Positions 1 through 64,000 of a DNA stretch of 64,000 nt are shown here, piece by piece. The stretch's first letter is position 1. Every line of letters begins with the position of its first letter. Source of the DNA: an archaeon. Its GTDB lineage: Archaea; Nanobdellota; Nanobdellia; Woesearchaeales; GW2011-AR15. The stretch lies in NCBI GenBank assembly GCA_018657065.1, contig JABHXU010000020.1, forward strand, positions 62,001 to 126,000, given 5' to 3'. Both the position numbers and the translations under genes were made by a program. The notes beneath the pieces are model-generated. The model was not told the DNA's origin. It worked only from the letters and a program-made list of their open reading frames with translations, and did not search any database.

Positions 1-1
1 G

Positions 2-1108
2 TCAATTTTTGTTCCTAGTAAAGTCCCACTTCCAGGATTTTGTTGTATAGGTATTACTGATTCGTGTTTTTTTAAATGTAAAATGTGTGACAAATGGAAA
101 GAAGATATTTCTGTTGATAAAAAATTTTCTAAAGAACCTACACTCAATATGTGGAAACGTTTTATTTTCCAGTTGAGTAAAGTTGTTCCTAAAGTTAAAT
201 TAAGAGGAAAAATGGATCAAAGATTTGAAATAAATTTTGCAGGTGGTGAATCATTAACACATCCATTAACTCTTCCAGTTGTAAAGTATGCAAATTCACT
301 TGGATTTAGGACTGTAATTCCTTCAAACGCATATTTAATAAATGATGCTATGGCAAAAAAATTACATGATTCAGGATTATCTGCAATTAATCTTTCATTA
401 GATAGTCTTGACCCAAAAATACATGATAAATTTAGAGGGTTTGATGGTGCACACGAAGGTGTTATGAAAGCTATAAAAGCTTTAAAAAAGTATAATTATC
501 CAAAAGCTGGAATTATTTCAATAATTCATAATTCCACCTATGCTGAAATTAAAGATATAATTGAGTGGGTAGATAAACATGAAAAACTCGATTGGATTTT
601 AACAATGGCAATAATGCAACCAAATAACACTGTTTTTGAATCTGGTTGGTATGAAAAAAAAGATTTTGAAGAATTATGGCCAAAAGATAAATCCAAAATG
701 ATAAAAGTTATTGAAGATATAATTGAAATTAAAAAAGATCAAATTAGACAAAGAAAAAGTGGTTTAATTTCAAACGAGAAACTTGTTAATACACTTCATC
801 AGCTATATGCATTTAAAAAATACTTTAATGATCCAGAAATTTTTGTAAAAAATAATCAGCCATGTAATTTTGATACTGCACTTCAAGTAAGTGCTGTTGG
901 CGACATCTACATGTGTTATCATTATCATAAATTAGGAAATATTCATAATGATGATTTTAGGAAAGTATGGAAATCAAACAATGCTAAGTTAATTAGAAAA
1001 AATATTCTAAAATGTAAAACTAATTGTCATGAATTAATCAATTGTTATTACAAAGATGAATATCCCTTTAGTGTGAAAAATGAAACAAAAACTCAAAAAA
1101 TTATTTAA
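2..1108 (+). CDS. radical SAM/SPASM-like enzyme, 5' end outside window
   Basis: The reading frame is open to the left edge, so the gene begins outside the window. The radical SAM cluster motif CFFKCKMC (CX3CX2C, nt 65-88) lies partly upstream of the first in-frame ATG at 83, so that ATG cannot be the start. An AdoMet-contact motif (AGGES) follows. Near the C-terminus, GDIYMC, LGNI and CKTNCHELINC give the cysteine pattern of a SPASM or twitch auxiliary FeS domain. These enzymes reductively cleave AdoMet and usually modify peptides or sugars; the substrate here is unknown. It is the first of seven related genes and overlaps the next by 29 nt. It belongs to the short subfamily (CFFxCKxC followed by W) with the genes at 1080, 2162 and 7609. 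Confidence 0.85.
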   Translation, partial: SIFVPSKVPLPGFCCIGITDSCFFKCKMCDKWKEDISVDKKFSKEPTLNMWKRFIFQLSKVVPKVKLRGKMDQRFEINFAGGESLTHPLTLPVVKYANSLGFRTVIPSNAYLINDAMAKKLHDSGLSAINLSLDSLDPKIHDKFRGFDGAHEGVMKAIKALKKYNYPKAGIISIIHNSTYAEIKDIIEWVDKHEKLDWILTMAIMQPNNTVFESGWYEKKDFEELWPKDKSKMIKVIEDIIEIKKDQIRQRKSGLISNEKLVNTLHQLYAFKKYFNDPEIFVKNNQPCNFDTALQVSAVGDIYMCYHYHKLGNIHNDDFRKVWKSNNAKLIRKNILKCKTNCHELINCYYKDEYPFSVKNETKTQKII

Positions 1109-2153
1109 AATAATAAATCCATTACAAAAAAGGGATAATTTACTAGTGGATAGAATAATGATTAATGTTGCTTCTTCATGTTTCTTTAAATGTAAAACTT
1201 GTAATATTTGGAAAAATAAAGAAGAATGTTCAATAGACTTTGAAAAATTTAAAGAAATAATCGATGACCTAAAAAAAATTGGGCACAATAAAACTGAGGT
1301 TCTATTTGTTGGTGGAGAACCACTTATTAATAAAAAACTTTCTGATATGATAAAATATACTAAACAAAAAGAACTTGATCCACATATTGTTACAAATGGT
1401 TGGCTTTTAAACAAAGAAATGGTTGTCAAATTAGTTAAATCTGATTTAAGTGTTATTGGAATTTCTCTGGATGAAACAAAAGAAATTCATGACAATATTA
1501 GAGGAATGCCTGGAAGTTATAATAGAGTATTAAAAGGATTTGAACTTGTAAAAAATATTTCAAAAGTATATAATTCTTCAATTGGATCCAGTGCAATTAT
1601 AACTTTATCTGGAATGAATATTGATAATATTCCTTGTCTCGTAAAAGAAATTCTAAAAAATAAAAATATAGATTGTTTTTGGATCCAAGCAATATCACCC
1701 CCTTTTGCAGATACTAGAATTGATCCATTTGGGAAAATGATGTATAATAATTCAAAAATAAATTGGTTTGAACATCCCGATTTAAAATCACTTTGGCCAT
1801 CAAATAATTTGAAGATAGAAAAAGTATACAAATATTTAATTAAATTAAGTAAACAAAATCAAAAAATCCATAATTGGGAAAATAATTTAAAACTACAAAA
1901 ACAATATTTCTTAAATAACGAAAATGCGTCAAACAATATTCATTGTACTCATTATAAAACTCTTCTAATTATGCCAAATGGTGATATTATGCAATGTACT
2001 CCTTTAAATCGAACTATGGGCAATATTCATAAAACAAGTTTATTAAAAATATGGAGATCAAAAAAAAGACTTAAAGAAAAAGAGTTCATTATGAACTGTA
2101 AAACTAATTGTTACGCTGTAAAAAACTGTGTTACTGAAATCTCTGAAGATTAA
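1080..2153 (+). CDS. radical SAM/SPASM-like enzyme
   Basis: A 357-residue protein with the cluster motif CFFKCKTC (C34, C38, C41), then GGEP at about 78-81. The C-terminal GDIMQC, MGNI and CKTNCYAVKNC form a SPASM/twitch-like cysteine set. The first 30 residues are lysine-rich, as in the next gene (MKQKLKKLF and MKKLLKLF), which supports the ATG at 1080 although it overlaps the upstream gene by 29 nt. It is transcribed with its neighbours, 8 nt before the next start. A TIM-barrel AdoMet radical enzyme is clear from the motifs; the substrate is not. Auxiliary-cluster enzymes of this type modify ribosomal peptides or activate other enzymes, so a peptide or glycan target is possible but unproven. 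Confidence 0.87.
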   Translation: MKQKLKKLFKIINPLQKRDNLLVDRIMINVASSCFFKCKTCNIWKNKEECSIDFEKFKEIIDDLKKIGHNKTEVLFVGGEPLINKKLSDMIKYTKQKELDPHIVTNGWLLNKEMVVKLVKSDLSVIGISLDETKEIHDNIRGMPGSYNRVLKGFELVKNISKVYNSSIGSSAIITLSGMNIDNIPCLVKEILKNKNIDCFWIQAISPPFADTRIDPFGKMMYNNSKINWFEHPDLKSLWPSNNLKIEKVYKYLIKLSKQNQKIHNWENNLKLQKQYFLNNENASNNIHCTHYKTLLIMPNGDIMQCTPLNRTMGNIHKTSLLKIWRSKKRLKEKEFIMNCKTNCYAVKNCVTEISED

Positions 2154-2161
2154 TTAAAAAA

Positions 2162-3271
2162 ATGAAAAAACTACTCAAATTATTTACAAAAAAGAAAATG
2201 ATTCCACTTAGAAAATATGAAAAGAATATCACAGGTAATGAAAATCTTGAAAAGAAAAATTATTTAGGTGTTGCTCCTCCTGAATTCACAGTTATTAATG
2301 TTAATGAAGAATGCTTTTTTAAATGCAAAATGTGTTTTAAATGGAAACCTGATATTAATATTTCACAAGATTCAAAAAAAATAACAAAAGAAGAAATCTT
2401 TGAATTTGTTAAAGATCTTAGAAAACTTGTCAATAGAGGCCATATTCTAAATTTTGCTGGTGGAGAACCATTTTTAAGAAATGACATGTTAGAAATAATT
2501 AAGTTTTCATCAGATCTAGGTTTTTATACTCAAATTGCCACAAATGGTTGGCTTATCAATACTAAAGAGAAAGCTAAAAAAATTGTTGAATCTGGTTTAG
2601 GAGGAATTGTTTTTTCAATTGACGGTTCAACTGCTAAAACTCATGATAATATGAGGAGACATCCTGGATCTTTTAACAGAGCTAAAAAAGCCATTAAATG
2701 GCTTAGTTTTTATAGAGATGAATTACAAAAAAACAGACCAATGAATGACAGACTCTGTATTTCATTACAAACTGTACTTTGTGAACTAAATTATCATGAA
2801 GCCATTAATATGATTAACTGGGTTGATAATTCAGAAATAAGATCTGTACATTTTAATGCAGTTAGTGAACCTAATAACACAGTTCATGATTCAGAATGGT
2901 ATAAAAATGAATTTTCTTATCTTTGGCCTAAAGATCTTAATAAGTTCAATAAAGTTCTAAATATAATTTATGAAAAAAAACTATCAGGATCTAAAATTGC
3001 TGAAACTTCTGCTCAAATTAAAGCATACAAAGGATATTTCAATGAACCTTCTAAATTTGTTAAGTCAGGTCCTTGTAATTTTGATAAATCGTTGACACTT
3101 TCTTCTACTGGTGACATGTTTTTATGTTTTAATTATAATAGTATTGGAAACATTAGAAATATAAAACTAACAAATGCGTGGAAATCAATGGCAACAAATC
3201 AAGTTAGAAAAGATATTAGAAAATGTACAAAAAATTGTCATTTTTTAATTAATTGTTATTTTGAAGAATAG
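2162..3271 (+). CDS. radical SAM/SPASM-like enzyme
   Basis: A 369-residue paralogue of the two genes before it. The cluster motif CFFKCKMC sits at C51, C55 and C58, GGEP at about 100-103. The C-terminal GDMFLC, IGNI and CTKNCHFLINC match the auxiliary-cluster pattern of the short subfamily. The central part shares the WY...LWPKD block with the gene at 2-1108, making these two the closest pair. Basic N-terminal residues precede the core. The stop is followed by the G-rich ribosome binding site of the next gene. A radical AdoMet reaction is well supported; substrate and partner are not visible in the sequence. Confidence 0.87.
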   Translation: MKKLLKLFTKKKMIPLRKYEKNITGNENLEKKNYLGVAPPEFTVINVNEECFFKCKMCFKWKPDINISQDSKKITKEEIFEFVKDLRKLVNRGHILNFAGGEPFLRNDMLEIIKFSSDLGFYTQIATNGWLINTKEKAKKIVESGLGGIVFSIDGSTAKTHDNMRRHPGSFNRAKKAIKWLSFYRDELQKNRPMNDRLCISLQTVLCELNYHEAINMINWVDNSEIRSVHFNAVSEPNNTVHDSEWYKNEFSYLWPKDLNKFNKVLNIIYEKKLSGSKIAETSAQIKAYKGYFNEPSKFVKSGPCNFDKSLTLSSTGDMFLCFNYNSIGNIRNIKLTNAWKSMATNQVRKDIRKCTKNCHFLINCYFEE

Positions 3272-3280
3272 GGGATAAAA

Positions 3281-4834
3281 GTGATTAATAAAATAATTAA
3301 TAAAATAAAAAATAAAGTTTCAAAAAAACAAATAATTTATTTTTTTGGAGACTCGAAAGAATTAGATTCACGAATTTCAAAAAAGCAAGAAGATAATTTT
3401 GACCTTAAAATTGAAATTATTAAGAAAAATATTCGTGAAAACAAACCTTTCCAAATAAATATTGGAATATCTAGATATAATTTTTTCAAATTGTTTGATA
3501 TTGTTAAATTCTGTCTTGAATTAGAAAATAAAAAAATTAAAAGTCCAAAAATTAATTTTAATGTGTATCCATTATCAAGTCTAGTAAATAATTTTAACCG
3601 ATATTTAAGAGAAATAACTTCTATTTTACCTAAAAACATTAAACTAAAAATATATGATAAAGATTTAGAAAAAATATTACTTAAATTTCAAGAATTAGAT
3701 TTACATAAAGCAGACAATGTTGATGATTTAGTAAGATTATTTGGAGTTTTATGTGAACACGCATTTATTGGGCCTAGAGTAATTGTTGTTGATCCTCATC
3801 ATAGATGTAATACCAATTGCACTCATTGTTGGGTTCATACTCCTAAAATCAAACATTGTGATGAATTTTTAAACATGAGTTTTCCTCTTGATAGATTTAA
3901 AAAATTGGTAGATGATGCCGCTAAATTAAAAGTAGAAACAATTATTTTACAAGGTGATGGAGAACCATTACTCTATAAACATTGCATGGAAATGTTAAGA
4001 TATGCTAGAAGCAAAGGACTTGATGTTAGGTTTTTTACAAATGGAATATTACTTAACGAAAAAATAGCTAAAGAAATTGTAAAAATAGGAGTTAAAGAAA
4101 TTTATTGCAGTTTTCCAGCAGGAACAGCTAAAACATATAAAAAAATTAATCCGATTCAAAAACCAAAAACTTACAATAAAGTTGTAAATAATTTAAAAAA
4201 GTTAATGGAAATTAAAAGAAAAGCTAAGTCAGAATCTCCTCGAGTAATTGTAACACATGTTATCCATACCCAAAACCATCATGAACTTGTTAAAATGGCA
4301 GAGGATGATGTATACGAAAAAGTTGATGCTGCAAGATTTTATTTAATAAGATTAGATGTTATGAACAAATTTCTCCAATTAAAAGAACATGAATTTAAAG
4401 AAATAAAAAGACAAATTCCAATTGTTGAAAAAATCTTAAAACAAGGTGGAGTTGAATTTGTTGATAATATTAAATTTCAGTTAGAAAATTATAACAAAAA
4501 GGATGGTTCATGGTCAAAAGATATTTTCCTAAAACATGGATGTGCAATTGGTTGGTATTTTAATTTAATCCCTGCAAAAGGAGATATTAGTTTTTGCTGT
4601 CATTTACGAACTGTTGGAGATCTAAGCAAACAAAGCTATAATGAAATTTGGACATCTAATAAATACGTTAAATGGAGAAAACAAGCAAAATTTATGAAAG
4701 ACAACATGGATGTTAAATTTCTCAATAACCAAACACTATTTGACGAACACTGTACACATTGTGACAATCACCAAATGCTCCTAGAAATATTTGAAAAATT
4801 AAAACGATTTGATTTATGGAGATATTATAAATGA
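3281..4834 (+). CDS. long radical SAM/SPASM-like enzyme with extra N-terminal domain
   Basis: A 517-residue protein of the long subfamily. The start is a GTG at 3281, chosen because GGGGAT lies just upstream and no ATG precedes the conserved N-terminal part. Residues 1-160 form an extra alpha/beta-looking domain (it includes IGISRYNFF) shared only with the next gene. The cluster motif CNTNCTHC is at C176, C180 and C183. The AdoMet-contact loop reads GDGEP (about 225), a small change from GGGEP. The C-terminal part has an FCCH motif and a final CTHCDNH, probably auxiliary FeS ligands. The ATGA overlap with the next gene implies translational coupling. I do not recognise the N-terminal domain. 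Confidence 0.83.
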   Translation: MINKIINKIKNKVSKKQIIYFFGDSKELDSRISKKQEDNFDLKIEIIKKNIRENKPFQINIGISRYNFFKLFDIVKFCLELENKKIKSPKINFNVYPLSSLVNNFNRYLREITSILPKNIKLKIYDKDLEKILLKFQELDLHKADNVDDLVRLFGVLCEHAFIGPRVIVVDPHHRCNTNCTHCWVHTPKIKHCDEFLNMSFPLDRFKKLVDDAAKLKVETIILQGDGEPLLYKHCMEMLRYARSKGLDVRFFTNGILLNEKIAKEIVKIGVKEIYCSFPAGTAKTYKKINPIQKPKTYNKVVNNLKKLMEIKRKAKSESPRVIVTHVIHTQNHHELVKMAEDDVYEKVDAARFYLIRLDVMNKFLQLKEHEFKEIKRQIPIVEKILKQGGVEFVDNIKFQLENYNKKDGSWSKDIFLKHGCAIGWYFNLIPAKGDISFCCHLRTVGDLSKQSYNEIWTSNKYVKWRKQAKFMKDNMDVKFLNNQTLFDEHCTHCDNHQMLLEIFEKLKRFDLWRYYK

Positions 4835-6360
4835 AATTAAAAAATCAAATTCAAAAAAAATTGCATAAAGTTTATTTTTATGGATTTGATACTGAATCTG
4901 ATAAAAAATTATTTCAAAAATCAACTCTTTCTTATGAAGATAAAAAAATAATTCTAGATGACTTAACAAATAATCAAAAATTTGTAAAAATAGTTATTGG
5001 CATTACAAGGTATAATTTTTTTTGTATGGATAAAATTATCAATAAAATTTTAAGCTATGAAAATAAAATCACTAATGTCAAAGCTTTTAATATATTTCCA
5101 GTTCTATCCATTAAAGATAGATTCATTAGGTATTTAGAAGGATTAAATCTTCCAGAATTTTTTGAATTTGACATTGTTGATGAGAAATTAATAGAACTTC
5201 TTGAAAAATTTCAAATTTTAAGAACAAAAAAAATTGAATCTGAAAATGATACTGCAAGGTTACTAGGAATTCTTTGCGAACAAATGTTTATTGGACCTTG
5301 GCACATTGTGATTGATACTTGTCACACATGTAATACAAATTGTACTCACTGTAGGCTACATAGTCCAACAAATAACCAAACTAAAGATTATTACAAAATG
5401 AAAATGTCTTTTGAAAATTTTAAAAAAATTATTGATGATGCTGCTGAATTAAAAGTTGAAATGATTAATTTAATTGGTGGAGGTGAACCTCTATTAAATC
5501 CTAACTTAATGAAAATGGTTGAATATATTAAATCAAAAGGCTTAAAAGCATTATTTTTTACAAATGGTATTCTTTTAACAGAAAAAATCTCAAAAAAAAT
5601 CATTGAATTAGGATTAGACGAAGTATGGTGTAGTTTACCTGCGGGTTCAGGCAAAACATTCAAAACAATTAATCCAATGAATAATGAAAAAACATATGAT
5701 AAAATTATTAGTAATTTATCAAACTTAACTGAACTTAAAAAAAGAAAAAATTTAGATAACCCAAAAATTGTAATGACACATGTTATCCACACACAAAACC
5801 ATCATGAACTAATTGAGATGGCACAAAAAGATATTGAAGTTGGTGCAAACGAAGCTAGGTATTTCTTATTTAGAATGGATCCAACAAACGTACATTTAAA
5901 ATTAACAAAAGAAGATTTTTCAAGAATTAAAAAACAAGTTCCAATTGTTGAAAAAATTTTTAAAAATAGTTCAGTTCATTTTAAAGAAAATATAAAATTT
6001 CAAATTGATAATTTTGAAGTAAACAAAGGATATTTTTCAAAGGACTTTTTTTTAAAACATGGTTGTATAATTGGTTATCTTTATTCAGACATTGAAGCTA
6101 ACGGCAATGTGAGATTTTGCTGCCATAATAGAAACGTTGGGAACATATCAAAAAGCTCATACAAAGAACTTTGGACTTCAAAAAAATATGAAAAATACAG
6201 AGTACAAGCAAAATATATTGATAAAAATAAAGATGTATTATTTGAAAATAATCAAACATTATTTGATGATGAATGCTTCAAATGTGAAAATCATCCCATG
6301 ATGAATGCAATTTTTTTAAAATTAAAAAAAAATGATTTAATGAAATATTATAAAAATTAA
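4831..6360 (+). CDS. long radical SAM/SPASM-like enzyme with extra N-terminal domain
   Basis: A 509-residue tandem paralogue of the preceding gene, similar over its whole length including the first 150 residues (IGITRYNFF, LLGILCEQMFIGPW). The cluster motif CNTNCTHC is at C167, C171 and C174, with an intact GGGEP at about 216. The C-terminal part carries RFCCHNR and a final CFKCENH, the same auxiliary-cluster layout as the gene before it. The start overlaps the upstream stop as ATGA. The shared VMTHVIHTQNHHEL block suggests a common substrate pocket. The two may have diverged on related substrates or form a heteromer; both ideas are inference. Confidence 0.83.
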   Translation: MKLKNQIQKKLHKVYFYGFDTESDKKLFQKSTLSYEDKKIILDDLTNNQKFVKIVIGITRYNFFCMDKIINKILSYENKITNVKAFNIFPVLSIKDRFIRYLEGLNLPEFFEFDIVDEKLIELLEKFQILRTKKIESENDTARLLGILCEQMFIGPWHIVIDTCHTCNTNCTHCRLHSPTNNQTKDYYKMKMSFENFKKIIDDAAELKVEMINLIGGGEPLLNPNLMKMVEYIKSKGLKALFFTNGILLTEKISKKIIELGLDEVWCSLPAGSGKTFKTINPMNNEKTYDKIISNLSNLTELKKRKNLDNPKIVMTHVIHTQNHHELIEMAQKDIEVGANEARYFLFRMDPTNVHLKLTKEDFSRIKKQVPIVEKIFKNSSVHFKENIKFQIDNFEVNKGYFSKDFFLKHGCIIGYLYSDIEANGNVRFCCHNRNVGNISKSSYKELWTSKKYEKYRVQAKYIDKNKDVLFENNQTLFDDECFKCENHPMMNAIFLKLKKNDLMKYYKN

Positions 6361-6361
6361 A

Positions 6362-7594
6362 ATGGCGCTAAATTTACTTCATATTGGAAAATCAAAAATT
6401 AAGGATAAAATTACTCAAGCAAAAATAGCTGCAGGTATTTTTGATAAAAAAGTCTATAGTGGACCTTGGGAAGTCCAAATTGATCTAACTAATATGTGTA
6501 ACAATGACTGTATTGGTTGCTGGTGTCACTCTCCACTTCTTGGAAATCTTGCTATGGCACCTCATGTGAAAAAAAAAACCATTCCTTTTGAAATTGCAAA
6601 AAAAATTGTTGATGATTTAGCTAAAATGGGTACAAGATATATTTATTTCACTGGTGGTGGAGAACCATTTATGCATCCAAATACAACTGAAATGATTGAA
6701 TATGTTAAAAAAAAAGGTTTGATTTGTGACATGAGTACAAATTTTACTTTAATGAATAAAAAAAGGATTGAGCGCATTGTAAAAGCAGGTATGGATCATA
6801 TTAATATTAGTTTATGGGCAGGAAGCAAAGAAAGCTATGATGCGACTCATCCAAATAAAACTGGTAAAGATTTCACTCGCTTAGTTGAAATGCTAAAACA
6901 TTTACATTATCTTAAAAAAAAATACAAAAAAAAAAAACCTATGATTCACATTTACAATGTTATATCTACAAAAAATTATTGGGATTTTGAGAATATGTTA
7001 AAAACTGCCTATGAAGCTAAGGTAAATGGTATTGATTTTACACCTACAGATGTTATTCCTGGTAAAACAGATAATTTAATGCTTAATAGAAAACAAGCAG
7101 ATGAACTTATTCAAAAAATAAAAAAATCAAATGAATTAATGAAGAAATTTGAATTAAAATATAATCATAAAATAGAATTTAGAAGTAAGGAACAATTCAT
7201 TAGAAGACTAAGCAATCTAGGTATAGATCATGGTGAATATGATAGCAATATTATTGGAAGTATGCCTTGTTATGCTGGATTTTCATTTTTAAGAATTTTA
7301 GCAGATGGGAATGTTAACTCTTGTCTAAAAGCAGTCAGAATTCCTATTGGAAATATTTACAAAGATAGTATAAAAACTATTTGGAACAATAAAAAACAAA
7401 ATGAATTTCGAAAACATACAATAAATTACGATCCAAAAAACCCTTTCTTTGAAAATATTGGAAATGAACATCAAAAAGGTAACGGATGCTATTTATGCTG
7501 TGATAATTTAGGAATGAATATGGCAATTCATGGAAGTATTAAAAAAATGAATTTTATTAAGAAAACAGCAGTTAAATTTTCAAAACATCTTTAA
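6362..7594 (+). CDS. radical SAM enzyme of the long subfamily without the N-terminal domain
   Basis: A 410-residue protein that starts 1 nt after the preceding stop. The cluster motif CNNDCIGC (C46, C50, C53) is followed by WCHSP, like the HTP and HSP of the two long paralogues, so it groups with them, but it lacks their 140-residue N-terminal extension. GGGEP occurs at about 98. The C-terminal CYAGF, VNSC, GNIYKDS and CYLCCDN segments supply auxiliary-cluster cysteines. IDFTPTDVIPGKTDNL is a family-like barrel strand and loop. It is probably translated as part of the same message. Reaction class is firm, substrate unknown. Confidence 0.83.
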   Translation: MALNLLHIGKSKIKDKITQAKIAAGIFDKKVYSGPWEVQIDLTNMCNNDCIGCWCHSPLLGNLAMAPHVKKKTIPFEIAKKIVDDLAKMGTRYIYFTGGGEPFMHPNTTEMIEYVKKKGLICDMSTNFTLMNKKRIERIVKAGMDHINISLWAGSKESYDATHPNKTGKDFTRLVEMLKHLHYLKKKYKKKKPMIHIYNVISTKNYWDFENMLKTAYEAKVNGIDFTPTDVIPGKTDNLMLNRKQADELIQKIKKSNELMKKFELKYNHKIEFRSKEQFIRRLSNLGIDHGEYDSNIIGSMPCYAGFSFLRILADGNVNSCLKAVRIPIGNIYKDSIKTIWNNKKQNEFRKHTINYDPKNPFFENIGNEHQKGNGCYLCCDNLGMNMAIHGSIKKMNFIKKTAVKFSKHL

Positions 7595-7608
7595 TCAGAA
7601 TTTAAAAA

Positions 7609-8625
7609 ATGAAAACAAAAAACAAGGATTATCCATTAATTGTTAAGATCAATGTTACTGAAACTTGTTTTTTTAATTGCAAAACTTGTTTTTCTTGGAA
7701 AAATAAAATAGATAAATGTATTTTGCCATTAGATGTATATAAAAAATTTTTCAAAGATTTAGGTAAAATAAAAGGAGCAAATACTTCTGTGAATTTTACA
7801 GGTGGCGAGCCACTCAGTAGTTCAAATATTTTTAATTTGATTTCTATGGCGAATAAACAAGTAAAATATACAAATTTAAACACAAATGGTTGGTTATTAA
7901 ATAAAATAAATATAAAAAAATTATTTGATTCAGGTTTAACTGATATTACTATTTCTCTTGATGGATCTTCTGCAAAGAAACATGATGATATTAGAGGAAT
8001 GCCTGGAAGCTTTAAAAAAATCATTGAAGGATCTAAGGATATAAAAGAATACTATAAATCAAAAGGTAAGGATATCAATGTAGGAATAATCTTTTTAGTT
8101 TCAGCACTTAATATTGATGATGTTATAAATACTATAAAATTAGTTAAAAAAAACAAACATATGGATTACGTTTTTCTAAACGCTGTTAATGCACCCATTT
8201 TTGGAGACAGTGTAGATATAGTTAAGAGAGGTCAAAAAGCTTGGTTTGAAAATGAAAAATATTCATATCTATGGCCTAAATACATTAATAAAATTAGAAA
8301 ACTATACTCTGAAATTATTTTCTTAAAAAAACAAGGTTTTCCTATATCCAATGATATTGAAAGGTTAAAAATGCAATATTTATATTTTTCACATCCAAAA
8401 AACAGAGCAAAAAATATTATTTGTTCCAAAAATAATGATATCCATTTAGATAATTTTGGCAATATATTTCATTGCGTAATTCTTGGAGATAAAATTGGAA
8501 ATATTAAAGAAGAAAGCATTGATAATATCTGGAATAATGATTTATCTAAAAAATCAAAACAAATAATAATAAAATGTAATGTAAATTGTCATGAACTTAT
8601 TAATTGCGGAAAAATTAATGTGTAA
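7609..8625 (+). CDS. radical SAM/SPASM-like enzyme
   Basis: A 338-residue member of the short subfamily and the last of the seven radical SAM genes. The cluster motif CFFNCKTC is at C20, C24 and C27, followed by FSWK; TGGEP lies at about 65. The C-terminal end has IFHCVILGDKIGNI and CNVNCHELINC, the same auxiliary layout as the first three genes. Its central region resembles the gene at 1080 (HDDIRGMPGSFK against HDNIRGMPGSYN), so these two form a second close pair. It overlaps slightly with the downstream coiled-coil gene, consistent with one operon continuing into a glycosyltransferase. Confidence 0.86.
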   Translation: MKTKNKDYPLIVKINVTETCFFNCKTCFSWKNKIDKCILPLDVYKKFFKDLGKIKGANTSVNFTGGEPLSSSNIFNLISMANKQVKYTNLNTNGWLLNKINIKKLFDSGLTDITISLDGSSAKKHDDIRGMPGSFKKIIEGSKDIKEYYKSKGKDINVGIIFLVSALNIDDVINTIKLVKKNKHMDYVFLNAVNAPIFGDSVDIVKRGQKAWFENEKYSYLWPKYINKIRKLYSEIIFLKKQGFPISNDIERLKMQYLYFSHPKNRAKNIICSKNNDIHLDNFGNIFHCVILGDKIGNIKEESIDNIWNNDLSKKSKQIIIKCNVNCHELINCGKINV

Positions 8626-8932
8626 AAATATGGTTAAAAAAATTGATAATTTTGAAAAAAGGATTATTGCGCATGAACTTGAAATTGAAGATTTGAAAAT
8701 TGATCTAAAAGAAAGAGATAAACTCATTGAATCACTAGAAGAACAAAATAATGACCTTAATAAAAAAGCTAAGTTATTAGATCATATTAATCAGGAACAA
8801 CATAAAATCTTAATGATTCAAAAAAGAATCATTGGACAATTTAAAAGTTCAATTATATATCCATTTTATAGAGTTACTCATACTATTGGAGAAACTAAGC
8901 TAGGAAAAATACTACAAAAGTTGATTAAATGA
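8618..8932 (+). CDS. small coiled-coil protein with a tail shared with the nearby GT4
   Basis: About 104 residues. Residues 5-60 are charged heptad-like sequence (LEIEDLKIDLKERDKLIES), predicted coiled coil. The last 40 residues (IIGQFKSSIIYPFYR, then GETKLGKILQ) closely match the C-terminus of the glycosyltransferase at 9827-11404. The start is uncertain: ATG at 8591 would overlap the upstream gene by 35 nt, ATG at 8618 by 8 nt, and ATG at 8630 lies after its stop. I chose 8618. The stop overlaps the next gene as ATGA. No enzyme motif is present; a scaffold, chain-length or membrane-tethering partner of the glycosyltransferases is a reasonable guess. Confidence 0.7.
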   Translation: MCKNMVKKIDNFEKRIIAHELEIEDLKIDLKERDKLIESLEEQNNDLNKKAKLLDHINQEQHKILMIQKRIIGQFKSSIIYPFYRVTHTIGETKLGKILQKLIK

Positions 8933-9774
8933 AAATTTCACTATATATACCAACATTTAATTCTGAGAATACAATTAAGAGATGTTTACAAAGTGTTCTT
9001 AATCAAAAATTAAAACCAGATGAAATTTTAATTATTGATAATAATTCAACTGATAATACAATAAAACTTGTTTCTGATATTAAAACTAAATCAAAAATTC
9101 CAATAATTATTATTTTTCAGAAAAAAAAAGGTCTAGGAAATGCTAGAAATTTAGGAGTCAAGAACTCTAAATATAATTATATTGCAAGTGTTGATTCAGA
9201 TTGTGTTGCAAATAAAAATTGGTTAAAAGAATTAACAAAGGAATTTAATAACCCGAATGTTGCTGGAGTTTGTGGAAATTTAATTGAAACTAAACTTAAT
9301 TCTCCTGCGGATAAATGGAGAAAACAGCATATGACACAGACTTGGGGAAATAAAAAAATACTTAATCCTAGGTTTTTGTATGGGGCTAATAATATTTTCT
9401 TAAAAAAAGCAATTAATGATGTTGGAGGATATAATGAAAAATTCATATCAAATAGTGAAGACGTTGATATATCAAATAAATTTAAAAAAAAAGGATTTAA
9501 TCTAATCTACAATCCTAGTGCAATTTGTAAACATTTAAGACAAGATTCACTTCACTCAATTCTAAATAATTATTATAGATGGACCTTTTTTAGTTATCCT
9601 CTACCAAATACGTTTTTTAACCTACTAAAAAGAGTCTTTATTTTTAATCCATATAAAATCCTTAGACTAATTTTAAAAGATTTAAAGAATTTTAAAATTC
9701 AGTTTATTTTTGTTGATATTTTAATTGGATTTTATTGCACATTTCAAGATATGAAATATTTCTTTAAAAATTAA
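8929..9774 (+). CDS. family 2 glycosyltransferase
   Basis: A 281-residue GT-A fold enzyme. The N-terminal SLYIPTFNSENTIKRCL and IIDNNSTDNT are the nucleotide-sugar binding strands and loops of GT2, DSDC (about 86) is the metal-binding DXD-type motif, and GGYNEKF...SEDVDIS is the acceptor and catalytic-base segment. The C-terminal 70 residues are hydrophobic and basic, so membrane association is likely. It transfers a sugar from an activated donor to a growing surface glycan or lipid carrier; donor and acceptor cannot be read from sequence. It is coupled to the preceding coiled-coil gene by a 4-nt overlap, tying glycan synthesis to the radical SAM operon. Confidence 0.9.
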   Translation: MKISLYIPTFNSENTIKRCLQSVLNQKLKPDEILIIDNNSTDNTIKLVSDIKTKSKIPIIIIFQKKKGLGNARNLGVKNSKYNYIASVDSDCVANKNWLKELTKEFNNPNVAGVCGNLIETKLNSPADKWRKQHMTQTWGNKKILNPRFLYGANNIFLKKAINDVGGYNEKFISNSEDVDISNKFKKKGFNLIYNPSAICKHLRQDSLHSILNNYYRWTFFSYPLPNTFFNLLKRVFIFNPYKILRLILKDLKNFKIQFIFVDILIGFYCTFQDMKYFFKN

Positions 9775-9826
9775 TTATTCAGGAATCTTTTTATAAAAGA
9801 ATTGTTTCTATTATGAAGAAGTAACT

Positions 9827-11404
9827 ATGTCAAAAATTATATTTTTCTCATATGAAAGAATGTTTTATCCTAAAGATATGCTCTCAGGACCTGGAGCTAG
9901 AATTTGGGAAATGGCAAATGCTCTTAAAAGAAGAAAGCATAAAATTACAATTGCCCAAATGAAACATGAAAAAGATTTTACTAAAAACGATATTAAATTC
10001 ATTAGCTGGGACCCAATAACTCTTAAAAATATTGGTAAAGAATATGATGTTGCATTTATTCATTTAAGTGCTTATTCAAGTGATTATTTTGAAAAGATAA
10101 AAAAAATTCCTACAATTGTTGACTTAACAACTTCTTTAACCATGGAATCACAAGTTCATCATGTAGGAAATAAAGATTCTTTTTTTTTAAATGATGGAAT
10201 TCTTCCTACTTATAACGCTCTACAATACGGAGATTTTTTTATTTGTGCTAGTGAAGCTCAAAGAAATTACTATGTTGGAATGATGTCGATTATTGGAATT
10301 AAAAATTATAATATTGATAATTTAGAAATTGTACCATATGCTCCTAAAAGCAATAAACCTATTATAAAAAATAAAAAGATATTAGAAAAAATTGTTGGAA
10401 AAAACAAAAAAATTCTTCTTTGGATGGGAAGTATTTTTTCCTGGTATGATTATAAAACCACACTAGAAGGATTAAAACTAATTGTAAAAAAAGATCCTAA
10501 TGTTTGTTTAGTTTTTGTTGGAGGATATAATCCTTATGTTAAAGAATTAACCAAAGAAAATTATCTAGAATGCAAAAAATACGCTAAAAAATTAGATCTT
10601 ATAAACAAAAATGTTTTTTTCTTGGATTGGGTTGTTAGGGAAGATCTTTTAAGTATTTACAATGAATCAAAATTAAGTTTAGCAATCTCATTCAATAAAG
10701 TGGAATCATCTATTACTCATAGAACAAGAATTATTGATTCATTTAGAGTTAGAACTCCGATTTTATGTACAAAAAATGATGCATTTGCAAATATAATCAA
10801 AGAAAATAATCTTGGTATAGTTATTGACGAAAAAAATCCTGAACAATTCTCAAGAAAAGTGTTGAAATTTATTGATAAAAAAGACCAACTAAAAAGGTTT
10901 TCAGAAAATATTGACAATTTTGTAAAAAAGAAATTTAATATTGATGAAACAATTAAACCGGTTGATAAATTTTGTAAAAAACCAATTCAAAGAGAACATA
11001 AATCTAGGATTGATTTTCATGATATTATTGAAAATCAAAAAAGAAGAATTAAAGATTTAGAATACACAAAAGCCGATAAAATTGCTAACAATAATTCTTT
11101 GCAAACTGAAATCCATAGAATTGAAAAATTACTTAAAGATGTTGAAATAGAAAAAAATGAATTACTTAAAGATGTTGAAATAGAAAAAAATGAATTTAAG
11201 ATTGAAACAATTAAACAAGTCAATGATTTAAAAAAAATAATCCAAGAGAAAAATAAAATTATTGAAGAACAAACAAAAATTCTTCTGATCCAAAAACAAA
11301 TAATTGGACAATATAAATCTTCGATAGTTTATCCTTTTTATAGAATTACTAGTACAATAGGAAAAACTAAATTGGGTAAACTTCTTCAAAAAATTCTCAA
11401 GTGA
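9827..11404 (+). CDS. GT4-like glycosyltransferase with C-terminal coiled coil and shared tail
   Basis: A 525-residue protein. Residues 1-385 look like a GT-B fold transferase: a SGPGARIWEMANAL acceptor-side start, WMGSIFSWYD, and a C-terminal HRTRIIDSFRV followed by FANIIKENNLGIVI, typical of GT4 nucleotide-sugar sites. Residues 400-485 are coiled coil with a perfect 33-bp tandem duplication (LKDVEIEKNEL twice). The last 40 residues repeat the tail of the 8618-8932 protein (IIGQYKSSIVYPFYR, then KTKLGKLLQ). It has its own TATA-like box (TTTATAAA, near 9789) 52 nt after the previous gene. Its end overlaps the convergent gene by 8 nt. Confidence 0.85.
   Translation: MSKIIFFSYERMFYPKDMLSGPGARIWEMANALKRRKHKITIAQMKHEKDFTKNDIKFISWDPITLKNIGKEYDVAFIHLSAYSSDYFEKIKKIPTIVDLTTSLTMESQVHHVGNKDSFFLNDGILPTYNALQYGDFFICASEAQRNYYVGMMSIIGIKNYNIDNLEIVPYAPKSNKPIIKNKKILEKIVGKNKKILLWMGSIFSWYDYKTTLEGLKLIVKKDPNVCLVFVGGYNPYVKELTKENYLECKKYAKKLDLINKNVFFLDWVVREDLLSIYNESKLSLAISFNKVESSITHRTRIIDSFRVRTPILCTKNDAFANIIKENNLGIVIDEKNPEQFSRKVLKFIDKKDQLKRFSENIDNFVKKKFNIDETIKPVDKFCKKPIQREHKSRIDFHDIIENQKRRIKDLEYTKADKIANNNSLQTEIHRIEKLLKDVEIEKNELLKDVEIEKNEFKIETIKQVNDLKKIIQEKNKIIEEQTKILLIQKQIIGQYKSSIVYPFYRITSTIGKTKLGKLLQKILK
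11128..11193 (+). repeat. 33-bp perfect tandem duplication inside the GT4 coiled coil
   Basis: Nucleotides 11128-11160 and 11161-11193 are identical. Each copy encodes eleven residues (a LKDVEIEKNEL unit) and lengthens the coiled coil by about one and a half heptads. The absence of any difference points to a recent duplication. Confidence 0.95.
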
Positions 11405-12815
11405 CCTTATAGATATAAAAATCATTTGAATAAATTTCTAAAAAACTATTACACTCAATAACCAATGGACTTAAAACAAATTCTGCTTTTGATTTTTCAA
11501 TAAGCACATTTTTTTGTTCACATTCTTGTTTATAAAAAGCAAGATTTTCATCAATAAAACCACCATCTAATTGTGCAGGAATTAATGAAACAGCTTTATT
11601 TTTTGAAATAGGATAAACTGCTGAAGTCATGAAAAAAGGAGTAATTAAAGTATGATTCACTCCATAATTTTCATTAAACCATTTTAAAGAATTATATCCT
11701 GATTTTGTTAAAACTGGTGTAGAATAATTTTTAAAATTTTCATCTAAGGAATATTTTGAATTAAGAATAATTAGTAAAAAAATTAATGAAACTATATATT
11801 TCGTATAATTTTTTTTGACGAGTTTATCTATAAGATAAACAAATCCAAAACTAGTTAATGGAATAAATGCAATCATAGTATAGTGAACTGCTCTACTATA
11901 AGGAATTATAATTGAAAAATCAAAAGTATTAAAAATTGTTATTAGAGTTAAATTAAAAAAAGCTAAATATGAAAAAATAATAAAATTTTTCTGCTTTTTA
12001 AAAACTTTAACAAAGCCAAATAATGCTAAAATAGTATTAAAAATACCATACAGTAATGGTATTAAAAATTTTACTTCTAATCTTCCCCAACCTTTTTCAA
12101 AGTATAATAAATCAATTAAGTATTTTAAAGAATTTTTTATATCTCCTACCCATATTAAATATAGTATTAGTAATAATCCTAAGAGTAAAAAACCTACAAA
12201 ATAAAATTTTTTATTTTTATTGTCATTATGAAAAAAAGGAACAAAAATTGTTGGAAAAAGTAAAATAAATGTAGGTGGGTAAATAAACAATAAAAACATG
12301 AGAATTATAAATGATAGTTTAATATTTTTGAAGTTTAAAATATAGATGAAAACAAAAGGCAATGACATAATCATTGGAACAAAAAATTCATTTCCAAGAA
12401 TATTAACATTTGATTTCAATGAAATAAACACAATTAATGCAACTAATCCTGTTAAATAATTTTTAGATAATTTAGAAACGCAAACATATATAGCAAGACC
12501 AGAAAAAATAAAGAATATTGAAGCTAGATATTTATAACTATTAATCGGATTTAAATCATACATTAGAAAAAAACTTGACAAAAACAAATGAAATCCTGAT
12601 TCTAAATCCTTATGATGTCTTTCTTCTCCTATAAAAGGATTATAATTTAAATTATATTTTTCATCGATAATTTGTTTAGAAATACCTAAATGTTGCCACT
12701 CATCATGATGATATGAAAATTCATACGTAACATGCCTTTGATAAGTCCTTACTGCTCCAAAAACTAAAAGAACAATTAGTAAAACATACTGAATTATTTT
12801 TAATTTTTCCCCCAT
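11397..12815 (-). CDS. GT-C-like polytopic membrane protein
   Basis: A 472-residue protein with about ten hydrophobic segments. The first follows a short cytoplasmic start, and an acidic pair (HHDEWQH, D38 E39) lies in the first external loop, where GT-C glycosyltransferases of the GT39/ArnT type carry their catalytic acid. A soluble C-terminal part follows the last segment. Such enzymes use polyprenyl-phosphate sugars outside the membrane, fitting the adjoining cytoplasmic glycosyltransferases. The gene faces the others and overlaps the GT4 end by 8 nt. GT-C assignment rests on topology and the DE pair only; another membrane family remains possible. Confidence 0.6.
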   Translation of the reverse strand: MGEKLKIIQYVLLIVLLVFGAVRTYQRHVTYEFSYHHDEWQHLGISKQIIDEKYNLNYNPFIGEERHHKDLESGFHLFLSSFFLMYDLNPINSYKYLASIFFIFSGLAIYVCVSKLSKNYLTGLVALIVFISLKSNVNILGNEFFVPMIMSLPFVFIYILNFKNIKLSFIILMFLLFIYPPTFILLFPTIFVPFFHNDNKNKKFYFVGFLLLGLLLILYLIWVGDIKNSLKYLIDLLYFEKGWGRLEVKFLIPLLYGIFNTILALFGFVKVFKKQKNFIIFSYLAFFNLTLITIFNTFDFSIIIPYSRAVHYTMIAFIPLTSFGFVYLIDKLVKKNYTKYIVSLIFLLIILNSKYSLDENFKNYSTPVLTKSGYNSLKWFNENYGVNHTLITPFFMTSAVYPISKNKAVSLIPAQLDGGFIDENLAFYKQECEQKNVLIEKSKAEFVLSPLVIECNSFLEIYSNDFYIYKVT

Positions 12816-12863
12816 CTAAAATTAAAATAGATTTCTCATTAAAAAAACTTTCCTATAACAAAA

Positions 12864-12897
12864 TTTATAAAGTAATACTTTTATTACTAGTATTACT
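12864..12897 (+). promoter_or_regulatory. TATA box and palindromic operator of the pilus operon
   Basis: TTTATAAA (12864-12871) lies 29 bp before the ATG at 12900. It is followed directly by AGTAATAC (12871-12878), an 11-bp spacer and its exact inverse GTATTACT (12890-12897). ATTACT also recurs as a direct repeat 9 bp apart (12883 and 12892), a half-site spacing typical of ribbon-helix-helix binding. A protein bound here would cover the transcription start. Confidence 0.7.
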
Positions 12898-12899
12898 TA

Positions 12900-13067
12900 A
12901 TGAAAAAAGGAATAAGTAAAGTTAAAATTTGTATTTCTTTAGATACTAATATTTATCATAAGTTACAAAAAATTTGTAATGAAACAGATGCTAAAGTTTC
13001 GACTAAAATAAACAGTATATTATATAAATCACTTAGTATACATAAATATAAAAAAAGAGGAAAATAA
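12900..13067 (+). CDS. ribbon-helix-helix regulator, 55 residues
   Basis: A short protein with the ribbon-helix-helix layout: a beta strand with alternating residues (KVKICISLD), then helix 1 (TNIYHKLQKICNE), a turn, and helix 2 (VSTKINSILYKSL). This is the size and order of Arc/MetJ/CopG-type DNA-binding proteins. The start lies about 30 bp after a TATA box with an inverted repeat across the transcription start. Its TAA overlaps the ATG of the next gene as TAATG, so it is the first gene of the pilus operon. No toxin follows, so a repressor of the operon itself is more likely than an antitoxin. Confidence 0.72.
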   Translation: MKKGISKVKICISLDTNIYHKLQKICNETDAKVSTKINSILYKSLSIHKYKKRGK

Positions 13068-16000
13068 TGGGTTTAGGTCCTAGAATCAGGTTAGAGGAAC
13101 CTCCTAAATATTGTAAAATATCTAATTCTAAATTTAATAAATTACAAAAAAATATTCAAAAAATAGTTGATTCAAAAGCAGCATCAGCTCAAAAAATAAT
13201 TATTCCAATTTTATTTGCATTCCTTCTTACATTCCTTTTTATCAATGTTATTTTTGCCGCAGATGAATGTACAGGTATAAATGGTGACGGTGATACAACT
13301 GCTTGCTCAGCATATGGAACTTGTAATGGTGGACCTGCATTTGCAATAGATAATACTTTAGGTGATTGTACTGGTCCTTCTGGTTGTACAACTACTGATT
13401 GTTGTGGAGATGATAATGGAGAATATTATGAATCTTGTGTTGTTGCTGCAGCAAATGAAATGACTTGGGAAGCATCATGTGTTGCAGGAGATGATGCCTG
13501 CTGTGCAACTACTAGTTGTGTAGGAAGACTTGATAGTAATAGATACTGCTATGCTAGCAATACAGGACATTTTATAACTGGTGAAAGTGGAAATGATCAA
13601 TTCGCATATTGTAATCCAAGCGGACAATGGAGAGAATGTGATTATGGAAGCACTCAATGTGGTTTTTGTGACAATGATGCTGCATTCCAAACATGCTCAA
13701 GTGGAACTTGTTTTTTAGCAGAAGGAGAGTCTAGTGTATTTGGTGATTACGGTGATGGATACGGAAGTGGTTCAGATAGTGGTTCAGCAAGTGTATCTGG
13801 CGGAGCTTTATCAGAATGTTGTGGTGATGATTCCAGTGAATATGCTAATTATAGAACTTGCTATCTTTCTGGATCATCTACTCTTGCAGGAAATTTTTGT
13901 GATGATTTAACTAGTGATGAAGTTTGCTGTGACGCTGATGATGATTGTATTTATAATGGTGTTTGTTTTAGTCCAGGAACTACTGGAGTTAATTTAGATG
14001 GATCAGGTGAGGCTGACGCTACTTGTCAATCTCAAACAACATTTGGAAGATGGGTAGATTGTGACCTAAGTGATACGTGGTGTAGTTATTGTGATACTGG
14101 AACAGATCTTCCTAATTGTGTAGGAACTGCATGTTATATTGCTGAAGGAGAAGATCCTGCTAGTCTTCCAGGTGAATATGCAGATGGTGAAACTGAATGT
14201 TGTGGCGATGATTCCAATGAAAATTTCTTAAGTAGAGATGTTGATGAAGCTGTAATGGATGATGGTTACTCAGATAGTACCTCTGATGTTGCATGTTGTA
14301 ATGTTGCTACAGATTGTGTTGCTAGTGCTGGTTGTTCAGCAGATGGTGACTCTGATGTTGACGCTGATGGAGACGGTGACGATGATCTTTGTGACTCTGG
14401 ACAATGGAAAGATTGTGAAACTGATGATGATTGCTCAGGAACATTAATTTGTTCAGGTGCTCAAAATGATTGTGTTAATCCTGATGGATTTATAATAATT
14501 AGAAATTTAGGAATCACAGGAGTAGAAAATTCTAACCAAGAATTTACTTCAACTAGGAGCGTTATGCTTGATTTAAATTTCACGTCTGATACTCGTGGTT
14601 GTACATACACAAATTATCATACCACAACTGAACAACCTGCCGCAGATTATAATGGTTGGACGCCTATGGAAGCTTGTGTAACAAATAGATTATGGTTACT
14701 AAGTGAAGGAACTGGTGTTAAAACTGTATTTTATAAAATTAATTTTTCAGATAGACAATCAGTATTTAATGACACAATTAATTATAATTATACTGGACAA
14801 GGACTAGATTTAACACCACCAACAGCTCCATTTGTTTATCATAGAAATTTTACAAATAATGTTGTAAATATTACAATAAATTGGTTTAATTCAACTGATC
14901 CAGAATCTATTACTTTTGGAATTCCTCTTGAATACACAGTTTATTTATATAATCAATCAGATGATTTAATTGCTCAAGGAACAACAACAAGTAGACAATA
15001 TGACTTTGAAATTGCTGCTAATTTAAGACAAATGCATGGAACTTACCTTTATGCAAATGTTACAGTTACTAATTCTGCTGGACTCACAAATAGTGCTCTT
15101 TCAAACAATTTATACATTGATTTGATTGGACCTAATATGACTAATATTTCAGGAAGACTAAGAAATAGATCAAGTGATGTTTATGTTGGAATAGTTGGCG
15201 AAGACATTTGGGTATTTGCAGATGAAGGTAATTTTAGTTGGAATGCAACTGATGATTTAAGTGATATTGGTGGTTACAGTTTTGTATTAAATGAAAATTA
15301 TCAAAGTCCTGATGATGTTCCAGAAGGAATTTCAAATCAATTTGAATTAAAAACACACCAATTATATGATTCACTTCTTTCAGGAAAATATTATTTTACT
15401 ATCAAAGCTAAAGATCTTGCAGATAACTGGGGACAAATGTCATCTATTAATTTCTCAGTTGATATAACTCCACCTACTGCATTTGAAATCACTAGTGAAG
15501 AACAAGTAGAAAATGATTACTCCTATGTCTGGTCAGAATCAACTGACCCAGAAACAGGTATTTTATTTTATAGAATTAATTTAACTGATAGAAATGATGT
15601 TGTAAATGAATCAATAACTAAATACAATGTAGCTGACAGAACTTATACCTTTGAAAATTTAACTTCTCAGAATTATTCTGTTGTTGTTTATGCATTTAAT
15701 GGTGTAGGTGCGTGGTCTTCAACAGATGAAAATCAAATGAATTTAGATACTACACCTCCAGAAATTATTGTTATGCCAAATAGATCTGTTATTACTAATT
15801 TCCCTGTCATTAAAGCTTGGACAAATGAACAAGCAACTTGTGAGTATAGTTTTAGTAGCAATCCTTTGGAAACAACTGACTATAAATTTAGTAATACTAC
15901 ATACCATGAAACAAAATTAAATTATACATCAGATGGACACAAAAACATGACTGTCACATGCACTGACCCATATGGAAACAGTGCTAATGCTAATTTAAAT

Positions 16001-16771
16001 TTTACAATTCAAAGTAGCTGGGAACCTGATGATATTATTATTGATCCTACTGTCTATTCATATGAAGATACTGTTGAATCAATTTCATTTAAACTTGAAT
16101 CTTCAACAAACGATATGGCTGGTTTAATAAATCCAGATTTTACTGTTAAACTTGATGGAAAAGATTATCCATTTACTATATTTGATCATGGAAATAGCTA
16201 TTTTAACTTAAGTTTTAATAATCCTTCAGCAGGAACTCACGATGTAAGAATCACATTATATAATGATGTTTACACTAGTTTTGTGTTAGAAGTAAGTGAA
16301 CTTGGACTATATACATTATATGAAGATTCATCAATTACTCAATCAGAGTTCAAAGATCATATTAGTTATTATGATGGTAACACAAGAATTGGAATAGCTA
16401 CTGAAGATGATTTAGTTGGTTCTTCTGTAGTTTCAATTAATAGTAATAAAATCAATATTAGTGGAAGTAACACAAAAAAGAATGTAATGATATTTAATAC
16501 AAAAAATGCTGTTAGCATGGCTGATAGAAATAGAAAAATTAGCAAAGAAAAATTCTATTCACTAATCAATCCTTCATTTGGATATGGAATATCTGAACGA
16601 TATTATATAACCTTAAAATTAGTTTACGAGAATTATGGAATTCAAGGTGATGGAATATTTAAACATGGAAAACATAATTTGCAAATTATCAACACTAAAC
16701 CTGAGGATAATACAATTATTAGAGTCGAGAAAAAAACTAATGAAGACAGAGTCGTGCTGAGCTATGATTAA
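13067..16771 (+). CDS. giant secreted cysteine-rich protein with FN3/Ig-like C-terminal domains
   Basis: A 1234-residue protein. An unusually long 40-residue N-terminal stretch precedes a hydrophobic segment (IIIPILFAFLLTFLFINVIFA), probably a signal peptide or anchor. About 67-465 is rich in Cys, Asp and Gly with three CCGDD motifs (CCGDDNGEYYESC, CCGDDSSEYANYRTC, CCGDDSNENF), so disulfide- or calcium-stabilised repeats are likely. The rest consists of beta-sandwich-like domains introduced by TPP motifs, with many N-X-S/T sites. From about residue 470 onward it is paralogous to the next protein. No C-terminal anchor is visible. Position in a type IV pilus operon suggests a surface adhesin or a large pilus-associated protein. 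Confidence 0.75.
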   Translation: MGLGPRIRLEEPPKYCKISNSKFNKLQKNIQKIVDSKAASAQKIIIPILFAFLLTFLFINVIFAADECTGINGDGDTTACSAYGTCNGGPAFAIDNTLGDCTGPSGCTTTDCCGDDNGEYYESCVVAAANEMTWEASCVAGDDACCATTSCVGRLDSNRYCYASNTGHFITGESGNDQFAYCNPSGQWRECDYGSTQCGFCDNDAAFQTCSSGTCFLAEGESSVFGDYGDGYGSGSDSGSASVSGGALSECCGDDSSEYANYRTCYLSGSSTLAGNFCDDLTSDEVCCDADDDCIYNGVCFSPGTTGVNLDGSGEADATCQSQTTFGRWVDCDLSDTWCSYCDTGTDLPNCVGTACYIAEGEDPASLPGEYADGETECCGDDSNENFLSRDVDEAVMDDGYSDSTSDVACCNVATDCVASAGCSADGDSDVDADGDGDDDLCDSGQWKDCETDDDCSGTLICSGAQNDCVNPDGFIIIRNLGITGVENSNQEFTSTRSVMLDLNFTSDTRGCTYTNYHTTTEQPAADYNGWTPMEACVTNRLWLLSEGTGVKTVFYKINFSDRQSVFNDTINYNYTGQGLDLTPPTAPFVYHRNFTNNVVNITINWFNSTDPESITFGIPLEYTVYLYNQSDDLIAQGTTTSRQYDFEIAANLRQMHGTYLYANVTVTNSAGLTNSALSNNLYIDLIGPNMTNISGRLRNRSSDVYVGIVGEDIWVFADEGNFSWNATDDLSDIGGYSFVLNENYQSPDDVPEGISNQFELKTHQLYDSLLSGKYYFTIKAKDLADNWGQMSSINFSVDITPPTAFEITSEEQVENDYSYVWSESTDPETGILFYRINLTDRNDVVNESITKYNVADRTYTFENLTSQNYSVVVYAFNGVGAWSSTDENQMNLDTTPPEIIVMPNRSVITNFPVIKAWTNEQATCEYSFSSNPLETTDYKFSNTTYHETKLNYTSDGHKNMTVTCTDPYGNSANANLNFTIQSSWEPDDIIIDPTVYSYEDTVESISFKLESSTNDMAGLINPDFTVKLDGKDYPFTIFDHGNSYFNLSFNNPSAGTHDVRITLYNDVYTSFVLEVSELGLYTLYEDSSITQSEFKDHISYYDGNTRIGIATEDDLVGSSVVSINSNKINISGSNTKKNVMIFNTKNAVSMADRNRKISKEKFYSLINPSFGYGISERYYITLKLVYENYGIQGDGIFKHGKHNLQIINTKPEDNTIIRVEKKTNEDRVVLSYD

Positions 16772-16773
16772 AA

Positions 16774-19098
16774 ATGATAAAAAAATCAATTATTCTAGTA
16801 TTGTATTTAGTCCTAGTTATTAATTCTTTTTTAATTGTTAATGCTGCAAACATAACAATTTTAAATTTAGGATTAACTGGAATTGAGTCTTCTAATCAAG
16901 AATTCACTTCATCAAAAACAGTTATTTTAGATTTAAATTTCTCTCGTTCAGCTTCTACTTGTAGATATACTAATTATCCAACAAACGATGCTCTTCCTGC
17001 TTCTGGATATGATGGATGGACTCCATGGGAACTTTGTGTAGGAGACCGAATATGGCAACTTTCAAATGATACTGGGTTAAAAACTGTTTTTTACAAAATA
17101 AATATTAGTGGATCTCATTATGTTTTTAATGATACAATTTATTATAATTATACTGGTGCAGGTTTAGATAATACTCCTCCTTTAGCACCTTATGTTTATC
17201 ATAAAAATTTTACAAACAATATTGGAAATTTCACAATATTTTGGGCAAATGCTTCTGATCCTGAATCTGATATTCTTCATATTCCTGTTTATTATAATGT
17301 ATATTTGTACAATGAATCAAATGTTTTATTAGATAATACTGTAACAACAGATGAATCATATACTTTTGAACTAGGACCAAGCTATTACCAATCTCATGGT
17401 GTATCACTTTATGCTAATGTTACAGTTGTTAATTCAGCAGGATTAAAGAATAGTGCAATTTCAAACAATTTAGTTGTAGATACTATTGGACCAACAATAT
17501 CAAATTTAGAAGGTTCATTATTAAATTTATCTTCATCAAGTTACTGGTCAATTAATAATGAAACTTTGTATGTATATGCAACTACTGCAAATTTCACTTG
17601 GGAAGCAACAGATAGTGTTTCAGAAATAAATGCCTTTAGTTATGTAATTAATAAAAATTCAGAAATTGATCCTGATCAAATTCCTGAAGGAAGTACAAAT
17701 TCATTAAATTTAGAAAAAACAAACACTCAATCTAATCTACCTTCTGGAAAATATTATTTTTCTGTTAAAGCTAGAGATCTTGCAGGAAATTGGGGAAGTT
17801 TTTCATCAATTAATTTTTCAATAGATAACTCCGCTCCTTCAACGTCTACTATTACTTCATCTGTTTTAAATTTAAATAATATAACTTACACTTGGAGTGA
17901 ATCAACTGATGCTGAATCTAGTATGTCGTATTACCAAGTAAACTTAACAGACTCTAATGGAATATTAAATCAAACTAGATTAATTACTGATTTAAATAAT
18001 AGACAATGTACATTTAGTAATCTTTCAGATTCGTTAGATTATGAAGTAAATATTTATGCATTCAATAATGTTGGAATTTATAGTTCCTCATCTGAAGTTG
18101 AAATAACTGGACTTGATACAACCCCTCCAACAGTCTTTGCTCTTCCTAATTCTACTGTTGTAAAAAATTATCCAATACTAAAAGCTTGGACAAATGAACA
18201 AGCAATTTGTTTTTACAATTTATCAAATGAATATATTGAATTTAAGTATACAAATACTTCATATCATGAAACAAAATTATCTCATTTAGCAAATAATGCT
18301 TATGAATACAAAATCCAATGCAAAGATAATAGTGGAAACACAGCTCCAAATTATTTAGTTAATTTTGATATTGACTCGAGTATGACTCCAGAAACTATTA
18401 CAATTGCTGATTTTAGTACATATGAAAATATTGTAAAATCAGTAACTGTAAAAATAACTAATTTGTCCAATGAACTAACGGGATATAAAACAGATGATTT
18501 TACTTTGTTAATTGAAGGAGATGAAACTGAATTTACTTTATTTGACATTGGAGACAGCAATTATAATTTAACTTTCATAACACCTGATTCAGGTTCATAT
18601 ACTTTAACTTTGAGACACATTTCATCAAATGTAGAAGGACAAGCAACTTTAACTGTAAATGGTTTAAAATTTTATACCTCTTATAATGATTTAAACATGG
18701 GATCCTCCATAATTTCAAAAACTAGAATTGCATTTTTTGATGGAACAACTAGATTTGGTTTAGCTACAGAAACAAATTTAGATCTTAGCTCAGAATCATT
18801 CAATAATATTATTAATTTTAGTTCTGAACATAGTGAAGAAAATTATATTTTTAATACTAAAAAATCTGAAAACATATTAAGTAGGGAAAAATATTTAGAA
18901 AATCAAGATTTAGTTGAACAAAATCTACCTTCATTTGGTTACGATATGTCTAATAATTATATGATTAATTTCATTATTTCTTCAAACGACTTCAATATTA
19001 ATTCAACAGCAGAAAAATTATCACCTGGAAAATATTTATATTTAGTAAAATTAAGAAAAAATGCAGGGAAAAAAGAGGTATTTTTTGATGATGACTAA
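16774..19098 (+). CDS. secreted FN3/Ig-like protein, paralogue of the upstream gene
   Basis: A 774-residue protein with a standard signal peptide (KKSIILVLYLVLVINSFLIVNAA). It aligns with the C-terminal 760 residues of the previous protein (LGLTGIESSNQEFTS, WTPWELCVGDRIW, TPPLAPYVYHKNFTNN, NEQAICFYN) but has no cysteine-rich part. Repeated domains begin with TPP-type linkers, and potential N-glycosylation sites are common. The ending FGYDMSNNYMI also matches its partner. It begins 2 nt after the upstream stop. Likely a surface or pilus-associated structural protein; the pair probably arose by tandem duplication with gain or loss of the CCGDD region. Confidence 0.72.
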   Translation: MIKKSIILVLYLVLVINSFLIVNAANITILNLGLTGIESSNQEFTSSKTVILDLNFSRSASTCRYTNYPTNDALPASGYDGWTPWELCVGDRIWQLSNDTGLKTVFYKINISGSHYVFNDTIYYNYTGAGLDNTPPLAPYVYHKNFTNNIGNFTIFWANASDPESDILHIPVYYNVYLYNESNVLLDNTVTTDESYTFELGPSYYQSHGVSLYANVTVVNSAGLKNSAISNNLVVDTIGPTISNLEGSLLNLSSSSYWSINNETLYVYATTANFTWEATDSVSEINAFSYVINKNSEIDPDQIPEGSTNSLNLEKTNTQSNLPSGKYYFSVKARDLAGNWGSFSSINFSIDNSAPSTSTITSSVLNLNNITYTWSESTDAESSMSYYQVNLTDSNGILNQTRLITDLNNRQCTFSNLSDSLDYEVNIYAFNNVGIYSSSSEVEITGLDTTPPTVFALPNSTVVKNYPILKAWTNEQAICFYNLSNEYIEFKYTNTSYHETKLSHLANNAYEYKIQCKDNSGNTAPNYLVNFDIDSSMTPETITIADFSTYENIVKSVTVKITNLSNELTGYKTDDFTLLIEGDETEFTLFDIGDSNYNLTFITPDSGSYTLTLRHISSNVEGQATLTVNGLKFYTSYNDLNMGSSIISKTRIAFFDGTTRFGLATETNLDLSSESFNNIINFSSEHSEENYIFNTKKSENILSREKYLENQDLVEQNLPSFGYDMSNNYMINFIISSNDFNINSTAEKLSPGKYLYLVKLRKNAGKKEVFFDDD

Positions 19099-19561
19099 AA
19101 AATCACAGATTTATTTTTTTGCTGCGATCATACTTGTTGGAATGGTATTTTTTGTTGTATCAAATCAACCTAGTTTAACTGCAAAAGATACTAGTCAAGT
19201 AAAAAAATATTTTGACAATTATAAATACGAGGCAAAAATTGTTTTAGATAATGCTATTTATCAAAAAAAAAATATTTCTTATGAATTAAAAAACTATACT
19301 GAAAGATTTATAGCTTACGGAGATAGTAAAAATTTAGATCTTAGAATCTTATTTATTTATTCATATGAAAATGAACTTCATATCGTTAATTATTTAAAGG
19401 AACCAGTCTTAATAAATACAATTGGTTCAAACATAGAAAATGGGCAAGAAGTAGTGCTAGCTGTAAATACATCGCAAATAACATATTCAAACAAAACATA
19501 CACATATCAGTTCAACCCAGATTTAATTGAATTCAAAGCTTTGTTTGTAAAGGGTGATTAA
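19088..19561 (+). CDS. type IV pilin-like protein
   Basis: About 157 residues. The ATG at 19088 follows AGAGGT, so I prefer it to the longer frame from 19061; it overlaps the upstream stop. The N-terminus, TKKSQIYFFAAIILVGMVFFV, is a short basic leader followed by a hydrophobic helix, as in archaeal class III signal peptides. The rest is a polar, beta-rich head. It is one of five consecutive small proteins with this layout. The exact prepilin peptidase site is not certain because the leader differs from the classical KRGVSP form. Confidence 0.62.
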   Translation: MMTKKSQIYFFAAIILVGMVFFVVSNQPSLTAKDTSQVKKYFDNYKYEAKIVLDNAIYQKKNISYELKNYTERFIAYGDSKNLDLRILFIYSYENELHIVNYLKEPVLINTIGSNIENGQEVVLAVNTSQITYSNKTYTYQFNPDLIEFKALFVKGD

Positions 19562-20030
19562 AATATTAAAAAGGGGACAAAATCAATACATAAGTTGGAT
19601 CTTAATTTTTGGAATGGTTGTTGCTTTAAGTTTCTTATTATACAACTGGTCTATTCAACAAGCACAAGACAGAACTGCTGAAATTGAAAAAAGAACGGAT
19701 CCACTTGTTTGTGAACAAATTGGAATTTCTATTGACGGTGTCTGTCAGGACTTTAGAAGTATAAGATTAAACATTTCAAACACAAATAATTATGAGGTTG
19801 TTGGGTTTGTTATGAGAAGTGTAGGATTATACCCAGAAGATGATGATTATATTCAAACAAAAACTCATATGGAATCAATTAGTCCTAGTCACATAGAACA
19901 ATTCACTGTTTTGAAACAAGGCACATTATCCCAAATTAAAATTATTCCACTAGCAAACAAAAATAATAAAAATATTTATTGTGAAGATCAATCAATTGTC
20001 AAAGAACAAGAGGATTTAAAACAATGCTAA
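19554..20030 (+). CDS. type IV pilin-like protein
   Basis: 158 residues from a GTG start that overlaps the previous stop by 8 nt. A basic leader (IKILKRGQNQY) leads into a hydrophobic helix (ISWILIFGMVVALSFLLYNW) and a globular domain with four cysteines that could form two disulfides. This matches a minor pilin. It overlaps the next gene by 7 nt, so translation is coupled. The family was not recognised beyond the pilin-like N-terminus. Confidence 0.6.
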   Translation: MIKILKRGQNQYISWILIFGMVVALSFLLYNWSIQQAQDRTAEIEKRTDPLVCEQIGISIDGVCQDFRSIRLNISNTNNYEVVGFVMRSVGLYPEDDDYIQTKTHMESISPSHIEQFTVLKQGTLSQIKIIPLANKNNKNIYCEDQSIVKEQEDLKQC

Positions 20031-20542
20031 ACAAAAAAGCTGTTTCTCCTTTAATTGCAACAGTTCTATTAATTGCTTTTGCAGTATCTTTAGGTGCCAT
20101 TGTAATTAATTTTAGTCAAGAAAGTACTCTAAGCCTTAGAGATGATGCAAGTCAAAAAATTGAAAGAGGAATAACTTGTTCACTTGATTTACCAATAAAT
20201 GTATTAGAAATTAATAATGAAAAGTTTATTTGCTATAATAGAACAGGATCTAATAATTTAGAAGTAATAATTGAAAACCAGGGAAGTGCTTCGGCAGAAG
20301 GTGTAAGAATTTTCTTACTTGATTTTGAAGATAACCCAACAACTAGAGATGTAATTATCCCTCTAGGAAGTCATAATAGAACCAAATATAATGTTAGTGT
20401 TAGTACAACAGATGTTGGATCAACTTTTGTGTTTCCTCCTAGTAAAGTTATTATTTCACCAATTTTAGATTATTCTGTTGATACTATTGATTTATGTACT
20501 GATAATAGAATTGATATTGAAGAGGTTGAGAAGTGTAGTTAA
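20024..20542 (+). CDS. archaeal type IV pilin (N-terminal SPLIATVLL motif)
   Basis: A 172-residue protein with the textbook archaeal pilin N-terminus: LNKKAVSPLIATVLLIAF, a basic leader, the SP cleavage context and a hydrophobic assembly helix. The rest is a beta-rich head with N-glycosylation sequons (NRT, NVS) and three to four cysteines. It is processed by a prepilin peptidase, not found in this window, and assembled by the ATPase and platform genes downstream. Of the five pilin-like genes here it has the clearest signature and is the best candidate for the major pilin. Confidence 0.85.
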   Translation: MLNKKAVSPLIATVLLIAFAVSLGAIVINFSQESTLSLRDDASQKIERGITCSLDLPINVLEINNEKFICYNRTGSNNLEVIIENQGSASAEGVRIFLLDFEDNPTTRDVIIPLGSHNRTKYNVSVSTTDVGSTFVFPPSKVIISPILDYSVDTIDLCTDNRIDIEEVEKCS

Positions 20543-20544
20543 AA

Positions 20545-20928
20545 ATGGCAACAGATTCTAAAATTAAACTTTTTATTTTTTTAATCTTTGTAGTTGTAGC
20601 AATTGTTCTTGTTACAGAAGTTGCTTCTTTTTTAAGAGGAGGATTTTCTGCAATTGACAATAAAAAACAAGAAATTGCTTGTACAAATGTTAAAATTATT
20701 GACTCAACATATGCAAATAAAAATTTACTTGTTGAAATTTCAACTATTCGAACAAATATTACACAATTAACTATTATCAACAGCGATAAAACAGAGGCAA
20801 AATACACAATTGATACAATTTACGCAGGTGAAACAAAAACTATTACAATTCCAAACATAACTTTATCAAAAAAATACAAGATCTATGCAGAAAACTGTAT
20901 AGACTACATCTTTGAAAATGAAATCTAA
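20545..20928 (+). CDS. small single-span surface protein, pilin-like
   Basis: A 127-residue protein with one N-terminal membrane segment (KLFIFLIFVVVAIVLVTEV) and a small extracellular beta-rich domain with two cysteines. It sits 2 nt after the pilin and overlaps the next start. It lacks a clear prepilin cleavage motif, so it may be a membrane-anchored accessory factor rather than a processed pilin. Confidence 0.6.
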   Translation: MATDSKIKLFIFLIFVVVAIVLVTEVASFLRGGFSAIDNKKQEIACTNVKIIDSTYANKNLLVEISTIRTNITQLTIINSDKTEAKYTIDTIYAGETKTITIPNITLSKKYKIYAENCIDYIFENEI

Positions 20929-21655
20929 ACAAAAATCTCAAAAAAAAGCACAGGTATGGGTCTCAGCTATAATTTATACTTTAGTGGCAATTTTAGCCCT
21001 CGTATTAATTCTTAACACAGGAATTCCAATACTTACTGAATTAAAAGATCGAGCTGTGTTTGAAAAAGTAAAAGAGATAATGCTTGACATGGATGAACAT
21101 ATAACTGAAATAGCTAGTCAAGGTATAGGTTCACAATCAAGTGTATCTTTTGAAGTTAAAGATGGTGAAATAAGTTTTGATAATAACCAAATGATCTGGG
21201 AAATTGAAACAAAAAGTGAAATAATAAGTCCTAGAACAAGAACTAAAATTGGAAACTTAATTATTGCTAGCAATGCAAATGTTAGAACTATTGAAACAAG
21301 TAATCATTTTATTATGGAATCATACATTCTAAATGACACATTTAGATTTGCAGTAAACAAATTAGGATCAAGTGGATCTCTAGTTTCGTATAATGTTAGT
21401 GATGTTGTTGCAAATATAAGTTACAATGGAGATAACATGGATGGAGATTTTAAATTTAGTTTAAATGATGAACCTACTTCAATGAATGGAACTGGTTATA
21501 TTGAAATGATTCCTTCTGGAAATAATTCTAATTTAGGAAGTGCAAGAATTATTGCACATATGAATTCAGAATTTGCAAATTATGATTTGGTTTTTACCCT
21601 AGGCAGTTTTGCAGATTTTGTTACAGTAAACATAAAAAACATTGAGATAAATTAA
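20918..21655 (+). CDS. type IV pilin-like protein
   Basis: About 245 residues. ATG at 20918 is preferred to a TTG at 20912. The N-terminus is strongly basic (KSKQKSQKKAQVW) and followed by a hydrophobic helix (VSAIIYTLVAILALVLIL), as in a class III signal peptide. The C-terminal 200 residues are polar and beta-rich with several N-glycosylation sequons. It lies directly before the secretion ATPase gene (1 nt gap). Larger size than the others suggests a tip or specialised pilin; that is inference. Confidence 0.62.
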   Translation: MKSKQKSQKKAQVWVSAIIYTLVAILALVLILNTGIPILTELKDRAVFEKVKEIMLDMDEHITEIASQGIGSQSSVSFEVKDGEISFDNNQMIWEIETKSEIISPRTRTKIGNLIIASNANVRTIETSNHFIMESYILNDTFRFAVNKLGSSGSLVSYNVSDVVANISYNGDNMDGDFKFSLNDEPTSMNGTGYIEMIPSGNNSNLGSARIIAHMNSEFANYDLVFTLGSFADFVTVNIKNIEIN

Positions 21656-21656
21656 A

Positions 21657-23198
21657 ATGGATACCATATTCAAGATTGAGCCCAATCTAAAAATATTTCA
21701 ACTACCTGATATTAAAGAACGAACTAGAATTAATGTTAGATATCCATTAATGGCACCTTATGCTTATGCTCATATTTATTGGGATGAAAATCAAAACGAA
21801 TTGATTTATTCATTAGAACAACCAAAATTATCTGAATCCGAAGTTGAAATTTTAAGATTAATTATGTTAGCTTTAGAAGAAATGATTAACATAAGTATAG
21901 TTAAAACTGAAAAAGCTGCACAAATAATTCAATATTTAGAAAAAAATGTTCAAAGCATTTTAGTTGAACTTGGAACAAAAGTATCAAAAGAAACTTATTT
22001 AAAATTAATGTATTATATTTTTAGAGATTCTGTTGGTTTAAATCAAATTGAACCTTTATTAAATGATTATTATATTGAAGATATAGAATGCAATGGTCTT
22101 AATTCTCCTCTTTATGTTGTTCATAGAAAGTATGAAAATTTAAGATCTAATGTTATATTTACTGATATACAAGAACTAACGGATTTTGTTGAAAAACTTG
22201 CTCAAAAATGTGGAAGATATGTCAGTTATGCTAAACCTTTACTTGATGGAACTTTACCTGATGGATCAAGAGTTAATGCTACATATTCTGAAGATGTTAC
22301 AACAAAAGGGCCAACTTTTACAATTAGAAAATTTACAAAAGATCCTTGGACTCCAATCCATATGATTAATTTTAAAACTACTTCTCCAATTGTTGTTGCA
22401 TACATTTGGATGGCAATTGAACATAAATTTAATATGATGGTTGTAGGAGAAACTGCATCAGGAAAAACAACATTCTTGAATGCTGTTTTAAGTTTCATTC
22501 CACCAGACGCAAGGGTTGTTAGTATTGAAGATACTAGAGAATTAAATTTAAATCATGATAATTGGATGCCTACTGTTACTAGATCAGGATTTGGTATTCC
22601 AAACTTAATGGGAAAAGAATATGGTGAAATTACATTATTTGATTTACTTCGAGAAAGTTTTAGACAAGCTCCAGACTATGTTATTGTTGGTGAAATCAGA
22701 GGTAAAGAAGCATATGTGTTATTTCAAGGAATGGCTTCAGGACATAGTTCATTTGGTACATTCCACGCTGGAAGTGTTCCTACATTAGTTAGAAGACTTC
22801 AAACACCTCCAATCAGCCTTTCGGCAAGTTTAATTGAATCATTAGATGTAGTTTGTGTTATGACACATCTTAAAGAATCACAAAGAAATATTAGAAGAAT
22901 GAAAGAATTGGTTGAAATTCAAAGTGTTACTGAAAAAGGTTTGTCATTTAATATTCCTTTCGAATGGAATCCAATTAATGACAAAGTTGAACAAAAAAGA
23001 TCTCTTTACTTATTAACGAAAATTAGTAAAAGGAGTGGAAAACAAATTCCTGAATTAGAAAGAGAACTACAAGTAAGAACAATTCTTTTACAAGCAATGG
23101 CAAATAGAAAAATTGAAGATTTCAAAGAAGTTAACGATATTATAAAAGCTTATTATCTTAATTCAAAAAAAGTTTTAAGTGAGTTTGGAATAACATGA
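21657..23198 (+). CDS. type II/IV secretion (pilus assembly) ATPase
   Basis: A 513-residue ATPase of the GspE/TadA/FlaI superfamily. Walker A is GETASGKTT at about 263-271; an Asp-box-like segment SIEDTREL follows, the Walker B region is YVIVGEIRG at about 340, and the conserved His box SFGTFHAGS lies after it. An N-terminal all-alpha/beta domain of about 230 residues precedes the RecA-like core. It hexamerises on the cytoplasmic membrane face and drives pilin polymerisation with the two platform proteins encoded just downstream. It overlaps the next small gene by 4 nt. Confidence 0.93.
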   Translation: MDTIFKIEPNLKIFQLPDIKERTRINVRYPLMAPYAYAHIYWDENQNELIYSLEQPKLSESEVEILRLIMLALEEMINISIVKTEKAAQIIQYLEKNVQSILVELGTKVSKETYLKLMYYIFRDSVGLNQIEPLLNDYYIEDIECNGLNSPLYVVHRKYENLRSNVIFTDIQELTDFVEKLAQKCGRYVSYAKPLLDGTLPDGSRVNATYSEDVTTKGPTFTIRKFTKDPWTPIHMINFKTTSPIVVAYIWMAIEHKFNMMVVGETASGKTTFLNAVLSFIPPDARVVSIEDTRELNLNHDNWMPTVTRSGFGIPNLMGKEYGEITLFDLLRESFRQAPDYVIVGEIRGKEAYVLFQGMASGHSSFGTFHAGSVPTLVRRLQTPPISLSASLIESLDVVCVMTHLKESQRNIRRMKELVEIQSVTEKGLSFNIPFEWNPINDKVEQKRSLYLLTKISKRSGKQIPELERELQVRTILLQAMANRKIEDFKEVNDIIKAYYLNSKKVLSEFGIT

Positions 23199-23383
23199 CT
23201 TATACTAATACAATTGAAAATTTGGAAAAACTTGAAGTTTTAAGTGAAATCTATAATGATCTAAAGAATAGTGTTTATACAACAAGAAAAGATTTAGATG
23301 TTGCAAAACTCAAAATGAAACTTGTAAAAAAAGAAATGCTACTTTTAAATCACATGATAAATAAAGAAGTCTCATTAAGATGA
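23195..23383 (+). CDS. small coiled-coil protein between pilus ATPase and platform genes
   Basis: A 62-residue, charged helical protein (ENLEKLEVLSEIYNDLKN, VAKLKMKLVKKEMLLLN). Both ends overlap neighbours by 4 nt (ATGA), so it is very probably translated as part of the operon. No family is recognised. A bridge between ATPase and platform protein would suit its position and helical nature, but nothing in the sequence proves it. Confidence 0.68.
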   Translation: MTYTNTIENLEKLEVLSEIYNDLKNSVYTTRKDLDVAKLKMKLVKKEMLLLNHMINKEVSLR

Positions 23384-25053
23384 AGATTAAAAAATATATT
23401 CAAGAATCAAAAAGAATAATTGATGAGATTAGTAAATCTGAACAAAATATTTCTACTGTTTTTTACGAGTTTAAATTAATTGAAGAGAAATATCTAAAAA
23501 AAGAACTTAGTTATCAAAAATTCAATTCTTTACAAAATAAAATTTTACAAGGAAAATCTAAAGATGAAATCATGTATAAATACAAAAACTATCATGAATC
23601 TTTAGTAAATAAATTAAAATCATTAAGTAGTAAAATTTTTGACCAAATATACAATGACAAAAGCTTTGAAAGTTTAAGACTTGGAAAAAAAGTTCCAAAA
23701 AGAAAATTAAAAGAATTGCCACAATTAGGTGCTTTAGAAATATCTCAAATTGATATTATAACTAAACCCCTAGCTCGACCAATTAAAGAACAAAAAAAAG
23801 CTATTATGGCTCCACCTAAACCAAGAACTTTGAATATTAAACCTGCACCACCTCCAATTGAAATTGATTTTACAAAAAGAATCAAACAAAACATTGAAAG
23901 AGAGACAAAACCTTGGCTTGATGAAAATGGTCATTTTACTATTGGTGGCTTATTTAGTAGAGATTTCTTAAGATATTTGTTCACTAGCAAAAATAAAAAA
24001 GAAATGTTTGGAGAAACTTCAATTCTTCCATCAATTCTTTCCTTTGAAAAAGGATCTGCAGATTCATTAGAAATCAGTAAAAGAGATGTTCTTGATCCAT
24101 ATTTGCTTGAAAAACAAATTAAAGAATTAAAAACAATTATTTCAAAAAGAAAACCAGAAGTCTACAAAGCTAGTTCAATAGGTTATTTAGCCAATCTTAC
24201 TGTTAGAAAAATTAGTATTTATTTTATTGAACAATATCCAGAATTTTTCAAAAATGTATACAAAAAAGTTAGATATGCAAATATAAAAATTCTTGCAAAT
24301 ACTTACATTAATATTGTTTTTTTTGTTGGAATCATAACAACCCTTGTTTCATTCCCAATTTTAACAATGTTTTTTGCTTTTCAAGGAGGCTCATTTTTAG
24401 CAACAATAGCAAAAATATTTGGATCAGTTTTAGGTGTTTGTTTGTTTACATTCTGGATGGGTTTTTATTACCCAAATATGCAAGCTGATACAAGAAAAAG
24501 ATCTATTAATTCTAATCTTCCATTTGCTATTGACCATATGTCCTCAGTTATAGCGTCTGGCGTTAGTCCTACAACCATGTTTAAATTAATATCTCATTCT
24601 AGAGAATATGGAGATATTTCTATCGAAATAGAAAAAGTAACAAATTATATTACTTTTTTTGGATATGATATATTAACTGCTCTTAAAGCAGTTGCAATTA
24701 CAACACCTAGTGAGCACTTTAAAGAATTTATTGATGGTTTTGTGTCAACTATTGAAACAGGAGGAGATCTTAAGGATTACTTAACTCAAAAATCTCAAGA
24801 AGCATTACTTAATTATAGATTAGAAAGACAAAAATATGTTGAATCTTTAGGTACATATTCTGATATTTATACAGGTGTTTTAATTGCTGCTCCACTGTTT
24901 TTTGTAACTGCTTTATCATTAGTTTCTGTTTTAGGTGGAACAATTGGAGGAATGAGTGTTAATACAGTCATTACAATGGGAACATATATAGCTATCCCCG
25001 GATTAAATTTATTATTCCTAATATTTTTAGAAATTAATCAACCAGAAATTTAA
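23380..25053 (+). CDS. type II secretion F-type platform protein, large
   Basis: 557 residues. The first 300 are soluble and charged, with a proline-rich stretch (APPKPRTLNIKPAPPPIE at about 148-165). Membrane segments appear at about 307-365 and near the C-terminus (GVLIAAPLFFVTALSLVSV, then the last 30 residues). The conserved GspF/TadC core lies between them (LPFAIDHMSSVIASGVSP, FIDGFVSTIETGGDLKDYL). It forms the inner-membrane platform on which the ATPase acts. The long N-terminal extension is typical of archaeal FlaJ-like proteins. Confidence 0.88.
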   Translation: MKIKKYIQESKRIIDEISKSEQNISTVFYEFKLIEEKYLKKELSYQKFNSLQNKILQGKSKDEIMYKYKNYHESLVNKLKSLSSKIFDQIYNDKSFESLRLGKKVPKRKLKELPQLGALEISQIDIITKPLARPIKEQKKAIMAPPKPRTLNIKPAPPPIEIDFTKRIKQNIERETKPWLDENGHFTIGGLFSRDFLRYLFTSKNKKEMFGETSILPSILSFEKGSADSLEISKRDVLDPYLLEKQIKELKTIISKRKPEVYKASSIGYLANLTVRKISIYFIEQYPEFFKNVYKKVRYANIKILANTYINIVFFVGIITTLVSFPILTMFFAFQGGSFLATIAKIFGSVLGVCLFTFWMGFYYPNMQADTRKRSINSNLPFAIDHMSSVIASGVSPTTMFKLISHSREYGDISIEIEKVTNYITFFGYDILTALKAVAITTPSEHFKEFIDGFVSTIETGGDLKDYLTQKSQEALLNYRLERQKYVESLGTYSDIYTGVLIAAPLFFVTALSLVSVLGGTIGGMSVNTVITMGTYIAIPGLNLLFLIFLEINQPEI

Positions 25054-25059
25054 AGAAAA

Positions 25060-25995
25060 ATGAGATTCAAAAGAAAATATCTGATAGGAGCTGCAATCGG
25101 TATATTTATGTTTATTACAGATCTTTCTGTTTTTGCAGGTACCAAACTTTTTGTTCCTTTATTTATTGCTTCTTTAATTGTTGCAACTGGTCAGATATGG
25201 GTTGATTTTTTTACTGAGTCAAGAAAACAAAAAGAAATTGAAACAAGATTTTTAGATTTTGTTAGAAATCTAGCAGGAGCAATTAAATCTGGAATGCCTG
25301 TATCAAAATCTATTATCCATGTATCTAAGACTGATTATGGTGCGTTAAGTCCCTATGTTTTAAAATTAGGATACCAAGTTGAATGGGCTATCCCAGTTCA
25401 TAAAGCACTTCTTTTCTTTAGTAATTCAACTAAAAATGATATTATTAGAAGATCTGTTGCAACTGTTATTGAAGCTGAACAATCTGGTGGAAATATGGAA
25501 GATGTTTTAGAATCTATTACTTCCTCATTAATTGAAATTAAAAAAATTAAAGAACAAAGAAGAGCAAGTATTCATTCTCAAGTTATCCAATCATATGTTA
25601 TATTCTTTATATTTATTGGCGTAATGATTGTTGTTCAAAACATGTTAGTTCCTTATTTGGTTGGAGCAGGAGAAGGAGAAGAAGGAGGATTATTTGGAGG
25701 AATTGGAGGTGGAGGTGGTAGTCTATCTGGTGGAATAAGTTCTCAAACAAGACCTTCACTTGTCATGGATGTTGAAATAAGACTTGATTCATTTAGAAAT
25801 TTTGCAATCACTTTATCAAGATGGTTTTCTAGTATGAGAGGAGTTTTTGTCATGCTTTCATTAATACAAGGATTTTTTGCAGGTGTTATTATAGGAAAAA
25901 TGGCTGAAGGTGATATAACTAGTGGATTAAAACATTCATTAATCTTAATGACTGTAGCATTTTTAGTTATGAGTTTTTTCAAACCAGGATTTTAA
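25060..25995 (+). CDS. type II secretion F-type platform protein, small
   Basis: A 311-residue second GspF/TadC-like protein. The core FLDFVRNLAGAIKSGMPVSKSI and ATVIEAEQSGGNMEDVLESI are the conserved helices of the T2SSF domain. Membrane segments lie at the N-terminus, at about 185-205 and in the last 60 residues. A glycine-rich loop (GGLFGGIGGGGGSLSGG) separates the middle and last segments, probably a flexible external linker. It is the last gene of the pilus operon, 6 nt after the large platform gene. Two platform proteins with one ATPase is the Tad/archaeal adhesive-pilus layout. Confidence 0.87.
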   Translation: MRFKRKYLIGAAIGIFMFITDLSVFAGTKLFVPLFIASLIVATGQIWVDFFTESRKQKEIETRFLDFVRNLAGAIKSGMPVSKSIIHVSKTDYGALSPYVLKLGYQVEWAIPVHKALLFFSNSTKNDIIRRSVATVIEAEQSGGNMEDVLESITSSLIEIKKIKEQRRASIHSQVIQSYVIFFIFIGVMIVVQNMLVPYLVGAGEGEEGGLFGGIGGGGGSLSGGISSQTRPSLVMDVEIRLDSFRNFAITLSRWFSSMRGVFVMLSLIQGFFAGVIIGKMAEGDITSGLKHSLILMTVAFLVMSFFKPGF

Positions 25996-26054
25996 ATTAG
26001 AAAAATAATTACATAATAAACAATTAATTAAATTAATTAAAAAAAATTAAAGAA

Positions 26055-26453
26055 TTAAATATCTGATTCTTCTGTTTCTTTTGTTCTATAGATTTCAGCA
26101 AAAGCAGGTGTTACAATAATATAATCATCACCAAAACCTGCAATATCTCCATCTGTAGCATCTGTTGTCTTTTTAAGCTTGTTTATGGCTCTTTTTAATT
26201 CAACAATGTCTTTTTCTTTTAAGGGTTTAATATTAACTAAACAAACAGTACTTCCTTCTCTAAGTGAATCTAGAACTTGTTTAATATCAGAAAAATCTTC
26301 TAATATAAATGGTCTAACAATAACTTTTCTTGAGCTTGATCTTTTAATGTTTGTATCTAGTTCTAAGTACTCTTCTTCAAATTCGTCAGAGTCGTCATCG
26401 TCGAAACCCCAACTTTTTACCTTCTCTTTTACTGATGAAATAAATCTTTTCAT
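26055..26453 (-). CDS. sepF: cell division protein SepF, archaeal type
   Basis: 132 residues. An N-terminal amphipathic stretch (MKRFISSVKEKVKSWGF) suits a membrane-targeting helix, an acidic linker follows, and the C-terminal half is the SepF fold (KVIVRPFILEDFSDIKQVL, GSTVCLVNIKPL, GFGDDYIIVTPAFAEIY). In archaea, SepF anchors FtsZ to the membrane. A strong GGAGGG ribosome binding site precedes the ATG. It runs opposite to the pilus operon and converges on it with 59 bp between. No ftsZ is in the window. Confidence 0.9.
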   Translation of the reverse strand: MKRFISSVKEKVKSWGFDDDDSDEFEEEYLELDTNIKRSSSRKVIVRPFILEDFSDIKQVLDSLREGSTVCLVNIKPLKEKDIVELKRAINKLKKTTDATDGDIAGFGDDYIIVTPAFAEIYRTKETEESDI

Positions 26454-26515
26454 ATTTAACCCTCCAAATTAGACTATGATTATTCTATATTTAAATATTC
26501 TTTTTTTTTTAAATG

Positions 26516-26730
26516 TTACTATATCTAAGAGATATAGAACATTCAAAAACCTTTGAGTTTTTGAAAATGTATCGAAACAACATTAGGTTGTTTCGAATAT
26601 TAGATAACCTTTTGTTATCTAAATTACTATATCTAAGAGATATAGAACATTCAAAAACCTTTTGGTTTTTAAAAATGTATCAAAATGAATTTTTTTATTT
26701 CAAATATTCAACAATGAAATATTATAAAAT
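26516..26730. repeat. duplicated hairpin array upstream of sepF
   Basis: A 108-bp unit starting at 26516 is repeated from 26624. The first unit holds four near-perfect hairpins in a row: CTATATCT/AGATATAG (26519-26537), TTCAAAAAC/GTTTTTGAA (26542-26565), TCGAAACAAC/GTTGTTTCGA (26572-26596) and TTAGATAAC/GTTATCTAA (26600-26622). In the second unit the first hairpin is kept exactly (26627-26645), the second is altered but still paired (AAAAACC/GGTTTTT), and the third and fourth have decayed. It fills the gap between the amidohydrolase-like gene and sepF. A reading frame spans it, but the symmetry explains the sequence better. Confidence 0.85.
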
Positions 26731-27810
26731 TTAATAATCTGCAAAAATATTAAAAACTTTGTCTGATAATTCATTCATTTTTTGTTCATTTACTAGTTTC
26801 CTATTCTTTGACATATACATTTTTTTGTTTATTTCAAGAGAACAAGTGAATACATTTGGATATTTATTGTGAAATCTTTGTAAAATATAACCTCCACTGT
26901 AGGGTGCATTAAATTCAACACTACAAAAACAAAGCATTTTTGCAAATTTTTTTTTAAAATGACTAACTATTGGCATATAAAAATTAGGTACAAATTTTAC
27001 ACCAAAACTAATGTCAGGTCGACCTTTCCCATCCCTCATAGAATGTCCATCAAATATAATATTGAATTTGTGTGTTTCAATTAATTGATCTAAAATAAAA
27101 TAAAATTCATTATATCCTTTCATAACCCAATCTTTTTCTTTTTTACTAAGTTCTGTTTTCCATAAATCTTTTATCCAGGATTCTGAATTCTTACTATAAA
27201 TTGCTTTATTAGGTCCTCTATTGTAATCACAAATGAATCTTGACATTTTATTATCTATCCAAATTCCTGCTTTTTTCAAAACCATGTTAGAATATATCTT
27301 ATCTGTAGCAATATCTTCTTCAAGATATCTTGTTTGATTGGAAATATGTTGTTTTTCTTTTATGTTCTTAGGCATCCATGTTCCAGAATGAGTTGTAAGA
27401 AGTAACATATTAAACTGATTATGTTTATAATTATCATATATAATTACTCCTTTCTTAGTTATTGTCATATTCAACGTTTTATTTATTTCATAAACTCGTT
27501 CAATATCACTTTTTACTATATTATAAAGATCTAGATCTATAAAAAAATCTTTAAAATATCCTTTATTGCGATCACGATGTAACTCATAAATTGAACCATG
27601 CAATAAATTTCCTAGAACCTTATAATACTTTAATATGGAAATAAAATTAAGATATGGATCATCTTCAATTTTTTTTGTAATTTTTTTTAAAAATTCAAAA
27701 AGAAAAAATCTTTTTGATAAGCCAATTGTTATTGAAGAGGTTTTAGGATCTATAATTATTGGACTAATCTTTTCGAATAAATCAGTCCATTTTGGTTTTT
27801 TATAATCCAT
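26731..27810 (-). CDS. N-formylglutamate amidohydrolase family protein
   Basis: A 359-residue protein. The C-terminal two thirds carry the family motifs in order: LLLTTHSGTWMP, a DNKMSRF/CDYNRGP segment, FDGHSM, PDISFG, NAPYSGGYILQRF and a closing SLEINKKMYM. Members bind zinc and cleave N-formylglutamate or act on other amides. The first 100 residues are not recognised. No histidine-degradation gene is nearby, so the substrate may differ. A TATA-like box lies about 40 bp upstream. Confidence 0.78.
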   Translation of the reverse strand: MDYKKPKWTDLFEKISPIIIDPKTSSITIGLSKRFFLFEFLKKITKKIEDDPYLNFISILKYYKVLGNLLHGSIYELHRDRNKGYFKDFFIDLDLYNIVKSDIERVYEINKTLNMTITKKGVIIYDNYKHNQFNMLLLTTHSGTWMPKNIKEKQHISNQTRYLEEDIATDKIYSNMVLKKAGIWIDNKMSRFICDYNRGPNKAIYSKNSESWIKDLWKTELSKKEKDWVMKGYNEFYFILDQLIETHKFNIIFDGHSMRDGKGRPDISFGVKFVPNFYMPIVSHFKKKFAKMLCFCSVEFNAPYSGGYILQRFHNKYPNVFTCSLEINKKMYMSKNRKLVNEQKMNELSDKVFNIFADY

Positions 27811-27950
27811 ATAAATAATATATCTTTGTTTCTTTTAATGTTTTTGGATATTTATAAAAGAATATAACTCAAAGCTAGGAACAATTTCATTGTTTTAGAA
27901 GTAAAAAAAATAAATCATAAAAAAAAGAGGAAGTATTAAATTTAAGTTTG

Positions 27951-29033
27951 TTACAATAATAGATCTACCATCTCTTTGTTTAATCGAACACTTTCATAAC
28001 CACACTTGATACTTGCAACTCTAGATGCATAATTTCCAAATTCTTCAAGTAATTCGGGAGATTGTGAAATTTTAGTTAATTTTTCTAAATCACATATTGC
28101 TCTATCATTATCACCTATAGTTTCAAAAACTTTAGACATAAATGCTGCGATATATGCATCACCAGCACCAATTGTTGTTCCTTTTTCAATATCTAGATTA
28201 TCTATTCTTGGGATATCAATTCTTTGAACTTGGTCTTGATCTTGATAAAAAATTGCTGACCCATCACCACCATAAGTTTCTAGTAAGATTTTTGTACCAT
28301 TATTCAAGAAATATTTTCTTTCTTGATCTTCTTTATCATGTCTTTCAGATTTTTTTCTACTAAACAACATTACATCATATTGAGCTCCTTGTTCAACACT
28401 TTTTTTTGTGGAGTCAATAAACATACTATAATTTGCAACATCATAAACAGTTATTGCACCTTTTTTAACTGCTCTTAAAGCTCTTTGAGTAGCTTCATAT
28501 TTTTGTTCTCTAAGTTCATATCCACTAGTAAAAAAAACATCTGCTTTTGAAATATGACCTTCTAAAGTATCTCCGTGAGAACTTATTTCAAGTTGTTCAG
28601 GTAAAAGGCCATTTGCAGCATTTTCATTATATACAAAATTATTTTCTGCACCATCAATTCCAGCTAAAGTATATGTTTCTTTTGTTGGATCTACAATTAA
28701 ATGAATATTAACATTTTGAGGCATACTATTTCTAAATTCTTCTTCAAAATTTCTTCCTATTGGGGCAATATAATGTAAATCTAAATTATTTGTAAGAAAA
28801 CTTAAATTAGTTGCAATATTTGCCATGTTACAACCTGCTGTAAAAGGAATCTTTTTTTCAGTTATAAAAAAAGGAAGTAAATCTGTTAATTTTTCTCTAT
28901 GTTCTTTATTATTGTCAAAATCTCCAATTTCTTGACTCCTATAAAAAGAAGTTAACCATTCATTAACAGTTTCTAAATCTGTTAAGGCATCAACTAGAAC
29001 ATTTCCCCATAAAACAACTTTTTTATGCTGCAT
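27951..29033 (-). CDS. PfkB-family carbohydrate or nucleoside kinase
   Basis: 360 residues. The first PfkB signature region is loosely kept (TAGCNMANIATNL), and the second is clear near the C-terminus: GTTIGAGDAYIAAF, where the aspartate is the catalytic base and GAGD forms the anion hole. The fold is ribokinase-like, phosphorylating a sugar or nucleoside with ATP. Substrate cannot be assigned. It is divergent from the TctA-like permease with promoters in the 78-bp gap; shared control is possible. Confidence 0.88.
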   Translation of the reverse strand: MQHKKVVLWGNVLVDALTDLETVNEWLTSFYRSQEIGDFDNNKEHREKLTDLLPFFITEKKIPFTAGCNMANIATNLSFLTNNLDLHYIAPIGRNFEEEFRNSMPQNVNIHLIVDPTKETYTLAGIDGAENNFVYNENAANGLLPEQLEISSHGDTLEGHISKADVFFTSGYELREQKYEATQRALRAVKKGAITVYDVANYSMFIDSTKKSVEQGAQYDVMLFSRKKSERHDKEDQERKYFLNNGTKILLETYGGDGSAIFYQDQDQVQRIDIPRIDNLDIEKGTTIGAGDAYIAAFMSKVFETIGDNDRAICDLEKLTKISQSPELLEEFGNYASRVASIKCGYESVRLNKEMVDLLL

Positions 29034-29111
29034 ATATCCTGGGTTTTTAAGTTATATTTAAGTCTTAGTGTAAGAAATATTTATTAACATATTATTAATT
29101 TATTATGTTAA

Positions 29112-30308
29112 ATGGTCTTTGAAATATTTTTTGTTTTATTCCTAGGAATCTTAATAGGAATAATAACAGGCTTAGTTCCTGGAATACATGTAAATTTAGT
29201 TGCAACAACATTATTTGCCATATCACCAATATTATTAAATTATTTTGAACCTCTCTCTCTAGCTGTATTTATTATCTCATTATCATTAACCCATTCATTT
29301 CTTGATACAATTCCTTCAATTTATCTAGGTGCTCCTGAGAATGAAAATGCTTTATCAGTTTTACCTGGTCAAAAAATGTTACTTCGAGGTGAAGGATATC
29401 AAGCCGTAAAAATAACAATTTTAGGAACCTATGTAGGATTAATTACTGCAATCATTTTAATTCCAATTTTTATGTTTATAGCAAAGTCCGTTTATTCATT
29501 TCTTAAACCTTATCTTGTTTATCTCTTAATTTTACTTATTAGCTACATGATTTTAAAAGAAAAACAAAAATTTTGGGCTTTTTTGCTGTTTTTTATTAGT
29601 GGAACACTAGGAATAATTGTTTTTTCTATTCCTAATCTTAATGAACCTCTTTTTCCAATGTTGTCGGGAATTTTTGGATTATCAGGATTAATTATTAGTT
29701 ATTTTGAAAATACAAAGATTCCATTTCAAAGAATTAATCAAAATATTAAACTTAAATATAAAGAACTAGTTAAAGCAATTATAGGAAGTTCTATTGCAGT
29801 ATTTTTAATTCAATTTTTTCCAGGTCTAGGTCCTGCTCAAGGGGCAGTAATATCAAACCAGATTGTAAAAGTTAAAAATAGAGGATATTTAGCACTTGTA
29901 GGAGCAATGGGTACAATGTCAGTTGTTTTTTCTCTAGTTACTTTCTATGTTTTAGGAAAAGCTAAAGACGGAACAATTGTTGTTATTAGTAAATTATTAG
30001 AACTAAATCACAAATCATTTCTCTTATTAATTACCACATTTATTGTGAGTGGTTCAATTGCTGTATTTTTAACACTTTTTTTTGCAAAGATATTTTCTAA
30101 ACTAATAGGAAAAATCAATTACAAATTACTAGTTTTAAGCATAATTAGTTTTATTTTTGCTATGACAATTATTATAAATGGTTGGATTGGAATTATTGTA
30201 TTAATTACAAGTGCATCGATTGGACTTATAGCTCCATTAAAAAATATTGGAAGAAACCATGCCATGGGATGTTTGATATTGCCTGTTTTAATGTATTTTA
30301 TTTTATAG
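29112..30308 (+). CDS. TctA-like (DUF112-type) membrane permease
   Basis: A 398-residue protein with about ten membrane segments. The motif TGLVPGIHVNLVA near the N-terminus is the glycine- and proline-rich signature of the TctA permease of tripartite tricarboxylate transporters; a second one, FFPGLGPAQGAVISN, occurs in the middle, as expected for a two-repeat transporter. Archaeal members are shorter than bacterial TctA (about 500 residues) and lack TctB/TctC partners, as here. The transported compound is unknown. Its end overlaps the convergent gene by 11 nt. Confidence 0.83.
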   Translation: MVFEIFFVLFLGILIGIITGLVPGIHVNLVATTLFAISPILLNYFEPLSLAVFIISLSLTHSFLDTIPSIYLGAPENENALSVLPGQKMLLRGEGYQAVKITILGTYVGLITAIILIPIFMFIAKSVYSFLKPYLVYLLILLISYMILKEKQKFWAFLLFFISGTLGIIVFSIPNLNEPLFPMLSGIFGLSGLIISYFENTKIPFQRINQNIKLKYKELVKAIIGSSIAVFLIQFFPGLGPAQGAVISNQIVKVKNRGYLALVGAMGTMSVVFSLVTFYVLGKAKDGTIVVISKLLELNHKSFLLLITTFIVSGSIAVFLTLFFAKIFSKLIGKINYKLLVLSIISFIFAMTIIINGWIGIIVLITSASIGLIAPLKNIGRNHAMGCLILPVLMYFIL

Positions 30309-31185
30309 GCTGTCTTTCTCCATTAATTGTTCTATAGGCTTTGGCCCTCTTCATACCTTTGACATTAGATAAAACATCAACTATTGTTTGGTATGTACCA
30401 GAAAGCTGTTCTCCAAAATTTCTCTCCACATTAAAATCAACTGAAATAGATGCATCCCAGACTCTATAAGGAGCTGAGGTCATTAAAGCGATTTCTTCAT
30501 CTCTTCCTGGTGGTCTATATTCTAAATCAAGTACCCATCCTCCTTCTTGACCTGATATTTGCCATTTATCCTCAAAATCTAAATTCCGTGTTGATGTTTT
30601 TTCAACATTTAAAGCAAAATCTAACCCTTCTGTTTTTAAATTTTCTTGAATCTGATCTGCAATTGATTGCATTTCTGATTCAGGGTTCTCATAGGCAAAT
30701 CCCTCTCCAAATGGAAAAAGAAGACATGATCTCAGAAATCTTTTTATTGGTTTATATGGAGTCCCAACTCCAAGAAAAGATTCATATGTTTGTTCAGATG
30801 AACCTGTAACTTCTCCATGTTGAGCTAATAAATCTCTTAAAGAAACATAATCTCCAAATCTATTTTCTGCAGATGAAGACATTCTTGCTTCTAAAAAAAC
30901 TGTTGAAGGCTCAAGGTAACCTGTTGCATCAACATTTCCAAATCTATATCTTGCTTCAAATTCTAATTCAGGATCTTCTGAAACTAATCTCATCCAATCA
31001 AAATTATTCAGATTCTGTCTATTTAAACCTGCGTTTGCTTGAAAACTATATCCTCTTTCAAACCCAAAGCCCATAACTTCTTTTAGAATTGATAGTATTT
31101 TATCAGTTCCATCATCCTTCATTTCTTTGTTAGAAGGAGTAAATGAAACTACAATTGGTTCATATTCAAACTTTAGCTTTGACAT
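30298..31185 (-). CDS. hypothetical protein
   Basis: About 295 residues, soluble, acidic, with alternating beta-rich segments. I do not recognise the family. The start at 31185 (MSKLKFEYEP) is chosen because a TATA box (TTTATAAA, 31208-31215) lies 23 bp upstream, so translation is probably leaderless; an upstream in-frame start at 31233 would lie beyond the promoter. Its amino acids are less lysine/asparagine-rich than most of the window, like the operon to its right. Confidence 0.7.
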   Translation of the reverse strand: MSKLKFEYEPIVVSFTPSNKEMKDDGTDKILSILKEVMGFGFERGYSFQANAGLNRQNLNNFDWMRLVSEDPELEFEARYRFGNVDATGYLEPSTVFLEARMSSSAENRFGDYVSLRDLLAQHGEVTGSSEQTYESFLGVGTPYKPIKRFLRSCLLFPFGEGFAYENPESEMQSIADQIQENLKTEGLDFALNVEKTSTRNLDFEDKWQISGQEGGWVLDLEYRPPGRDEEIALMTSAPYRVWDASISVDFNVERNFGEQLSGTYQTIVDVLSNVKGMKRAKAYRTINGERQPIK

Positions 31186-31207
31186 ATTAAGAAGTATAAA
31201 AGTGGAG

Positions 31208-31215
31208 TTTATAAA
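31208..31215 (-). promoter_or_regulatory. TATA box deciding the start of the 30298-31185 gene
   Basis: TTTATAAA lies 23 bp upstream of the ATG at 31185, the standard archaeal distance for a leaderless transcript. It shows that this gene has its own promoter rather than being read only from the upstream operon. Confidence 0.55.
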
Positions 31216-31246
31216 TGTTTCGTTTTTTACCACTTAAAAGTAACAA

Positions 31247-31753
31247 TTATTTTGTGGTATCTCTTAAAGTAGTCACGTTTTCTGACTCGGCGTGTTTTAA
31301 TGCTAACATTTCTTCAACAAGAGATTCAATTGTATCTCCTTTTGTTAAGTCCCCTATTTGAAGATTTTGATCGCTTTCTTTTGGGTCTGTCCATATTTTT
31401 CCATCTGCAAAAGCCCATAATCTTGCTGGAAAACTTTCTGTTGATCTTGGTAAAACAAAAATAGGTATTTGAGCACCAGATTCTTCAACAATACTATCTG
31501 CTTCTGCGGCTTTTTCTCTGAATTTATCATCATCTACTCCATATAATGCACTGAAATCATACTCTTGTCTTCTGGCAGCAAGTATGTTTGCAAGATTAAT
31601 TGGTCTATATTGAGAAATAAGCCAATAACTTGCTCCAAGATTTATAACCCTTTTTGCTAAATCCGGAAGTTCATTTACACTTAATGAAGTAATGAATGAA
31701 TTAACTGCCAAATGTTTTCCCCATTTTTTTACTGTTTCAATACCTTTGTTCAA
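31247..31753 (-). CDS. possible C-terminal remnant of a radical SAM-type barrel
   Basis: 168 residues from a TTG start that overlaps the preceding 57-residue frame. HLAVNSFITSLSVNELPDLA and LGASYWLISQYRP resemble the fourth and fifth strand-helix units of radical SAM barrels, and the later FADGKIWTDPKE resembles their C-terminal strand, but no CX3CX2C cluster motif exists. It may be the back half of a broken radical SAM gene, or an unrelated domain. Last gene of the eight-gene operon. The family call is tentative. Confidence 0.5.
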   Translation of the reverse strand: MNKGIETVKKWGKHLAVNSFITSLSVNELPDLAKRVINLGASYWLISQYRPINLANILAARRQEYDFSALYGVDDDKFREKAAEADSIVEESGAQIPIFVLPRSTESFPARLWAFADGKIWTDPKESDQNLQIGDLTKGDTIESLVEEMLALKHAESENVTTLRDTTK

Positions 31754-31923
31754 AATTTCGTGATAACCTCTCCCTCTTCTTCTTCTAAAAACTCTGAAAC
31801 AACAGAAACAGTTGCAGGAATATCTCTCTCTTGAAATAGAGCTATAACTGCTTCAAATTGTTCTCTTTCTTCAGGTCTCAACATATAATCGTCGAGTCTG
31901 ATTGCTACATTGATTTTTTTCAT
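31750..31923 (-). CDS. 57-residue frame resembling the start of a deacetylase-like barrel
   Basis: The ATG overlaps the methyltransferase stop as ATGA, and its own stop overlaps the next TTG start, so it lies inside the operon. NVAIRLDDYMLRPEE followed by an amphipathic helix and IPATVSVV resembles the first strand and helix of polysaccharide-deacetylase or DUF2334-like barrels (IRLDD). It stops after 57 residues, far too short for such an enzyme. It may be a truncated gene next to another fragment, or a real small protein. Confidence 0.5.
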   Translation of the reverse strand: MKKINVAIRLDDYMLRPEEREQFEAVIALFQERDIPATVSVVSEFLEEEEGEVITKF

Positions 31924-32657
31924 AGTTTTCTAGCATATGTTATTGAATGTTGTTTACCTAGTATTTCCCATTCTGGTGAGGCTGAAACTGTATCTTCAAT
32001 AGCCTTAATTGTTACTTTTTTACCATAAGGTGCGACACTATCATGGAATGCAACAAAACCTCCTTTATTAACTAAAGGTCCATACTTTTCAAAATCTTGA
32101 ACAACTGCATCATAAGCATGATTTCCGTCTATCCACAAAAGATCAATTGGTTTATCTTCCCAATCAATGCTGTGGCTAAATCCTTCAATAAGAGTAACTC
32201 TATCTGTTAAATCATGAAAATCCATTACTGCTTGTACATCTTCAAGAGAAGGCTTATTAAAATCTGCTTGTAGATAAATAGCTTCTTCTCCGTCATCCAT
32301 TGAGACTTGAGTTGCCATTTCACTCGCAAAAGGATCAACTGAATAAACCTGTGAATCTGATATCTCTGCTCCTTTACCTAAAAAATAAGTTGATAATCCC
32401 CCAAAACAACCTATCTCAAATATTGTACTCTCTTCAGGAAGTTGAGTTGCCAAATTATATAATAACCATTTTTCTTCTGGTGCCAATGATCCTCTTATTC
32501 TACCTGCGTTTGTTGTAGGCCAAAGATCCACTTTGTCCTGGCCAGACACAAATCTAGCTTTATCATACCTAAATAACCAGTAGGTATTTAAATGAAACAA
32601 TGCTCTTCTAACTGTATCATCAAATTTGTTTTTTTTACTAATTGGTACTGTTATCAT
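31920..32657 (-). CDS. class I SAM-dependent methyltransferase
   Basis: 245 residues. Motif I is IFEIGCFGGLST, an acidic strand end VYSVDPFA binds AdoMet ribose, and WIDGNHAYDAVVQDFEKYG and GGFVAFHDS match the Methyltransf_24-type catalytic region. Members methylate small molecules, often sugars or nucleoside antibiotics. Position in an operon with a dehydrogenase, phosphatase and synthetase-like enzyme suggests a tailoring role. It overlaps both neighbours by 4 nt. Confidence 0.87.
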   Translation of the reverse strand: MITVPISKKNKFDDTVRRALFHLNTYWLFRYDKARFVSGQDKVDLWPTTNAGRIRGSLAPEEKWLLYNLATQLPEESTIFEIGCFGGLSTYFLGKGAEISDSQVYSVDPFASEMATQVSMDDGEEAIYLQADFNKPSLEDVQAVMDFHDLTDRVTLIEGFSHSIDWEDKPIDLLWIDGNHAYDAVVQDFEKYGPLVNKGGFVAFHDSVAPYGKKVTIKAIEDTVSASPEWEILGKQHSITYARKL

Positions 32658-33340
32658 GCTAATACCTCTTTAATTTTGTATAAATCAATTCTTTGAATTT
32701 CTGGATGGTAATCTTCATTGACATTTACTAATCCAACTTGACAACCTAATTCTGCTGCTGGTTGTAAATCAACTGTAAAATTATCTCCTAAAACCATAAC
32801 TTCATTTAGGGATATTCCTTCTTGATGAGCTATCCACTCATACATTTTTCCTTTTGATATATTAGTTGGATCTTCTGGGAAATCTAATGGACAGTAAGTT
32901 GCTTTTATTGAGTCTCTAATTCCCAATACTTCTTGAATCTCAACAGAATATTTTCCTGGTGAAGCTAAAGTTACAATATATATTGGAATTGTTCTTGAAA
33001 TATCTGTAAAAACCTCTGAAAGAATTGGATCAGGTTCTAAAAAATCACTAACATTAATTCCATCTAGGACATCGTGATATCCTGGAATTCCTGTTAAATC
33101 CCCTCTTCTTTGTCTTGATGCAATTTCTAGGCCTAATGATGGAAATCCTTCATAGGGATGTGGGTGGTTTTCTCTTAAGGATTGATAAACTTTTTCAATT
33201 TCTGTTTCTTCAACTGGAGTATTATCAATAATCCATTGTTTTGTTCTTTTTCTAGCTTCTGCTATTAAAGGGTGATGTGCATCTCCTTGTTTAGGTGGAT
33301 ACACTGTTCCATCCTGGTCTAGTATTAATGCTTGAATCAT
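32654..33340 (-). CDS. HAD-superfamily phosphatase
   Basis: 228 residues with the haloacid dehalogenase motifs: DQDGTVY at residues 8-14 (nucleophile and acid aspartates), a threonine in IYIVTLAS, a lysine in SKGKMYEW and the metal site LGDNFTVDLQPA. The cap region between motifs I and II resembles pyrimidine 5'-nucleotidase-like HADs. It probably dephosphorylates a pathway intermediate; with a phosphoribosyltransferase-like gene upstream, a ribose phosphate is an attractive but unproven substrate. Confidence 0.86.
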   Translation of the reverse strand: MIQALILDQDGTVYPPKQGDAHHPLIAEARKRTKQWIIDNTPVEETEIEKVYQSLRENHPHPYEGFPSLGLEIASRQRRGDLTGIPGYHDVLDGINVSDFLEPDPILSEVFTDISRTIPIYIVTLASPGKYSVEIQEVLGIRDSIKATYCPLDFPEDPTNISKGKMYEWIAHQEGISLNEVMVLGDNFTVDLQPAAELGCQVGLVNVNEDYHPEIQRIDLYKIKEVLA

Positions 33341-33342
33341 TT

Positions 33343-34341
33343 TTATTCATCAATTAAGGTCATTGTTGCTATTTTTAGTTCTCTATCATACTGATAAGTG
33401 TCTGATTTCTTTCCTTGCATATCATATAGATTTATTCTATGATTATTTGAATCTGCTACTAGTATTCCATAGTCTTTTCCCATTGGGACTACTCTTGCGT
33501 CTTGAACCCAACAAAAATCATCCTCAAGAGCCATTGTTTGCTGAAATTTATCATCAAACAATAAAACCCTACCATAATGTGTCTTTGAATCCTCTTCATT
33601 TGGATATCTATACCTAGTATCACTAACAATATATCCTCCATTTGCTGTTGGTAAAAAAGAATGTGGATGAGTTAGTCCAGTTACAACTTCTCTAAATTCT
33701 CCTGTTTCAGGATCAATTTCTATTGCTGCACCTTGAACCCATAAAGTTGCATAGTGTTTTCCATTTTGTTCAAAAACACCATTAACATGAGTAGTTTGTT
33801 GAGGAGTCATATATACTCTTTTTCTATGATCAATTTCTTTTTCAATAGTTCTTGTTCTTCCTTTTTGATCTTCTTTAAATCCATGGTCTGTTGCATACCA
33901 TGTGTGTGTTGTATTTCCATATAAATCTGTTCCAAGTATCAAATCTAACCCTGAGCTACTAATCAAAAGACCTTTTTTGTCCTCAGTTAAAGACATATCA
34001 TGAACATCTGCAAGATTGGGATTTGAAAAAGTTCTTACTTGTTTAAGGTCTCTATCATAAACTCTAAGCATTGTACCGTCTCCCCAATTAAGCCAATCAT
34101 CATGTCCTGTTGTTACAAAAAAGTTTTCTCCATCATAATCTGCTCCAAAAGGAGTTCTAACTTGAACTGTTCTTTCAATTGTTTTTGTATCCCAATCTAA
34201 AATATCAATTCTTCCACCTAAATCTAAAGGTTGATGTTCTTCAACTAAGGAAACAACTTCATCATTTCCTGTTTGTCCTTTAGCCCAATGATCCTCAAGA
34301 ACTGAAAATCTATCTGTAAAATAAGTTATAAGTAATTTCAT
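33343..34341 (-). CDS. beta-propeller protein
   Basis: 332 residues with repeated beta-blade patterns: FGADYDGENFFVTTGHDDW, GTMLRVYDRDLKQVRTF, AAIEIDPETGEFREVV, GRVLLFDDKF and ILVADSNNHRINLYD. This resembles NHL/SGL-type propellers. There is no signal peptide, so it is cytoplasmic. Some propellers of this type are enzymes (lactonases, lyases). It lies 2 nt from each neighbour in the operon. Function not assigned. Confidence 0.78.
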   Translation of the reverse strand: MKLLITYFTDRFSVLEDHWAKGQTGNDEVVSLVEEHQPLDLGGRIDILDWDTKTIERTVQVRTPFGADYDGENFFVTTGHDDWLNWGDGTMLRVYDRDLKQVRTFSNPNLADVHDMSLTEDKKGLLISSSGLDLILGTDLYGNTTHTWYATDHGFKEDQKGRTRTIEKEIDHRKRVYMTPQQTTHVNGVFEQNGKHYATLWVQGAAIEIDPETGEFREVVTGLTHPHSFLPTANGGYIVSDTRYRYPNEEDSKTHYGRVLLFDDKFQQTMALEDDFCWVQDARVVPMGKDYGILVADSNNHRINLYDMQGKKSDTYQYDRELKIATMTLIDE

Positions 34342-34343
34342 TT

Positions 34344-35390
34344 TTATTCACTTGGTTCAAGAACTATTTTGACTACTCCTTTTTCTCCTTTATTATTCAT
34401 TGAATCAACTGCCTGAGTAATTTGAGATAATGGAAACTTATGTGAAACAATTTGTTCTAAGGTTTGAGAATCTCTATTTATCATCTCAACTGCTGTTTCA
34501 AATTCGTCTTTACCTTTGTGCATTTGGAAAGAATTAGATCCTGTAATTGAAAGTTCCTTCCATCCTTGATCCCTCATAGCATAATTAACTACATATTGGG
34601 GTGGAAATACTCCTGCAAATACAACCTCTCCTTGTCTAGCTGCTAAATCAACAGCCATTTTCATTGATTGTGATTGTTCTCCACCAACTGATTCAATAAC
34701 AATCTTTTTTGAATTACTAAAATCATGCTGACTAATATCTACATCACCAGATGCCAGATAAAAGGTGTCTGCACCTAATTCTTTTGCAATAGCTAAATTT
34801 GATTTATGTTTTCCAAAAACAGTAATATCTGAATATCCAAATTGTTTTGCAACATATGCTGAAAGTAATCCAATTGCTCCATCTCCAATTATTGCTACAC
34901 TATCATCTGTATCAATTTCTCTTAACTTATTGAAATTGTGTACAGCTACAGCTAATGGATCTGCTAATGACGCTACATCAAAAGGTACATCTGGATTTAA
35001 TCTGTACAAATTACTTGTTGGTACAGCTACATAATCTGCAAAACCTCCTTGAACAGTTTTACCTATACTTCCACCATCTTCACAAAATTGATAAGCCCCT
35101 TCTTCACAAGGTTCACAAGAATCACAATGCAAGATTGGTTTAACAACAACTCTATCTCCAAGCTCAAATCCACTTAAGCTTGTACTTATTTCTTCAACAA
35201 CACCAGATATTTCATGACCGTAAATATTGGTTGGCATGTTTGGCATAGAGTGTGAATTAAATTTGTGCATATCACTCCCACAAAGACCCGCAGCCTTTAC
35301 TCTAATTAAAGCCTCACCTTCTTTAATTTCAGGCATAGGTACTTCTTTGTATTCTATTGTTCTAGGTCCTGTAATTTGTGCAGTATACAT
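34344..35390 (-). CDS. zinc-dependent medium-chain dehydrogenase
   Basis: 348 residues of the threonine/sorbitol dehydrogenase type. Catalytic zinc ligands lie in GLCGSDMHKF and GHEISG. The structural zinc site is the four-cysteine CDSCEPC...FC segment. The NAD(P) loop is IIGDGAIGLLSAYVA (a GXGXXG variant). It oxidises an alcohol, commonly of a polyol or amino-alcohol. In this operon it could oxidise a sugar or amino-alcohol intermediate. Five nt separate it from the upstream gene. Confidence 0.9.
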   Translation of the reverse strand: MYTAQITGPRTIEYKEVPMPEIKEGEALIRVKAAGLCGSDMHKFNSHSMPNMPTNIYGHEISGVVEEISTSLSGFELGDRVVVKPILHCDSCEPCEEGAYQFCEDGGSIGKTVQGGFADYVAVPTSNLYRLNPDVPFDVASLADPLAVAVHNFNKLREIDTDDSVAIIGDGAIGLLSAYVAKQFGYSDITVFGKHKSNLAIAKELGADTFYLASGDVDISQHDFSNSKKIVIESVGGEQSQSMKMAVDLAARQGEVVFAGVFPPQYVVNYAMRDQGWKELSITGSNSFQMHKGKDEFETAVEMINRDSQTLEQIVSHKFPLSQITQAVDSMNNKGEKGVVKIVLEPSE

Positions 35391-35395
35391 TTTTC

Positions 35396-36532
35396 TTAAT
35401 CTTTAGGAACTTTTGCTAAATAAGCGTCAAGTTTACCTTGATCTCCTCTTGTTGCTGAAATAAAATCTTGAAGAACATCTATCGCTGTTCCTTGTTCTAT
35501 AACTGCTCTTGCTAATTGATATCCATCTTCAGGTGAATCAGCTTTTTTTCCTACGTACAATAAAAGACCTGCGTTAATAGCCACTATGTCTTTTCTTGCT
35601 TCTTCTCCTTTGCCAGCTAAAACATTAATAACATATTGAACATTTTCTTCAGGTGTTACACCTGGTGAAATATCCTCAGCATCATATTCTGGCAAACCAA
35701 ATTCATTAGTTGGTTGAATACATAATACTTTACCTAATCTTCCTTGATCTTCTCTTTTTCCAATAATTCTATTTGTTCCATATACACCTAATTCATCCAA
35801 GTAATGAACTCCATCTGGTGTTGATGAAGAAACTATAAAATTAGTTTCTCTAAAATATTCCAGTAATTGTGCTGAAAGTTCTAATTCTTTGTGTGCTACC
35901 CCATAAAATAAATGATCCAAAGCAACAGGTGAAAGTAGTGCTGGAAAAACTAAACTTAAAGCATGAGGAATATCAAATTTTCCTCCATATATCTCATCAA
36001 AATTAGGAATCAAACCTTCAATTCTAAAAAAACCATATCTTGTTTCTTGGATAACTTTTATCATTTCTTCTAGATGTATATCTATATTTGCTCCAACACG
36101 ATCCATAAAATCTGCTGAACCTGTTACTGAAGAAGTTGATGACGACCCAGGTTTTGCAAAGTATAATCCTGCTGCAGCTGCTACTAATCCTGCAGGAGTT
36201 GATATGTTCATAGTTTTAATTCCTTTTTTGCCGCTTCCTAGAGCTCCTACAAGCATCTCTCCCTCTGGAAGTTCAACTCTAGGTTTATCTTCATCATATG
36301 GAGAAAATCCATCTAAACTAAGAGCCGCTTCAACTAAAGCTATTACTTCATGCCTTTTTGGACCTTTTGCCATTAATCCTGTTAAAATGCTACCTAAGCT
36401 GGTATCTCTCTGGTCACATTCTGTCTCAAGAGCGTGTTTAAAACCTGATTTAACTAAATCAAAGTCAATTTCATCTACACCAGCATTAATTTGGTATAAC
36501 AATTCCTTTGCAGGATTAATATCATGCGTCAT
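35396..36532 (-). CDS. TrpD-like phosphoribosyltransferase (GT family 3)
   Basis: 378 residues, related to anthranilate phosphoribosyltransferase. Conserved blocks are KTMNISTPAGLVAAAAG, KPGSSSTSSVTGSADF and, near the middle of the second domain, DGVHYLDELG, with the D/E pair that binds magnesium in TrpD. The phosphate loop reads GSGKKG instead of the GTGGDG of true TrpD, so the conserved aspartate is replaced by lysine. No other trp gene is present. A relative acting on another ring or amine than anthranilate is likely. Confidence 0.8.
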   Translation of the reverse strand: MTHDINPAKELLYQINAGVDEIDFDLVKSGFKHALETECDQRDTSLGSILTGLMAKGPKRHEVIALVEAALSLDGFSPYDEDKPRVELPEGEMLVGALGSGKKGIKTMNISTPAGLVAAAAGLYFAKPGSSSTSSVTGSADFMDRVGANIDIHLEEMIKVIQETRYGFFRIEGLIPNFDEIYGGKFDIPHALSLVFPALLSPVALDHLFYGVAHKELELSAQLLEYFRETNFIVSSSTPDGVHYLDELGVYGTNRIIGKREDQGRLGKVLCIQPTNEFGLPEYDAEDISPGVTPEENVQYVINVLAGKGEEARKDIVAINAGLLLYVGKKADSPEDGYQLARAVIEQGTAIDVLQDFISATRGDQGKLDAYLAKVPKD

Positions 36533-36533
36533 T

Positions 36534-37592
36534 TTAATCTCCTCCAGGCCATTTTGAACAAATATTTACAAGCATATCTGTATATGCTGCTTTTGACTTT
36601 TGCCAAGCTGGTCCTCCTTGTAAGCAAGCATCATAATTTACAGCTAATTCTTGTGGACTTAGTGTTGATGCTGAAGCCATTAATTGGTAAACTACATTAT
36701 CTTCTGGTCTAGTTGATTCTCCTTCTCCTTCTTTGATTCTTCTTTGAATTTCCTCTGCAGGTAAATCTGCTGTGATTCCTGAATTAGGAAAACTCTTGGA
36801 CATTTTTGGAAAATCAAAAAATCCTTTAATTAAACTTGAGTATAATCCTCCTAACGAGTATCCATCTAATTGACCATCTTCTTGCATTCTTCTAACTGTT
36901 TCTTGAGCAAATCTTACATATTGGTGTTCATCTATTCCAAGCATTACTAAAACATTTGGAATCCCTGAATTTCTATAAAGATCAATAAAATCTGCAACCA
37001 TTAAATTTAATGACATTCTTCTAGGAAAAGACATTCCTGGTGTGTCGTCTACTTTTCCTTTTTCTGCATAAAAACTATGAAGATCTTCTTCTGCTGCAGC
37101 AAACATTCCTTCATCCATATATTTTGCTATAAGTTGGGCTGTTATTGCTACATCTCCTGCATTAATTTGCCCTCTTAGTATTGATCCGTCGTCTGTTTTG
37201 AAACCTAAGTTTGTAATAAATTGTTGGAATTTATCAGCTAATTCTAATGCATATCCTAAATCTGTTCCTTTTCCATTATATGCATCCAAATCTCCCATTA
37301 CTAGTTGAACTGGAACACCTGCTTTTTGTAAAGCAATACTTCTTAAAATTTGAGAAATTGTGCCTGCATGAGGAACTCCACTCATTCCAAATCCTGATGT
37401 AACAATTGATTCTTCACCTGCAGCGAATCTTCTTGCAAATTCATCTGCATTATGATGGCAAAGCCACCTTCTCTGTAAATCTTCTTGTACAAGTGATCCT
37501 AAACCAAAATTAATTTTACCAAAAGCTACAGGATCATAACCATTCTCTTTCATTAGAGCTTGATAATAAGCTTCATCAAATACAATTGACAT
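36534..37592 (-). CDS. class I tRNA-synthetase-like enzyme, TrpRS family
   Basis: 352 residues. GFGMSGVPHAGTISQI corresponds to the HIGH-motif region (HAGT instead of HIGH), VQLVMGDLDAYNG follows as in the Rossmann core, and FPKMSKSFPNSGI is an intact KMSKS loop with the PN(S/T) context of TrpRS, at about 262-274. Only about 80 residues follow KMSKS, which seems too short for a normal anticodon-binding domain. First gene of the operon with TrpD-like and tailoring enzymes, so amino-acid activation for a small molecule is plausible; a divergent TrpRS for translation is the alternative. Confidence 0.78.
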   Translation of the reverse strand: MSIVFDEAYYQALMKENGYDPVAFGKINFGLGSLVQEDLQRRWLCHHNADEFARRFAAGEESIVTSGFGMSGVPHAGTISQILRSIALQKAGVPVQLVMGDLDAYNGKGTDLGYALELADKFQQFITNLGFKTDDGSILRGQINAGDVAITAQLIAKYMDEGMFAAAEEDLHSFYAEKGKVDDTPGMSFPRRMSLNLMVADFIDLYRNSGIPNVLVMLGIDEHQYVRFAQETVRRMQEDGQLDGYSLGGLYSSLIKGFFDFPKMSKSFPNSGITADLPAEEIQRRIKEGEGESTRPEDNVVYQLMASASTLSPQELAVNYDACLQGGPAWQKSKAAYTDMLVNICSKWPGGD

Positions 37593-37620
37593 TTTATCAC
37601 TAAATAGTAGTAATTAATAA

Positions 37621-37628
37621 TATATAAA
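37621..37628 (-). promoter_or_regulatory. TATA box of the 37592-31247 operon
   Basis: On the minus strand TTTATATA lies about 29 bp upstream of the ATG at 37592. No ribosome binding site is seen, so the first gene is probably leaderless. It shares a 250-bp gap with the promoter of the divergent synthetase gene. Confidence 0.5.
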
Positions 37629-37749
37629 TCTTTCTCTTTTTTAATTATATAATTTTTTTAAATTAAGGATCAATTTATAATAAGAATCCTAATTTGATAT
37701 TTTATTGGAATTAGAGGCTAATTAATAAATATGAAGTTAAATCGAAATC

Positions 37750-37761
37750 AACTAATTAGTT
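37750..37761. promoter_or_regulatory. AACTAATTAGTT palindrome between divergent synthetase-like genes
   Basis: A perfect 12-bp palindrome lies between the two promoters of the divergent genes, 52 bp upstream of the TATA box at 37813. A related CTAATTAA sequence lies just upstream near 37718. It may be a regulator site serving both directions; in AT-rich DNA a chance palindrome of this size is possible. Confidence 0.3.
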
Positions 37762-37812
37762 TAGTTTTTCAATTAAACAAAAAATTTATTATCACTGAAG
37801 AATGACAAAAGG

Positions 37813-37820
37813 TTTATAAA
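37813..37820 (+). promoter_or_regulatory. TATA box of the TyrRS-like gene
   Basis: TTTATAAA lies 23 bp before the ATG at 37843, so the transcript is probably leaderless. Confidence 0.55.
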
Positions 37821-37842
37821 TAACTGATTTTTTCAAGTTACC

Positions 37843-39132
37843 ATGTCTTTGCAAAGTCAAGTGGATGAACAATATGCAATTCTAACTAGAGGAGCAATTC
37901 CTAAAGGTCCTGATGCTCTAGAGGGAGGAGTAATTACTGAACCAGAACTTAGAGAAAAAATTGAGACTTCTGTCAAATCAGGTAAACCTCTAAATATATA
38001 TGCAGGATTTGATCCTACTAGTGATTCTTTAACAGTTGGACATTTGCCTGTTATTAGAAGATTAAATGCTGCAGCAGAATTAGGTCATAATGTTACTTTT
38101 TTAACTGGAAGAGCAACAGTAGCGTGGGGAGGAGATCCTTCTGGAAGAGATGAGGCAAGGGAACAACTTTCTTGGGATATCATAAATAATAATTATAAAA
38201 GAATAAAAAACCAAGCGCAAAAAATTTTGCATTCTGGTATTAATATCAGAGATAATTATGAATGGTTTCAAAAAATCGGATTCAGAGGAGTGGCAGATCT
38301 ATTAAGGACTTTTACACACGATCAGCTTAGACAAGCTGCATTTATCTCTGGAAGAGATGATCGAAAACAACCGTATCATCTAACTGAAATGGCATATCCA
38401 TTAATAATGGCTCGCGACTCTTTAGAACTTCAAGCCGATGTTCAATATGGTGGACTTGATCAATTATTTAATTTAGGTATTTGTAGAACACATCTTAAAA
38501 GACATGGACAAGAACCACTGTCTTTAATTGCTCTCAAAATGCTTGGTCTAAAAAAAGGTGAAAAAATTTCGAAATCTGATCCAAGGACTTATCTTCCTAT
38601 TGACACCCCTCCTGAAAGATTATATAAAGCAATTGCAAGAATGGATGTTAATGTTATTCCTACATGGCTTGAATTATTTACAGACATGTCTTATGATGAT
38701 ATTGGTCAATGGGTAGAACGAATCAATACATTCGACACAACAAAAGGAGTACCTGAAGATTTAAATGAAATAAAACAATACATTGCAAGTGAAGTTTTAA
38801 GTCAAATATACCCAGGTAAATCTCAGGTAATTTCTAAGGCAAATCAAGCATTCCTAAATGGAAACATTACATATCAACATCCGATAAGACAAAATGTAAC
38901 TATTGTTGATCTTGTTGGTGGAGCAATAAGAAGCGATCCTGATATGGTTGCCAAATACGGCAAAAGTGGAGAAGTTAGTAATAGTGCTGTGATTAGATTA
39001 ATTAATGATGGTGCAGTTAGAATAAGTGGTGAAAGAATTCAAGACAAAAATGCTGTTTTTAACAATGGAGAATTACCAAAATATCTAGCAGTTGGAAAGC
39101 AATTCCATATTGATGTAAGCTATAAAAGATAA
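37843..39132 (+). CDS. bacterial-type tyrosyl-tRNA synthetase (TyrZ-like) with S4 domain
   Basis: 429 residues. YAGFDPTSDSLTVGHL carries the HIGH equivalent (TVGH), GDPSGR follows, ADVQYGGLDQLFN is the tyrosine-pocket segment, GEKISKSDP is the KMSKS loop, and the C-terminal 60 residues form an S4 RNA-binding domain (SNSAVIRLINDGAVRISGE). This is the bacterial TyrZ layout; archaeal TyrRS lacks S4. In the substrate helix YPLIMARDS, the glutamine usually found where M stands is missing and Tyr is replaced by Arg. Divergent from an operon with another synthetase-like gene. It may be the cell's TyrRS or a specialised copy. Confidence 0.85.
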   Translation: MSLQSQVDEQYAILTRGAIPKGPDALEGGVITEPELREKIETSVKSGKPLNIYAGFDPTSDSLTVGHLPVIRRLNAAAELGHNVTFLTGRATVAWGGDPSGRDEAREQLSWDIINNNYKRIKNQAQKILHSGINIRDNYEWFQKIGFRGVADLLRTFTHDQLRQAAFISGRDDRKQPYHLTEMAYPLIMARDSLELQADVQYGGLDQLFNLGICRTHLKRHGQEPLSLIALKMLGLKKGEKISKSDPRTYLPIDTPPERLYKAIARMDVNVIPTWLELFTDMSYDDIGQWVERINTFDTTKGVPEDLNEIKQYIASEVLSQIYPGKSQVISKANQAFLNGNITYQHPIRQNVTIVDLVGGAIRSDPDMVAKYGKSGEVSNSAVIRLINDGAVRISGERIQDKNAVFNNGELPKYLAVGKQFHIDVSYKR

Positions 39133-39196
39133 TTGTCTAGATACCACAAAACATTTATATCATACCACTCTATTTCATTTTCTTAAGAGGTGTAAA

Positions 39197-39844
39197 ATGT
39201 TTATTACAGATATTGCTCAAACCTATTTAAAATTTCTATATGCACCTTTAATGTTTCCTAAAATGCTTTGGATATTAATTCCAACAATTTGGGCAATTTT
39301 ACTTATGGAACTTTATTTTGATAGATACAGTCGAGAAGGTTTAGGACATCACATGTCACTAGAAAATACTATGTTTCTCCTCTTTATTAGTGCAAATATA
39401 CTTTTTATTTCAATTCAACATCCAATAGTCTTTCCTAAACTAGTTTTGAGTATTGCATTTATTATTTTTAGTATAATTGTTGGAATGATGGATTTTTTTC
39501 ACAAATTACCAACAAAACTAGTGCTTAAAGGATCATCAAAATTTGTTGTAGCTTTTATTTCATATTGTACAATTATCTTAGTTTATTCAGATATTTTATT
39601 AAACTTAACAATTTTAAAATTTATTTATACTTTATTTGCTTTAATACTTTTATTTCTAACATTTACACTTATTGTAAAATTAATATCTTTTTTTGAACCT
39701 AAGTCATATGAAGAAATTGAACATTTTCTAAAAAATATTGAAGAAGATATCAAAAAAACACATGAAGAATCTATAAAAGAATTTGGAGACCTTCCAAAAA
39801 AAACTTCTAAACCAAAAAAAACCAATTCTAAGAAAAAAAAATAA
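39197..39844 (+). CDS. membrane protein with lysine-rich cytoplasmic tail
   Basis: 215 residues with four to five membrane segments (about 22-40, 58-75, 82-100, 115-130, 135-160) and a charged C-terminal tail ending in a lysine run. I do not recognise the family. AGAGGTG upstream is a good ribosome binding site, and a TATA-like TTTATATC lies about 40 bp before the start, so it has its own promoter. Confidence 0.7.
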   Translation: MFITDIAQTYLKFLYAPLMFPKMLWILIPTIWAILLMELYFDRYSREGLGHHMSLENTMFLLFISANILFISIQHPIVFPKLVLSIAFIIFSIIVGMMDFFHKLPTKLVLKGSSKFVVAFISYCTIILVYSDILLNLTILKFIYTLFALILLFLTFTLIVKLISFFEPKSYEEIEHFLKNIEEDIKKTHEESIKEFGDLPKKTSKPKKTNSKKKK

Positions 39845-39885
39845 ATTAAAAACCTATTGTTTTTAGAAAGATTTAAATAAATTTA

Positions 39886-39913
39886 ATGCATTCCACATAC
39901 ATATTAAATGCAT
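39886..39913 (+). promoter_or_regulatory. paired ATGCAT operator of the toxin-antitoxin operon
   Basis: ATGCAT occurs at 39886-39891 and 39908-39913, each flanked by TTAA on the left, 22 bp apart (two helical turns), between a TATA-like ATTTAAATAA (about 39870) and the antitoxin start. Paired palindromes here fit autorepression by the antitoxin, the normal control of type II systems. Confidence 0.5.
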
Positions 39914-39924
39914 AGGTGATGCAC

Positions 39925-40179
39925 ATGATAACTGCAAGAGTAAAATTAGATGATTATACAAATAAAGTACTAAATGTCATAAAAGCAAAATTTGATTTAA
40001 ATGATAAATCAGAAGCTATTAACAAATTAGCTGATTTAACAGGAGATGATTTTGTTGAAAAAGAAGCTAAAGATCAATATTTGAAAGAGATAATCCAAAT
40101 AAGTGAAGACCACATTAAAAAATATGGTTTCAAAACAATGACACTAAAAGAATTGGACGCTCTTTGTGATATCAAATAA
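39925..40179 (+). CDS. antitoxin, DUF2683-like
   Basis: 84 residues. The ATG at 39925 lies 4 nt after AGGTGAT and is preferred to upstream GTG/ATG codons at 39916 and 39919. The N-terminal ARVKLDDYTNKVLNVIKAKF looks like a ribbon and helix DNA-binding segment, the middle (SEAINKLADLTGDDF) the second helix, and the C-terminal helix ends with TLKELDALCDIK, typical of antitoxins that wrap the toxin. The gene directly precedes a RelE-like toxin. The DUF2683 link rests on remembered family features. Confidence 0.72.
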   Translation: MITARVKLDDYTNKVLNVIKAKFDLNDKSEAINKLADLTGDDFVEKEAKDQYLKEIIQISEDHIKKYGFKTMTLKELDALCDIK

Positions 40180-40186
40180 ATTAAAA

Positions 40187-40465
40187 ATGTTTAACTTTGA
40201 TATTTCTGATAAATTAAAATTAAGAATTCGAAAACTCTTAAAAAAAGACAATAAAAAAGTCGTAATAATTAACAAAAAAATTAGAGAGATAATAAATAAT
40301 GATTTCAAAACTATTGATAGATATAAGAATTTAAAATATCATTTGAAACATCTCAAAAGAGTCCATATTGACAAACATTTTGTCTTAACATTTCAAGTGT
40401 TTCCCAAAAAAAATTATATTTTGTTTACTGATTTTGATCATCACGACAATGTCTATAAAAAGTAA
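40187..40465 (+). CDS. RelE/ParE-family toxin
   Basis: 92 residues from the ATG at 40187 (a GTG at 40166 would overlap the antitoxin). The core HLKHLKRVHIDKHFVLTFQV and the closing LFTDFDHHDNVYK match archaeal RelE-like toxins, small ribonuclease folds with a basic surface. It is 7 nt after the antitoxin. Such toxins usually cut mRNA on the ribosome; catalytic residues cannot be fixed from sequence alone. Confidence 0.78.
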   Translation: MFNFDISDKLKLRIRKLLKKDNKKVVIINKKIREIINNDFKTIDRYKNLKYHLKHLKRVHIDKHFVLTFQVFPKKNYILFTDFDHHDNVYKK

Positions 40466-40518
40466 TGTTGAACTGTACCTATAGTTTTTTAAAACCTTCC
40501 TTCTTTCTTTGAGAAATT

Positions 40519-41631
40519 ATGAGCAATGATTATTATGAAACTTTAGGTGTAGATAAGGGTGCAACTAAAGAGCAGATTAAAAAAGCATATAAAAAATTAG
40601 CTAAAAAATATCATCCTGATGTAAATAAAGAATCTAATGCATCTGATAAATTTAAAGAAATTAATGAAGCTGCATCTGTTCTAGGAGATGATGAAAAAAG
40701 AGCTCAATATGATAGATTTGGAACTGCAGACACTTCAGCAGGAGGCGGATTTGATTTTAGAAATTTTCAACAAGGTAGTGGAGCTGATTTTGATTTTGGA
40801 GATATATTTGACATGTTTTTTGGGGGAGGACGTGGTGGTAGAAGTGGAAGAAGATCTTACAAAGGATCTGATTTAAGATTTGATTTAAGATTAGAATTAG
40901 AAGACGTTGCTAATGATATTGAAAAAACTGTTAAACTTAGACGACTAGAGGCTTGTGAGGCTTGCGACGGATCTGGAGCTAAATCAAGTTCAGATATAGT
41001 CTCTTGTGATACTTGTAGGGGCACAGGTAGAGTAACTCAAACTAGAAGAACACCATTTGGAATGTTTCAAACAACAGGAACATGTCATTCTTGTAATGGA
41101 GAAGGAAAAACAATTAAAAATCCCTGTTCAAAATGTGAAGGGAAAGGTAGAGTTTTAAACACTGCTCAAATTAAAATTAATGTTCCTGCTGGAGTTGAAG
41201 ACGGTATGAGACTTAGAGTTGCAGGAGAAGGCGAATCAGGTCTTAAAGGAGGTCCATCAGGAGATCTTTATGTTGTTATTCATGTTAATGAACATGATGT
41301 ATTTTTAAGAGAAAATGATGATTTATATGTAGAAGTGCCTATCTCTTTTGTTCAAGCTGCATTAGGAGATACTATCACTGTACCTACATTAGAAGGTAAA
41401 ACTAAATTAAAAATTCCTGCTGGAACAGAATCTCACACAATTTTCAAGATTAAAGGTAAAGGAATACCTCATCTTAATCATCATGGATCTGGAGATGAAA
41501 AAGTAAAAGTAATTATTGAAACTCCTAAAAAACTTAATAAAAAACAAATTGAATTACTTAAAGAATTCCAAGAAACAACTGGAGAGTCTCCTAGTTCTAG
41601 TTTCTTTAAAAAAATCTTTGAAAAATTGTAA
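40519..41631 (+). CDS. dnaJ: chaperone DnaJ
   Basis: 370 residues with all parts of a class A Hsp40: J domain ([20 protein letters not shown] with HPD in YHPDVNK), Gly/Phe-rich linker ([23 protein letters not shown]), four zinc motifs [24 protein letters not shown] and CSKCEGKG, and the C-terminal substrate-binding domain. It stimulates DnaK ATPase and delivers unfolded clients. Neither dnaK nor grpE is in the window, so the operon seen in many archaea is split here. Confidence 0.96.
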
Positions 41632-41676
41632 TTTTTTCTTAAGTTTGGGTTTTTTTAACCGCTGTATTATTCTTAC

Positions 41677-41742
41677 AAATTTATCTGCGGGACCCATTAA
41701 TTTATGTTCTTCAAAGGGACTCGGGGAACGGCGCACAAATTT
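41677..41742. ncRNA. candidate structured RNA in a G+C-rich patch after dnaJ
   Basis: Within 130 bp between dnaJ and the convergent gene, a patch is far richer in G and C than its surroundings. Nested pairs are possible: AAATTT (41677 and 41737), TGCG/CGCA (41686 and 41732), GTTC/GAAC (41706 and 41726), and CCC (41693) with GGG (41716). ACA at 41735-41737 just after the stem recalls an H/ACA guide RNA, but no kink-turn was identified. The strand is not known; a dnaJ 3' element or chance is possible. Confidence 0.3.
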
Positions 41743-41758
41743 AATTAAAAAATACTAA

Positions 41759-42334
41759 TTATAACAATCCATAAACTAAATTTCCTAAAATTGAAAATAT
41801 AATAAAATTAAATACAAAATTTGTTAATGTATAAGCTAAATTTGATGTTACATCTAATCCTAATAAATTTTTAGATATAAAAAACATAATTACACAATTA
41901 ATTAAAACTATTATCATACCAAGTAAAAACACATTAGAAAATCCTAAAATTGCTGTAATTATTGCTGCGTTTACATATAATGCCATCATAAAAAAATGAT
42001 CAACTAGTAAACTTCCTGATGAGAGTGTTGCAAATAATTTAGAAAATATTGCAATAAATATTCCCCAATTAATCCCAAAGCTTAAAGTAACTAATACTGT
42101 AGCAAAAGTACTTAATTCAAAATCTGTAGGCATGCCAATTCTTAATTGAAAATTTGCTAACCAAGCATTAAAAACAGTTGCCGCAACTAGTAATATTATT
42201 AATTTAATTTTAATAAAAATTGAAAGTATTGCTAAAGAAATTATAACAATTAGTATTCGTGATACTAAAGGTGAATTAAAGTTAAATTGACTTAACTTTG
42301 AGTACTTTGATTTTGTTTTATTCACTAATGTCAT
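41759..42334 (-). CDS. polytopic membrane protein
   Basis: About 191 residues with five to six membrane segments and no recognised family. The start is placed at 42334 (MTLVNKTKSKYSK) because a TATA box, TTTATAAA-like, occupies 42359-42366 on this strand, directly before the longer alternative ATG at 42358; a start about 25-30 bp after the TATA box fits the leaderless pattern of the window. A small substrate-binding transporter component is one possibility, without real evidence. Confidence 0.6.
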   Translation of the reverse strand: MTLVNKTKSKYSKLSQFNFNSPLVSRILIVIISLAILSIFIKIKLIILLVAATVFNAWLANFQLRIGMPTDFELSTFATVLVTLSFGINWGIFIAIFSKLFATLSSGSLLVDHFFMMALYVNAAIITAILGFSNVFLLGMIIVLINCVIMFFISKNLLGLDVTSNLAYTLTNFVFNFIIFSILGNLVYGLL

Positions 42335-42448
42335 CTTTAATAGGTTTACCTTTTTCATTTATAAACCTATTGACTAATTTGTAACAATTCCATACATTAA
42401 TGTCCGAAATTAGACAAATTTAAATATTAGATATTCTATTCTAAGCTT

Positions 42449-42571
42449 ATGAAAGAACTTCAAACTGAATTAACACTCTATATGGATCTACGAGGGATAA
42501 TATTTGACAAAAATACTCTAGAAGCTCTTAAACGTTTTGAAATTGAGGCATTCCCATATGAATATAACTAA
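42449..42571 (+). CDS. 40-residue frame upstream of the ACT-domain protein
   Basis: ATG at 42449 lies about 25-30 bp after an AATTTAAATATT box, the leaderless distance, and the stop overlaps the next gene's ATG at 42558. The peptide (MKELQTELTLYMDLRGIIFD...) matches nothing I recognise. Position suggests a genuine small gene or a leader peptide coupling translation to the downstream regulator. Confidence 0.42.
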   Translation: MKELQTELTLYMDLRGIIFDKNTLEALKRFEIEAFPYEYN

Positions 42572-43178
42572 GATTACTCAAAAGTACATCGACGATCATC
42601 CTAGTATTAAAGATTGTATAGTTAAAGGAATAATAAATTATTCAGCTTTAGCACGTGAAATATGTAATTTTCATAAGACAAATCAATTTGATGCTGTTTT
42701 AATTGCTGCTAGAAGGTATTTTTACAAAGTAAAAAAACAAGTTCATGAAACAAAAATAATTAACTTAATTAAAAATTCAAAACTAATTGTTAGAAATAAG
42801 ATAATTGTTGCAATTTTAGATAAACCTAAAGATTTAGCCAAAATCTATAATTTTCAAAAACATGTGAAAAAAGAAAAAGGAGATTTTAATTTAATTGAAG
42901 GTGAAGAAGTAGTTACAATTATTACTAATGCTAAATATTCTAAAATTATTCTAAATGAATTTAAGACTTGGTTAATTCAAATTGAAAAAAATTTAGCTCA
43001 AATAACTCTAATTTTTTCTCCAGAAATAGAAACCACTTCGGGAGTAGTTAATTATATTTATGGTCTTTTATCTGATAAAGGAATAAATGTTTTAGAAGAA
43101 ATGAGTTGTTGGACTGATTTAATGATAATTCTCGATAACAAAGATCTAAGTAAAGCAATGACTGTTTTAAGTTTTTAA
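42558..43178 (+). CDS. archaeal HTH-like protein with C-terminal ACT domain
   Basis: About 206 residues from ATG 42558; a TTG at 42537 would lengthen it by seven residues. The N-terminal YIDDHPSIKDCIVKGIINYSALAREI block is a conserved archaeal segment that looks like a helix-turn-helix. The C-terminal SGVVNYIYGLLSDKGINVLEEMSCWTDLMIIL has the ACT-domain pattern (glycine near the first helix), which binds amino acids and drives allostery. An amino-acid-sensing regulator is likely; its target is unknown. Confidence 0.7.
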   Translation: MNITKITQKYIDDHPSIKDCIVKGIINYSALAREICNFHKTNQFDAVLIAARRYFYKVKKQVHETKIINLIKNSKLIVRNKIIVAILDKPKDLAKIYNFQKHVKKEKGDFNLIEGEEVVTIITNAKYSKIILNEFKTWLIQIEKNLAQITLIFSPEIETTSGVVNYIYGLLSDKGINVLEEMSCWTDLMIILDNKDLSKAMTVLSF

Positions 43179-43232
43179 ATTAAAAAATCATCATTCACAA
43201 TCTTTTTATATAAATAAAATATAGTACTGCAT

Positions 43233-45683
43233 ATGATTCTTAAGGGGGTAAAATTAAAAAATATTCGTAGCTACGCAAATGAAGAAATTATATTTCCAAG
43301 TGGATCAGTTATACTTAGTGGTGATATTGGATGTGGAAAATCTACAATTCTTCTAGCTATTGAATTTGCGCTCTTTGGAATTATGCGTTCAGGACTTAGT
43401 GGATCAACTTTACTTAGACACGGAACAACAAATGGCTCAGTTGAACTTAAGTTTGTTATTGACAAAAATGAATATGTTGTTAAAAGAACACTTCGTAGAT
43501 CAAGATCTTCTGTTTCACAAGAGTCTGGATATATTTTAGTTAATGGAAGAAAATTTGAAGGAACACCTATAGAATTAAAAGCTAAAATTTTAGGCATTTT
43601 AGGATATCCAACTGATCTTTTAACAAGATCCAAGTCTCTCATTTATAGATTTACAGTGTATACCGCTCAAGAACAAATGAAAAATATCTTGTTTGAAGAT
43701 AAAGAAATTAGACTTGATACATTAAGAAAACTTTTTGGAATTGACAAATATAAAAAAATCAAAGAAAATTCTATACTCTTCATTAGAGAAATTAAAAAAA
43801 GATCATCAGAATTAAGTATTAGGCTTGAACAATATGATGAATTAGAAAATTCAAAAAAAGATTATGAAGAAAAAAGAAAAAATTTAACATATTTAGTTGA
43901 AGAAAAAAATGAACAATTAAAACAAACAAAAAATCAAATTTCTAATCAAGAAAAATTAACACAACAATATGAAGAAGAAATTAAAAAATTCAATGAAATT
44001 AAAAGAGAAATTGAACTTAAAGAAATGCTCATTTTAACTAAAAAAAATGAAAAAGAAAAAATTGAGCAAAAAATAAATGATTCATCAATTAATGAAATCA
44101 ATAAAAAAATTGAAACATATGATAACATAACTAAAATTCTACCTGAAAAAGAAGTTGAAGAAGAATTAGAACAAAATCAAGAAATGTACTCTTTAAAAAT
44201 TAAAGAAAAATCTTCATTGAGTAAAGAAAAAAGTATGATTCTTGAAAACATTAATAATATTAAAGAAGAAATTAAAAAAGCAACTACTGATTCAAAAGAT
44301 TCAATAATTCTTGAAACTAAACTTGATGAATTAAAACAAAGAATCATTAAAAAAAAAGAACAAGAATCTATTTTAGAAGATCTTCTAAAAAAAGATAAAA
44401 CTTTTTCAATTAGTCTAGAAAAAAATAAATTAGTTATTGAAGAATCAAAAAACTTGATTCTATCAATGAATTCACAAGATTTTTGTCCTAAATGTAAACA
44501 AAAAATAACAGATGAACATAAAATAAAAGTCTTATCTGATGAAAATTCAAATATTAAAGAAAAAGAAATTGAAAATCAAAAAGTAAGAGAAATTATTTCT
44601 AAAATTAATTCAAATATAAAAAAAGTTAAAAATAATTTGGACAAGATTCTTGAATTTGAAAAACAATATCAAGAAACAAAAGAAAGATTAATTCAACTTC
44701 AAGCAAATTCTTCAAAGCTTGTTGAAAAACAAAAAAAAGTAAATGAACTTTTAATTAAACAAAAACAAATAAGTGAAAAATTAAATTATTTTAATGAAGA
44801 TGAATTAAAAAAGTTGATTGATAAAATTAAAGAAAATTTAACAACTATTAGAGATAATAATCTCAAATTTAGAGAAAAGAAAAATTTACTTGAAAAAATA
44901 AAAATAGAAACAAAACATAATGAATCCCTTAAACAAGAAATAATTAAAATTGATCTATTAATCAATAATGAAAAAAATGAACTTGAAAAAATAAAAAAAT
45001 CTTCTAAAGAATTTGAAACATTGGATGAAAAATACCAAGAACAAAAAATTATCTTAAATGATTTTAAAATTAAAGGACAAGAAATTGAAATTAGATTATC
45101 TGCTTTAAACCAAGAATATAGTTCAATAAATGAACAAATAAAATTAATTGATACTAAAATTGAAACATTTAAAAAAACAAAAGAAAAAATCAAAAATCTC
45201 AATGAAATTCAAAACTGGTTTGATTCTTTTTTTGTAAAATTAATGTCAACAATTGAAAAGCATGTTATGGTTAGTATCCATAAAGAATTTAATTCACTCT
45301 TAAAAGAATGGTTTGCAATCTTGATCCAAGATATTGATATTTCATTAGATGATGAATTTGCTGTTAGTTTATTACAAGATGGATATGAAGCTGATATTGG
45401 TTCCCTTTCAGGAGGAGAAAAAACTTCAGTTGCCTTAGCCTATAGATTAGCTTTAAACAAAGTTGTAAATGACTTAATTCCTTCAATTAATACTAAAGAT
45501 CTTATTATTTTAGATGAACCTACTGATGGATTTTCTTCTGAACAACTAGATAAAGTAAGAGATGTTATTGAAGAATTAAATATGAAACAAACAATAATTG
45601 TTAGTCATGAACCTAAAATGGAAAGTTATGTGGAAAACATAATTAGAATTGCTAAATCTGATGGAATCAGTCGGATTGTGTAG
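43233..45683 (+). CDS. rad50: DNA double-strand break repair ATPase Rad50
   Basis: 816 residues. Walker A lies in SGDIGCGKSTILLAIEFALFG near residue 30, two long coiled-coil arms flank a zinc hook CPKCKQ at about 419-423, and the C-terminal ABC half has the signature SLSGGEKTSVALA and Walker B DLIILDEPTDGFSSEQ. Rad50 binds DNA ends with Mre11. Unlike most archaea, no mre11, herA or nurA gene is next to it. A TATA box (TATATAAATA, about 43205) indicates a leaderless start. Its end overlaps the convergent gene by 17 nt. Confidence 0.93.
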   Translation: MILKGVKLKNIRSYANEEIIFPSGSVILSGDIGCGKSTILLAIEFALFGIMRSGLSGSTLLRHGTTNGSVELKFVIDKNEYVVKRTLRRSRSSVSQESGYILVNGRKFEGTPIELKAKILGILGYPTDLLTRSKSLIYRFTVYTAQEQMKNILFEDKEIRLDTLRKLFGIDKYKKIKENSILFIREIKKRSSELSIRLEQYDELENSKKDYEEKRKNLTYLVEEKNEQLKQTKNQISNQEKLTQQYEEEIKKFNEIKREIELKEMLILTKKNEKEKIEQKINDSSINEINKKIETYDNITKILPEKEVEEELEQNQEMYSLKIKEKSSLSKEKSMILENINNIKEEIKKATTDSKDSIILETKLDELKQRIIKKKEQESILEDLLKKDKTFSISLEKNKLVIEESKNLILSMNSQDFCPKCKQKITDEHKIKVLSDENSNIKEKEIENQKVREIISKINSNIKKVKNNLDKILEFEKQYQETKERLIQLQANSSKLVEKQKKVNELLIKQKQISEKLNYFNEDELKKLIDKIKENLTTIRDNNLKFREKKNLLEKIKIETKHNESLKQEIIKIDLLINNEKNELEKIKKSSKEFETLDEKYQEQKIILNDFKIKGQEIEIRLSALNQEYSSINEQIKLIDTKIETFKKTKEKIKNLNEIQNWFDSFFVKLMSTIEKHVMVSIHKEFNSLLKEWFAILIQDIDISLDDEFAVSLLQDGYEADIGSLSGGEKTSVALAYRLALNKVVNDLIPSINTKDLIILDEPTDGFSSEQLDKVRDVIEELNMKQTIIVSHEPKMESYVENIIRIAKSDGISRIV

Positions 45684-46506
45684 ATTTCATTAAACCTTCA
45701 TGTGCTTTCATTATTGGTTCTGTTATCGCTAACCCAAGATCTGTTAAACCTATATTATTGTATTCAGAAGGTTTTGCAATCCTATAATAAGATTTTAAAT
45801 GACCTAAAGCTCTTTGTACTGTTGAAGTACCAATTCCTAATTTATCAGCAATTTCTTGTTTAGTAAAATAACCTCCATCCAACATTAATTCAGCAACTCT
45901 ATCAACAGTATCATATGGTCCCTTTGGTGTATTACCAATATATTCTTTTTTCCAAGTCAATCTCCTATCATTTGGACTAAATTCATCTTGTCTTAATAAA
46001 CCAAGTTCAATTAATCTTTGTTTATGTCTTCTATAAGCAGATTGACTTGGTGAGTTTCCATTAATTGTTATTTCCCTGACTTCTTTCTCAAGTGTTGACA
46101 TAGGAACATCAACCTCATAAAGTCTAAGCAACATTTCCGCAACAGTGTATACTGGTGGAACTCCTTTTGAATGCGGCTGAGTAAATATTTGTTCATATGA
46201 CAAATTATCCCTAGATTTGATTCCTTCAACAACATAAGGTTTAATTTTTTCTCCTAACTCACTTAATATCCAAGTAAAAGTTGGTGTGTTTGTTTCTGCA
46301 ATAGGTTTCCCATTTTCCACTAGATCAATTGATTTTAAATATTCTAAAGAATCTCTAGGTTGTCCAGACAATCCAAGTAATCTGTGTGTAGTTCTTCCAA
46401 ATCCCTCTTCTGCATGACAAACATGTTCTAACATCAATGCATGTGAATCTAGACTAATAGCTTGTAAAAAATGTTCAAAATCTGTATTTTCTTCAACATA
46501 CTGCAT
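45667..46506 (-). CDS. tandem winged-helix transcription regulator
   Basis: About 279 residues. The ATG at 46506 is preferred to a TTG at 46515 because a TATA box (46534-46541) lies about 28 bp upstream. The N-terminal half contains a helical domain and FTWILSELGEKIKPYV, like a winged helix. The C-terminal half has a clear HTH: FTKQEIADKLGIGTSTVQRALGHL. Both suggest DNA binding. No ligand domain is visible. Its target is unknown; it diverges from the MBL hydrolase gene with a 77-bp gap. Confidence 0.75.
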   Translation of the reverse strand: MQYVEENTDFEHFLQAISLDSHALMLEHVCHAEEGFGRTTHRLLGLSGQPRDSLEYLKSIDLVENGKPIAETNTPTFTWILSELGEKIKPYVVEGIKSRDNLSYEQIFTQPHSKGVPPVYTVAEMLLRLYEVDVPMSTLEKEVREITINGNSPSQSAYRRHKQRLIELGLLRQDEFSPNDRRLTWKKEYIGNTPKGPYDTVDRVAELMLDGGYFTKQEIADKLGIGTSTVQRALGHLKSYYRIAKPSEYNNIGLTDLGLAITEPIMKAHEGLMKSTQSD

Positions 46507-46583
46507 TTTCTTCAAGAAGAGACCTTAAGGTTATTTATATACTCACCGCAAATTATTTAATTATACAACTAAAGAGAATACTT

Positions 46584-47333
46584 ATGCATGTCTCAGTTCT
46601 AAGCAGTGGAAGTTCAGGTAACTCAACATTTATTCAGACGACTGAATCAAACATATTAGTAGATGCTGGAATTTCTTGCAGAAAAATAAAAAATTCACTT
46701 TCAGATTTTGGAAAAGAATTAAATGAATTGGATGCAATTTTTATTACACACGAACATACTGACCATATTAAGGGATTAGAAAGAATTCATAATAAATTTG
46801 AAGTTCCAGTTTACATTCATAAAAATACCTATTTAGCTTCAAAAGTCCATTTAGATAATCCAAATTTTTTTAATAATAAAATTACAATTAAAGATCTTAG
46901 TATTCGTCCAATCCCAACAAGCCATGATGCTGCTAATCCTTTTGGATATGAAATTAAGACCAAGAAAAAAACACTTGGATACTTTACAGATCTAGGAGTT
47001 TATGATGATGAAGTTAAATCTATAACAAACAATGCAGACGGATTAGTTCTTGAATCTAATCATGATATTGATATGGTTTTACAAGGTTATTATCCCTACC
47101 ATTTAAAACAAAGAATTTTAGGAGATAAAGGTCATTTATCAAATATTGACGCAAGTTTACTTATAAAAAATTATGCGTCAGAAAAATTAAAAACAGTTTT
47201 CTTAGCTCATTTATCTCACAATAATAACACTGAAGAATTGGCAATAAACACTTTTGAACAAATAAATAATAATTCAAAATTAAAAAGAATTATGACTAAT
47301 AGATATAATAAAACAGAATTATTAAAAATTTAA
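46584..47333 (+). CDS. MBL-fold hydrolase, YycJ/WalJ-like
   Basis: 249 residues. SVLSSGSSGNSTFIQT opens the protein as in YycJ-like phosphodiesterases, THEHTDHIKG is the metal-binding HXHXDH motif, PTSHDAANPFGYEI and HLSNIDASLL are the later histidine motifs. These enzymes bind two metals and hydrolyse phosphodiesters of nucleic acids. The C-terminal FLAHLSHNNN holds the final metal histidine. Overlaps the convergent eL33 gene by 4 nt. Confidence 0.88.
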   Translation: MHVSVLSSGSSGNSTFIQTTESNILVDAGISCRKIKNSLSDFGKELNELDAIFITHEHTDHIKGLERIHNKFEVPVYIHKNTYLASKVHLDNPNFFNNKITIKDLSIRPIPTSHDAANPFGYEIKTKKKTLGYFTDLGVYDDEVKSITNNADGLVLESNHDIDMVLQGYYPYHLKQRILGDKGHLSNIDASLLIKNYASEKLKTVFLAHLSHNNNTEELAINTFEQINNNSKLKRIMTNRYNKTELLKI

Positions 47334-47593
47334 TTGATTTTAATTTTAGTTCCTAAAGATTGTCCAGGCATTCCAGTTTCAAAAATTGCTCTTACTGTTC
47401 CTTTTGATCCATGAGCTGCACTAATTTTTCCTTTTAAAATTTTTTTTGCTTTTCCTGGAGCTTCCCAAGCAACTTCTTTTCCAATTAATTTTTCTGCTTT
47501 TTCTTTAGAATCAATTCCTTCTATTTCAATGATCATTTGTTTAGTATTTTGAGTTCTTACTCCTCGTCTAAAACTTGATATGACTCCTTCCAT
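47330..47593 (-). CDS. rpl35ae: large ribosomal subunit protein eL33 (L35Ae)
   Basis: 87 residues. MEGVISSFRRGVRTQNTKQM and the following GKEVAWEAPGKAKKILKGKI, AHGSKGTVRAIFETGMPGQSLG are the hallmark blocks of L35Ae, a small beta-barrel protein of archaeal and eukaryotic large subunits. Full length for the family. It is direct evidence that the source is archaeal. Confidence 0.95.
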   Translation of the reverse strand: MEGVISSFRRGVRTQNTKQMIIEIEGIDSKEKAEKLIGKEVAWEAPGKAKKILKGKISAAHGSKGTVRAIFETGMPGQSLGTKIKIN

Positions 47594-47669
47594 AGCATTC
47601 TTGGAAACTCAGGTGATTTATAAAGATTATTGTTAACCACGACTCAAAAAAATCAGTTGTTACGAAAAC

Positions 47670-47677
47670 TTTATATA
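47670..47677 (+). promoter_or_regulatory. TATA box of the lone pilin gene
   Basis: TTTATATA lies 40 bp before the ATG at 47717, leaving room for a short leader with the ribosome binding site AAGGTGA. The gene is therefore expressed from its own promoter, unlike the operon pilins. Confidence 0.5.
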
Positions 47678-47716
47678 CTTAAATAATTCTAAACATATCA
47701 TTAAAAAGGTGAAAAA

Positions 47717-48256
47717 ATGTTGAAAAGAGGTGTATCTCCTTTAATTGCAACTGTGTTGCTTGTAATGATTGTCGTTTCTATTGGCGCTGCTGTAATGGTA
47801 GTTATCCAAGGTTTATCAGAAGAACAAATCCAAACAATTGAGCATCAAAGAGAAGTTCTCAAGTGTAGTGGAGAAGTTGATATTCAAATAGTTAAAGTAA
47901 GTTCAAATTATAGACTTTGTAAAAACACTACAGAAATTGTTTTACAAATGGAAAACAAAGGTTTGCTTGATATTGCTGCTTTTGATGTTCTTGTCATTGG
48001 TGACACTATTATAAGAACTGAAAATGTTGGAAATAAATTTTCAAAAGGAAATTTTTCAACTTACGCTTTCACATATAATACAACAGCTAATCCTGTTAAA
48101 GTAGCAATTTTACCAAGAATTGGTGGAACTGCAGCTTCAACTGACGCCGTAGTATGTGAAGAACAAGACTTAATATTTGAATCTGAAGATCTTGATAGCA
48201 TGATTACTTGTGCTACAACAGGATGGCCAATTACATCACACGTAACTGCAAATTAA
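47717..48256 (+). CDS. archaeal type IV pilin/archaellin-like protein
   Basis: 179 residues. The N-terminus LKRGVSPLIATVLLVMIVVSIGAA is the canonical archaeal class III signal peptide: KRG leader, cleavage before V, SP and a hydrophobic assembly helix. The head has N-glycosylation sequons (NTT, NFS) and four cysteines. It lies 27 kb from the pilus operon and has its own promoter, so it may be a second pilin using the same machinery. Archaellin is less likely without other archaellum genes. Confidence 0.85.
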   Translation: MLKRGVSPLIATVLLVMIVVSIGAAVMVVIQGLSEEQIQTIEHQREVLKCSGEVDIQIVKVSSNYRLCKNTTEIVLQMENKGLLDIAAFDVLVIGDTIIRTENVGNKFSKGNFSTYAFTYNTTANPVKVAILPRIGGTAASTDAVVCEEQDLIFESEDLDSMITCATTGWPITSHVTAN

Positions 48257-48801
48257 GGTAATCGTTTTAAATTATTTATTTGATAATTTTCTTTTTTTTC
48301 TATTTTATTATTAGAAGACGTTTTGGTAATTGATTGCTCAGGTTTTTGTATTTTTATATCAGGTAATTCATCTTTTCCTAAAAAAATTGGATCTGAATAA
48401 ATCTGGATTTTCTTTTGTAATGATTCTAATACTTGTTGACCTGATTGTTTAGGTGTCCATTCAAAATCTAAACCATCATTTTCTGATCTAGGAAGTACGT
48501 TAATAACAACATGAGGTAAATCTTGACCTGCATCAATTCCATTATTAACAATAACATTTGTTCCATGAGCACCTAATTTATCAAATAAAATAGTACTCAC
48601 TTTATTACATACAACAAATAAATGTTCAACTATTTTATCATCTAATTCTTCAATGATAGTTGTATGTGTTTTAGGAATAACCATTGTGTGACCAGGAACT
48701 GCTGGACTCTCATGCAGTAATGCAAAACAAATCTCATCCTCATAAATTACATGAAATGCTTCTTTGTTGTTTACAATTTTACACACGTCACATTCTGTCA
48801 T
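48253..48801 (-). CDS. HIT-family protein with degenerate active site
   Basis: 182 residues. Two N-terminal CX2C-type cysteines (CDVC), the HIT core AVPGHTMVIPKTH and AGQDLPHVVINVLPR identify the family. In active HIT hydrolases this last motif is HXHXHXX; here it is HVVINV, so the second (nucleophilic) and third histidines are replaced by V and N. It probably cannot form the nucleotidyl-histidine intermediate and may only bind nucleotides. The C-terminal 50 residues are polar and low-complexity. A paralogue follows upstream. Confidence 0.83.
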   Translation of the reverse strand: MTECDVCKIVNNKEAFHVIYEDEICFALLHESPAVPGHTMVIPKTHTTIIEELDDKIVEHLFVVCNKVSTILFDKLGAHGTNVIVNNGIDAGQDLPHVVINVLPRSENDGLDFEWTPKQSGQQVLESLQKKIQIYSDPIFLGKDELPDIKIQKPEQSITKTSSNNKIEKKENYQINNLKRLP

Positions 48802-48857
48802 TCATTAAAACCTCTGATTTTTATGTTTGAAATTTTTCAAATTTCATATTTTATCCC

Positions 48858-49580
48858 TTAATTCAAAAACAAATTTGCAATATCATCTATATTTGTGTCT
48901 TTTTTTTGTTCTTGTTTATTATTTTCTTTTACTTTATTTTCACTGTTTAATTCTTCTTCAACTTTTTCAACAACATCTTCTTGAATTTCTTTTTTAGATT
49001 CTTCTTTAGGATCCACTATTCTTTCTTCAACAGTTTGAGGTTTATTTTCTACATGTTTTTGTTCAATAACTTCTTCTTGTTTTATTTCTTGTTTTACTGG
49101 TTCAATTTCTTGTTTTTCTTGTTGTATTATTTGCTCTCCAACAAGTTTATTTTTTATTGATAATAATTCCTCTGCAGAAATACTGTTTTTAGGAATTTTA
49201 AATAATTGATCGCCTCTTTGCCTAGGCACAACATGAATCATAAAATGAGGTGCTTTTTGTCCTGCTAAAGCACCATTAGCTACAAAAATAGTTGTTCCTT
49301 GAATACCTAAAGATTTAAGCAATGTTCTTGATGTTTTTTTTGCAATTGTAAACATATAACCAATTAGATCTAAAGGTACTTGTGGTAAAATTTGATAATG
49401 GTTCTTAGGAAGTATTAAGCAATGTCCTTCATGAGCTGGATTGATATCTAAAATTACACTAACTTTTTCATCTGAATAAATTTCATAGGATGGAATTTCT
49501 TTAGCAATGATTTTACAAAATATACAATTTTTTTTTTGTAACTCAAGTATCTCTTGAGCTGACATGTTTTGTGTATCCAT
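48858..49580 (-). CDS. HIT-family protein with acidic tail and altered active site
   Basis: 240 residues. CIFCKIIAKEIPSYEIY is the usual HIT start, NPAHEGHCLILPKNHY follows, and the active-site motif reads AGQKAPHFMIHVVPR, keeping the first and third histidines but with methionine at the nucleophile position. Residues 150-235 are a Glu/Lys/Gln-rich tail (EVIEQKHVENKPQ) likely to be disordered or coiled. With its neighbour it forms a tandem pair in which both lack the middle histidine. Confidence 0.85.
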   Translation of the reverse strand: MDTQNMSAQEILELQKKNCIFCKIIAKEIPSYEIYSDEKVSVILDINPAHEGHCLILPKNHYQILPQVPLDLIGYMFTIAKKTSRTLLKSLGIQGTTIFVANGALAGQKAPHFMIHVVPRQRGDQLFKIPKNSISAEELLSIKNKLVGEQIIQQEKQEIEPVKQEIKQEEVIEQKHVENKPQTVEERIVDPKEESKKEIQEDVVEKVEEELNSENKVKENNKQEQKKDTNIDDIANLFLN

Positions 49581-49652
49581 CTAATTATATTTTAGAAGAA
49601 TTGTTTTATATAATTTACTAAATCTTAAGTTAATACTTATTTTGTTTTTTAC

Positions 49653-50267
49653 TTATAAATTAGGCTTCATAGCTTTGTATCCATCATCTTCTTTTGAAGA
49701 ATAAACACTATTGTTTTGTTCTAAAGACACACTTTGAGAAAAATTAGAATAAATATCTTGTTGAAGATTTTGAGTTTGATATACGGTGTCTTTCTGGTTT
49801 GATAGTACTCCAAACCCTTTTTCTGAACTTGTTTGCATCTCAATTAATTGCTTTTCTAAATTATTCATTTGATCAATATTTTCATTTGTCAATAAACCCC
49901 AAGAAATATCTAGTTCATTTTTTTGAGAAACTCCATGCATTAATGATTCAAACATATTCATTATCACATTCACTCCATCTCTATCTATACTTTTGTCTAA
50001 TTTTGATCTTTCTTTCATTAAAACAAGAATATCCATCACTTCATTTAATTCCTTATCATTAATTGTAGAAGGATTACCAATTATTCTTTTGATTTTTTTT
50101 AATTGAGGTATAAATTCTTTTCTTTTAGACAAAAATTCCTCTATTTCACTTAAAAATTCTTCTGCAAGATCCTTTTTAGCAAGATCTTTAATAGAATTAT
50201 ACTGAGGACTATAATTTAAAAAAATACTATTAATAAATTCTATAACTACTGAATTTCTTGGATCCAT
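49653..50267 (-). CDS. hypothetical helical protein
   Basis: 204 residues, mostly charged helices in the first 150 (KKDLAEEFLSEIEEFLSK, IPQLKKIKRIIGNP), then a Gln/Ser/Asn-rich tail. No family recognised and no signal peptide or membrane segment. It lies 20 nt after a 53-residue gene on the same strand and probably shares its promoter. Confidence 0.65.
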   Translation of the reverse strand: MDPRNSVVIEFINSIFLNYSPQYNSIKDLAKKDLAEEFLSEIEEFLSKRKEFIPQLKKIKRIIGNPSTINDKELNEVMDILVLMKERSKLDKSIDRDGVNVIMNMFESLMHGVSQKNELDISWGLLTNENIDQMNNLEKQLIEMQTSSEKGFGVLSNQKDTVYQTQNLQQDIYSNFSQSVSLEQNNSVYSSKEDDGYKAMKPNL

Positions 50268-50287
50268 AGAACTAAGGTAATGTAATC

Positions 50288-50449
50288 TTATTTTTTATTG
50301 TTTCTCTTTTTGAAAAACTTTTTTAGGAATGATTCTTCTTTTTTCTCAAAATCTTTATTCTCATCTTTTATTTCCTCTAAAGAAGGTATGTCTTGTTTTT
50401 TTAATTCTTTAAGTTTTTTATTAAGTTCTTCATCTTTAAGATCTACCAT
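50288..50449 (-). CDS. 53-residue charged protein
   Basis: A continuous frame with ATG at 50449: acidic and lysine-rich (MVDLKDEELNKKLKELKK..., ending FLKKFFKKRNNKK), predicted helical. A TATA-like TTTATATA lies about 25-30 bp upstream on this strand. The next gene follows after 20 nt in the same direction. The basic aromatic C-terminus could bind membrane or nucleic acid. Not recognised. Confidence 0.55.
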   Translation of the reverse strand: MVDLKDEELNKKLKELKKQDIPSLEEIKDENKDFEKKEESFLKKFFKKRNNKK

Positions 50450-50534
50450 ATGAAATTTTTATGTTGTATAAGGTATATAAATTTTATTGTCAAATAAGAA
50501 ATTATTTAATTGTGATTAAATATAAAAAAAGAAT

Positions 50535-51314
50535 ATGAGTGTTATTGCTGCAACGCAACCAAGAACTTTGAATCTATCTAGACCTATAGCTCAATCAAAC
50601 TCAAATGAAGAAAAACTCATTTTAGAGCAAAGAATAATTGCTCCTCTAAAAAGCTCATTAAAAAATGTTAAAACAAAACTGGATTATCATGATCCTAGAA
50701 TTGCTCGTAATTATAATCGGATGCTAAGAAGAGTAAATGCAAATAATCTCAATTCTTATCTTCCTGAAGACGTACAATCACTTCCTTTTGCCACACTTAA
50801 AAATAATTTAGTTCGTCTTTTAGCAAGACTTGTGCGGATTTATCATGAACAAAAAACTATTGAAGAAAGTATTAAAGAATTAGGAGTATTAGCAATTCGA
50901 TTACATCAGGTAAATATAATTCATCATTTTCCCGAAGTTTCCTCACTTGTTTTAGAAATTATTGATTTTACAAAAGAAATTGACAAAGGACAAGGTGAAG
51001 AAGGAGGTTACAAGCGAACAATTTCAAACATGAACAACATAGCTAGAATAACAAGTGCTGTAAGAAAACAAGTCAATATTGAAGAAGTAAAACATGTTGT
51101 TCATCAATGGAGATTATACGCAGACTATCCTAGAAGATTTGATGAAGAAGCATTATTAGAGTTTAATAAGCATTTTAGAGAACAAGTTATTAAAATGCTT
51201 AATAGAGCTGAGAAACTGGAAAAAACCCTTGGCTTAGTTGTTTTTAAGAAAAATTTTAGAAACAGTTTTCAGTCAATTAAAAACTTTTTCTTACAATTAT
51301 TTAGACGTTCATAG
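50535..51314 (+). CDS. helical protein sharing a domain with the PHP-family neighbour
   Basis: 259 residues, all helical in appearance, no membrane segment. From about residue 50 it aligns with the C-terminal 200 residues of the protein at 51731-53191: both contain a lead-in helix, RIYHEQKTIEESIKEL (WIYHAQESIEKSI there), EIIDFTKEI, GEEGGYKRTISN and VVHQWRLYA...DEEALLEFN. The domain is not one I recognise. Sharing it with a phosphoesterase next door suggests common partners or substrate. Confidence 0.68.
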   Translation: MSVIAATQPRTLNLSRPIAQSNSNEEKLILEQRIIAPLKSSLKNVKTKLDYHDPRIARNYNRMLRRVNANNLNSYLPEDVQSLPFATLKNNLVRLLARLVRIYHEQKTIEESIKELGVLAIRLHQVNIIHHFPEVSSLVLEIIDFTKEIDKGQGEEGGYKRTISNMNNIARITSAVRKQVNIEEVKHVVHQWRLYADYPRRFDEEALLEFNKHFREQVIKMLNRAEKLEKTLGLVVFKKNFRNSFQSIKNFFLQLFRRS

Positions 51315-51398
51315 TTTTTTAGCCATATATCAAACCTCATTCAAATATTAGAAATATTTTTATACAATCAAAAATATAAAAAAACTATATCTAACGTT

Positions 51399-51734
51399 AT
51401 GAAATGTGATTTACATTTTCATCCAAATCTTATGACACAAGGTTACAAGCAAAAAACAGTAATAAAAATTCTTGATAAATGTATAGAAAATGATCTTAAT
51501 GTTATTATAACAACTGAACATGTTTTCAAACAGCCTTTGCCTGCATTTAAAGTGTTATATGGAGAACAACAAAGATTAATTGGTTTATCTCAATCTGGAG
51601 ATGAAAGATTTGCAAAATATGCACGATTAAGAGATCTACACATTTTTCCTGGTGTTGAATACTTTACTTCTGAAGGAGCTGAATTTGTAATATTTCACTG
51701 GGATCCTGGATCAAATAGGAAAAAAAAACTATGA
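51399..51734 (+). pseudogene. PHP-domain phosphoesterase, N-terminal part (split at an A9 run)
   Basis: 111 residues. MKCDLHFHPN carries the first PHP metal motif (H6, H8), IITTEHVF and FPGVEYFTSEGAEFVIFH are further PHP strands and metal ligands. The frame ends just after nine consecutive A residues (51720-51728). The next frame starts 4 nt earlier and continues the same domain. Either the gene is broken, the run was misread in sequencing, or ribosomes slip by -1 there, which would join the frames as RKKKTMIEY. Confidence 0.75.
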
Positions 51735-53191
51735 TTGAATATGTTACTGAAAATAATCCTAACTTTGCAAAAGAAAGAGCTCTTACTGCAACTGAAACAA
51801 TTGATCTTGCAAAAAATTATGGCCTTGCTATATATGCTCCTCATCCATCATTTACATTTACAGGTGCTGTCGCTAAATTAGAAAACGCAGTAGGTCTTCC
51901 AGAAAATGCAAGCAATCTAGAAAAAGAGCGTACTAGAATAGCCCAACTAGTTCAAAATCGAGGAATAGGAATGTCTATTCATAATGCCGCTTATGACGAT
52001 GTTTTAAAAATACTGGATTGGCTTGAAGTAAAAACCAAAATCCCTATTTCTAGATGGGCAGCAGGAGATGATTCTCCTGAAGTTGTTACAAAATTATATG
52101 ATTCATGGGGAAAACTTTCAAATACACCTTTAGACCTATTAAGGGATTCCATGCCAGAATTTCATGGTGGTGGAAATGACGCGCATTTACCTGAAGCTAT
52201 GATTAATTATCTTGAAATTCCAATTCCTAGACCTTTTAATGAATTATCTGTAGAAGAAGTATATGAGATAATAATCCATAATAAAGATGCAAAAATAGTT
52301 AGAACTAATAAAAAAGGTTGGGGTTGGAATGCCATAAAGTATAATATAAAAACCTTAAGCATTGTGTTAAAGGAAAAAAAAATTGAAGATAATGCAGCTA
52401 AATTAATTGAAGAAGAAAAACAAATTATTTTAGAAGCATATGTCATGGCCCATGAAACTGGTTGTCATATTGAAGATATTATGAAAATCAAAGGAATTTT
52501 TCCTGGACAACATATACTAACACTTCTTTCCAAAAGTCAACTAAGAAGAATCCAACAAACAAAAGGAATAGGTGGAATGCATCATTTAAAAAAAGAATTA
52601 GAAAATATTCAACATACTCTTCCATCTAGAAACATAAAAATCATAAGATATTTTAAAAGAATGCGTAAGAAAACAACTGGAAAAAATCTTGACTTATATC
52701 TTCCATTAAACTCTGAAAAAGTAGATATTAAGACTATAAAAACTAATTTAATATTTTTAGAGAGAAATTTAATGTGGATATATCATGCACAAGAAAGTAT
52801 TGAAAAAAGTATTAGTACACTTAGTGAAACTGCATTAAGATTTAAATTCGTTGAAAAAAAAGATAAAAAAGGTCCAGTTAATCCAGAACTTCAAGAAATA
52901 ATTACAGAAATTCTTGACTTTACAAAAATTATTAAGAGGGGACACCAAGAAGAAGGTGGTTATAGAAGAATAATTGAAAATATTCAAAATCTAAGCCGTA
53001 TTTTATCTGATTTAGAAAGAATGAAATCTTTTGAAGAAATAAAAGATGTTCTTAATCAATGGCGTCAATTTGCTAAGAGAAATTATGATGAAGAAGCTCT
53101 ATTAGGATTTAATAGATTCTTTAAAGACGATACAGACAGACTTCTTGAATTATTATCTCAAAAAGAAAAACAAGCCGAGTCAGAAGAATAA
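51731..53191 (+). CDS. PHP-domain phosphoesterase, C-terminal part, fused to a helical domain
   Basis: 486 residues. The start continues the PHP barrel of the preceding frame: YAPHPSFTFTG and GGGNDAHLPEAM are the later metal-binding motifs (PHP enzymes need both halves). From about residue 290 a helical region follows that is paralogous to the protein at 50535-51314 (WIYHAQESIEKSI, EEGGYRRIIEN, VLNQWRQFA). A helix-hairpin-helix-like stretch (LLSKSQLRRIQQTKGIGGM) precedes it. PHP proteins hydrolyse phosphoesters; substrate unknown. It is functional only if joined with the upstream frame. Confidence 0.75.
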   Translation: MIEYVTENNPNFAKERALTATETIDLAKNYGLAIYAPHPSFTFTGAVAKLENAVGLPENASNLEKERTRIAQLVQNRGIGMSIHNAAYDDVLKILDWLEVKTKIPISRWAAGDDSPEVVTKLYDSWGKLSNTPLDLLRDSMPEFHGGGNDAHLPEAMINYLEIPIPRPFNELSVEEVYEIIIHNKDAKIVRTNKKGWGWNAIKYNIKTLSIVLKEKKIEDNAAKLIEEEKQIILEAYVMAHETGCHIEDIMKIKGIFPGQHILTLLSKSQLRRIQQTKGIGGMHHLKKELENIQHTLPSRNIKIIRYFKRMRKKTTGKNLDLYLPLNSEKVDIKTIKTNLIFLERNLMWIYHAQESIEKSISTLSETALRFKFVEKKDKKGPVNPELQEIITEILDFTKIIKRGHQEEGGYRRIIENIQNLSRILSDLERMKSFEEIKDVLNQWRQFAKRNYDEEALLGFNRFFKDDTDRLLELLSQKEKQAESEE

Positions 53192-53491
53192 ATTTTTTTG
53201 CATTTTATAAATCAAAAAACCATTTTATGATTTTTTTCCATATAGAAATAAATTAAAACACATTAACAATTAAAATATTTAATCAGAAATCATAAACTAT
53301 TATAGAAAATTTGCTTAAAATATTTAATCAAAGATACCAATATATAAAAAACTATATTGATTAAAATATTTAATCAAATATCAAATATTATTAATTATTT
53401 TAAACAAAGAATCACTTTTATTATTTTTCAATATTGAAAATAAATAAATAGAGTTTTTGAAATATATATTTAAATAAACATAATTAAAAAT
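53192..53491. other. AT-rich intergenic region with repeats
   Basis: No gene was found here. The stretch is almost pure A+T and contains three copies of TTAAAATATTTAATCA, annotated separately, and one TTTTCCATATAGAA element (about 53234) that recurs near 55522 upstream of a GNAT gene. Confidence 0.6.
53270..53376. repeat. three spaced copies of TTAAAATATTTAATCA
   Basis: Exact 16-bp copies start at 53270, 53315 and 53361, spaced 45 and 46 bp, with different sequence between. The core TTAAAATATTTAA is nearly palindromic. A fourth partial copy (TCAAAATATTTAATC) lies at about 55311. Three copies and unrelated neighbours argue against a CRISPR; regulator or replication-initiator sites are possible. 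Confidence 0.7.
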
Positions 53492-53689
53492 CTATATTTT
53501 AATATCTGTTTTAGAAGCTACAACTCCACCAATCCCTACATTTTCTTTTTCCGATTCATTTATTGTAATAGACACACGTTCAATAGGAATACTCAATGTA
53601 TCTGCAATTGTTTTTGAAACATTAATTATTACTTTTTCTTTGAGCTCATTTGATCTACCTTTAATCATATTAATTGTTACAATTGACAT
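53492..53689 (-). CDS. 4-oxalocrotonate tautomerase-like protein without Pro1
   Basis: 65 residues from the ATG at 53689, preceded by AGGTGACATCT. SIVTINMIKGRSNELKEKVI and the closing NVGIGGVVASKTD match the 4-OT family (KGRS...GIGG..ASK), a small beta-alpha-beta fold that forms oligomers. In tautomerases the residue after the initiator methionine is the catalytic proline; here it is serine. Catalysis by the usual amine is therefore unlikely. A GTG start at 53698 would not restore a proline. Confidence 0.8.
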   Translation of the reverse strand: MSIVTINMIKGRSNELKEKVIINVSKTIADTLSIPIERVSITINESEKENVGIGGVVASKTDIKI

Positions 53690-53783
53690 AGATGTCACCT
53701 AATAAATAGCTGTAATTTAGCATTAAAATACTTTATCTAAAAAAACTACCAATAAACTATACTAATGTAATTCCTTGGCATTA

Positions 53784-53791
53784 TACCGACA
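53784..53791 (-). promoter_or_regulatory. TGTCGG box 1 (TACCGACA on plus strand)
   Basis: Minus-strand TGTCGGTA, one of six related sites between 53784 and 55478. It lies upstream of the tautomerase-like gene. Confidence 0.4.
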
Positions 53792-53836
53792 AAGTATAGT
53801 GAACTACCCTAACTACCCCTACAACAATACTTTTTC

Positions 53837-53878
53837 CTAGTTCAACCTACCCTCCCCATTGTAAATAGGTTAAACTAG
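53837..53878. other. 13-bp inverted repeat with C-rich loop
   Basis: CTAGTTCAACCTA (53837-53849) pairs with TAGGTTAAACTAG (53866-53878) with one mismatch. Transcribed from the minus strand, that mismatch becomes a G-U wobble, so an RNA stem would be continuous, with a G-rich loop containing GGGGAGGG. The strand asymmetry hints at a minus-strand RNA, but one position is weak evidence. Confidence 0.5.
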
Positions 53879-53880
53879 TT

Positions 53881-53888
53881 TGTCGGCA
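53881..53888 (+). promoter_or_regulatory. TGTCGG box 2 (TGTCGGCA)
   Basis: TGTCGGCAAAATAC, which agrees with the site at 54704 in 13 of 14 positions (TGTCGGTAAAATAC there), so the conserved unit is longer than the core. Confidence 0.45.
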
Positions 53889-53907
53889 AAATACTTTACT
53901 AGTCGGA

Positions 53908-53932
53908 ATTATAATGACACAGTCGTTATAAT
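53908..53932. other. palindrome ATTATAAT GAC ACA GTC GTTATAAT
   Basis: A 25-bp inverted repeat with a 3-bp loop. Arms ATTATAATGAC and GTCGTTATAAT pair except for one T/G position. It could be an operator or a short hairpin. Confidence 0.5.
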
Positions 53933-54106
53933 ACCCGAAAAGACTATATTTTTACCTATATGCTTGTTCGAGATTTTACCGAATTTTTCACCAACTTGTT
54001 TTTTTGAATAAAAAATGCAAAAAATAGGAAGTTTTTCAAAGGGTATAAATTAGAATAAATCAAATATTCAAAAAAATCATGCTTAAATTAGTTCTGATTA
54101 AAGATT

Positions 54107-54142
54107 TTAAGCGACTTAAGCTTAATTTAAGCTTGTTTAAGC
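54107..54142. repeat. helically phased TTAAGC iterons
   Basis: TTAAGC starts at 54107, 54116, 54127 and 54137, spacing 9-11 bp, about one helical turn, so all face one side of the DNA. GCTTAA occurs at 54081 and 54120 as well. Such phased arrays usually bind a protein cooperatively, as in replication or partition sites and some promoters. Confidence 0.6.
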
Positions 54143-54178
54143 TCATTATAAAGATCAAATGAATATAATGCTTGTTTG

Positions 54179-54245
54179 TCAAGAACCCTTAGTCAAAAAC
54201 TAATGGAAGGACTTAAATTTTCGATTTTGTAATAAGGGTTCTTGA
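54179..54245. other. perfect 13-bp inverted repeat downstream of the Nudix gene
   Basis: TCAAGAACCCTTA (54179-54191) and TAAGGGTTCTTGA (54233-54245) are exact inverses around a 41-bp loop that itself starts with GTC and contains GGAC for an inner pair. It lies 6 bp past the Nudix stop. No U-run follows in that direction, so it is not a simple terminator. A transposon-like remnant or structured RNA element is possible. Confidence 0.65.
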
Positions 54246-54251
54246 TCATGA

Positions 54252-54668
54252 TCAGAAACAAATTGTTTCCGACATTTTTACATCTTCAAGTAAATCAAGT
54301 TCTATGATCTCTTGTTTTGAAAACCACTTAGCATCTTTTAGTTCCTTATTTATTTGCAAAGCTTCAGGATTTAAAACTTTACATAAATAATAAAAGCTAC
54401 AATGGTCATGATCTCCAACACTATGAATATCAACAAAAATTGGTGTAGGTAATAAATTCTTAGAAATTAGTGGTAATTTAGGATCAAATAAGATTTCAAT
54501 ATCTAAATTAGTTTCTTCTTTTACTTCTCTTGTTAAAGATTGTGTAGGAGATTCGTTTTTTTCAATATGACCTCCAACAGGTAACCATTTATCTAATTTT
54601 GAATGAAAAATCAAAAGAACCTTATCTTTAAAAAATAAATATCCTGTTGATACTAAATCAAGTTTCAT
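54252..54668 (-). CDS. Nudix hydrolase
   Basis: About 138 residues from MKLDLVSTGYLFF at 54668; a longer frame from 54737 begins inside the promoter region. The Nudix box is GHIEKNESPTQSLTREVKEE followed by TNLDI, all catalytic acids present (GX5EX7REVXEE). Such enzymes hydrolyse nucleoside diphosphates linked to another group. The end has an ISKNL...VDIHSVGDHDHCSFYYLC segment. A TGTCGG box lies between its distant TATA-like sequence and the start. Substrate unknown. Confidence 0.85.
   Translation of the reverse strand: MKLDLVSTGYLFFKDKVLLIFHSKLDKWLPVGGHIEKNESPTQSLTREVKEETNLDIEILFDPKLPLISKNLLPTPIFVDIHSVGDHDHCSFYYLCKVLNPEALQINKELKDAKWFSKQEIIELDLLEDVKMSETICF
54268..54274 (-). promoter_or_regulatory. 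partial TGTCGG box within the Nudix 3' end
   Basis: TGTCGGA on the minus strand, inside coding sequence, 6-7 of 8 positions of the core. It may be a chance match. Confidence 0.2.
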
Positions 54669-54703
54669 ATTCAAATTAAAAATAAGGGATAATAAATATT
54701 TGA

Positions 54704-54711
54704 TGTCGGTA
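54704..54711 (+). promoter_or_regulatory. TGTCGG box 3 between divergent Nudix and HTH genes
   Basis: TGTCGGTAAAATAC lies directly upstream of the TATA-like AATATATAAA (54721) of the HTH gene and in the leader of the Nudix gene, so a bound regulator could influence both. Confidence 0.5.
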
Positions 54712-54771
54712 AAATACAAAAATATATAAACAAACAAAGTATTATTAATTTTATTATTAGAGGTGAAAATA

Positions 54772-55257
54772 ATGGCAAAAAGAGCATATCATTTAACAAA
54801 TTCTGAACCCAGTTCAGTAAGTCCTGATTCAAAAGAATTGTCTAATGTAATTATTACTAGAATGGGTTTAACTCCTAGAAAAGCAGGTTCTACAGATAAA
54901 ATGTATAGAGTATTAGTTGAATTATATGAAAAAATGAAGCTTTCTAATAAAGAAAAAAAACCTGAATTAGCAGTTCTTACTGTCGAAGAAATGGGAAATG
55001 TAGCAGGAATTACTAGACAAACTATGTATGATTATATCAAAAGATGGATAGATTATGATTTAATTGTCAAAACTACTTATATTTTCGAAGGTAAAGTTAT
55101 TATTGGTTACAAATTAAATGGAGCAACATTAGAAAACGCATTTGAAAAGGCTGCTGTAAAAGTAAAAAACCATTTGGATTTAACAATAAAATTTGTTAAA
55201 GAACTTCAAAATACACTTAAAAAAGAAAAAATTTCTGAAACTATGAAACAAAAATAG
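54772..55257 (+). CDS. helix-turn-helix DNA-binding protein
   Basis: About 161 residues. ATG at 54772 follows GAGGTG; a GTG at 54763 lies inside that site. MYRVLVELYEKMK and ELAVLTVEEMGNVAGITRQTMYDYIKRWIDYDLI form a winged HTH (recognition helix around TRQTMYDYIKRW). The C-terminal part has a conserved IIGYKLNGATLENAF segment and a basic amphipathic helix. It sits between TGTCGG boxes and is the best candidate to bind them. Target and signal unknown. Confidence 0.75.
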   Translation: MAKRAYHLTNSEPSSVSPDSKELSNVIITRMGLTPRKAGSTDKMYRVLVELYEKMKLSNKEKKPELAVLTVEEMGNVAGITRQTMYDYIKRWIDYDLIVKTTYIFEGKVIIGYKLNGATLENAFEKAAVKVKNHLDLTIKFVKELQNTLKKEKISETMKQK

Positions 55258-55575
55258 ATTTTTTAATTTATTCTCTTATTTTTTAAATGTTATTAATTTT
55301 TAAGTTTTAATCAAAATATTTAATCTTTTTTTAATAAATTATATAGAATTTTAAATTTAAATATATCAAAAAAACAAAATATAATTTATTTTTGTCGGCA
55401 TTTTATAAAATACAAAAATAAGTTGATAAAATCTCTTTATGAAATAATATATACTTTCAATAAGATATTTTGCCGACATTTTTGATTTTTTAAACCATTT
55501 GAAAGTGAGTTCTATTATTTATTTTCCATATAGAATATAAAAAGTATAATAAATATAATTTTTAACTAAATTAGT
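55258..55575. other. intergenic region with an inverted TGTCGGCA pair
   Basis: No gene is visible in 318 bp of nearly pure A+T. It contains a partial TTAAAATATTTAATC repeat (about 55311), the inverted boxes at 55393 and 55471, and a TTTTCCATATAGAA element just before the promoter of the GNAT gene. Confidence 0.6.
55393..55478. promoter_or_regulatory. inverted TGTCGGCA pair upstream of the GNAT cassette
   Basis: TGTCGGCA (55393-55400) and its exact inverse TGCCGACA (55471-55478) flank 70 bp of AT-rich DNA, about 100 bp before the first acetyltransferase gene. A dimer bound at both could loop the DNA. Confidence 0.5.
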
Positions 55576-56001
55576 ATGGTCGACATAAGTAAAATTGATA
55601 AGCAAAAAATTGAAAAATATGAAGAAGAGATTTGGGAAGATTTTTGGAAAAAAAAAGGATATAATGCACCCTATAAAAGTCAATATTATGAAGTGAGTGA
55701 AAAAAATATTAGACTAGGATATTTTAATGTGATATTTGATTGTGGTGTAGCTCATATTGCTAATATTATTTTAGAGGAAAAAGCCAGAGGAAAAGGTGCT
55801 GGACATAAAATAATACAATTCATAATAGATGAAGCTAAAAATAAAAAATGCCATAAAATTAGATTAGAAACACAAAAAAACATACTTCCTAATGCATATC
55901 ATCTATATACAAAATTTGGATTTAAAGAAGAATTTACTCTAAAAAATGATTATTTAAGAGAAGATTGGGTTATACTTTCGCTGTACTTAGACGAGAAATA
56001 A
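55576..56001 (+). CDS. GNAT-family acetyltransferase
   Basis: 141 residues. EEKARGKGAGHKIIQFII is the acetyl-CoA pyrophosphate loop (R/Q-X-X-G-X-G/A) and LPNAYHLYTKFGFK is the conserved helix and turn near the C-terminus of GNAT enzymes. It transfers an acetyl group to an amine, possibly a small molecule or toxin; no target can be named. It is tandem with a close paralogue. Its start is preceded by a TTTTCCATATAGAA element that recurs at 53234. Confidence 0.85.
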   Translation: MVDISKIDKQKIEKYEEEIWEDFWKKKGYNAPYKSQYYEVSEKNIRLGYFNVIFDCGVAHIANIILEEKARGKGAGHKIIQFIIDEAKNKKCHKIRLETQKNILPNAYHLYTKFGFKEEFTLKNDYLREDWVILSLYLDEK

Positions 56002-56022
56002 AAAATCAAAAGTGAGGATTAA

Positions 56023-56454
56023 ATGTCAATTATAATTAAGAAAACACAAAAACAAGAAATTGAAGATTTTGGAACTAAATTATGGAGAAAACATAATCTA
56101 GAAACCGATAATATTCTAGAAAAAAAAACACAGTATTTTCTAATTTCTACTGATACTGAAAATAATGCAGGTTATTTTTTTATTAAAATTAATGGTGGGG
56201 TTGCTTATTTAGGTGAATTAATAATTAAAAAAGAATACAGAAATAAGAAAATAGGACACAAAGTAATGGAATTTTTAATAAAATATTCAAAGGAACAAAG
56301 ATGTCACAAAATTAGAATAAAAACATGCCCAGAAACAAATCAAGCAGCATATCATTTATACAAAAAATTTAAGTTTATTGATGAAGCTGTTCTTAAAAAT
56401 GATTACAATAATAAAGACTGGATTATTTTATGTATGTATTTAGAGAATAATTAA
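56023..56454 (+). CDS. GNAT-family acetyltransferase, paralogue
   Basis: 143 residues, similar to the previous protein along its whole length (GVAHIANIILEEKARGKGAGHKI there, GVAYLGELIIKKEYRNKKIG here). The CoA loop is weaker (RNKKIGHK), with the second glycine still present. The closing AAYHLYKKFKFIDE matches the family. It has a short AAGTGAGG leader before the ATG, like the next gene. Recent duplication is likely. Confidence 0.82.
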   Translation: MSIIIKKTQKQEIEDFGTKLWRKHNLETDNILEKKTQYFLISTDTENNAGYFFIKINGGVAYLGELIIKKEYRNKKIGHKVMEFLIKYSKEQRCHKIRIKTCPETNQAAYHLYKKFKFIDEAVLKNDYNNKDWIILCMYLENN

Positions 56455-56475
56455 TAATTTAAAAGTGAGAATTAA

Positions 56476-57099
56476 ATGATAGAAAAAGAAATATGGGAAA
56501 AAAGACACAGAGAATCTACTGGAAGATTTCATAGACCTACGGCATTTTCAAGATTTGTTTATTTTAATTTTTTAAAAGATAAAAAAGGTAAATTACTTGA
56601 TTTAGCATGTGGAAAAGGAGCAGATTCAATATTTTTTCATAATAAAGGTTTTTCAGTTACAGGCATAGATTATTCTTCTGAAGCAATTAAACAATTTAAT
56701 GAAACTCAAAAAAGATATGATATCTTTCTTGGAAGTTTTGTTAAAGACATAACAAAAACACTTCCTTTTGAAGATAGAACCTATGATGTTATATACAGTA
56801 GAATTGGAGTTAATTATTTTAATGATAATACTACAAAAGAACTTTTTAAAGAGATTAAAAGAGTTTTAAAAAGTGAGGGGTTGTTCTTATTTCAAGTAAA
56901 ATCCGTTAATGATAAAGATTATGGTACTGGGAAAAAAATTGAAAAAGATATGTTCCAAGATGATGAAGGATATATTAGACATTATTTTAGTAAAGATTAT
57001 GCAGAATCTTTATTAGAGGGATTTAATATCTTAATGATTGAAGAAAGAGCAATTCCTGGTAAATCAACATATTTAGAAGTTGTGGCTGAGAAAAAATAA
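56476..57099 (+). CDS. class I SAM-dependent methyltransferase
   Basis: 207 residues. LLDLACGKGADSIFFHNKG is motif I with the glycine-rich AdoMet loop, GIDYSSEAIKQF the ribose-binding acid, DVIYSRIGVNYF the motif IV region. Reads as a small-molecule methyltransferase of the Methyltransf_25/11 type. It is preceded by AAAAGTGAG, like the GNAT genes, and is probably co-transcribed with them, so modification of one compound by acetylation and methylation is possible. Confidence 0.87.
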   Translation: MIEKEIWEKRHRESTGRFHRPTAFSRFVYFNFLKDKKGKLLDLACGKGADSIFFHNKGFSVTGIDYSSEAIKQFNETQKRYDIFLGSFVKDITKTLPFEDRTYDVIYSRIGVNYFNDNTTKELFKEIKRVLKSEGLFLFQVKSVNDKDYGTGKKIEKDMFQDDEGYIRHYFSKDYAESLLEGFNILMIEERAIPGKSTYLEVVAEKK

Positions 57100-57175
57100 T
57101 GATTAAAAAAATAAAAAAATTAATTTTTAGTGCACTTGAAGGTCTCTTAAAAATTGAAAAAAAGAATATATAATT

Positions 57176-58027
57176 CTAAGAATTTATTATTTTATAAAAC
57201 GCATCGAAAATCGGTTGTTCTGTTGAAAATAAAAAGAATTTTCCTCCAAGTGAAAGTGTTTCCTCTTCAATTTTCATAATATGATTATACAATTCTTCCC
57301 TATATTCTTGTCTTTTTCTTTCACTAATATAAGTTTCAAGTTTTTTGCCTGTTTCTGCATCCTCCAAAACTAATGAACCATATACATTAAAATTGGTTTC
57401 AGATTTATCTAAAACTTGAATAACTCTAAGTTCGTGATTTTTAAATAAATATAATGTATTTTTAATTTGTTCAATATCAAATAAAAAGTCAGATATAATA
57501 ACAACTAATGACTTAGATTTTATAGATTTTTTATATTTTTTTAATTCTTTATGAAAGTCAATAACACCTTTACACTTTACTTTATTTAACTTGTTTAACA
57601 TGCTTAAAACTTTATTTGAACTTCTTCCTGCACGAATAGAATCAATTTCATTTGAAACCATTGAAAGATTAAATCTTTCATTATTTCTTAAACTTAAATA
57701 ACCAAAACCTAGAGCAAGCATAGCTGCATACTCAAATTTCTTTGTTTTTGTCCCATAATCCATACTTTTACTTGTATCTAATAAAACATGTGAAGTAAGA
57801 TTTCGTTCTTCTTCATATCTTTTAATAAAGAATTCATCGCTTCGAGCATATATCTTCCAATCAATTGCTCTATAATCATCTCCAGCAACATATGGTCTAA
57901 AATCATTAACAATTAATCCTTGACCGACATTTGAACTTTTTCTTCCACCGTGGAAACTACTTGTAACTTTTTTAGAGATAATTATCTGAAACCTCTTTAA
58001 CTGTGAAAGAAAAGATGTGTCTATCAT
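57176..58027 (-). CDS. DUF58-domain protein
   Basis: 283 residues. The first half holds the DUF58 signature: DFRPYVAGDDYRAIDWKIYARSDE. The second half resembles a von Willebrand A fold (HVLLDTSKSMDYG with DXSXS, and VVIISDFLFD), the metal-ion-dependent adhesion motif. It is translated with moxR just upstream (2-nt gap). MoxR/DUF58 pairs act as chaperone-like modules, often for membrane or metal-requiring complexes. The third VWA/transglutaminase partner is absent. Confidence 0.87.
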   Translation of the reverse strand: MIDTSFLSQLKRFQIIISKKVTSSFHGGRKSSNVGQGLIVNDFRPYVAGDDYRAIDWKIYARSDEFFIKRYEEERNLTSHVLLDTSKSMDYGTKTKKFEYAAMLALGFGYLSLRNNERFNLSMVSNEIDSIRAGRSSNKVLSMLNKLNKVKCKGVIDFHKELKKYKKSIKSKSLVVIISDFLFDIEQIKNTLYLFKNHELRVIQVLDKSETNFNVYGSLVLEDAETGKKLETYISERKRQEYREELYNHIMKIEEETLSLGGKFFLFSTEQPIFDAFYKIINS

Positions 58028-58029
58028 GG

Positions 58030-58962
58030 TTATATTTTTTTAAGAAGCTCCATTATAACGTCATCAGTAGTCATTCCTCGTCTCTCTGCTTCAAAATTCA
58101 TAATAATTCTATGTCTTAAAACTGGAAGCGCCATTTCTTCAATGTCTTTTTTACTAACAAAATTTCTTCCATCAAGTAATGCATTTGCTTTACTAGCCAT
58201 AACTAAACCCATAGATGCTCTAGGTGAGGCACCATATTCAATCATTGCTTTTTCAGATCTTGTTAAATTAACTAATTTTAGGACTTTTCTTTTTAGATCA
58301 TTAGCTATAGGCACTTGTTTTGTATATGATTGAAATTTTTTTAATACATCAGCACTAAATATTTTTTTTACAGATTGAATAGGTGTTTGTCCAGTAAACC
58401 TATCAATAATCAAATCTTCTTCCTCAAGAGTAGGATAATCAACTTTAATTTTTAGTAAAAACCTATCTGTTTGAGCCTCAGGTAATGGATATGTTCCTTC
58501 TTGATCAATTGGATTTTGAGTAGCTAGTACAAAAAAAGGTCTTTCTAATTCAAAAGTATTTCTACCTAAAGTTACTTGTTTTTCTTGCATTGCTTCAAGC
58601 AAAGCTGATTGAGTTTTTGGAGTTGCTCTATTAATTTCATCTACAAGTACAATATTTGCAAAAATTGGACCTTTATGAAAACTAAAAAAACGTTTCCCCT
58701 TCTCTTCTTCTAAAACATATGTTCCAGTTATATCTGTAGGCATTAAATCTGGCGTACTTTGAATTCTAGAAAATTTTAAATCCATAATCTCTGCCATAGT
58801 TTTAATCATAGTTGTTTTTCCTAAACCTGGATAACTCTCCAAAAGTGCGTTTGTGTCACACAATATAGCAACTAAAATTTGATTAACAACTTTTTCTTGA
58901 CCAACAATAACTTTACTTAATTCTTTTGTGACTGAATGAATCTTATCTTTAACCTCTTTCAT
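58030..58962 (-). CDS. MoxR-family AAA+ ATPase
   Basis: 310 residues. Walker A is SYPGLGKTTMIKTMAE at about 41, Walker B is IVLVDEINRATPKTQSALLEAMQEK, and VLATQNPIDQEGTYPLPEAQTDRF is the sensor 1 and arginine-finger segment of MoxR. A strong GGAGGAG site precedes the start. It is a chaperone-like ATPase acting on its DUF58 neighbour. Confidence 0.93.
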   Translation of the reverse strand: MKEVKDKIHSVTKELSKVIVGQEKVVNQILVAILCDTNALLESYPGLGKTTMIKTMAEIMDLKFSRIQSTPDLMPTDITGTYVLEEEKGKRFFSFHKGPIFANIVLVDEINRATPKTQSALLEAMQEKQVTLGRNTFELERPFFVLATQNPIDQEGTYPLPEAQTDRFLLKIKVDYPTLEEEDLIIDRFTGQTPIQSVKKIFSADVLKKFQSYTKQVPIANDLKRKVLKLVNLTRSEKAMIEYGASPRASMGLVMASKANALLDGRNFVSKKDIEEMALPVLRHRIIMNFEAERRGMTTDDVIMELLKKI

Positions 58963-58975
58963 GATAACTCCTCCG

Positions 58976-59011
58976 TATGAATAATTAATTATAGAAATGG
59001 TATTTAAATTT
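58976..59011 (+). promoter_or_regulatory. promoter-like element, copy 1
   Basis: A 35-bp stretch ending TATTTAAATTT shares most positions with 59579-59612 (TATGRATAA, TAATTATAGAAA, TATTTAAATTT). It lies between moxR and the 59062 gene, upstream of another TATA-like AATATACTTA. Confidence 0.4.
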
Positions 59012-59061
59012 GTTGGAGAAATAGATAGAATAATATACTTATTAAACTAAATCTAATTACT

Positions 59062-59514
59062 ATGAATTTAATCAAAAAAATAGGAAATAAAACAATTATT
59101 CTTTATATTGGTGAATTGGATTATAAACCTAAAATTAAAACTGATTATGTAAGCATAACACAACCCATTTCTAAAGTAAATGAAAACATGATTTTTGTCG
59201 ATGCTATAACAGCTACAAAAAAAATTCCTCCAATTCTAAAAAATTGTATATTTGTTAGCTCACCTAATGCTTTAACTGAACTTAGACTAGCTATCAAATC
59301 CTTATTTTATGAAAAATTTTGTGAAATTGTTATTTTTGATGATGTCACTTCAATGAAACATTATAATGATTTAGAAGAATTAACATCATTTCTTAATTCT
59401 ATTATAGAAATAGCTAGAGAATCTAATAAAAAATTAGTATTAATATTAAAAAAAGATTCAAATGAATTAATTAATGACCTAATAATGTTCTCAGATATTA
59501 TAATTCAACCATAA
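59062..59514 (+). CDS. hypothetical protein, RecA-like fold suspected
   Basis: 150 residues of alternating strands and helices (IILYIGELD, NMIFVDAITATKK, NCIFVSSPNALTELRLAI, EIVIFDDVTSM). The IFVSSPNALTEL block recalls archaeal RecA/KaiC-like domains without Walker motifs. I do not recognise it firmly. Independent promoter upstream. Confidence 0.55.
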   Translation: MNLIKKIGNKTIILYIGELDYKPKIKTDYVSITQPISKVNENMIFVDAITATKKIPPILKNCIFVSSPNALTELRLAIKSLFYEKFCEIVIFDDVTSMKHYNDLEELTSFLNSIIEIARESNKKLVLILKKDSNELINDLIMFSDIIIQP

Positions 59515-59578
59515 ATATCATTTAAAAAAAACTAATTATCAATAACTCAAAATTAAATTAACTATGAATATTTTTTCA

Positions 59579-59612
59579 TATGGATAAGTAATTATAGAAA
59601 GGATATTTAAAT
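59579..59612 (+). promoter_or_regulatory. promoter-like element, copy 2
   Basis: Near-repeat of 58976-59011, located upstream of the 59681 gene, again followed by a second TATA-like ATTTAAATATT box closer to the start. The two unrelated genes may share control. Confidence 0.4.
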
Positions 59613-59680
59613 TTATGAAAAATAAATTCAATCTTATTATATAAGCAAAATTTAAATATTCAATAATTCAAATAACCTTC

Positions 59681-60010
59681 ATGGAAAAATGCAATGTAGA
59701 TTCAAAACAAACAGCTGTTGAAGTTAGAGATACCATAATTAATTGTTTTTATGAAGCTCATAAAGGCTTAATAAGTCAAAATGTTGAATTGCCTGAAGGA
59801 AAAAAAGTAGAATACAGTAAAGCTACTGTTCTTAATATGGTTAAAAGCCAATTTGAAAAAACAGGCGGAGATTATAATAATCCTACAAAAGAATCTCTTT
59901 TTTTTGTAATAATAGGTTTAGCTGAAATTGCAAGAAGTTTTCGTGATATGGATCTAATTTTAAATCATTTCATTAGTATGCTAGAACTAATTAAAAGAAT
60001 TGAAGAATAA
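59681..60010 (+). CDS. hypothetical protein
   Basis: 109 residues, helical (VEVRDTIINCFYEAHKGLI, KESLFFVIIGLAEIARSF). No family recognised and no membrane segment or cysteine motif. A TATA-like sequence (ATTTAAATATTC, about 59651) lies 25-30 bp upstream of the start. It precedes a Nudix gene by 8 nt and is probably in one operon with it. Confidence 0.6.
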   Translation: MEKCNVDSKQTAVEVRDTIINCFYEAHKGLISQNVELPEGKKVEYSKATVLNMVKSQFEKTGGDYNNPTKESLFFVIIGLAEIARSFRDMDLILNHFISMLELIKRIEE

Positions 60011-60018
60011 ATAATAAA

Positions 60019-60429
60019 ATGGAATATAGAATTGTTGTAGCTGCAGTTATTTTAAAAGGAGATTATTTATTATTTGGAAGAAAACAAAAAAATAAAGGAC
60101 CTTACCCTAATAAAGATCTAATTCTTGGTGGTGGTGTTGATTTGGAAAAAGAATCTTTAAAAGAAGCCCTTACTAGAGAAATAAGAGAAGAAGCTGGAAT
60201 TGAAATAGATATAATTAAAGACATTAGTTTTGATGAAGATTATGAACCTAATAAACACGGAGTTATGACTCACTATTTATTTATTACATATTTAGCAAAT
60301 TATGTTTCTGGTAAGGTAAAAGCAGATGATGATATTGATTCATTAAAATGGGTACATAAAAAAGATGTAAAAAATTTAGAATTATGTAAACCTTCTATTA
60401 ATTTATTTACTAAACTAGGTTATCTTTAA
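60019..60429 (+). CDS. Nudix hydrolase
   Basis: 136 residues. The Nudix box GGVDLEKESLKEALTREIREEAG is complete (G-X5-E-X7-REIREEAG). A typical small Nudix core with IVVAAVILKGDYLLFGRKQK at the start, reminiscent of mutator-type or dinucleotide-cleaving members. It overlaps the small membrane-protein gene by 4 nt at its end. Substrate unknown. Confidence 0.87.
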   Translation: MEYRIVVAAVILKGDYLLFGRKQKNKGPYPNKDLILGGGVDLEKESLKEALTREIREEAGIEIDIIKDISFDEDYEPNKHGVMTHYLFITYLANYVSGKVKADDDIDSLKWVHKKDVKNLELCKPSINLFTKLGYL

Positions 60430-60641
60430 GCATAAGGGTCCCATCCTAATGACCAAATAAATGCACCCATAATAATTCCACCTAAACTACCAAAAACTAC
60501 TTCAAAAAATGGTGAACTAAGAAAAACATATCTGTATATAAAAATCAAAGGAGCTAAAGTCATAACTCCAATTCCAAAATATTTTACAGGATGAAATTTT
60601 AAAATATATTTGTACGTTTCAACAATATTTGTCCAATCCAT
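60426..60641 (-). CDS. small two-span membrane protein
   Basis: 71 residues with two hydrophobic segments (GIGVMTLAPLIFIYRYVFL and FGSLGGIIMGAFIWSLGW). No family recognised. It overlaps the Nudix gene tail-to-tail. Confidence 0.55.
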   Translation of the reverse strand: MDWTNIVETYKYILKFHPVKYFGIGVMTLAPLIFIYRYVFLSSPFFEVVFGSLGGIIMGAFIWSLGWDPYA

Positions 60642-60768
60642 GATATTAACTTGATTTTACTATTATTTAAATTATTTGGAGCTAGAAAATTAATATGATT
60701 ACAATATTACTTTTATTTTAGTAACTAGTCACTTTTTCATTAATATTAGCATCAAATCTTGACAAGAT

Positions 60769-60776
60769 TTTTATAT
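60769..60776 (+). promoter_or_regulatory. TATA box of the zinc-ribbon microprotein
   Basis: TTTTATAT lies 26 bp before the GTG at 60802, fixing a leaderless start. Confidence 0.5.
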
Positions 60777-60801
60777 TCGATTTCATTAACTTTGTTATGG
60801 G

Positions 60802-60936
60802 GTGTCAAATTTGGATTTAAAGTGTACTAATTGTAGTTCTAAAATGATTAAAAAAGGAGAAAAAGTTATCAGAGGAGACACTTATCATGTTTTATTTTGT
60901 GAAAAATGTCATTTTCAATGCGCTAGGGAGGAGTAA
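60802..60936 (+). CDS. 44-residue zinc-ribbon microprotein
   Basis: GTG start at 60802 at the leaderless distance from a TATA box. The peptide contains CTNC near its start and CEKC followed by CARE near its end, with 27 residues between, typical of a zinc ribbon (plus a fifth Cys in CHFQC). No earlier in-frame ATG fits. It precedes the next gene by 9 nt with an AGGGAGGAG site overlapping its end. A nucleic-acid- or protein-binding adaptor is likely. Confidence 0.62.
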   Translation: MSNLDLKCTNCSSKMIKKGEKVIRGDTYHVLFCEKCHFQCAREE

Positions 60937-60945
60937 ACAACTAAA

Positions 60946-61515
60946 ATGACAAAACACTATATTTTTTCTTATGGAAGTTTAATTAATAAGAATAGTTTAG
61001 CTAAGACTATCGGCATAAAAAATGCCAAAGAAGCTAAAGAAATTATTGTCCGCGGTTATGAAAGAGGTTGGAGAAATCATGTTCATCATGAATATAGAAC
61101 AGGTTTAGGCATAATAAAAAAAGAAGATTCCAAAGTAAATGGAGTTATTTTTGAAATTGATGAAAAATATCTCAAAAATTTAGATAAAAGGGAATATGGA
61201 TTTAAAAGAAAAGAAATCTTAAATCAAACTTATGTTGATGGACATTTATGGTCATTTTTTGTTGCAGATCCAAAAACACCAACAAAAGAATTTCCTATAG
61301 CCCAATCTTATGTAGATACTGTAATTGCAGGTTGTTTAACTCATAATAAAGAATTTGCTAAAGAATTTGTTAAATCAACTGTAAACTGGAAGTTTCCTTA
61401 TGTAAATGATAGAAAAAATCCTAGATTTCCTAGAGGTGTAAAGTTAACTAAAGAAACTATAGATCAAATTGATTTGATTTTAGATGAATGTATTCCTCAA
61501 CAAAAACCTTTATAA
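60946..61515 (+). CDS. gamma-glutamylcyclotransferase-like (GGCT/ChaC fold) protein
   Basis: 189 residues. IFSYGSLINKNSL is the substrate-binding YGSL motif of the GGCT/AIG2 fold, GVIFEIDEKYLKNLDKREYGF contains the candidate catalytic glutamate region (DKREYGF). Members release 5-oxoproline from gamma-glutamyl compounds. No glutathione pathway is visible; the substrate may differ. Its stop overlaps the TATA box of the ribosomal operon. Confidence 0.75.
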   Translation: MTKHYIFSYGSLINKNSLAKTIGIKNAKEAKEIIVRGYERGWRNHVHHEYRTGLGIIKKEDSKVNGVIFEIDEKYLKNLDKREYGFKRKEILNQTYVDGHLWSFFVADPKTPTKEFPIAQSYVDTVIAGCLTHNKEFAKEFVKSTVNWKFPYVNDRKNPRFPRGVKLTKETIDQIDLILDECIPQQKPL

Positions 61516-61570
61516 ATATCTATTTTTTCCAATGACCTAGTATTCCCAGGTACTACTTTATGTAGGAGGG
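61509..61570 (+). promoter_or_regulatory. promoter and leader of the ribosomal stalk operon
   Basis: TTTATAAATA (61509-61518) overlaps the upstream stop codon. ACCT and AGGT (61535-61551) form an imperfect inverted repeat near the expected transcription start, and CTAC/GTAG (61553-61565) a hairpin whose end touches the GGAGGG ribosome binding site. Archaeal uL1 can repress its own mRNA; this leader is a possible site. Confidence 0.45.
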
Positions 61571-61579
61571 TAGAAAAAA

Positions 61580-62230
61580 ATGGACGAAAAAAAATTAAAA
61601 GAAGCTATATCTACACTTAGAAAAGATAATAAAAAGAAATTTACTCAATCAGTTGATCTAATTATTAATTTAAAGAATCTTGATTTAAAAAAACCAGAAC
61701 ATCAAGTTGAATTCTATTTACAATTACCTAAAAACAAAGGTAAAAAATCTGTTGTCTGTGCACTTGTAGCAGGAGAATTAGCTGATCAAGCTAAAGAAGC
61801 TATGGATTCAAGTGTTATGCAAAAAGATTTTGAAATTTATCAAAAAGATAAGAAAAAAACAAAAAAATTAGCAAGCAGCATGGATTTTTTTGTTGCTCAA
61901 GCAACAATCATGCCTAAAGTTGCAGCTGCATTTGGTAGAGTTTTAGGACCAAAAGGAAAAATGCCTAATCCTAAAGCTGGATGTATTGTTCCACCAAACG
62001 CTAATTTATCACAAGTTTATGAAAAATTACAAAAAACAGTCAAATTATCTGCAAAAAAAGCACCTCTTATGCAAACTATTTGTGGAAATGAAGACTCTAG
62101 TGATGAAGATCTTATTGAAAACATCAAATATATTTACAACAATGTTGAACATCATTTACCACAAGGTATCAACAATATCAAATCAGTTTATGTCAAATTT
62201 ACTATGACTAAACCAATAAAGGTAATGTAA
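61580..62230 (+). CDS. rpl1: large ribosomal subunit protein uL1
   Basis: 216 residues. VDLIINLKNLDLKKPEHQVEF, the core MPKVAAAFGRVLGPKGKMPNPKAG, and INNIKSVYVKFTMTKP at the end are uL1 signatures. uL1 binds 23S rRNA at the L1 stalk and, in several archaea, represses its own operon. It is followed by uL10 and P1, the classic archaeal order. The length matches the archaeal family. Confidence 0.96.
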   Translation: MDEKKLKEAISTLRKDNKKKFTQSVDLIINLKNLDLKKPEHQVEFYLQLPKNKGKKSVVCALVAGELADQAKEAMDSSVMQKDFEIYQKDKKKTKKLASSMDFFVAQATIMPKVAAAFGRVLGPKGKMPNPKAGCIVPPNANLSQVYEKLQKTVKLSAKKAPLMQTICGNEDSSDEDLIENIKYIYNNVEHHLPQGINNIKSVYVKFTMTKPIKVM

Positions 62231-62232
62231 AA

Positions 62233-63225
62233 ATGGCTCATGTTTCAGAATCAAAGAAAAAAACTGTAGAAGAATTCGCTAAACTAATTGATGAATATCC
62301 AGTTATTGGTGTAGTGAATATGCTAAATTTACCAGCTCGAACAGTTCAAAAAATGAGAGAAAAACTAAGAGAAAAAGGAACAGTTCTTAGAATGACTAAA
62401 AAAAGGCTCTTAAAAATTGCTTTTTCAAAAGTAAAAAAAGAAAATGTAGGCGATCTTCAAAGTCACTTTAAAGGTCTACCAGCATTAATATTTACAAAAG
62501 ATAATCCTTTTACTCTATATGCAGAATTAGAAAAAACAAAATCAAATGCACCAGCTAAAGGTGGATCAGAAGCACCTAAAGATATCACAGTCAAAGCAGG
62601 ACCAACTTCATTTGCACCAGGGCCAATTATTGGGCAATTAGCACAATTTGGAATTAAAACAGGTGTTGAAAATGGGAAACTAGCAATTAAAGCTGACGCT
62701 ATTGTAGCTAAAAGAGGAGATATTATCTCAGCTGAATTAGCAGGAATTTTAACTAGACTAGGAATTGAACCAATGGAAATTGGTTTAGATTTAACAGCAG
62801 CATATGAAAATGGAAGTATTTTCACTTCAGATTTATTATACATTGATGAAGTTGAATACATGAACAAATTCATGACTGCATATAACGAATCATTAAACTT
62901 AGCAGTATCAAGTGGTTACCCAACTACTGAATCATTACAAATTATGATTAGTAAAGTAGTCACACAAAGTAGATCCTTGTCAATTGAATCAGGATTTATC
63001 ACAGATGATACAGCAAAAGATATTGTTATGAAAGCTCACGTTCAAATGACATCATTATCCAATAATCTTTCAGAAGATGCTAAACCTAAAGGTATAGCAC
63101 CTATTCAAACAACACCAACACCAGTTGAAACTGAGAAAAAAGATGAACCAAAACCAGATCAGCAACCCAAGGAAGAAAAAAAACCTGAAGAAGCAGCTGC
63201 TGGCTTAGGAGCATTATTTGGATAA
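62233..63225 (+). CDS. rplP0: large ribosomal subunit protein uL10 (P0)
   Basis: 330 residues. The N-terminal rRNA-binding part (VIGVVNMLNLPARTVQKMREKLRE) is followed by insert and helical domains that bind P1 dimers, then a charged linker (EKKDEPKPDQQPKEEKKPEE) and the conserved tail [10 protein letters not shown], which binds translation GTPases. The same tail ends P1. Starts 2 nt after uL1. Confidence 0.96.
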   Translation: MAHVSESKKKTVEEFAKLIDEYPVIGVVNMLNLPARTVQKMREKLREKGTVLRMTKKRLLKIAFSKVKKENVGDLQSHFKGLPALIFTKDNPFTLYAELEKTKSNAPAKGGSEAPKDITVKAGPTSFAPGPIIGQLAQFGIKTGVENGKLAIKADAIVAKRGDIISAELAGILTRLGIEPMEIGLDLTAAYENGSIFTSDLLYIDEVEYMNKFMTAYNESLNLAVSSGYPTTESLQIMISKVVTQSRSLSIESGFITDDTAKDIVMKAHVQMTSLSNNLSEDAKPKGIAPIQTTPTPVETEKKDEPKPDQQPKEEKKPEEAAAGLGALFG

Positions 63226-63264
63226 AAAAATATACAATCATAATTATTGTAAGGAGGAATAAAA

Positions 63265-63570
63265 ATGGAATACGTTTACGCCGCAATGCTTTTACATAAA
63301 GCAGGACAAAAAGTAGATGAAGCAAGCCTTAAAAAAGTGTTAGAAGCAGCAGGAGTCAAAGCAGACGATGCAAGAATCAAAGCTTTAGTAGCATCATTAG
63401 CAAATGTTAATATTGATGAAGCAATTACAAAAGCAGCAGTCGCTCCAGCAGCAGCAGCACCAACAGCAGCAGCAAGTTCAGCTCCAGTAGAGGAGAAAAA
63501 AGAAGAGCCAAAAAAAGAAGAAAAGGCTCCTGAAGAAGCAGCAGCAGGATTAGGCGCTTTATTCGGATAA
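63265..63570 (+). CDS. rpl12: ribosomal stalk protein P1 (aL12)
   Basis: 101 residues. [23 protein letters not shown] and [21 protein letters not shown] form the helical dimerisation domain; an Ala-rich hinge and the acidic tail ending [10 protein letters not shown] follow. Multiple dimers attach to uL10 and recruit elongation factors. AGGAGG precedes the ATG. Confidence 0.97.
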
Positions 63571-63618
63571 AAAAATTAAATTAATTTTTTTTATTAATTA
63601 AATAAATAAGTGATAACA

Positions 63619-64000
63619 TGCAAACTGAAGTGAAACCACTTTTAAACGAGCTTTCTAAGCTTAGGAAAGAGATTTCTACTCTGAGATCCGAACTTAATGA
63701 TCTAAATAAAATAAAAGAAGATCTATATTCAGACAAAGAGAGTATTTCTAAAGGAATTGTCAGTAAAATTAATGACATTAAATCCTTCAAGAGAGAGAGA
63801 GACGACTATACTAGAAAGGTTAGAGAACACAAGAAAATTAGAGATGAGAATAATAAAATCTTAAAAGATAATTCTCAAAAACTAAAAATTCTAACTGAAA
63901 AAAAAGACGATATTAGAAAAAAACAGAAATTCAAAGAAGATCCTTCTAAACTTTTAAAAGAAATTGATGACCTTGAATTTAAAATTGAAACTGAAGGCAT
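63619..64000 (+). CDS. coiled-coil protein, 3' end outside window
   Basis: The frame from ATG 63619 is open to the right edge (about 127 residues visible). Almost continuous charged helix: LLNELSKLRKEISTLRSEL, KKIRDENNKILKDNSQKL, then KEDPSKLLKEIDDLEFKIET, which resembles a conserved archaeal coiled-coil family often annotated as phosphoserine phosphatase-like without evidence. It follows P1 by 48 bp. Family identification is tentative. Confidence 0.75.

Follow-up and report, generated by a model that had tools for sequence, protein, structure and literature searches.

A TrpRS-like and TrpD-like enzyme pair shared by DPANN archaea and actinomycetes, usually linked to an altered tyrosyl-tRNA synthetase

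Synthetase paralogues in described systems

Second copies of a targeted aminoacyl-tRNA synthetase (aaRS) are known immunity genes (PMC9437257; PMC5059758), and synthetase-fold proteins also occur among biosynthetic enzymes. For example, SbzA is an IleRS-like aminoacyl transferase that uses Ile-tRNA in the biosynthesis of SB-203208, within an actinomycete cluster whose product is an aaRS inhibitor, and is also that cluster's extra resistance-type synthetase (PMC12945691). Similarly, the aaRS-like AcmF of the ascamycin pathway acylates a nucleoside core to give an aminoacyl-AMP mimic (PMC12945691). In the agrocin 84 system, a second, non-essential synthetase (AgnB2) encoded beside the biosynthetic genes shields the producer from an aminoacyl-AMP mimic (PMC5059758). 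Inhibition of TyrRS has been described for SB-219383, a Micromonospora dipeptide (PMC9054317) that is a tyrosine analogue (PMC7916415), and a review of duplicated synthetases includes antibiotic-resistance copies for SerRS, IleRS and TrpRS and none for TyrRS (PMC9437257). Neither a biosynthetic cluster for SB-219383 nor a TyrRS-resistance cluster was found in the open-access literature. To our knowledge, few natural TyrRS inhibitors are known.

Here we describe a locus from a GW2011-AR15 archaeon (GCA_018657065.1) in which a TrpRS-like class Ic enzyme (W) and a TrpD-like enzyme (D) are encoded next to a divergent TyrRS. Coordinates refer to the 64,000-nt window analysed (contig JABHXU010000020.1, positions 62,001-126,000). 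Like SbzA, W is a synthetase-fold protein of actinomycete clusters. However, SbzA is a full-length class Ia IleRS with an editing domain, whereas W is short, class Ic and TrpRS-like, and the W loci encode the proposed resistance aaRS separately. W would resemble AcmF in acylating a core to yield an aminoacyl-AMP mimic, although AcmF is AlaRS-like (class II). We know of no TrpD-like partner of AcmF. The protection proposed here parallels that of agrocin 84, which differs in its target (LeuRS), its plasmid location and the way its core is made. SB-219383 would share its target with the proposed product, and a link between it and the W clusters is a guess. Cyclodipeptide synthases likewise have a TyrRS/TrpRS-like (class Ic-like) catalytic domain outside translation, but without the ATP-binding signature motifs, whereas W keeps both HxG and KMSKS (KFSKS in one protein).

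A conserved core in archaea and actinomycetes

The genes for W (36534..37592), D (35396..36532), a zinc-dependent dehydrogenase (ZnDH; 34344..35390; Pfam ADH_N and ADH_zinc_N), a propeller-like protein (33343..34341), a HAD-family hydrolase that is probably a phosphatase (32654..33340; Pfam) and a methyltransferase (31920..32657; Methyltransf_24/TylF-like by Pfam) follow one another in tight packing on the minus strand. The TyrRS gene (37843..39132, plus strand) diverges from them across 250 bp (37593..37842), presumably the promoter region. This arrangement, with every gene in place, agrees with a preliminary description of the DNA, whose assignments of a class Ic synthetase, TrpD-like enzyme, zinc dehydrogenase, HAD protein and methyltransferase were also borne out by Pfam and NCBIfam (Glycos_transf_3/TrpD-like, Zn-ADH).

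A profile search for W across the window's own archaeal phylum and the Actinomycetota led to ten W-D loci, three in DPANN archaea and seven in actinomycetes; a contig scan with exact peptides of the window protein yielded two loci. W is very patchily distributed (3/371 genomes of the archaeal phylum, 3/395 actinomycetes and 5/345 in one actinobacterial order). In all loci found W and D were adjacent or one gene apart (10/10), and nine loci also carried a ZnDH homologue. In that order W and D occurred in exactly the same five of 345 genomes (approximately 3e-11 by chance, relatedness ignored). W, D and ZnDH thus form a conserved, usually adjacent core across archaea and actinomycetes, and the W-D operon is real and common to a symbiont-like archaeon and soil actinobacteria. 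The preliminary description had envisaged the whole gene set as a unit, which holds for W-D-ZnDH but not for the methyltransferase and propeller, both accessory and confined to this genome, as neither has a homologue in any related W-D locus; the last chemical steps it proposed therefore belong at most to this genome. Counterparts of the HAD protein comprise a 33% identical one in the G366 locus and other HADs in the actinomycete loci. The latter loci additionally hold a radical SAM protein, two glycosyltransferases, a methyltransferase and a P-loop kinase, giving them the look of specialised-metabolite clusters. Most of these tailoring genes are missing from the archaeal loci, and the minimal archaeal form (G160) consists of three genes only.

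W (352 aa) has HAGT at the HIGH position and falls far below both NCBIfam TrpRS cut-offs (45.2 bits against 451 and 39.6 bits against 176.75). Its family forms a monophyletic clade of its own (support 100/99, stem 1.35). Another TrpRS is encoded on contig C9, so W is not the sole host TrpRS, W does not fall within the clade of archaeal TrpRS and the W-D-ZnDH set recurs; on each of these points the outcome was one under which the preliminary reading stands. Canonical TrpRS and TyrRS are likewise encoded elsewhere in the W genomes checked, G160 and G837 excepted, among them G366, G401 and the window's genome (the host TyrRS of the latter on C6), so that W is extra in the latter. The earlier observation that little protein follows KMSKS is right in number (85 aa in the window's W and 79-85 in its family versus 107-119 in archaeal TrpRS) but not as a missing domain: the nearest structures to the predicted model, archaeal and human TrpRS, align over its full length, C-terminal helices included, and a W without any C-terminal domain was accordingly rejected. 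Lost instead are the FSGG..TxEEHRxxGGNPD segment of archaeal TrpRS, missing from the alignment in all ten W proteins, and the basic C-terminal tail. W also lacks the amine-binding Gln, while HxG is kept and KMSKS is present in nine of the ten proteins, which points to ATP-dependent activation.

D resembles TrpD (anthranilate phosphoribosyltransferase) in fold, with a predicted model (pLDDT 91.5) whose best PDB matches are all TrpD (TM 0.66-0.77 on query length), and retains, at the PRPP site, the NIST motif with the Lys after it as well as the DE pair. In contrast, it does not reach the TIGR01245 cut-off (147.9 bits against 199.05), and its family is a monophyletic clade outside canonical TrpD (support 100/100). 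The replacement of GTGGDG by GSGKKG alongside an intact DE pair, seen earlier in the window, proved to be fixed among its relatives, with GTGGD changed to GSGKK in nine of ten and GSGKE in the tenth, and both the His and the Asn of the HGN acceptor motif are lost in 9/9 aligned D proteins. D is the sole PF00591 protein of the window's genome. W and D would each represent a new enzyme family whose actinomycete members are open to experiment.

The linked TyrRS and the proposed product

The window's TyrRS is of bacterial type with an S4-like end, and although it reaches the TIGR00234 cut-off (163.6 bits against 113.8) it is strongly divergent (tree tip 2.3-2.75). As had been suggested, its pocket is altered, with Met at the conserved Gln of the amino-acid-binding helix; the equivalent residue in Methanocaldococcus jannaschii TyrRS, Gln155, binds the substrate amino group (PMC11723616). 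A TyrRS lies inside the W cluster in 8/10 loci, with a separate host TyrRS in the window's genome, G366, G401, G574, G638, G951, G1027 and G1070. In G837 the cluster-linked synthetase is a TrpRS, and the genome's sole TyrRS, encoded elsewhere, bears Met. The G160 assembly holds the core but no TyrRS at all. All nine W-associated TyrRSs (the eight linked copies and that of G837) have Met or Val at this position, while Gln is present in every one of the controls, a sample of 22 sequences only. A tree built without this column gave three separate Gln-to-Met/Val changes, although seven of the nine altered proteins form one clade, so that the independent events number two or three. The change from HIGH to TVGH in the window's TyrRS was considered as a sign of inactivity and rejected, as Thr also occurs there in a control TyrRS of G574.

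A Gln change fixed in the W-linked TyrRSs matches what one would expect from target-site self-resistance and not from a biosynthetic enzyme. Together with the kept S4-like, tRNA-binding half and the further TyrRS that most of these genomes encode, it fits a self-resistance copy better. On these sequence features we lean towards the linked TyrRS being the immunity gene of the cluster. The preliminary description had placed two synthetase-like enzymes and a TrpD-like transferase in one pathway, a view that is supported for W and D but not for the TyrRS. The locus probably encodes a specialised-metabolite pathway not previously described, and on balance we favour, as its overall explanation, a cluster acquired horizontally and making a small molecule that acts on TyrRS.

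The specific chemistry of the W, D, HAD and ZnDH steps, and their order, is doubtful. D, in which Lys-Lys replaces the Gly-Asp of GTGGD and the anthranilate-binding His-Gly-Asn is missing, would use PRPP or a related sugar diphosphate to place a phosphoribosyl group on some acceptor, from which the HAD protein would then strip the phosphate, while ZnDH would oxidise a hydroxyl. W would form an aromatic aminoacyl adenylate, with tyrosine the best guess, and hand the aminoacyl group to the ribose-derived core instead of a tRNA. The product would resemble tyrosyl-AMP and inhibit TyrRS, and the Gln-to-Met enzyme would sustain translation while the normal host TyrRS is inhibited. In the window, the methyltransferase, propeller and truncated radical SAM protein would be accessory. 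It is conceivable, and we suggest it tentatively, that this represents a new logic for aminoacyl-AMP mimics, in which a TrpRS-like, probably tRNA-independent ligase is combined with a repurposed phosphoribosyltransferase, and in which TyrRS-targeting clusters of actinomycetes and DPANN archaea carry immunity TyrRSs that converged on Gln-to-Met/Val.

Alternatively, W or the linked TyrRS could take the aminoacyl group from a charged tRNA, as in SbzA and AcmF, with the extra TyrRS supplying Tyr-tRNA or being itself the transferase, and hence biosynthetic and not protective. The double role of SbzA (PMC12945691) offers a precedent, and the S4-like half of the linked TyrRSs and the part of the TrpRS C-terminal domain kept by W are consistent with it. 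We nevertheless consider this route unlikely: the signature motifs of W indicate ATP machinery that has not been lost, unlike that of cyclodipeptide synthases, its missing FSGG..GGNPD segment makes tRNA recognition less likely, and a TyrRS that has lost the amine-binding Gln should use tyrosine less well, not better. It is more improbable still that the operon yields a cofactor or primary metabolite in place of a toxic product and that the neighbouring TyrRS is a stress or feedback variant comparable to TyrZ, a known second TyrRS that excludes D-Tyr and has higher L-Tyr selectivity (PMC9437257). The three-gene form in G160 would suit such a role, but the spread of W is very patchy, the control TyrZ-type enzymes keep Gln and the actinomycete clusters carry tailoring genes.

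W might also be an alternative TrpRS or TyrRS for an unusual tRNA or codon assignment, as its predicted TrpRS fold and its standing as the only class Ic synthetase in G160 (whole assembly of 897,593 bases searched) could suggest. As G160 has no TyrRS either, missing contigs are the likelier cause, and the canonical enzymes in three other genomes, the constant company of D and ZnDH, the absent C-terminal segment and the lack of any tRNA gene within the 64-kb window make this reading highly improbable. Although accessory genes vary between loci, as neighbouring paralogues of unrelated function would, linkage of W and D in every locus over two domains of life and their identical spread in 345 genomes refute chance grouping for this pair and leave it a negligible explanation overall.

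If the TyrRS-directed reading is true, DPANN archaea would be antibiotic producers. These lineages are thought to live by scavenging, and possession of the same core would extend their repertoire to chemical warfare or host control. In culturable actinomycetes, an active-site change in TyrRS that marks the cluster family would provide a direct handle for finding TyrRS inhibitors.

Accessory genes and surroundings of the archaeal locus

The G+C content of the island (0.33-0.35 versus 0.27 in the flanks) speaks for the horizontally acquired cluster that we favour on balance. A plasmid origin was rejected as PLSDB holds no W (tblastn), a viral origin as IMG/VR holds no confirmed W, and a defence system as no window protein matched any PADLOC model; the propeller-like protein had no Pfam or NCBIfam match either. 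No exporter gene was identified for the cluster.

A 57-aa ORF (31750..31923, minus strand) overlaps the methyltransferase stop and, judged by its translation, resembles the beginning of a further truncated gene. The adjoining segment (31247..31753, minus strand), missed by the preliminary description, scores 193.7 bits against the cluster radical-SAM model over positions 134-298 only. It represents the C-terminal half, without the part expected to hold the Fe-S motif, and is probably a remnant, the N-terminal half being absent from the window's genome. Radical SAM was rejected as an archaeal core gene, as it is absent from G160 and G366 and half present in the window. Together with the scarcity of archaeal tailoring genes, this truncation hints at possible reduction or decay of the pathway in archaea. 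The actinomycete radical-SAM protein matches PADLOC viperin models at 43 bits but scores only 35.7 of 180 bits in NCBIfam.

A PfkB kinase (27951-29033) was rejected as a cluster member, having lower G+C and no homology to the PfkB of the G366 locus. Between it and the radical-SAM remnant, an orphan 311-aa protein (30298..31233, minus strand), with no family match in Pfam, NCBIfam or PADLOC, may belong to the island, given its operon-like, higher G+C (0.33 versus 0.27 in the flanks).

The conserved core around W

W, a class Ic protein resembling tryptophanyl-tRNA synthetase (TrpRS; 36534..37592, minus strand, 352 aa), was collected from ten loci, three archaeal (the window, G366 = L010 and G160 = L069) and seven actinomycete (Actinospica G401, L011; G574, L074; G638, L075; G1027, L083; G1070, L084; G951, L085; and the divergent G837, L086), in a survey that covered samples of two phyla and in which gaps in MAGs remain. 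A profile of six W proteins matched the W family at 125-605 bits and canonical TrpRS at no more than 87 bits. The TrpD-like protein D (35396..36532, minus strand) adjoined W or stood one gene off at all ten loci. In the Actinospica order (345 genomes), the five genomes with W were also the five with D, further matches to the D profile in this order being ordinary TrpD. A homologue of the zinc dehydrogenase (ZnDH; 34344..35390, minus strand) accompanied the pair in nine of the ten. The preliminary description had drawn the genes of 31247-39132 into a single pathway, and the linkage of W with D, and mostly with ZnDH, bears this out in part; the methyltransferase and propeller fall outside the set. 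Because these two have no counterparts in the other W loci compared, and the HAD was matched there only in G366, the conserved core is W-D-ZnDH.

Most actinomycete clusters also carry radical SAM, HAD, methyltransferase, two glycosyltransferase and P-loop kinase-like genes. The radical-SAM protein of these clusters (L084:10840-11736) is distantly similar to viperin models (PADLOC E=7e-12), while falling far under the NCBIfam cut-off. A HAD-dehydrogenase (DUF1932) gene pair is common to the G837 and G951 clusters (L086:4554-6223 and L085:2262-3799; 46-53% identity) and absent from the other loci compared.

In the window's archaeal genome (1.49 Mb, 95.65% complete, 25 contigs), the genes run leftward from 37592 in the order W, D, ZnDH, an unclassified propeller-like protein, a HAD hydrolase, a methyltransferase and two short broken frames, with a tyrosyl-tRNA synthetase (TyrRS; 37843..39132, plus strand) divergent from W and 250 bp apart. 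The genes of 30298-39132 have a G+C of 0.33-0.35, exceeding the 0.27 of both flanks, which suggests that this island arrived recently. Alignment with the whole protein of the actinomycete loci identified the frame at 31247-31753 (minus strand), left unidentified in the preliminary description, as the C-terminal half of a radical-SAM protein; a search of the window's genome found no N-terminal half elsewhere. Within 31247-31923, a 57-aa ORF resembling the beginning of a different gene leads into this half, as though a deletion had fused two genes, possibly through real decay or possibly as an assembly artefact.

Separation of W and D from TrpRS and TrpD

W scored 45 bits against the archaeal-type TrpRS model (cut-off 451), and the ten W proteins formed a single clade (support 100/99) that falls to the side of archaeal TrpRS in the tree and has a stem 1.35 changes per site long. 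This separate clade, together with a canonical TrpRS on contig C9 of the host genome (and a canonical TyrRS on C6), agrees with the earlier reading of W as a recruited paralogue. The claim that little protein follows KMSKS held in part: this region has 79-85 residues in the W family versus 107-119 in archaeal TrpRS and lacks the FSGG..T.EEHR..GGNPD segment, but the structural model of W (pLDDT 81.7) aligns from end to end with TrpRS of archaea and human, and thus retains the C-terminal helices. Nine of ten W proteins have Met in place of the Gln found just ahead of the AAD motif in archaeal TrpRS and TyrRS; bacterial TrpRS naturally carries Met at this position. KMSKS is found in nine and KFSKS in one, with HxGT or close variants at the HIGH position. 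On every sequence test made, W is not a TrpRS, and it is likely to be an enzyme that still forms an acyl-adenylate and has lost anticodon reading. The host TrpRS (L005:619-2409; G000 contig 9, 23575-24417) is a 596-aa fusion, compared with about 356-396 aa in the TrpRSs collected from relatives, and its N-terminal stretch weakly resembles the B3/B4 editing domain (E=2e-4, below cut-off).

D, the only PF00591 protein of the window's genome, has a predicted TrpD fold (pLDDT 91.5; top PDB matches all TrpD), yet it fell below the TIGR01245 cut-off and its clade is separate from TrpD (support 100/100). In the alignment, GTGGD of ordinary TrpD is replaced by GSGKK (GSGKE in one). The NIST motif, the Lys following it and the DE pair are retained, whereas HGN has lost its His and Asn, so that D largely preserves the predicted sugar diphosphate-binding part but not the acceptor part.

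The linked TyrRS

A TyrRS lies inside the cluster in eight of the ten W loci. The hosts amenable to checking have a further TyrRS: an archaeal-type enzyme in G366 and the window genome, a TyrS-type one in G401, G638, G951, G1027 and G1070, and a second bacterial-type one in G574. Gln155 of Methanocaldococcus jannaschii TyrRS, the Gln of YPxxQ, has a reported role in binding the amino group of the substrate (PMC11723616). Across nine TyrRSs aligned, including the single TyrRS found in G837, eight have Met and one has Val in place of this active-site Gln, which is present in 22/22 controls (four TyrS plus one TyrZ-type enzyme encoded by the same genomes, three archaeal TyrRSs and 14 from diverse bacteria) and, in printed alignments, in solved TyrZ-type enzymes. 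A simple count (9/9 against 22/22) gives 5e-8, an overstated value as a single clade holds seven of the nine; with the Gln column removed before tree building, three events are required, and bootstrap trees allow two to three. Judged from these alignments, such a repeated substrate-site change, confined to the TyrRS copies that accompany W, is the pattern that target-site immunity would predict. Second synthetases are established immunity genes for albomycin, mupirocin and indolmycin (PMC9437257) and for agrocin 84 (PMC5059758).

G366 has three TyrRS-family genes (L010:7689-9958 and contig 21), two of archaeal type and one of bacterial type whose Gln site holds Val, and one of the three stands beside W. 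A free-standing B3/B4 (PheRS editing-type) domain (L011:14559-15293) adjoins the Actinospica cluster TyrRS, and in G638 a SerRS gene (L075:13823-15112) directly follows the cluster TyrRS.

Proposed product and exceptional loci

What was observed is that the genes are linked, that W and D form families of their own and that the TyrRS is altered; the mechanism is a proposal: D would probably use PRPP or a related compound to build a ribosylated core, HAD and ZnDH would process this core, W would activate an aromatic amino acid and join it on, the product would mimic Tyr-AMP, and the altered TyrRS would shield the producer. SB-219383, a TyrRS-inhibiting dipeptide from Micromonospora (PMC9054317), is the kind of product to be expected of W clusters, though nothing in our data links the two. 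In the SbzA and AcmF systems, synthetase-like enzymes attach an amino acid to an aaRS inhibitor (PMC12945691), and the W cluster would work in a similar way; however, it belongs to neither system, as its synthetase class, partner enzyme and target differ.

Two loci depart from this arrangement. In G837, the divergent W-D pair adjoins an additional bacterial TrpRS and the Met-bearing TyrRS lies elsewhere, which could reflect a different target or coincidence. The G160 locus holds only W-D-ZnDH and a HinT-like HIT gene, and since HinT-type enzymes hydrolyse aminoacyl-adenylates, this gene might, by analogy, provide another form of protection. When the whole assembly of this DPANN genome (96% complete; 897,593 bases; 36 contigs, L069, L132-L171 and L177-L197) was searched with PF00579 and by tblastn, no TyrRS or TrpRS was detected besides W. 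Downstream of the G160 core, on the same strand, a 369-aa protein with Cys pairs (L069:5438-6547) gave no match in Pfam and no credible one in the PDB, and by eye resembles the class I synthetase catalytic fold.
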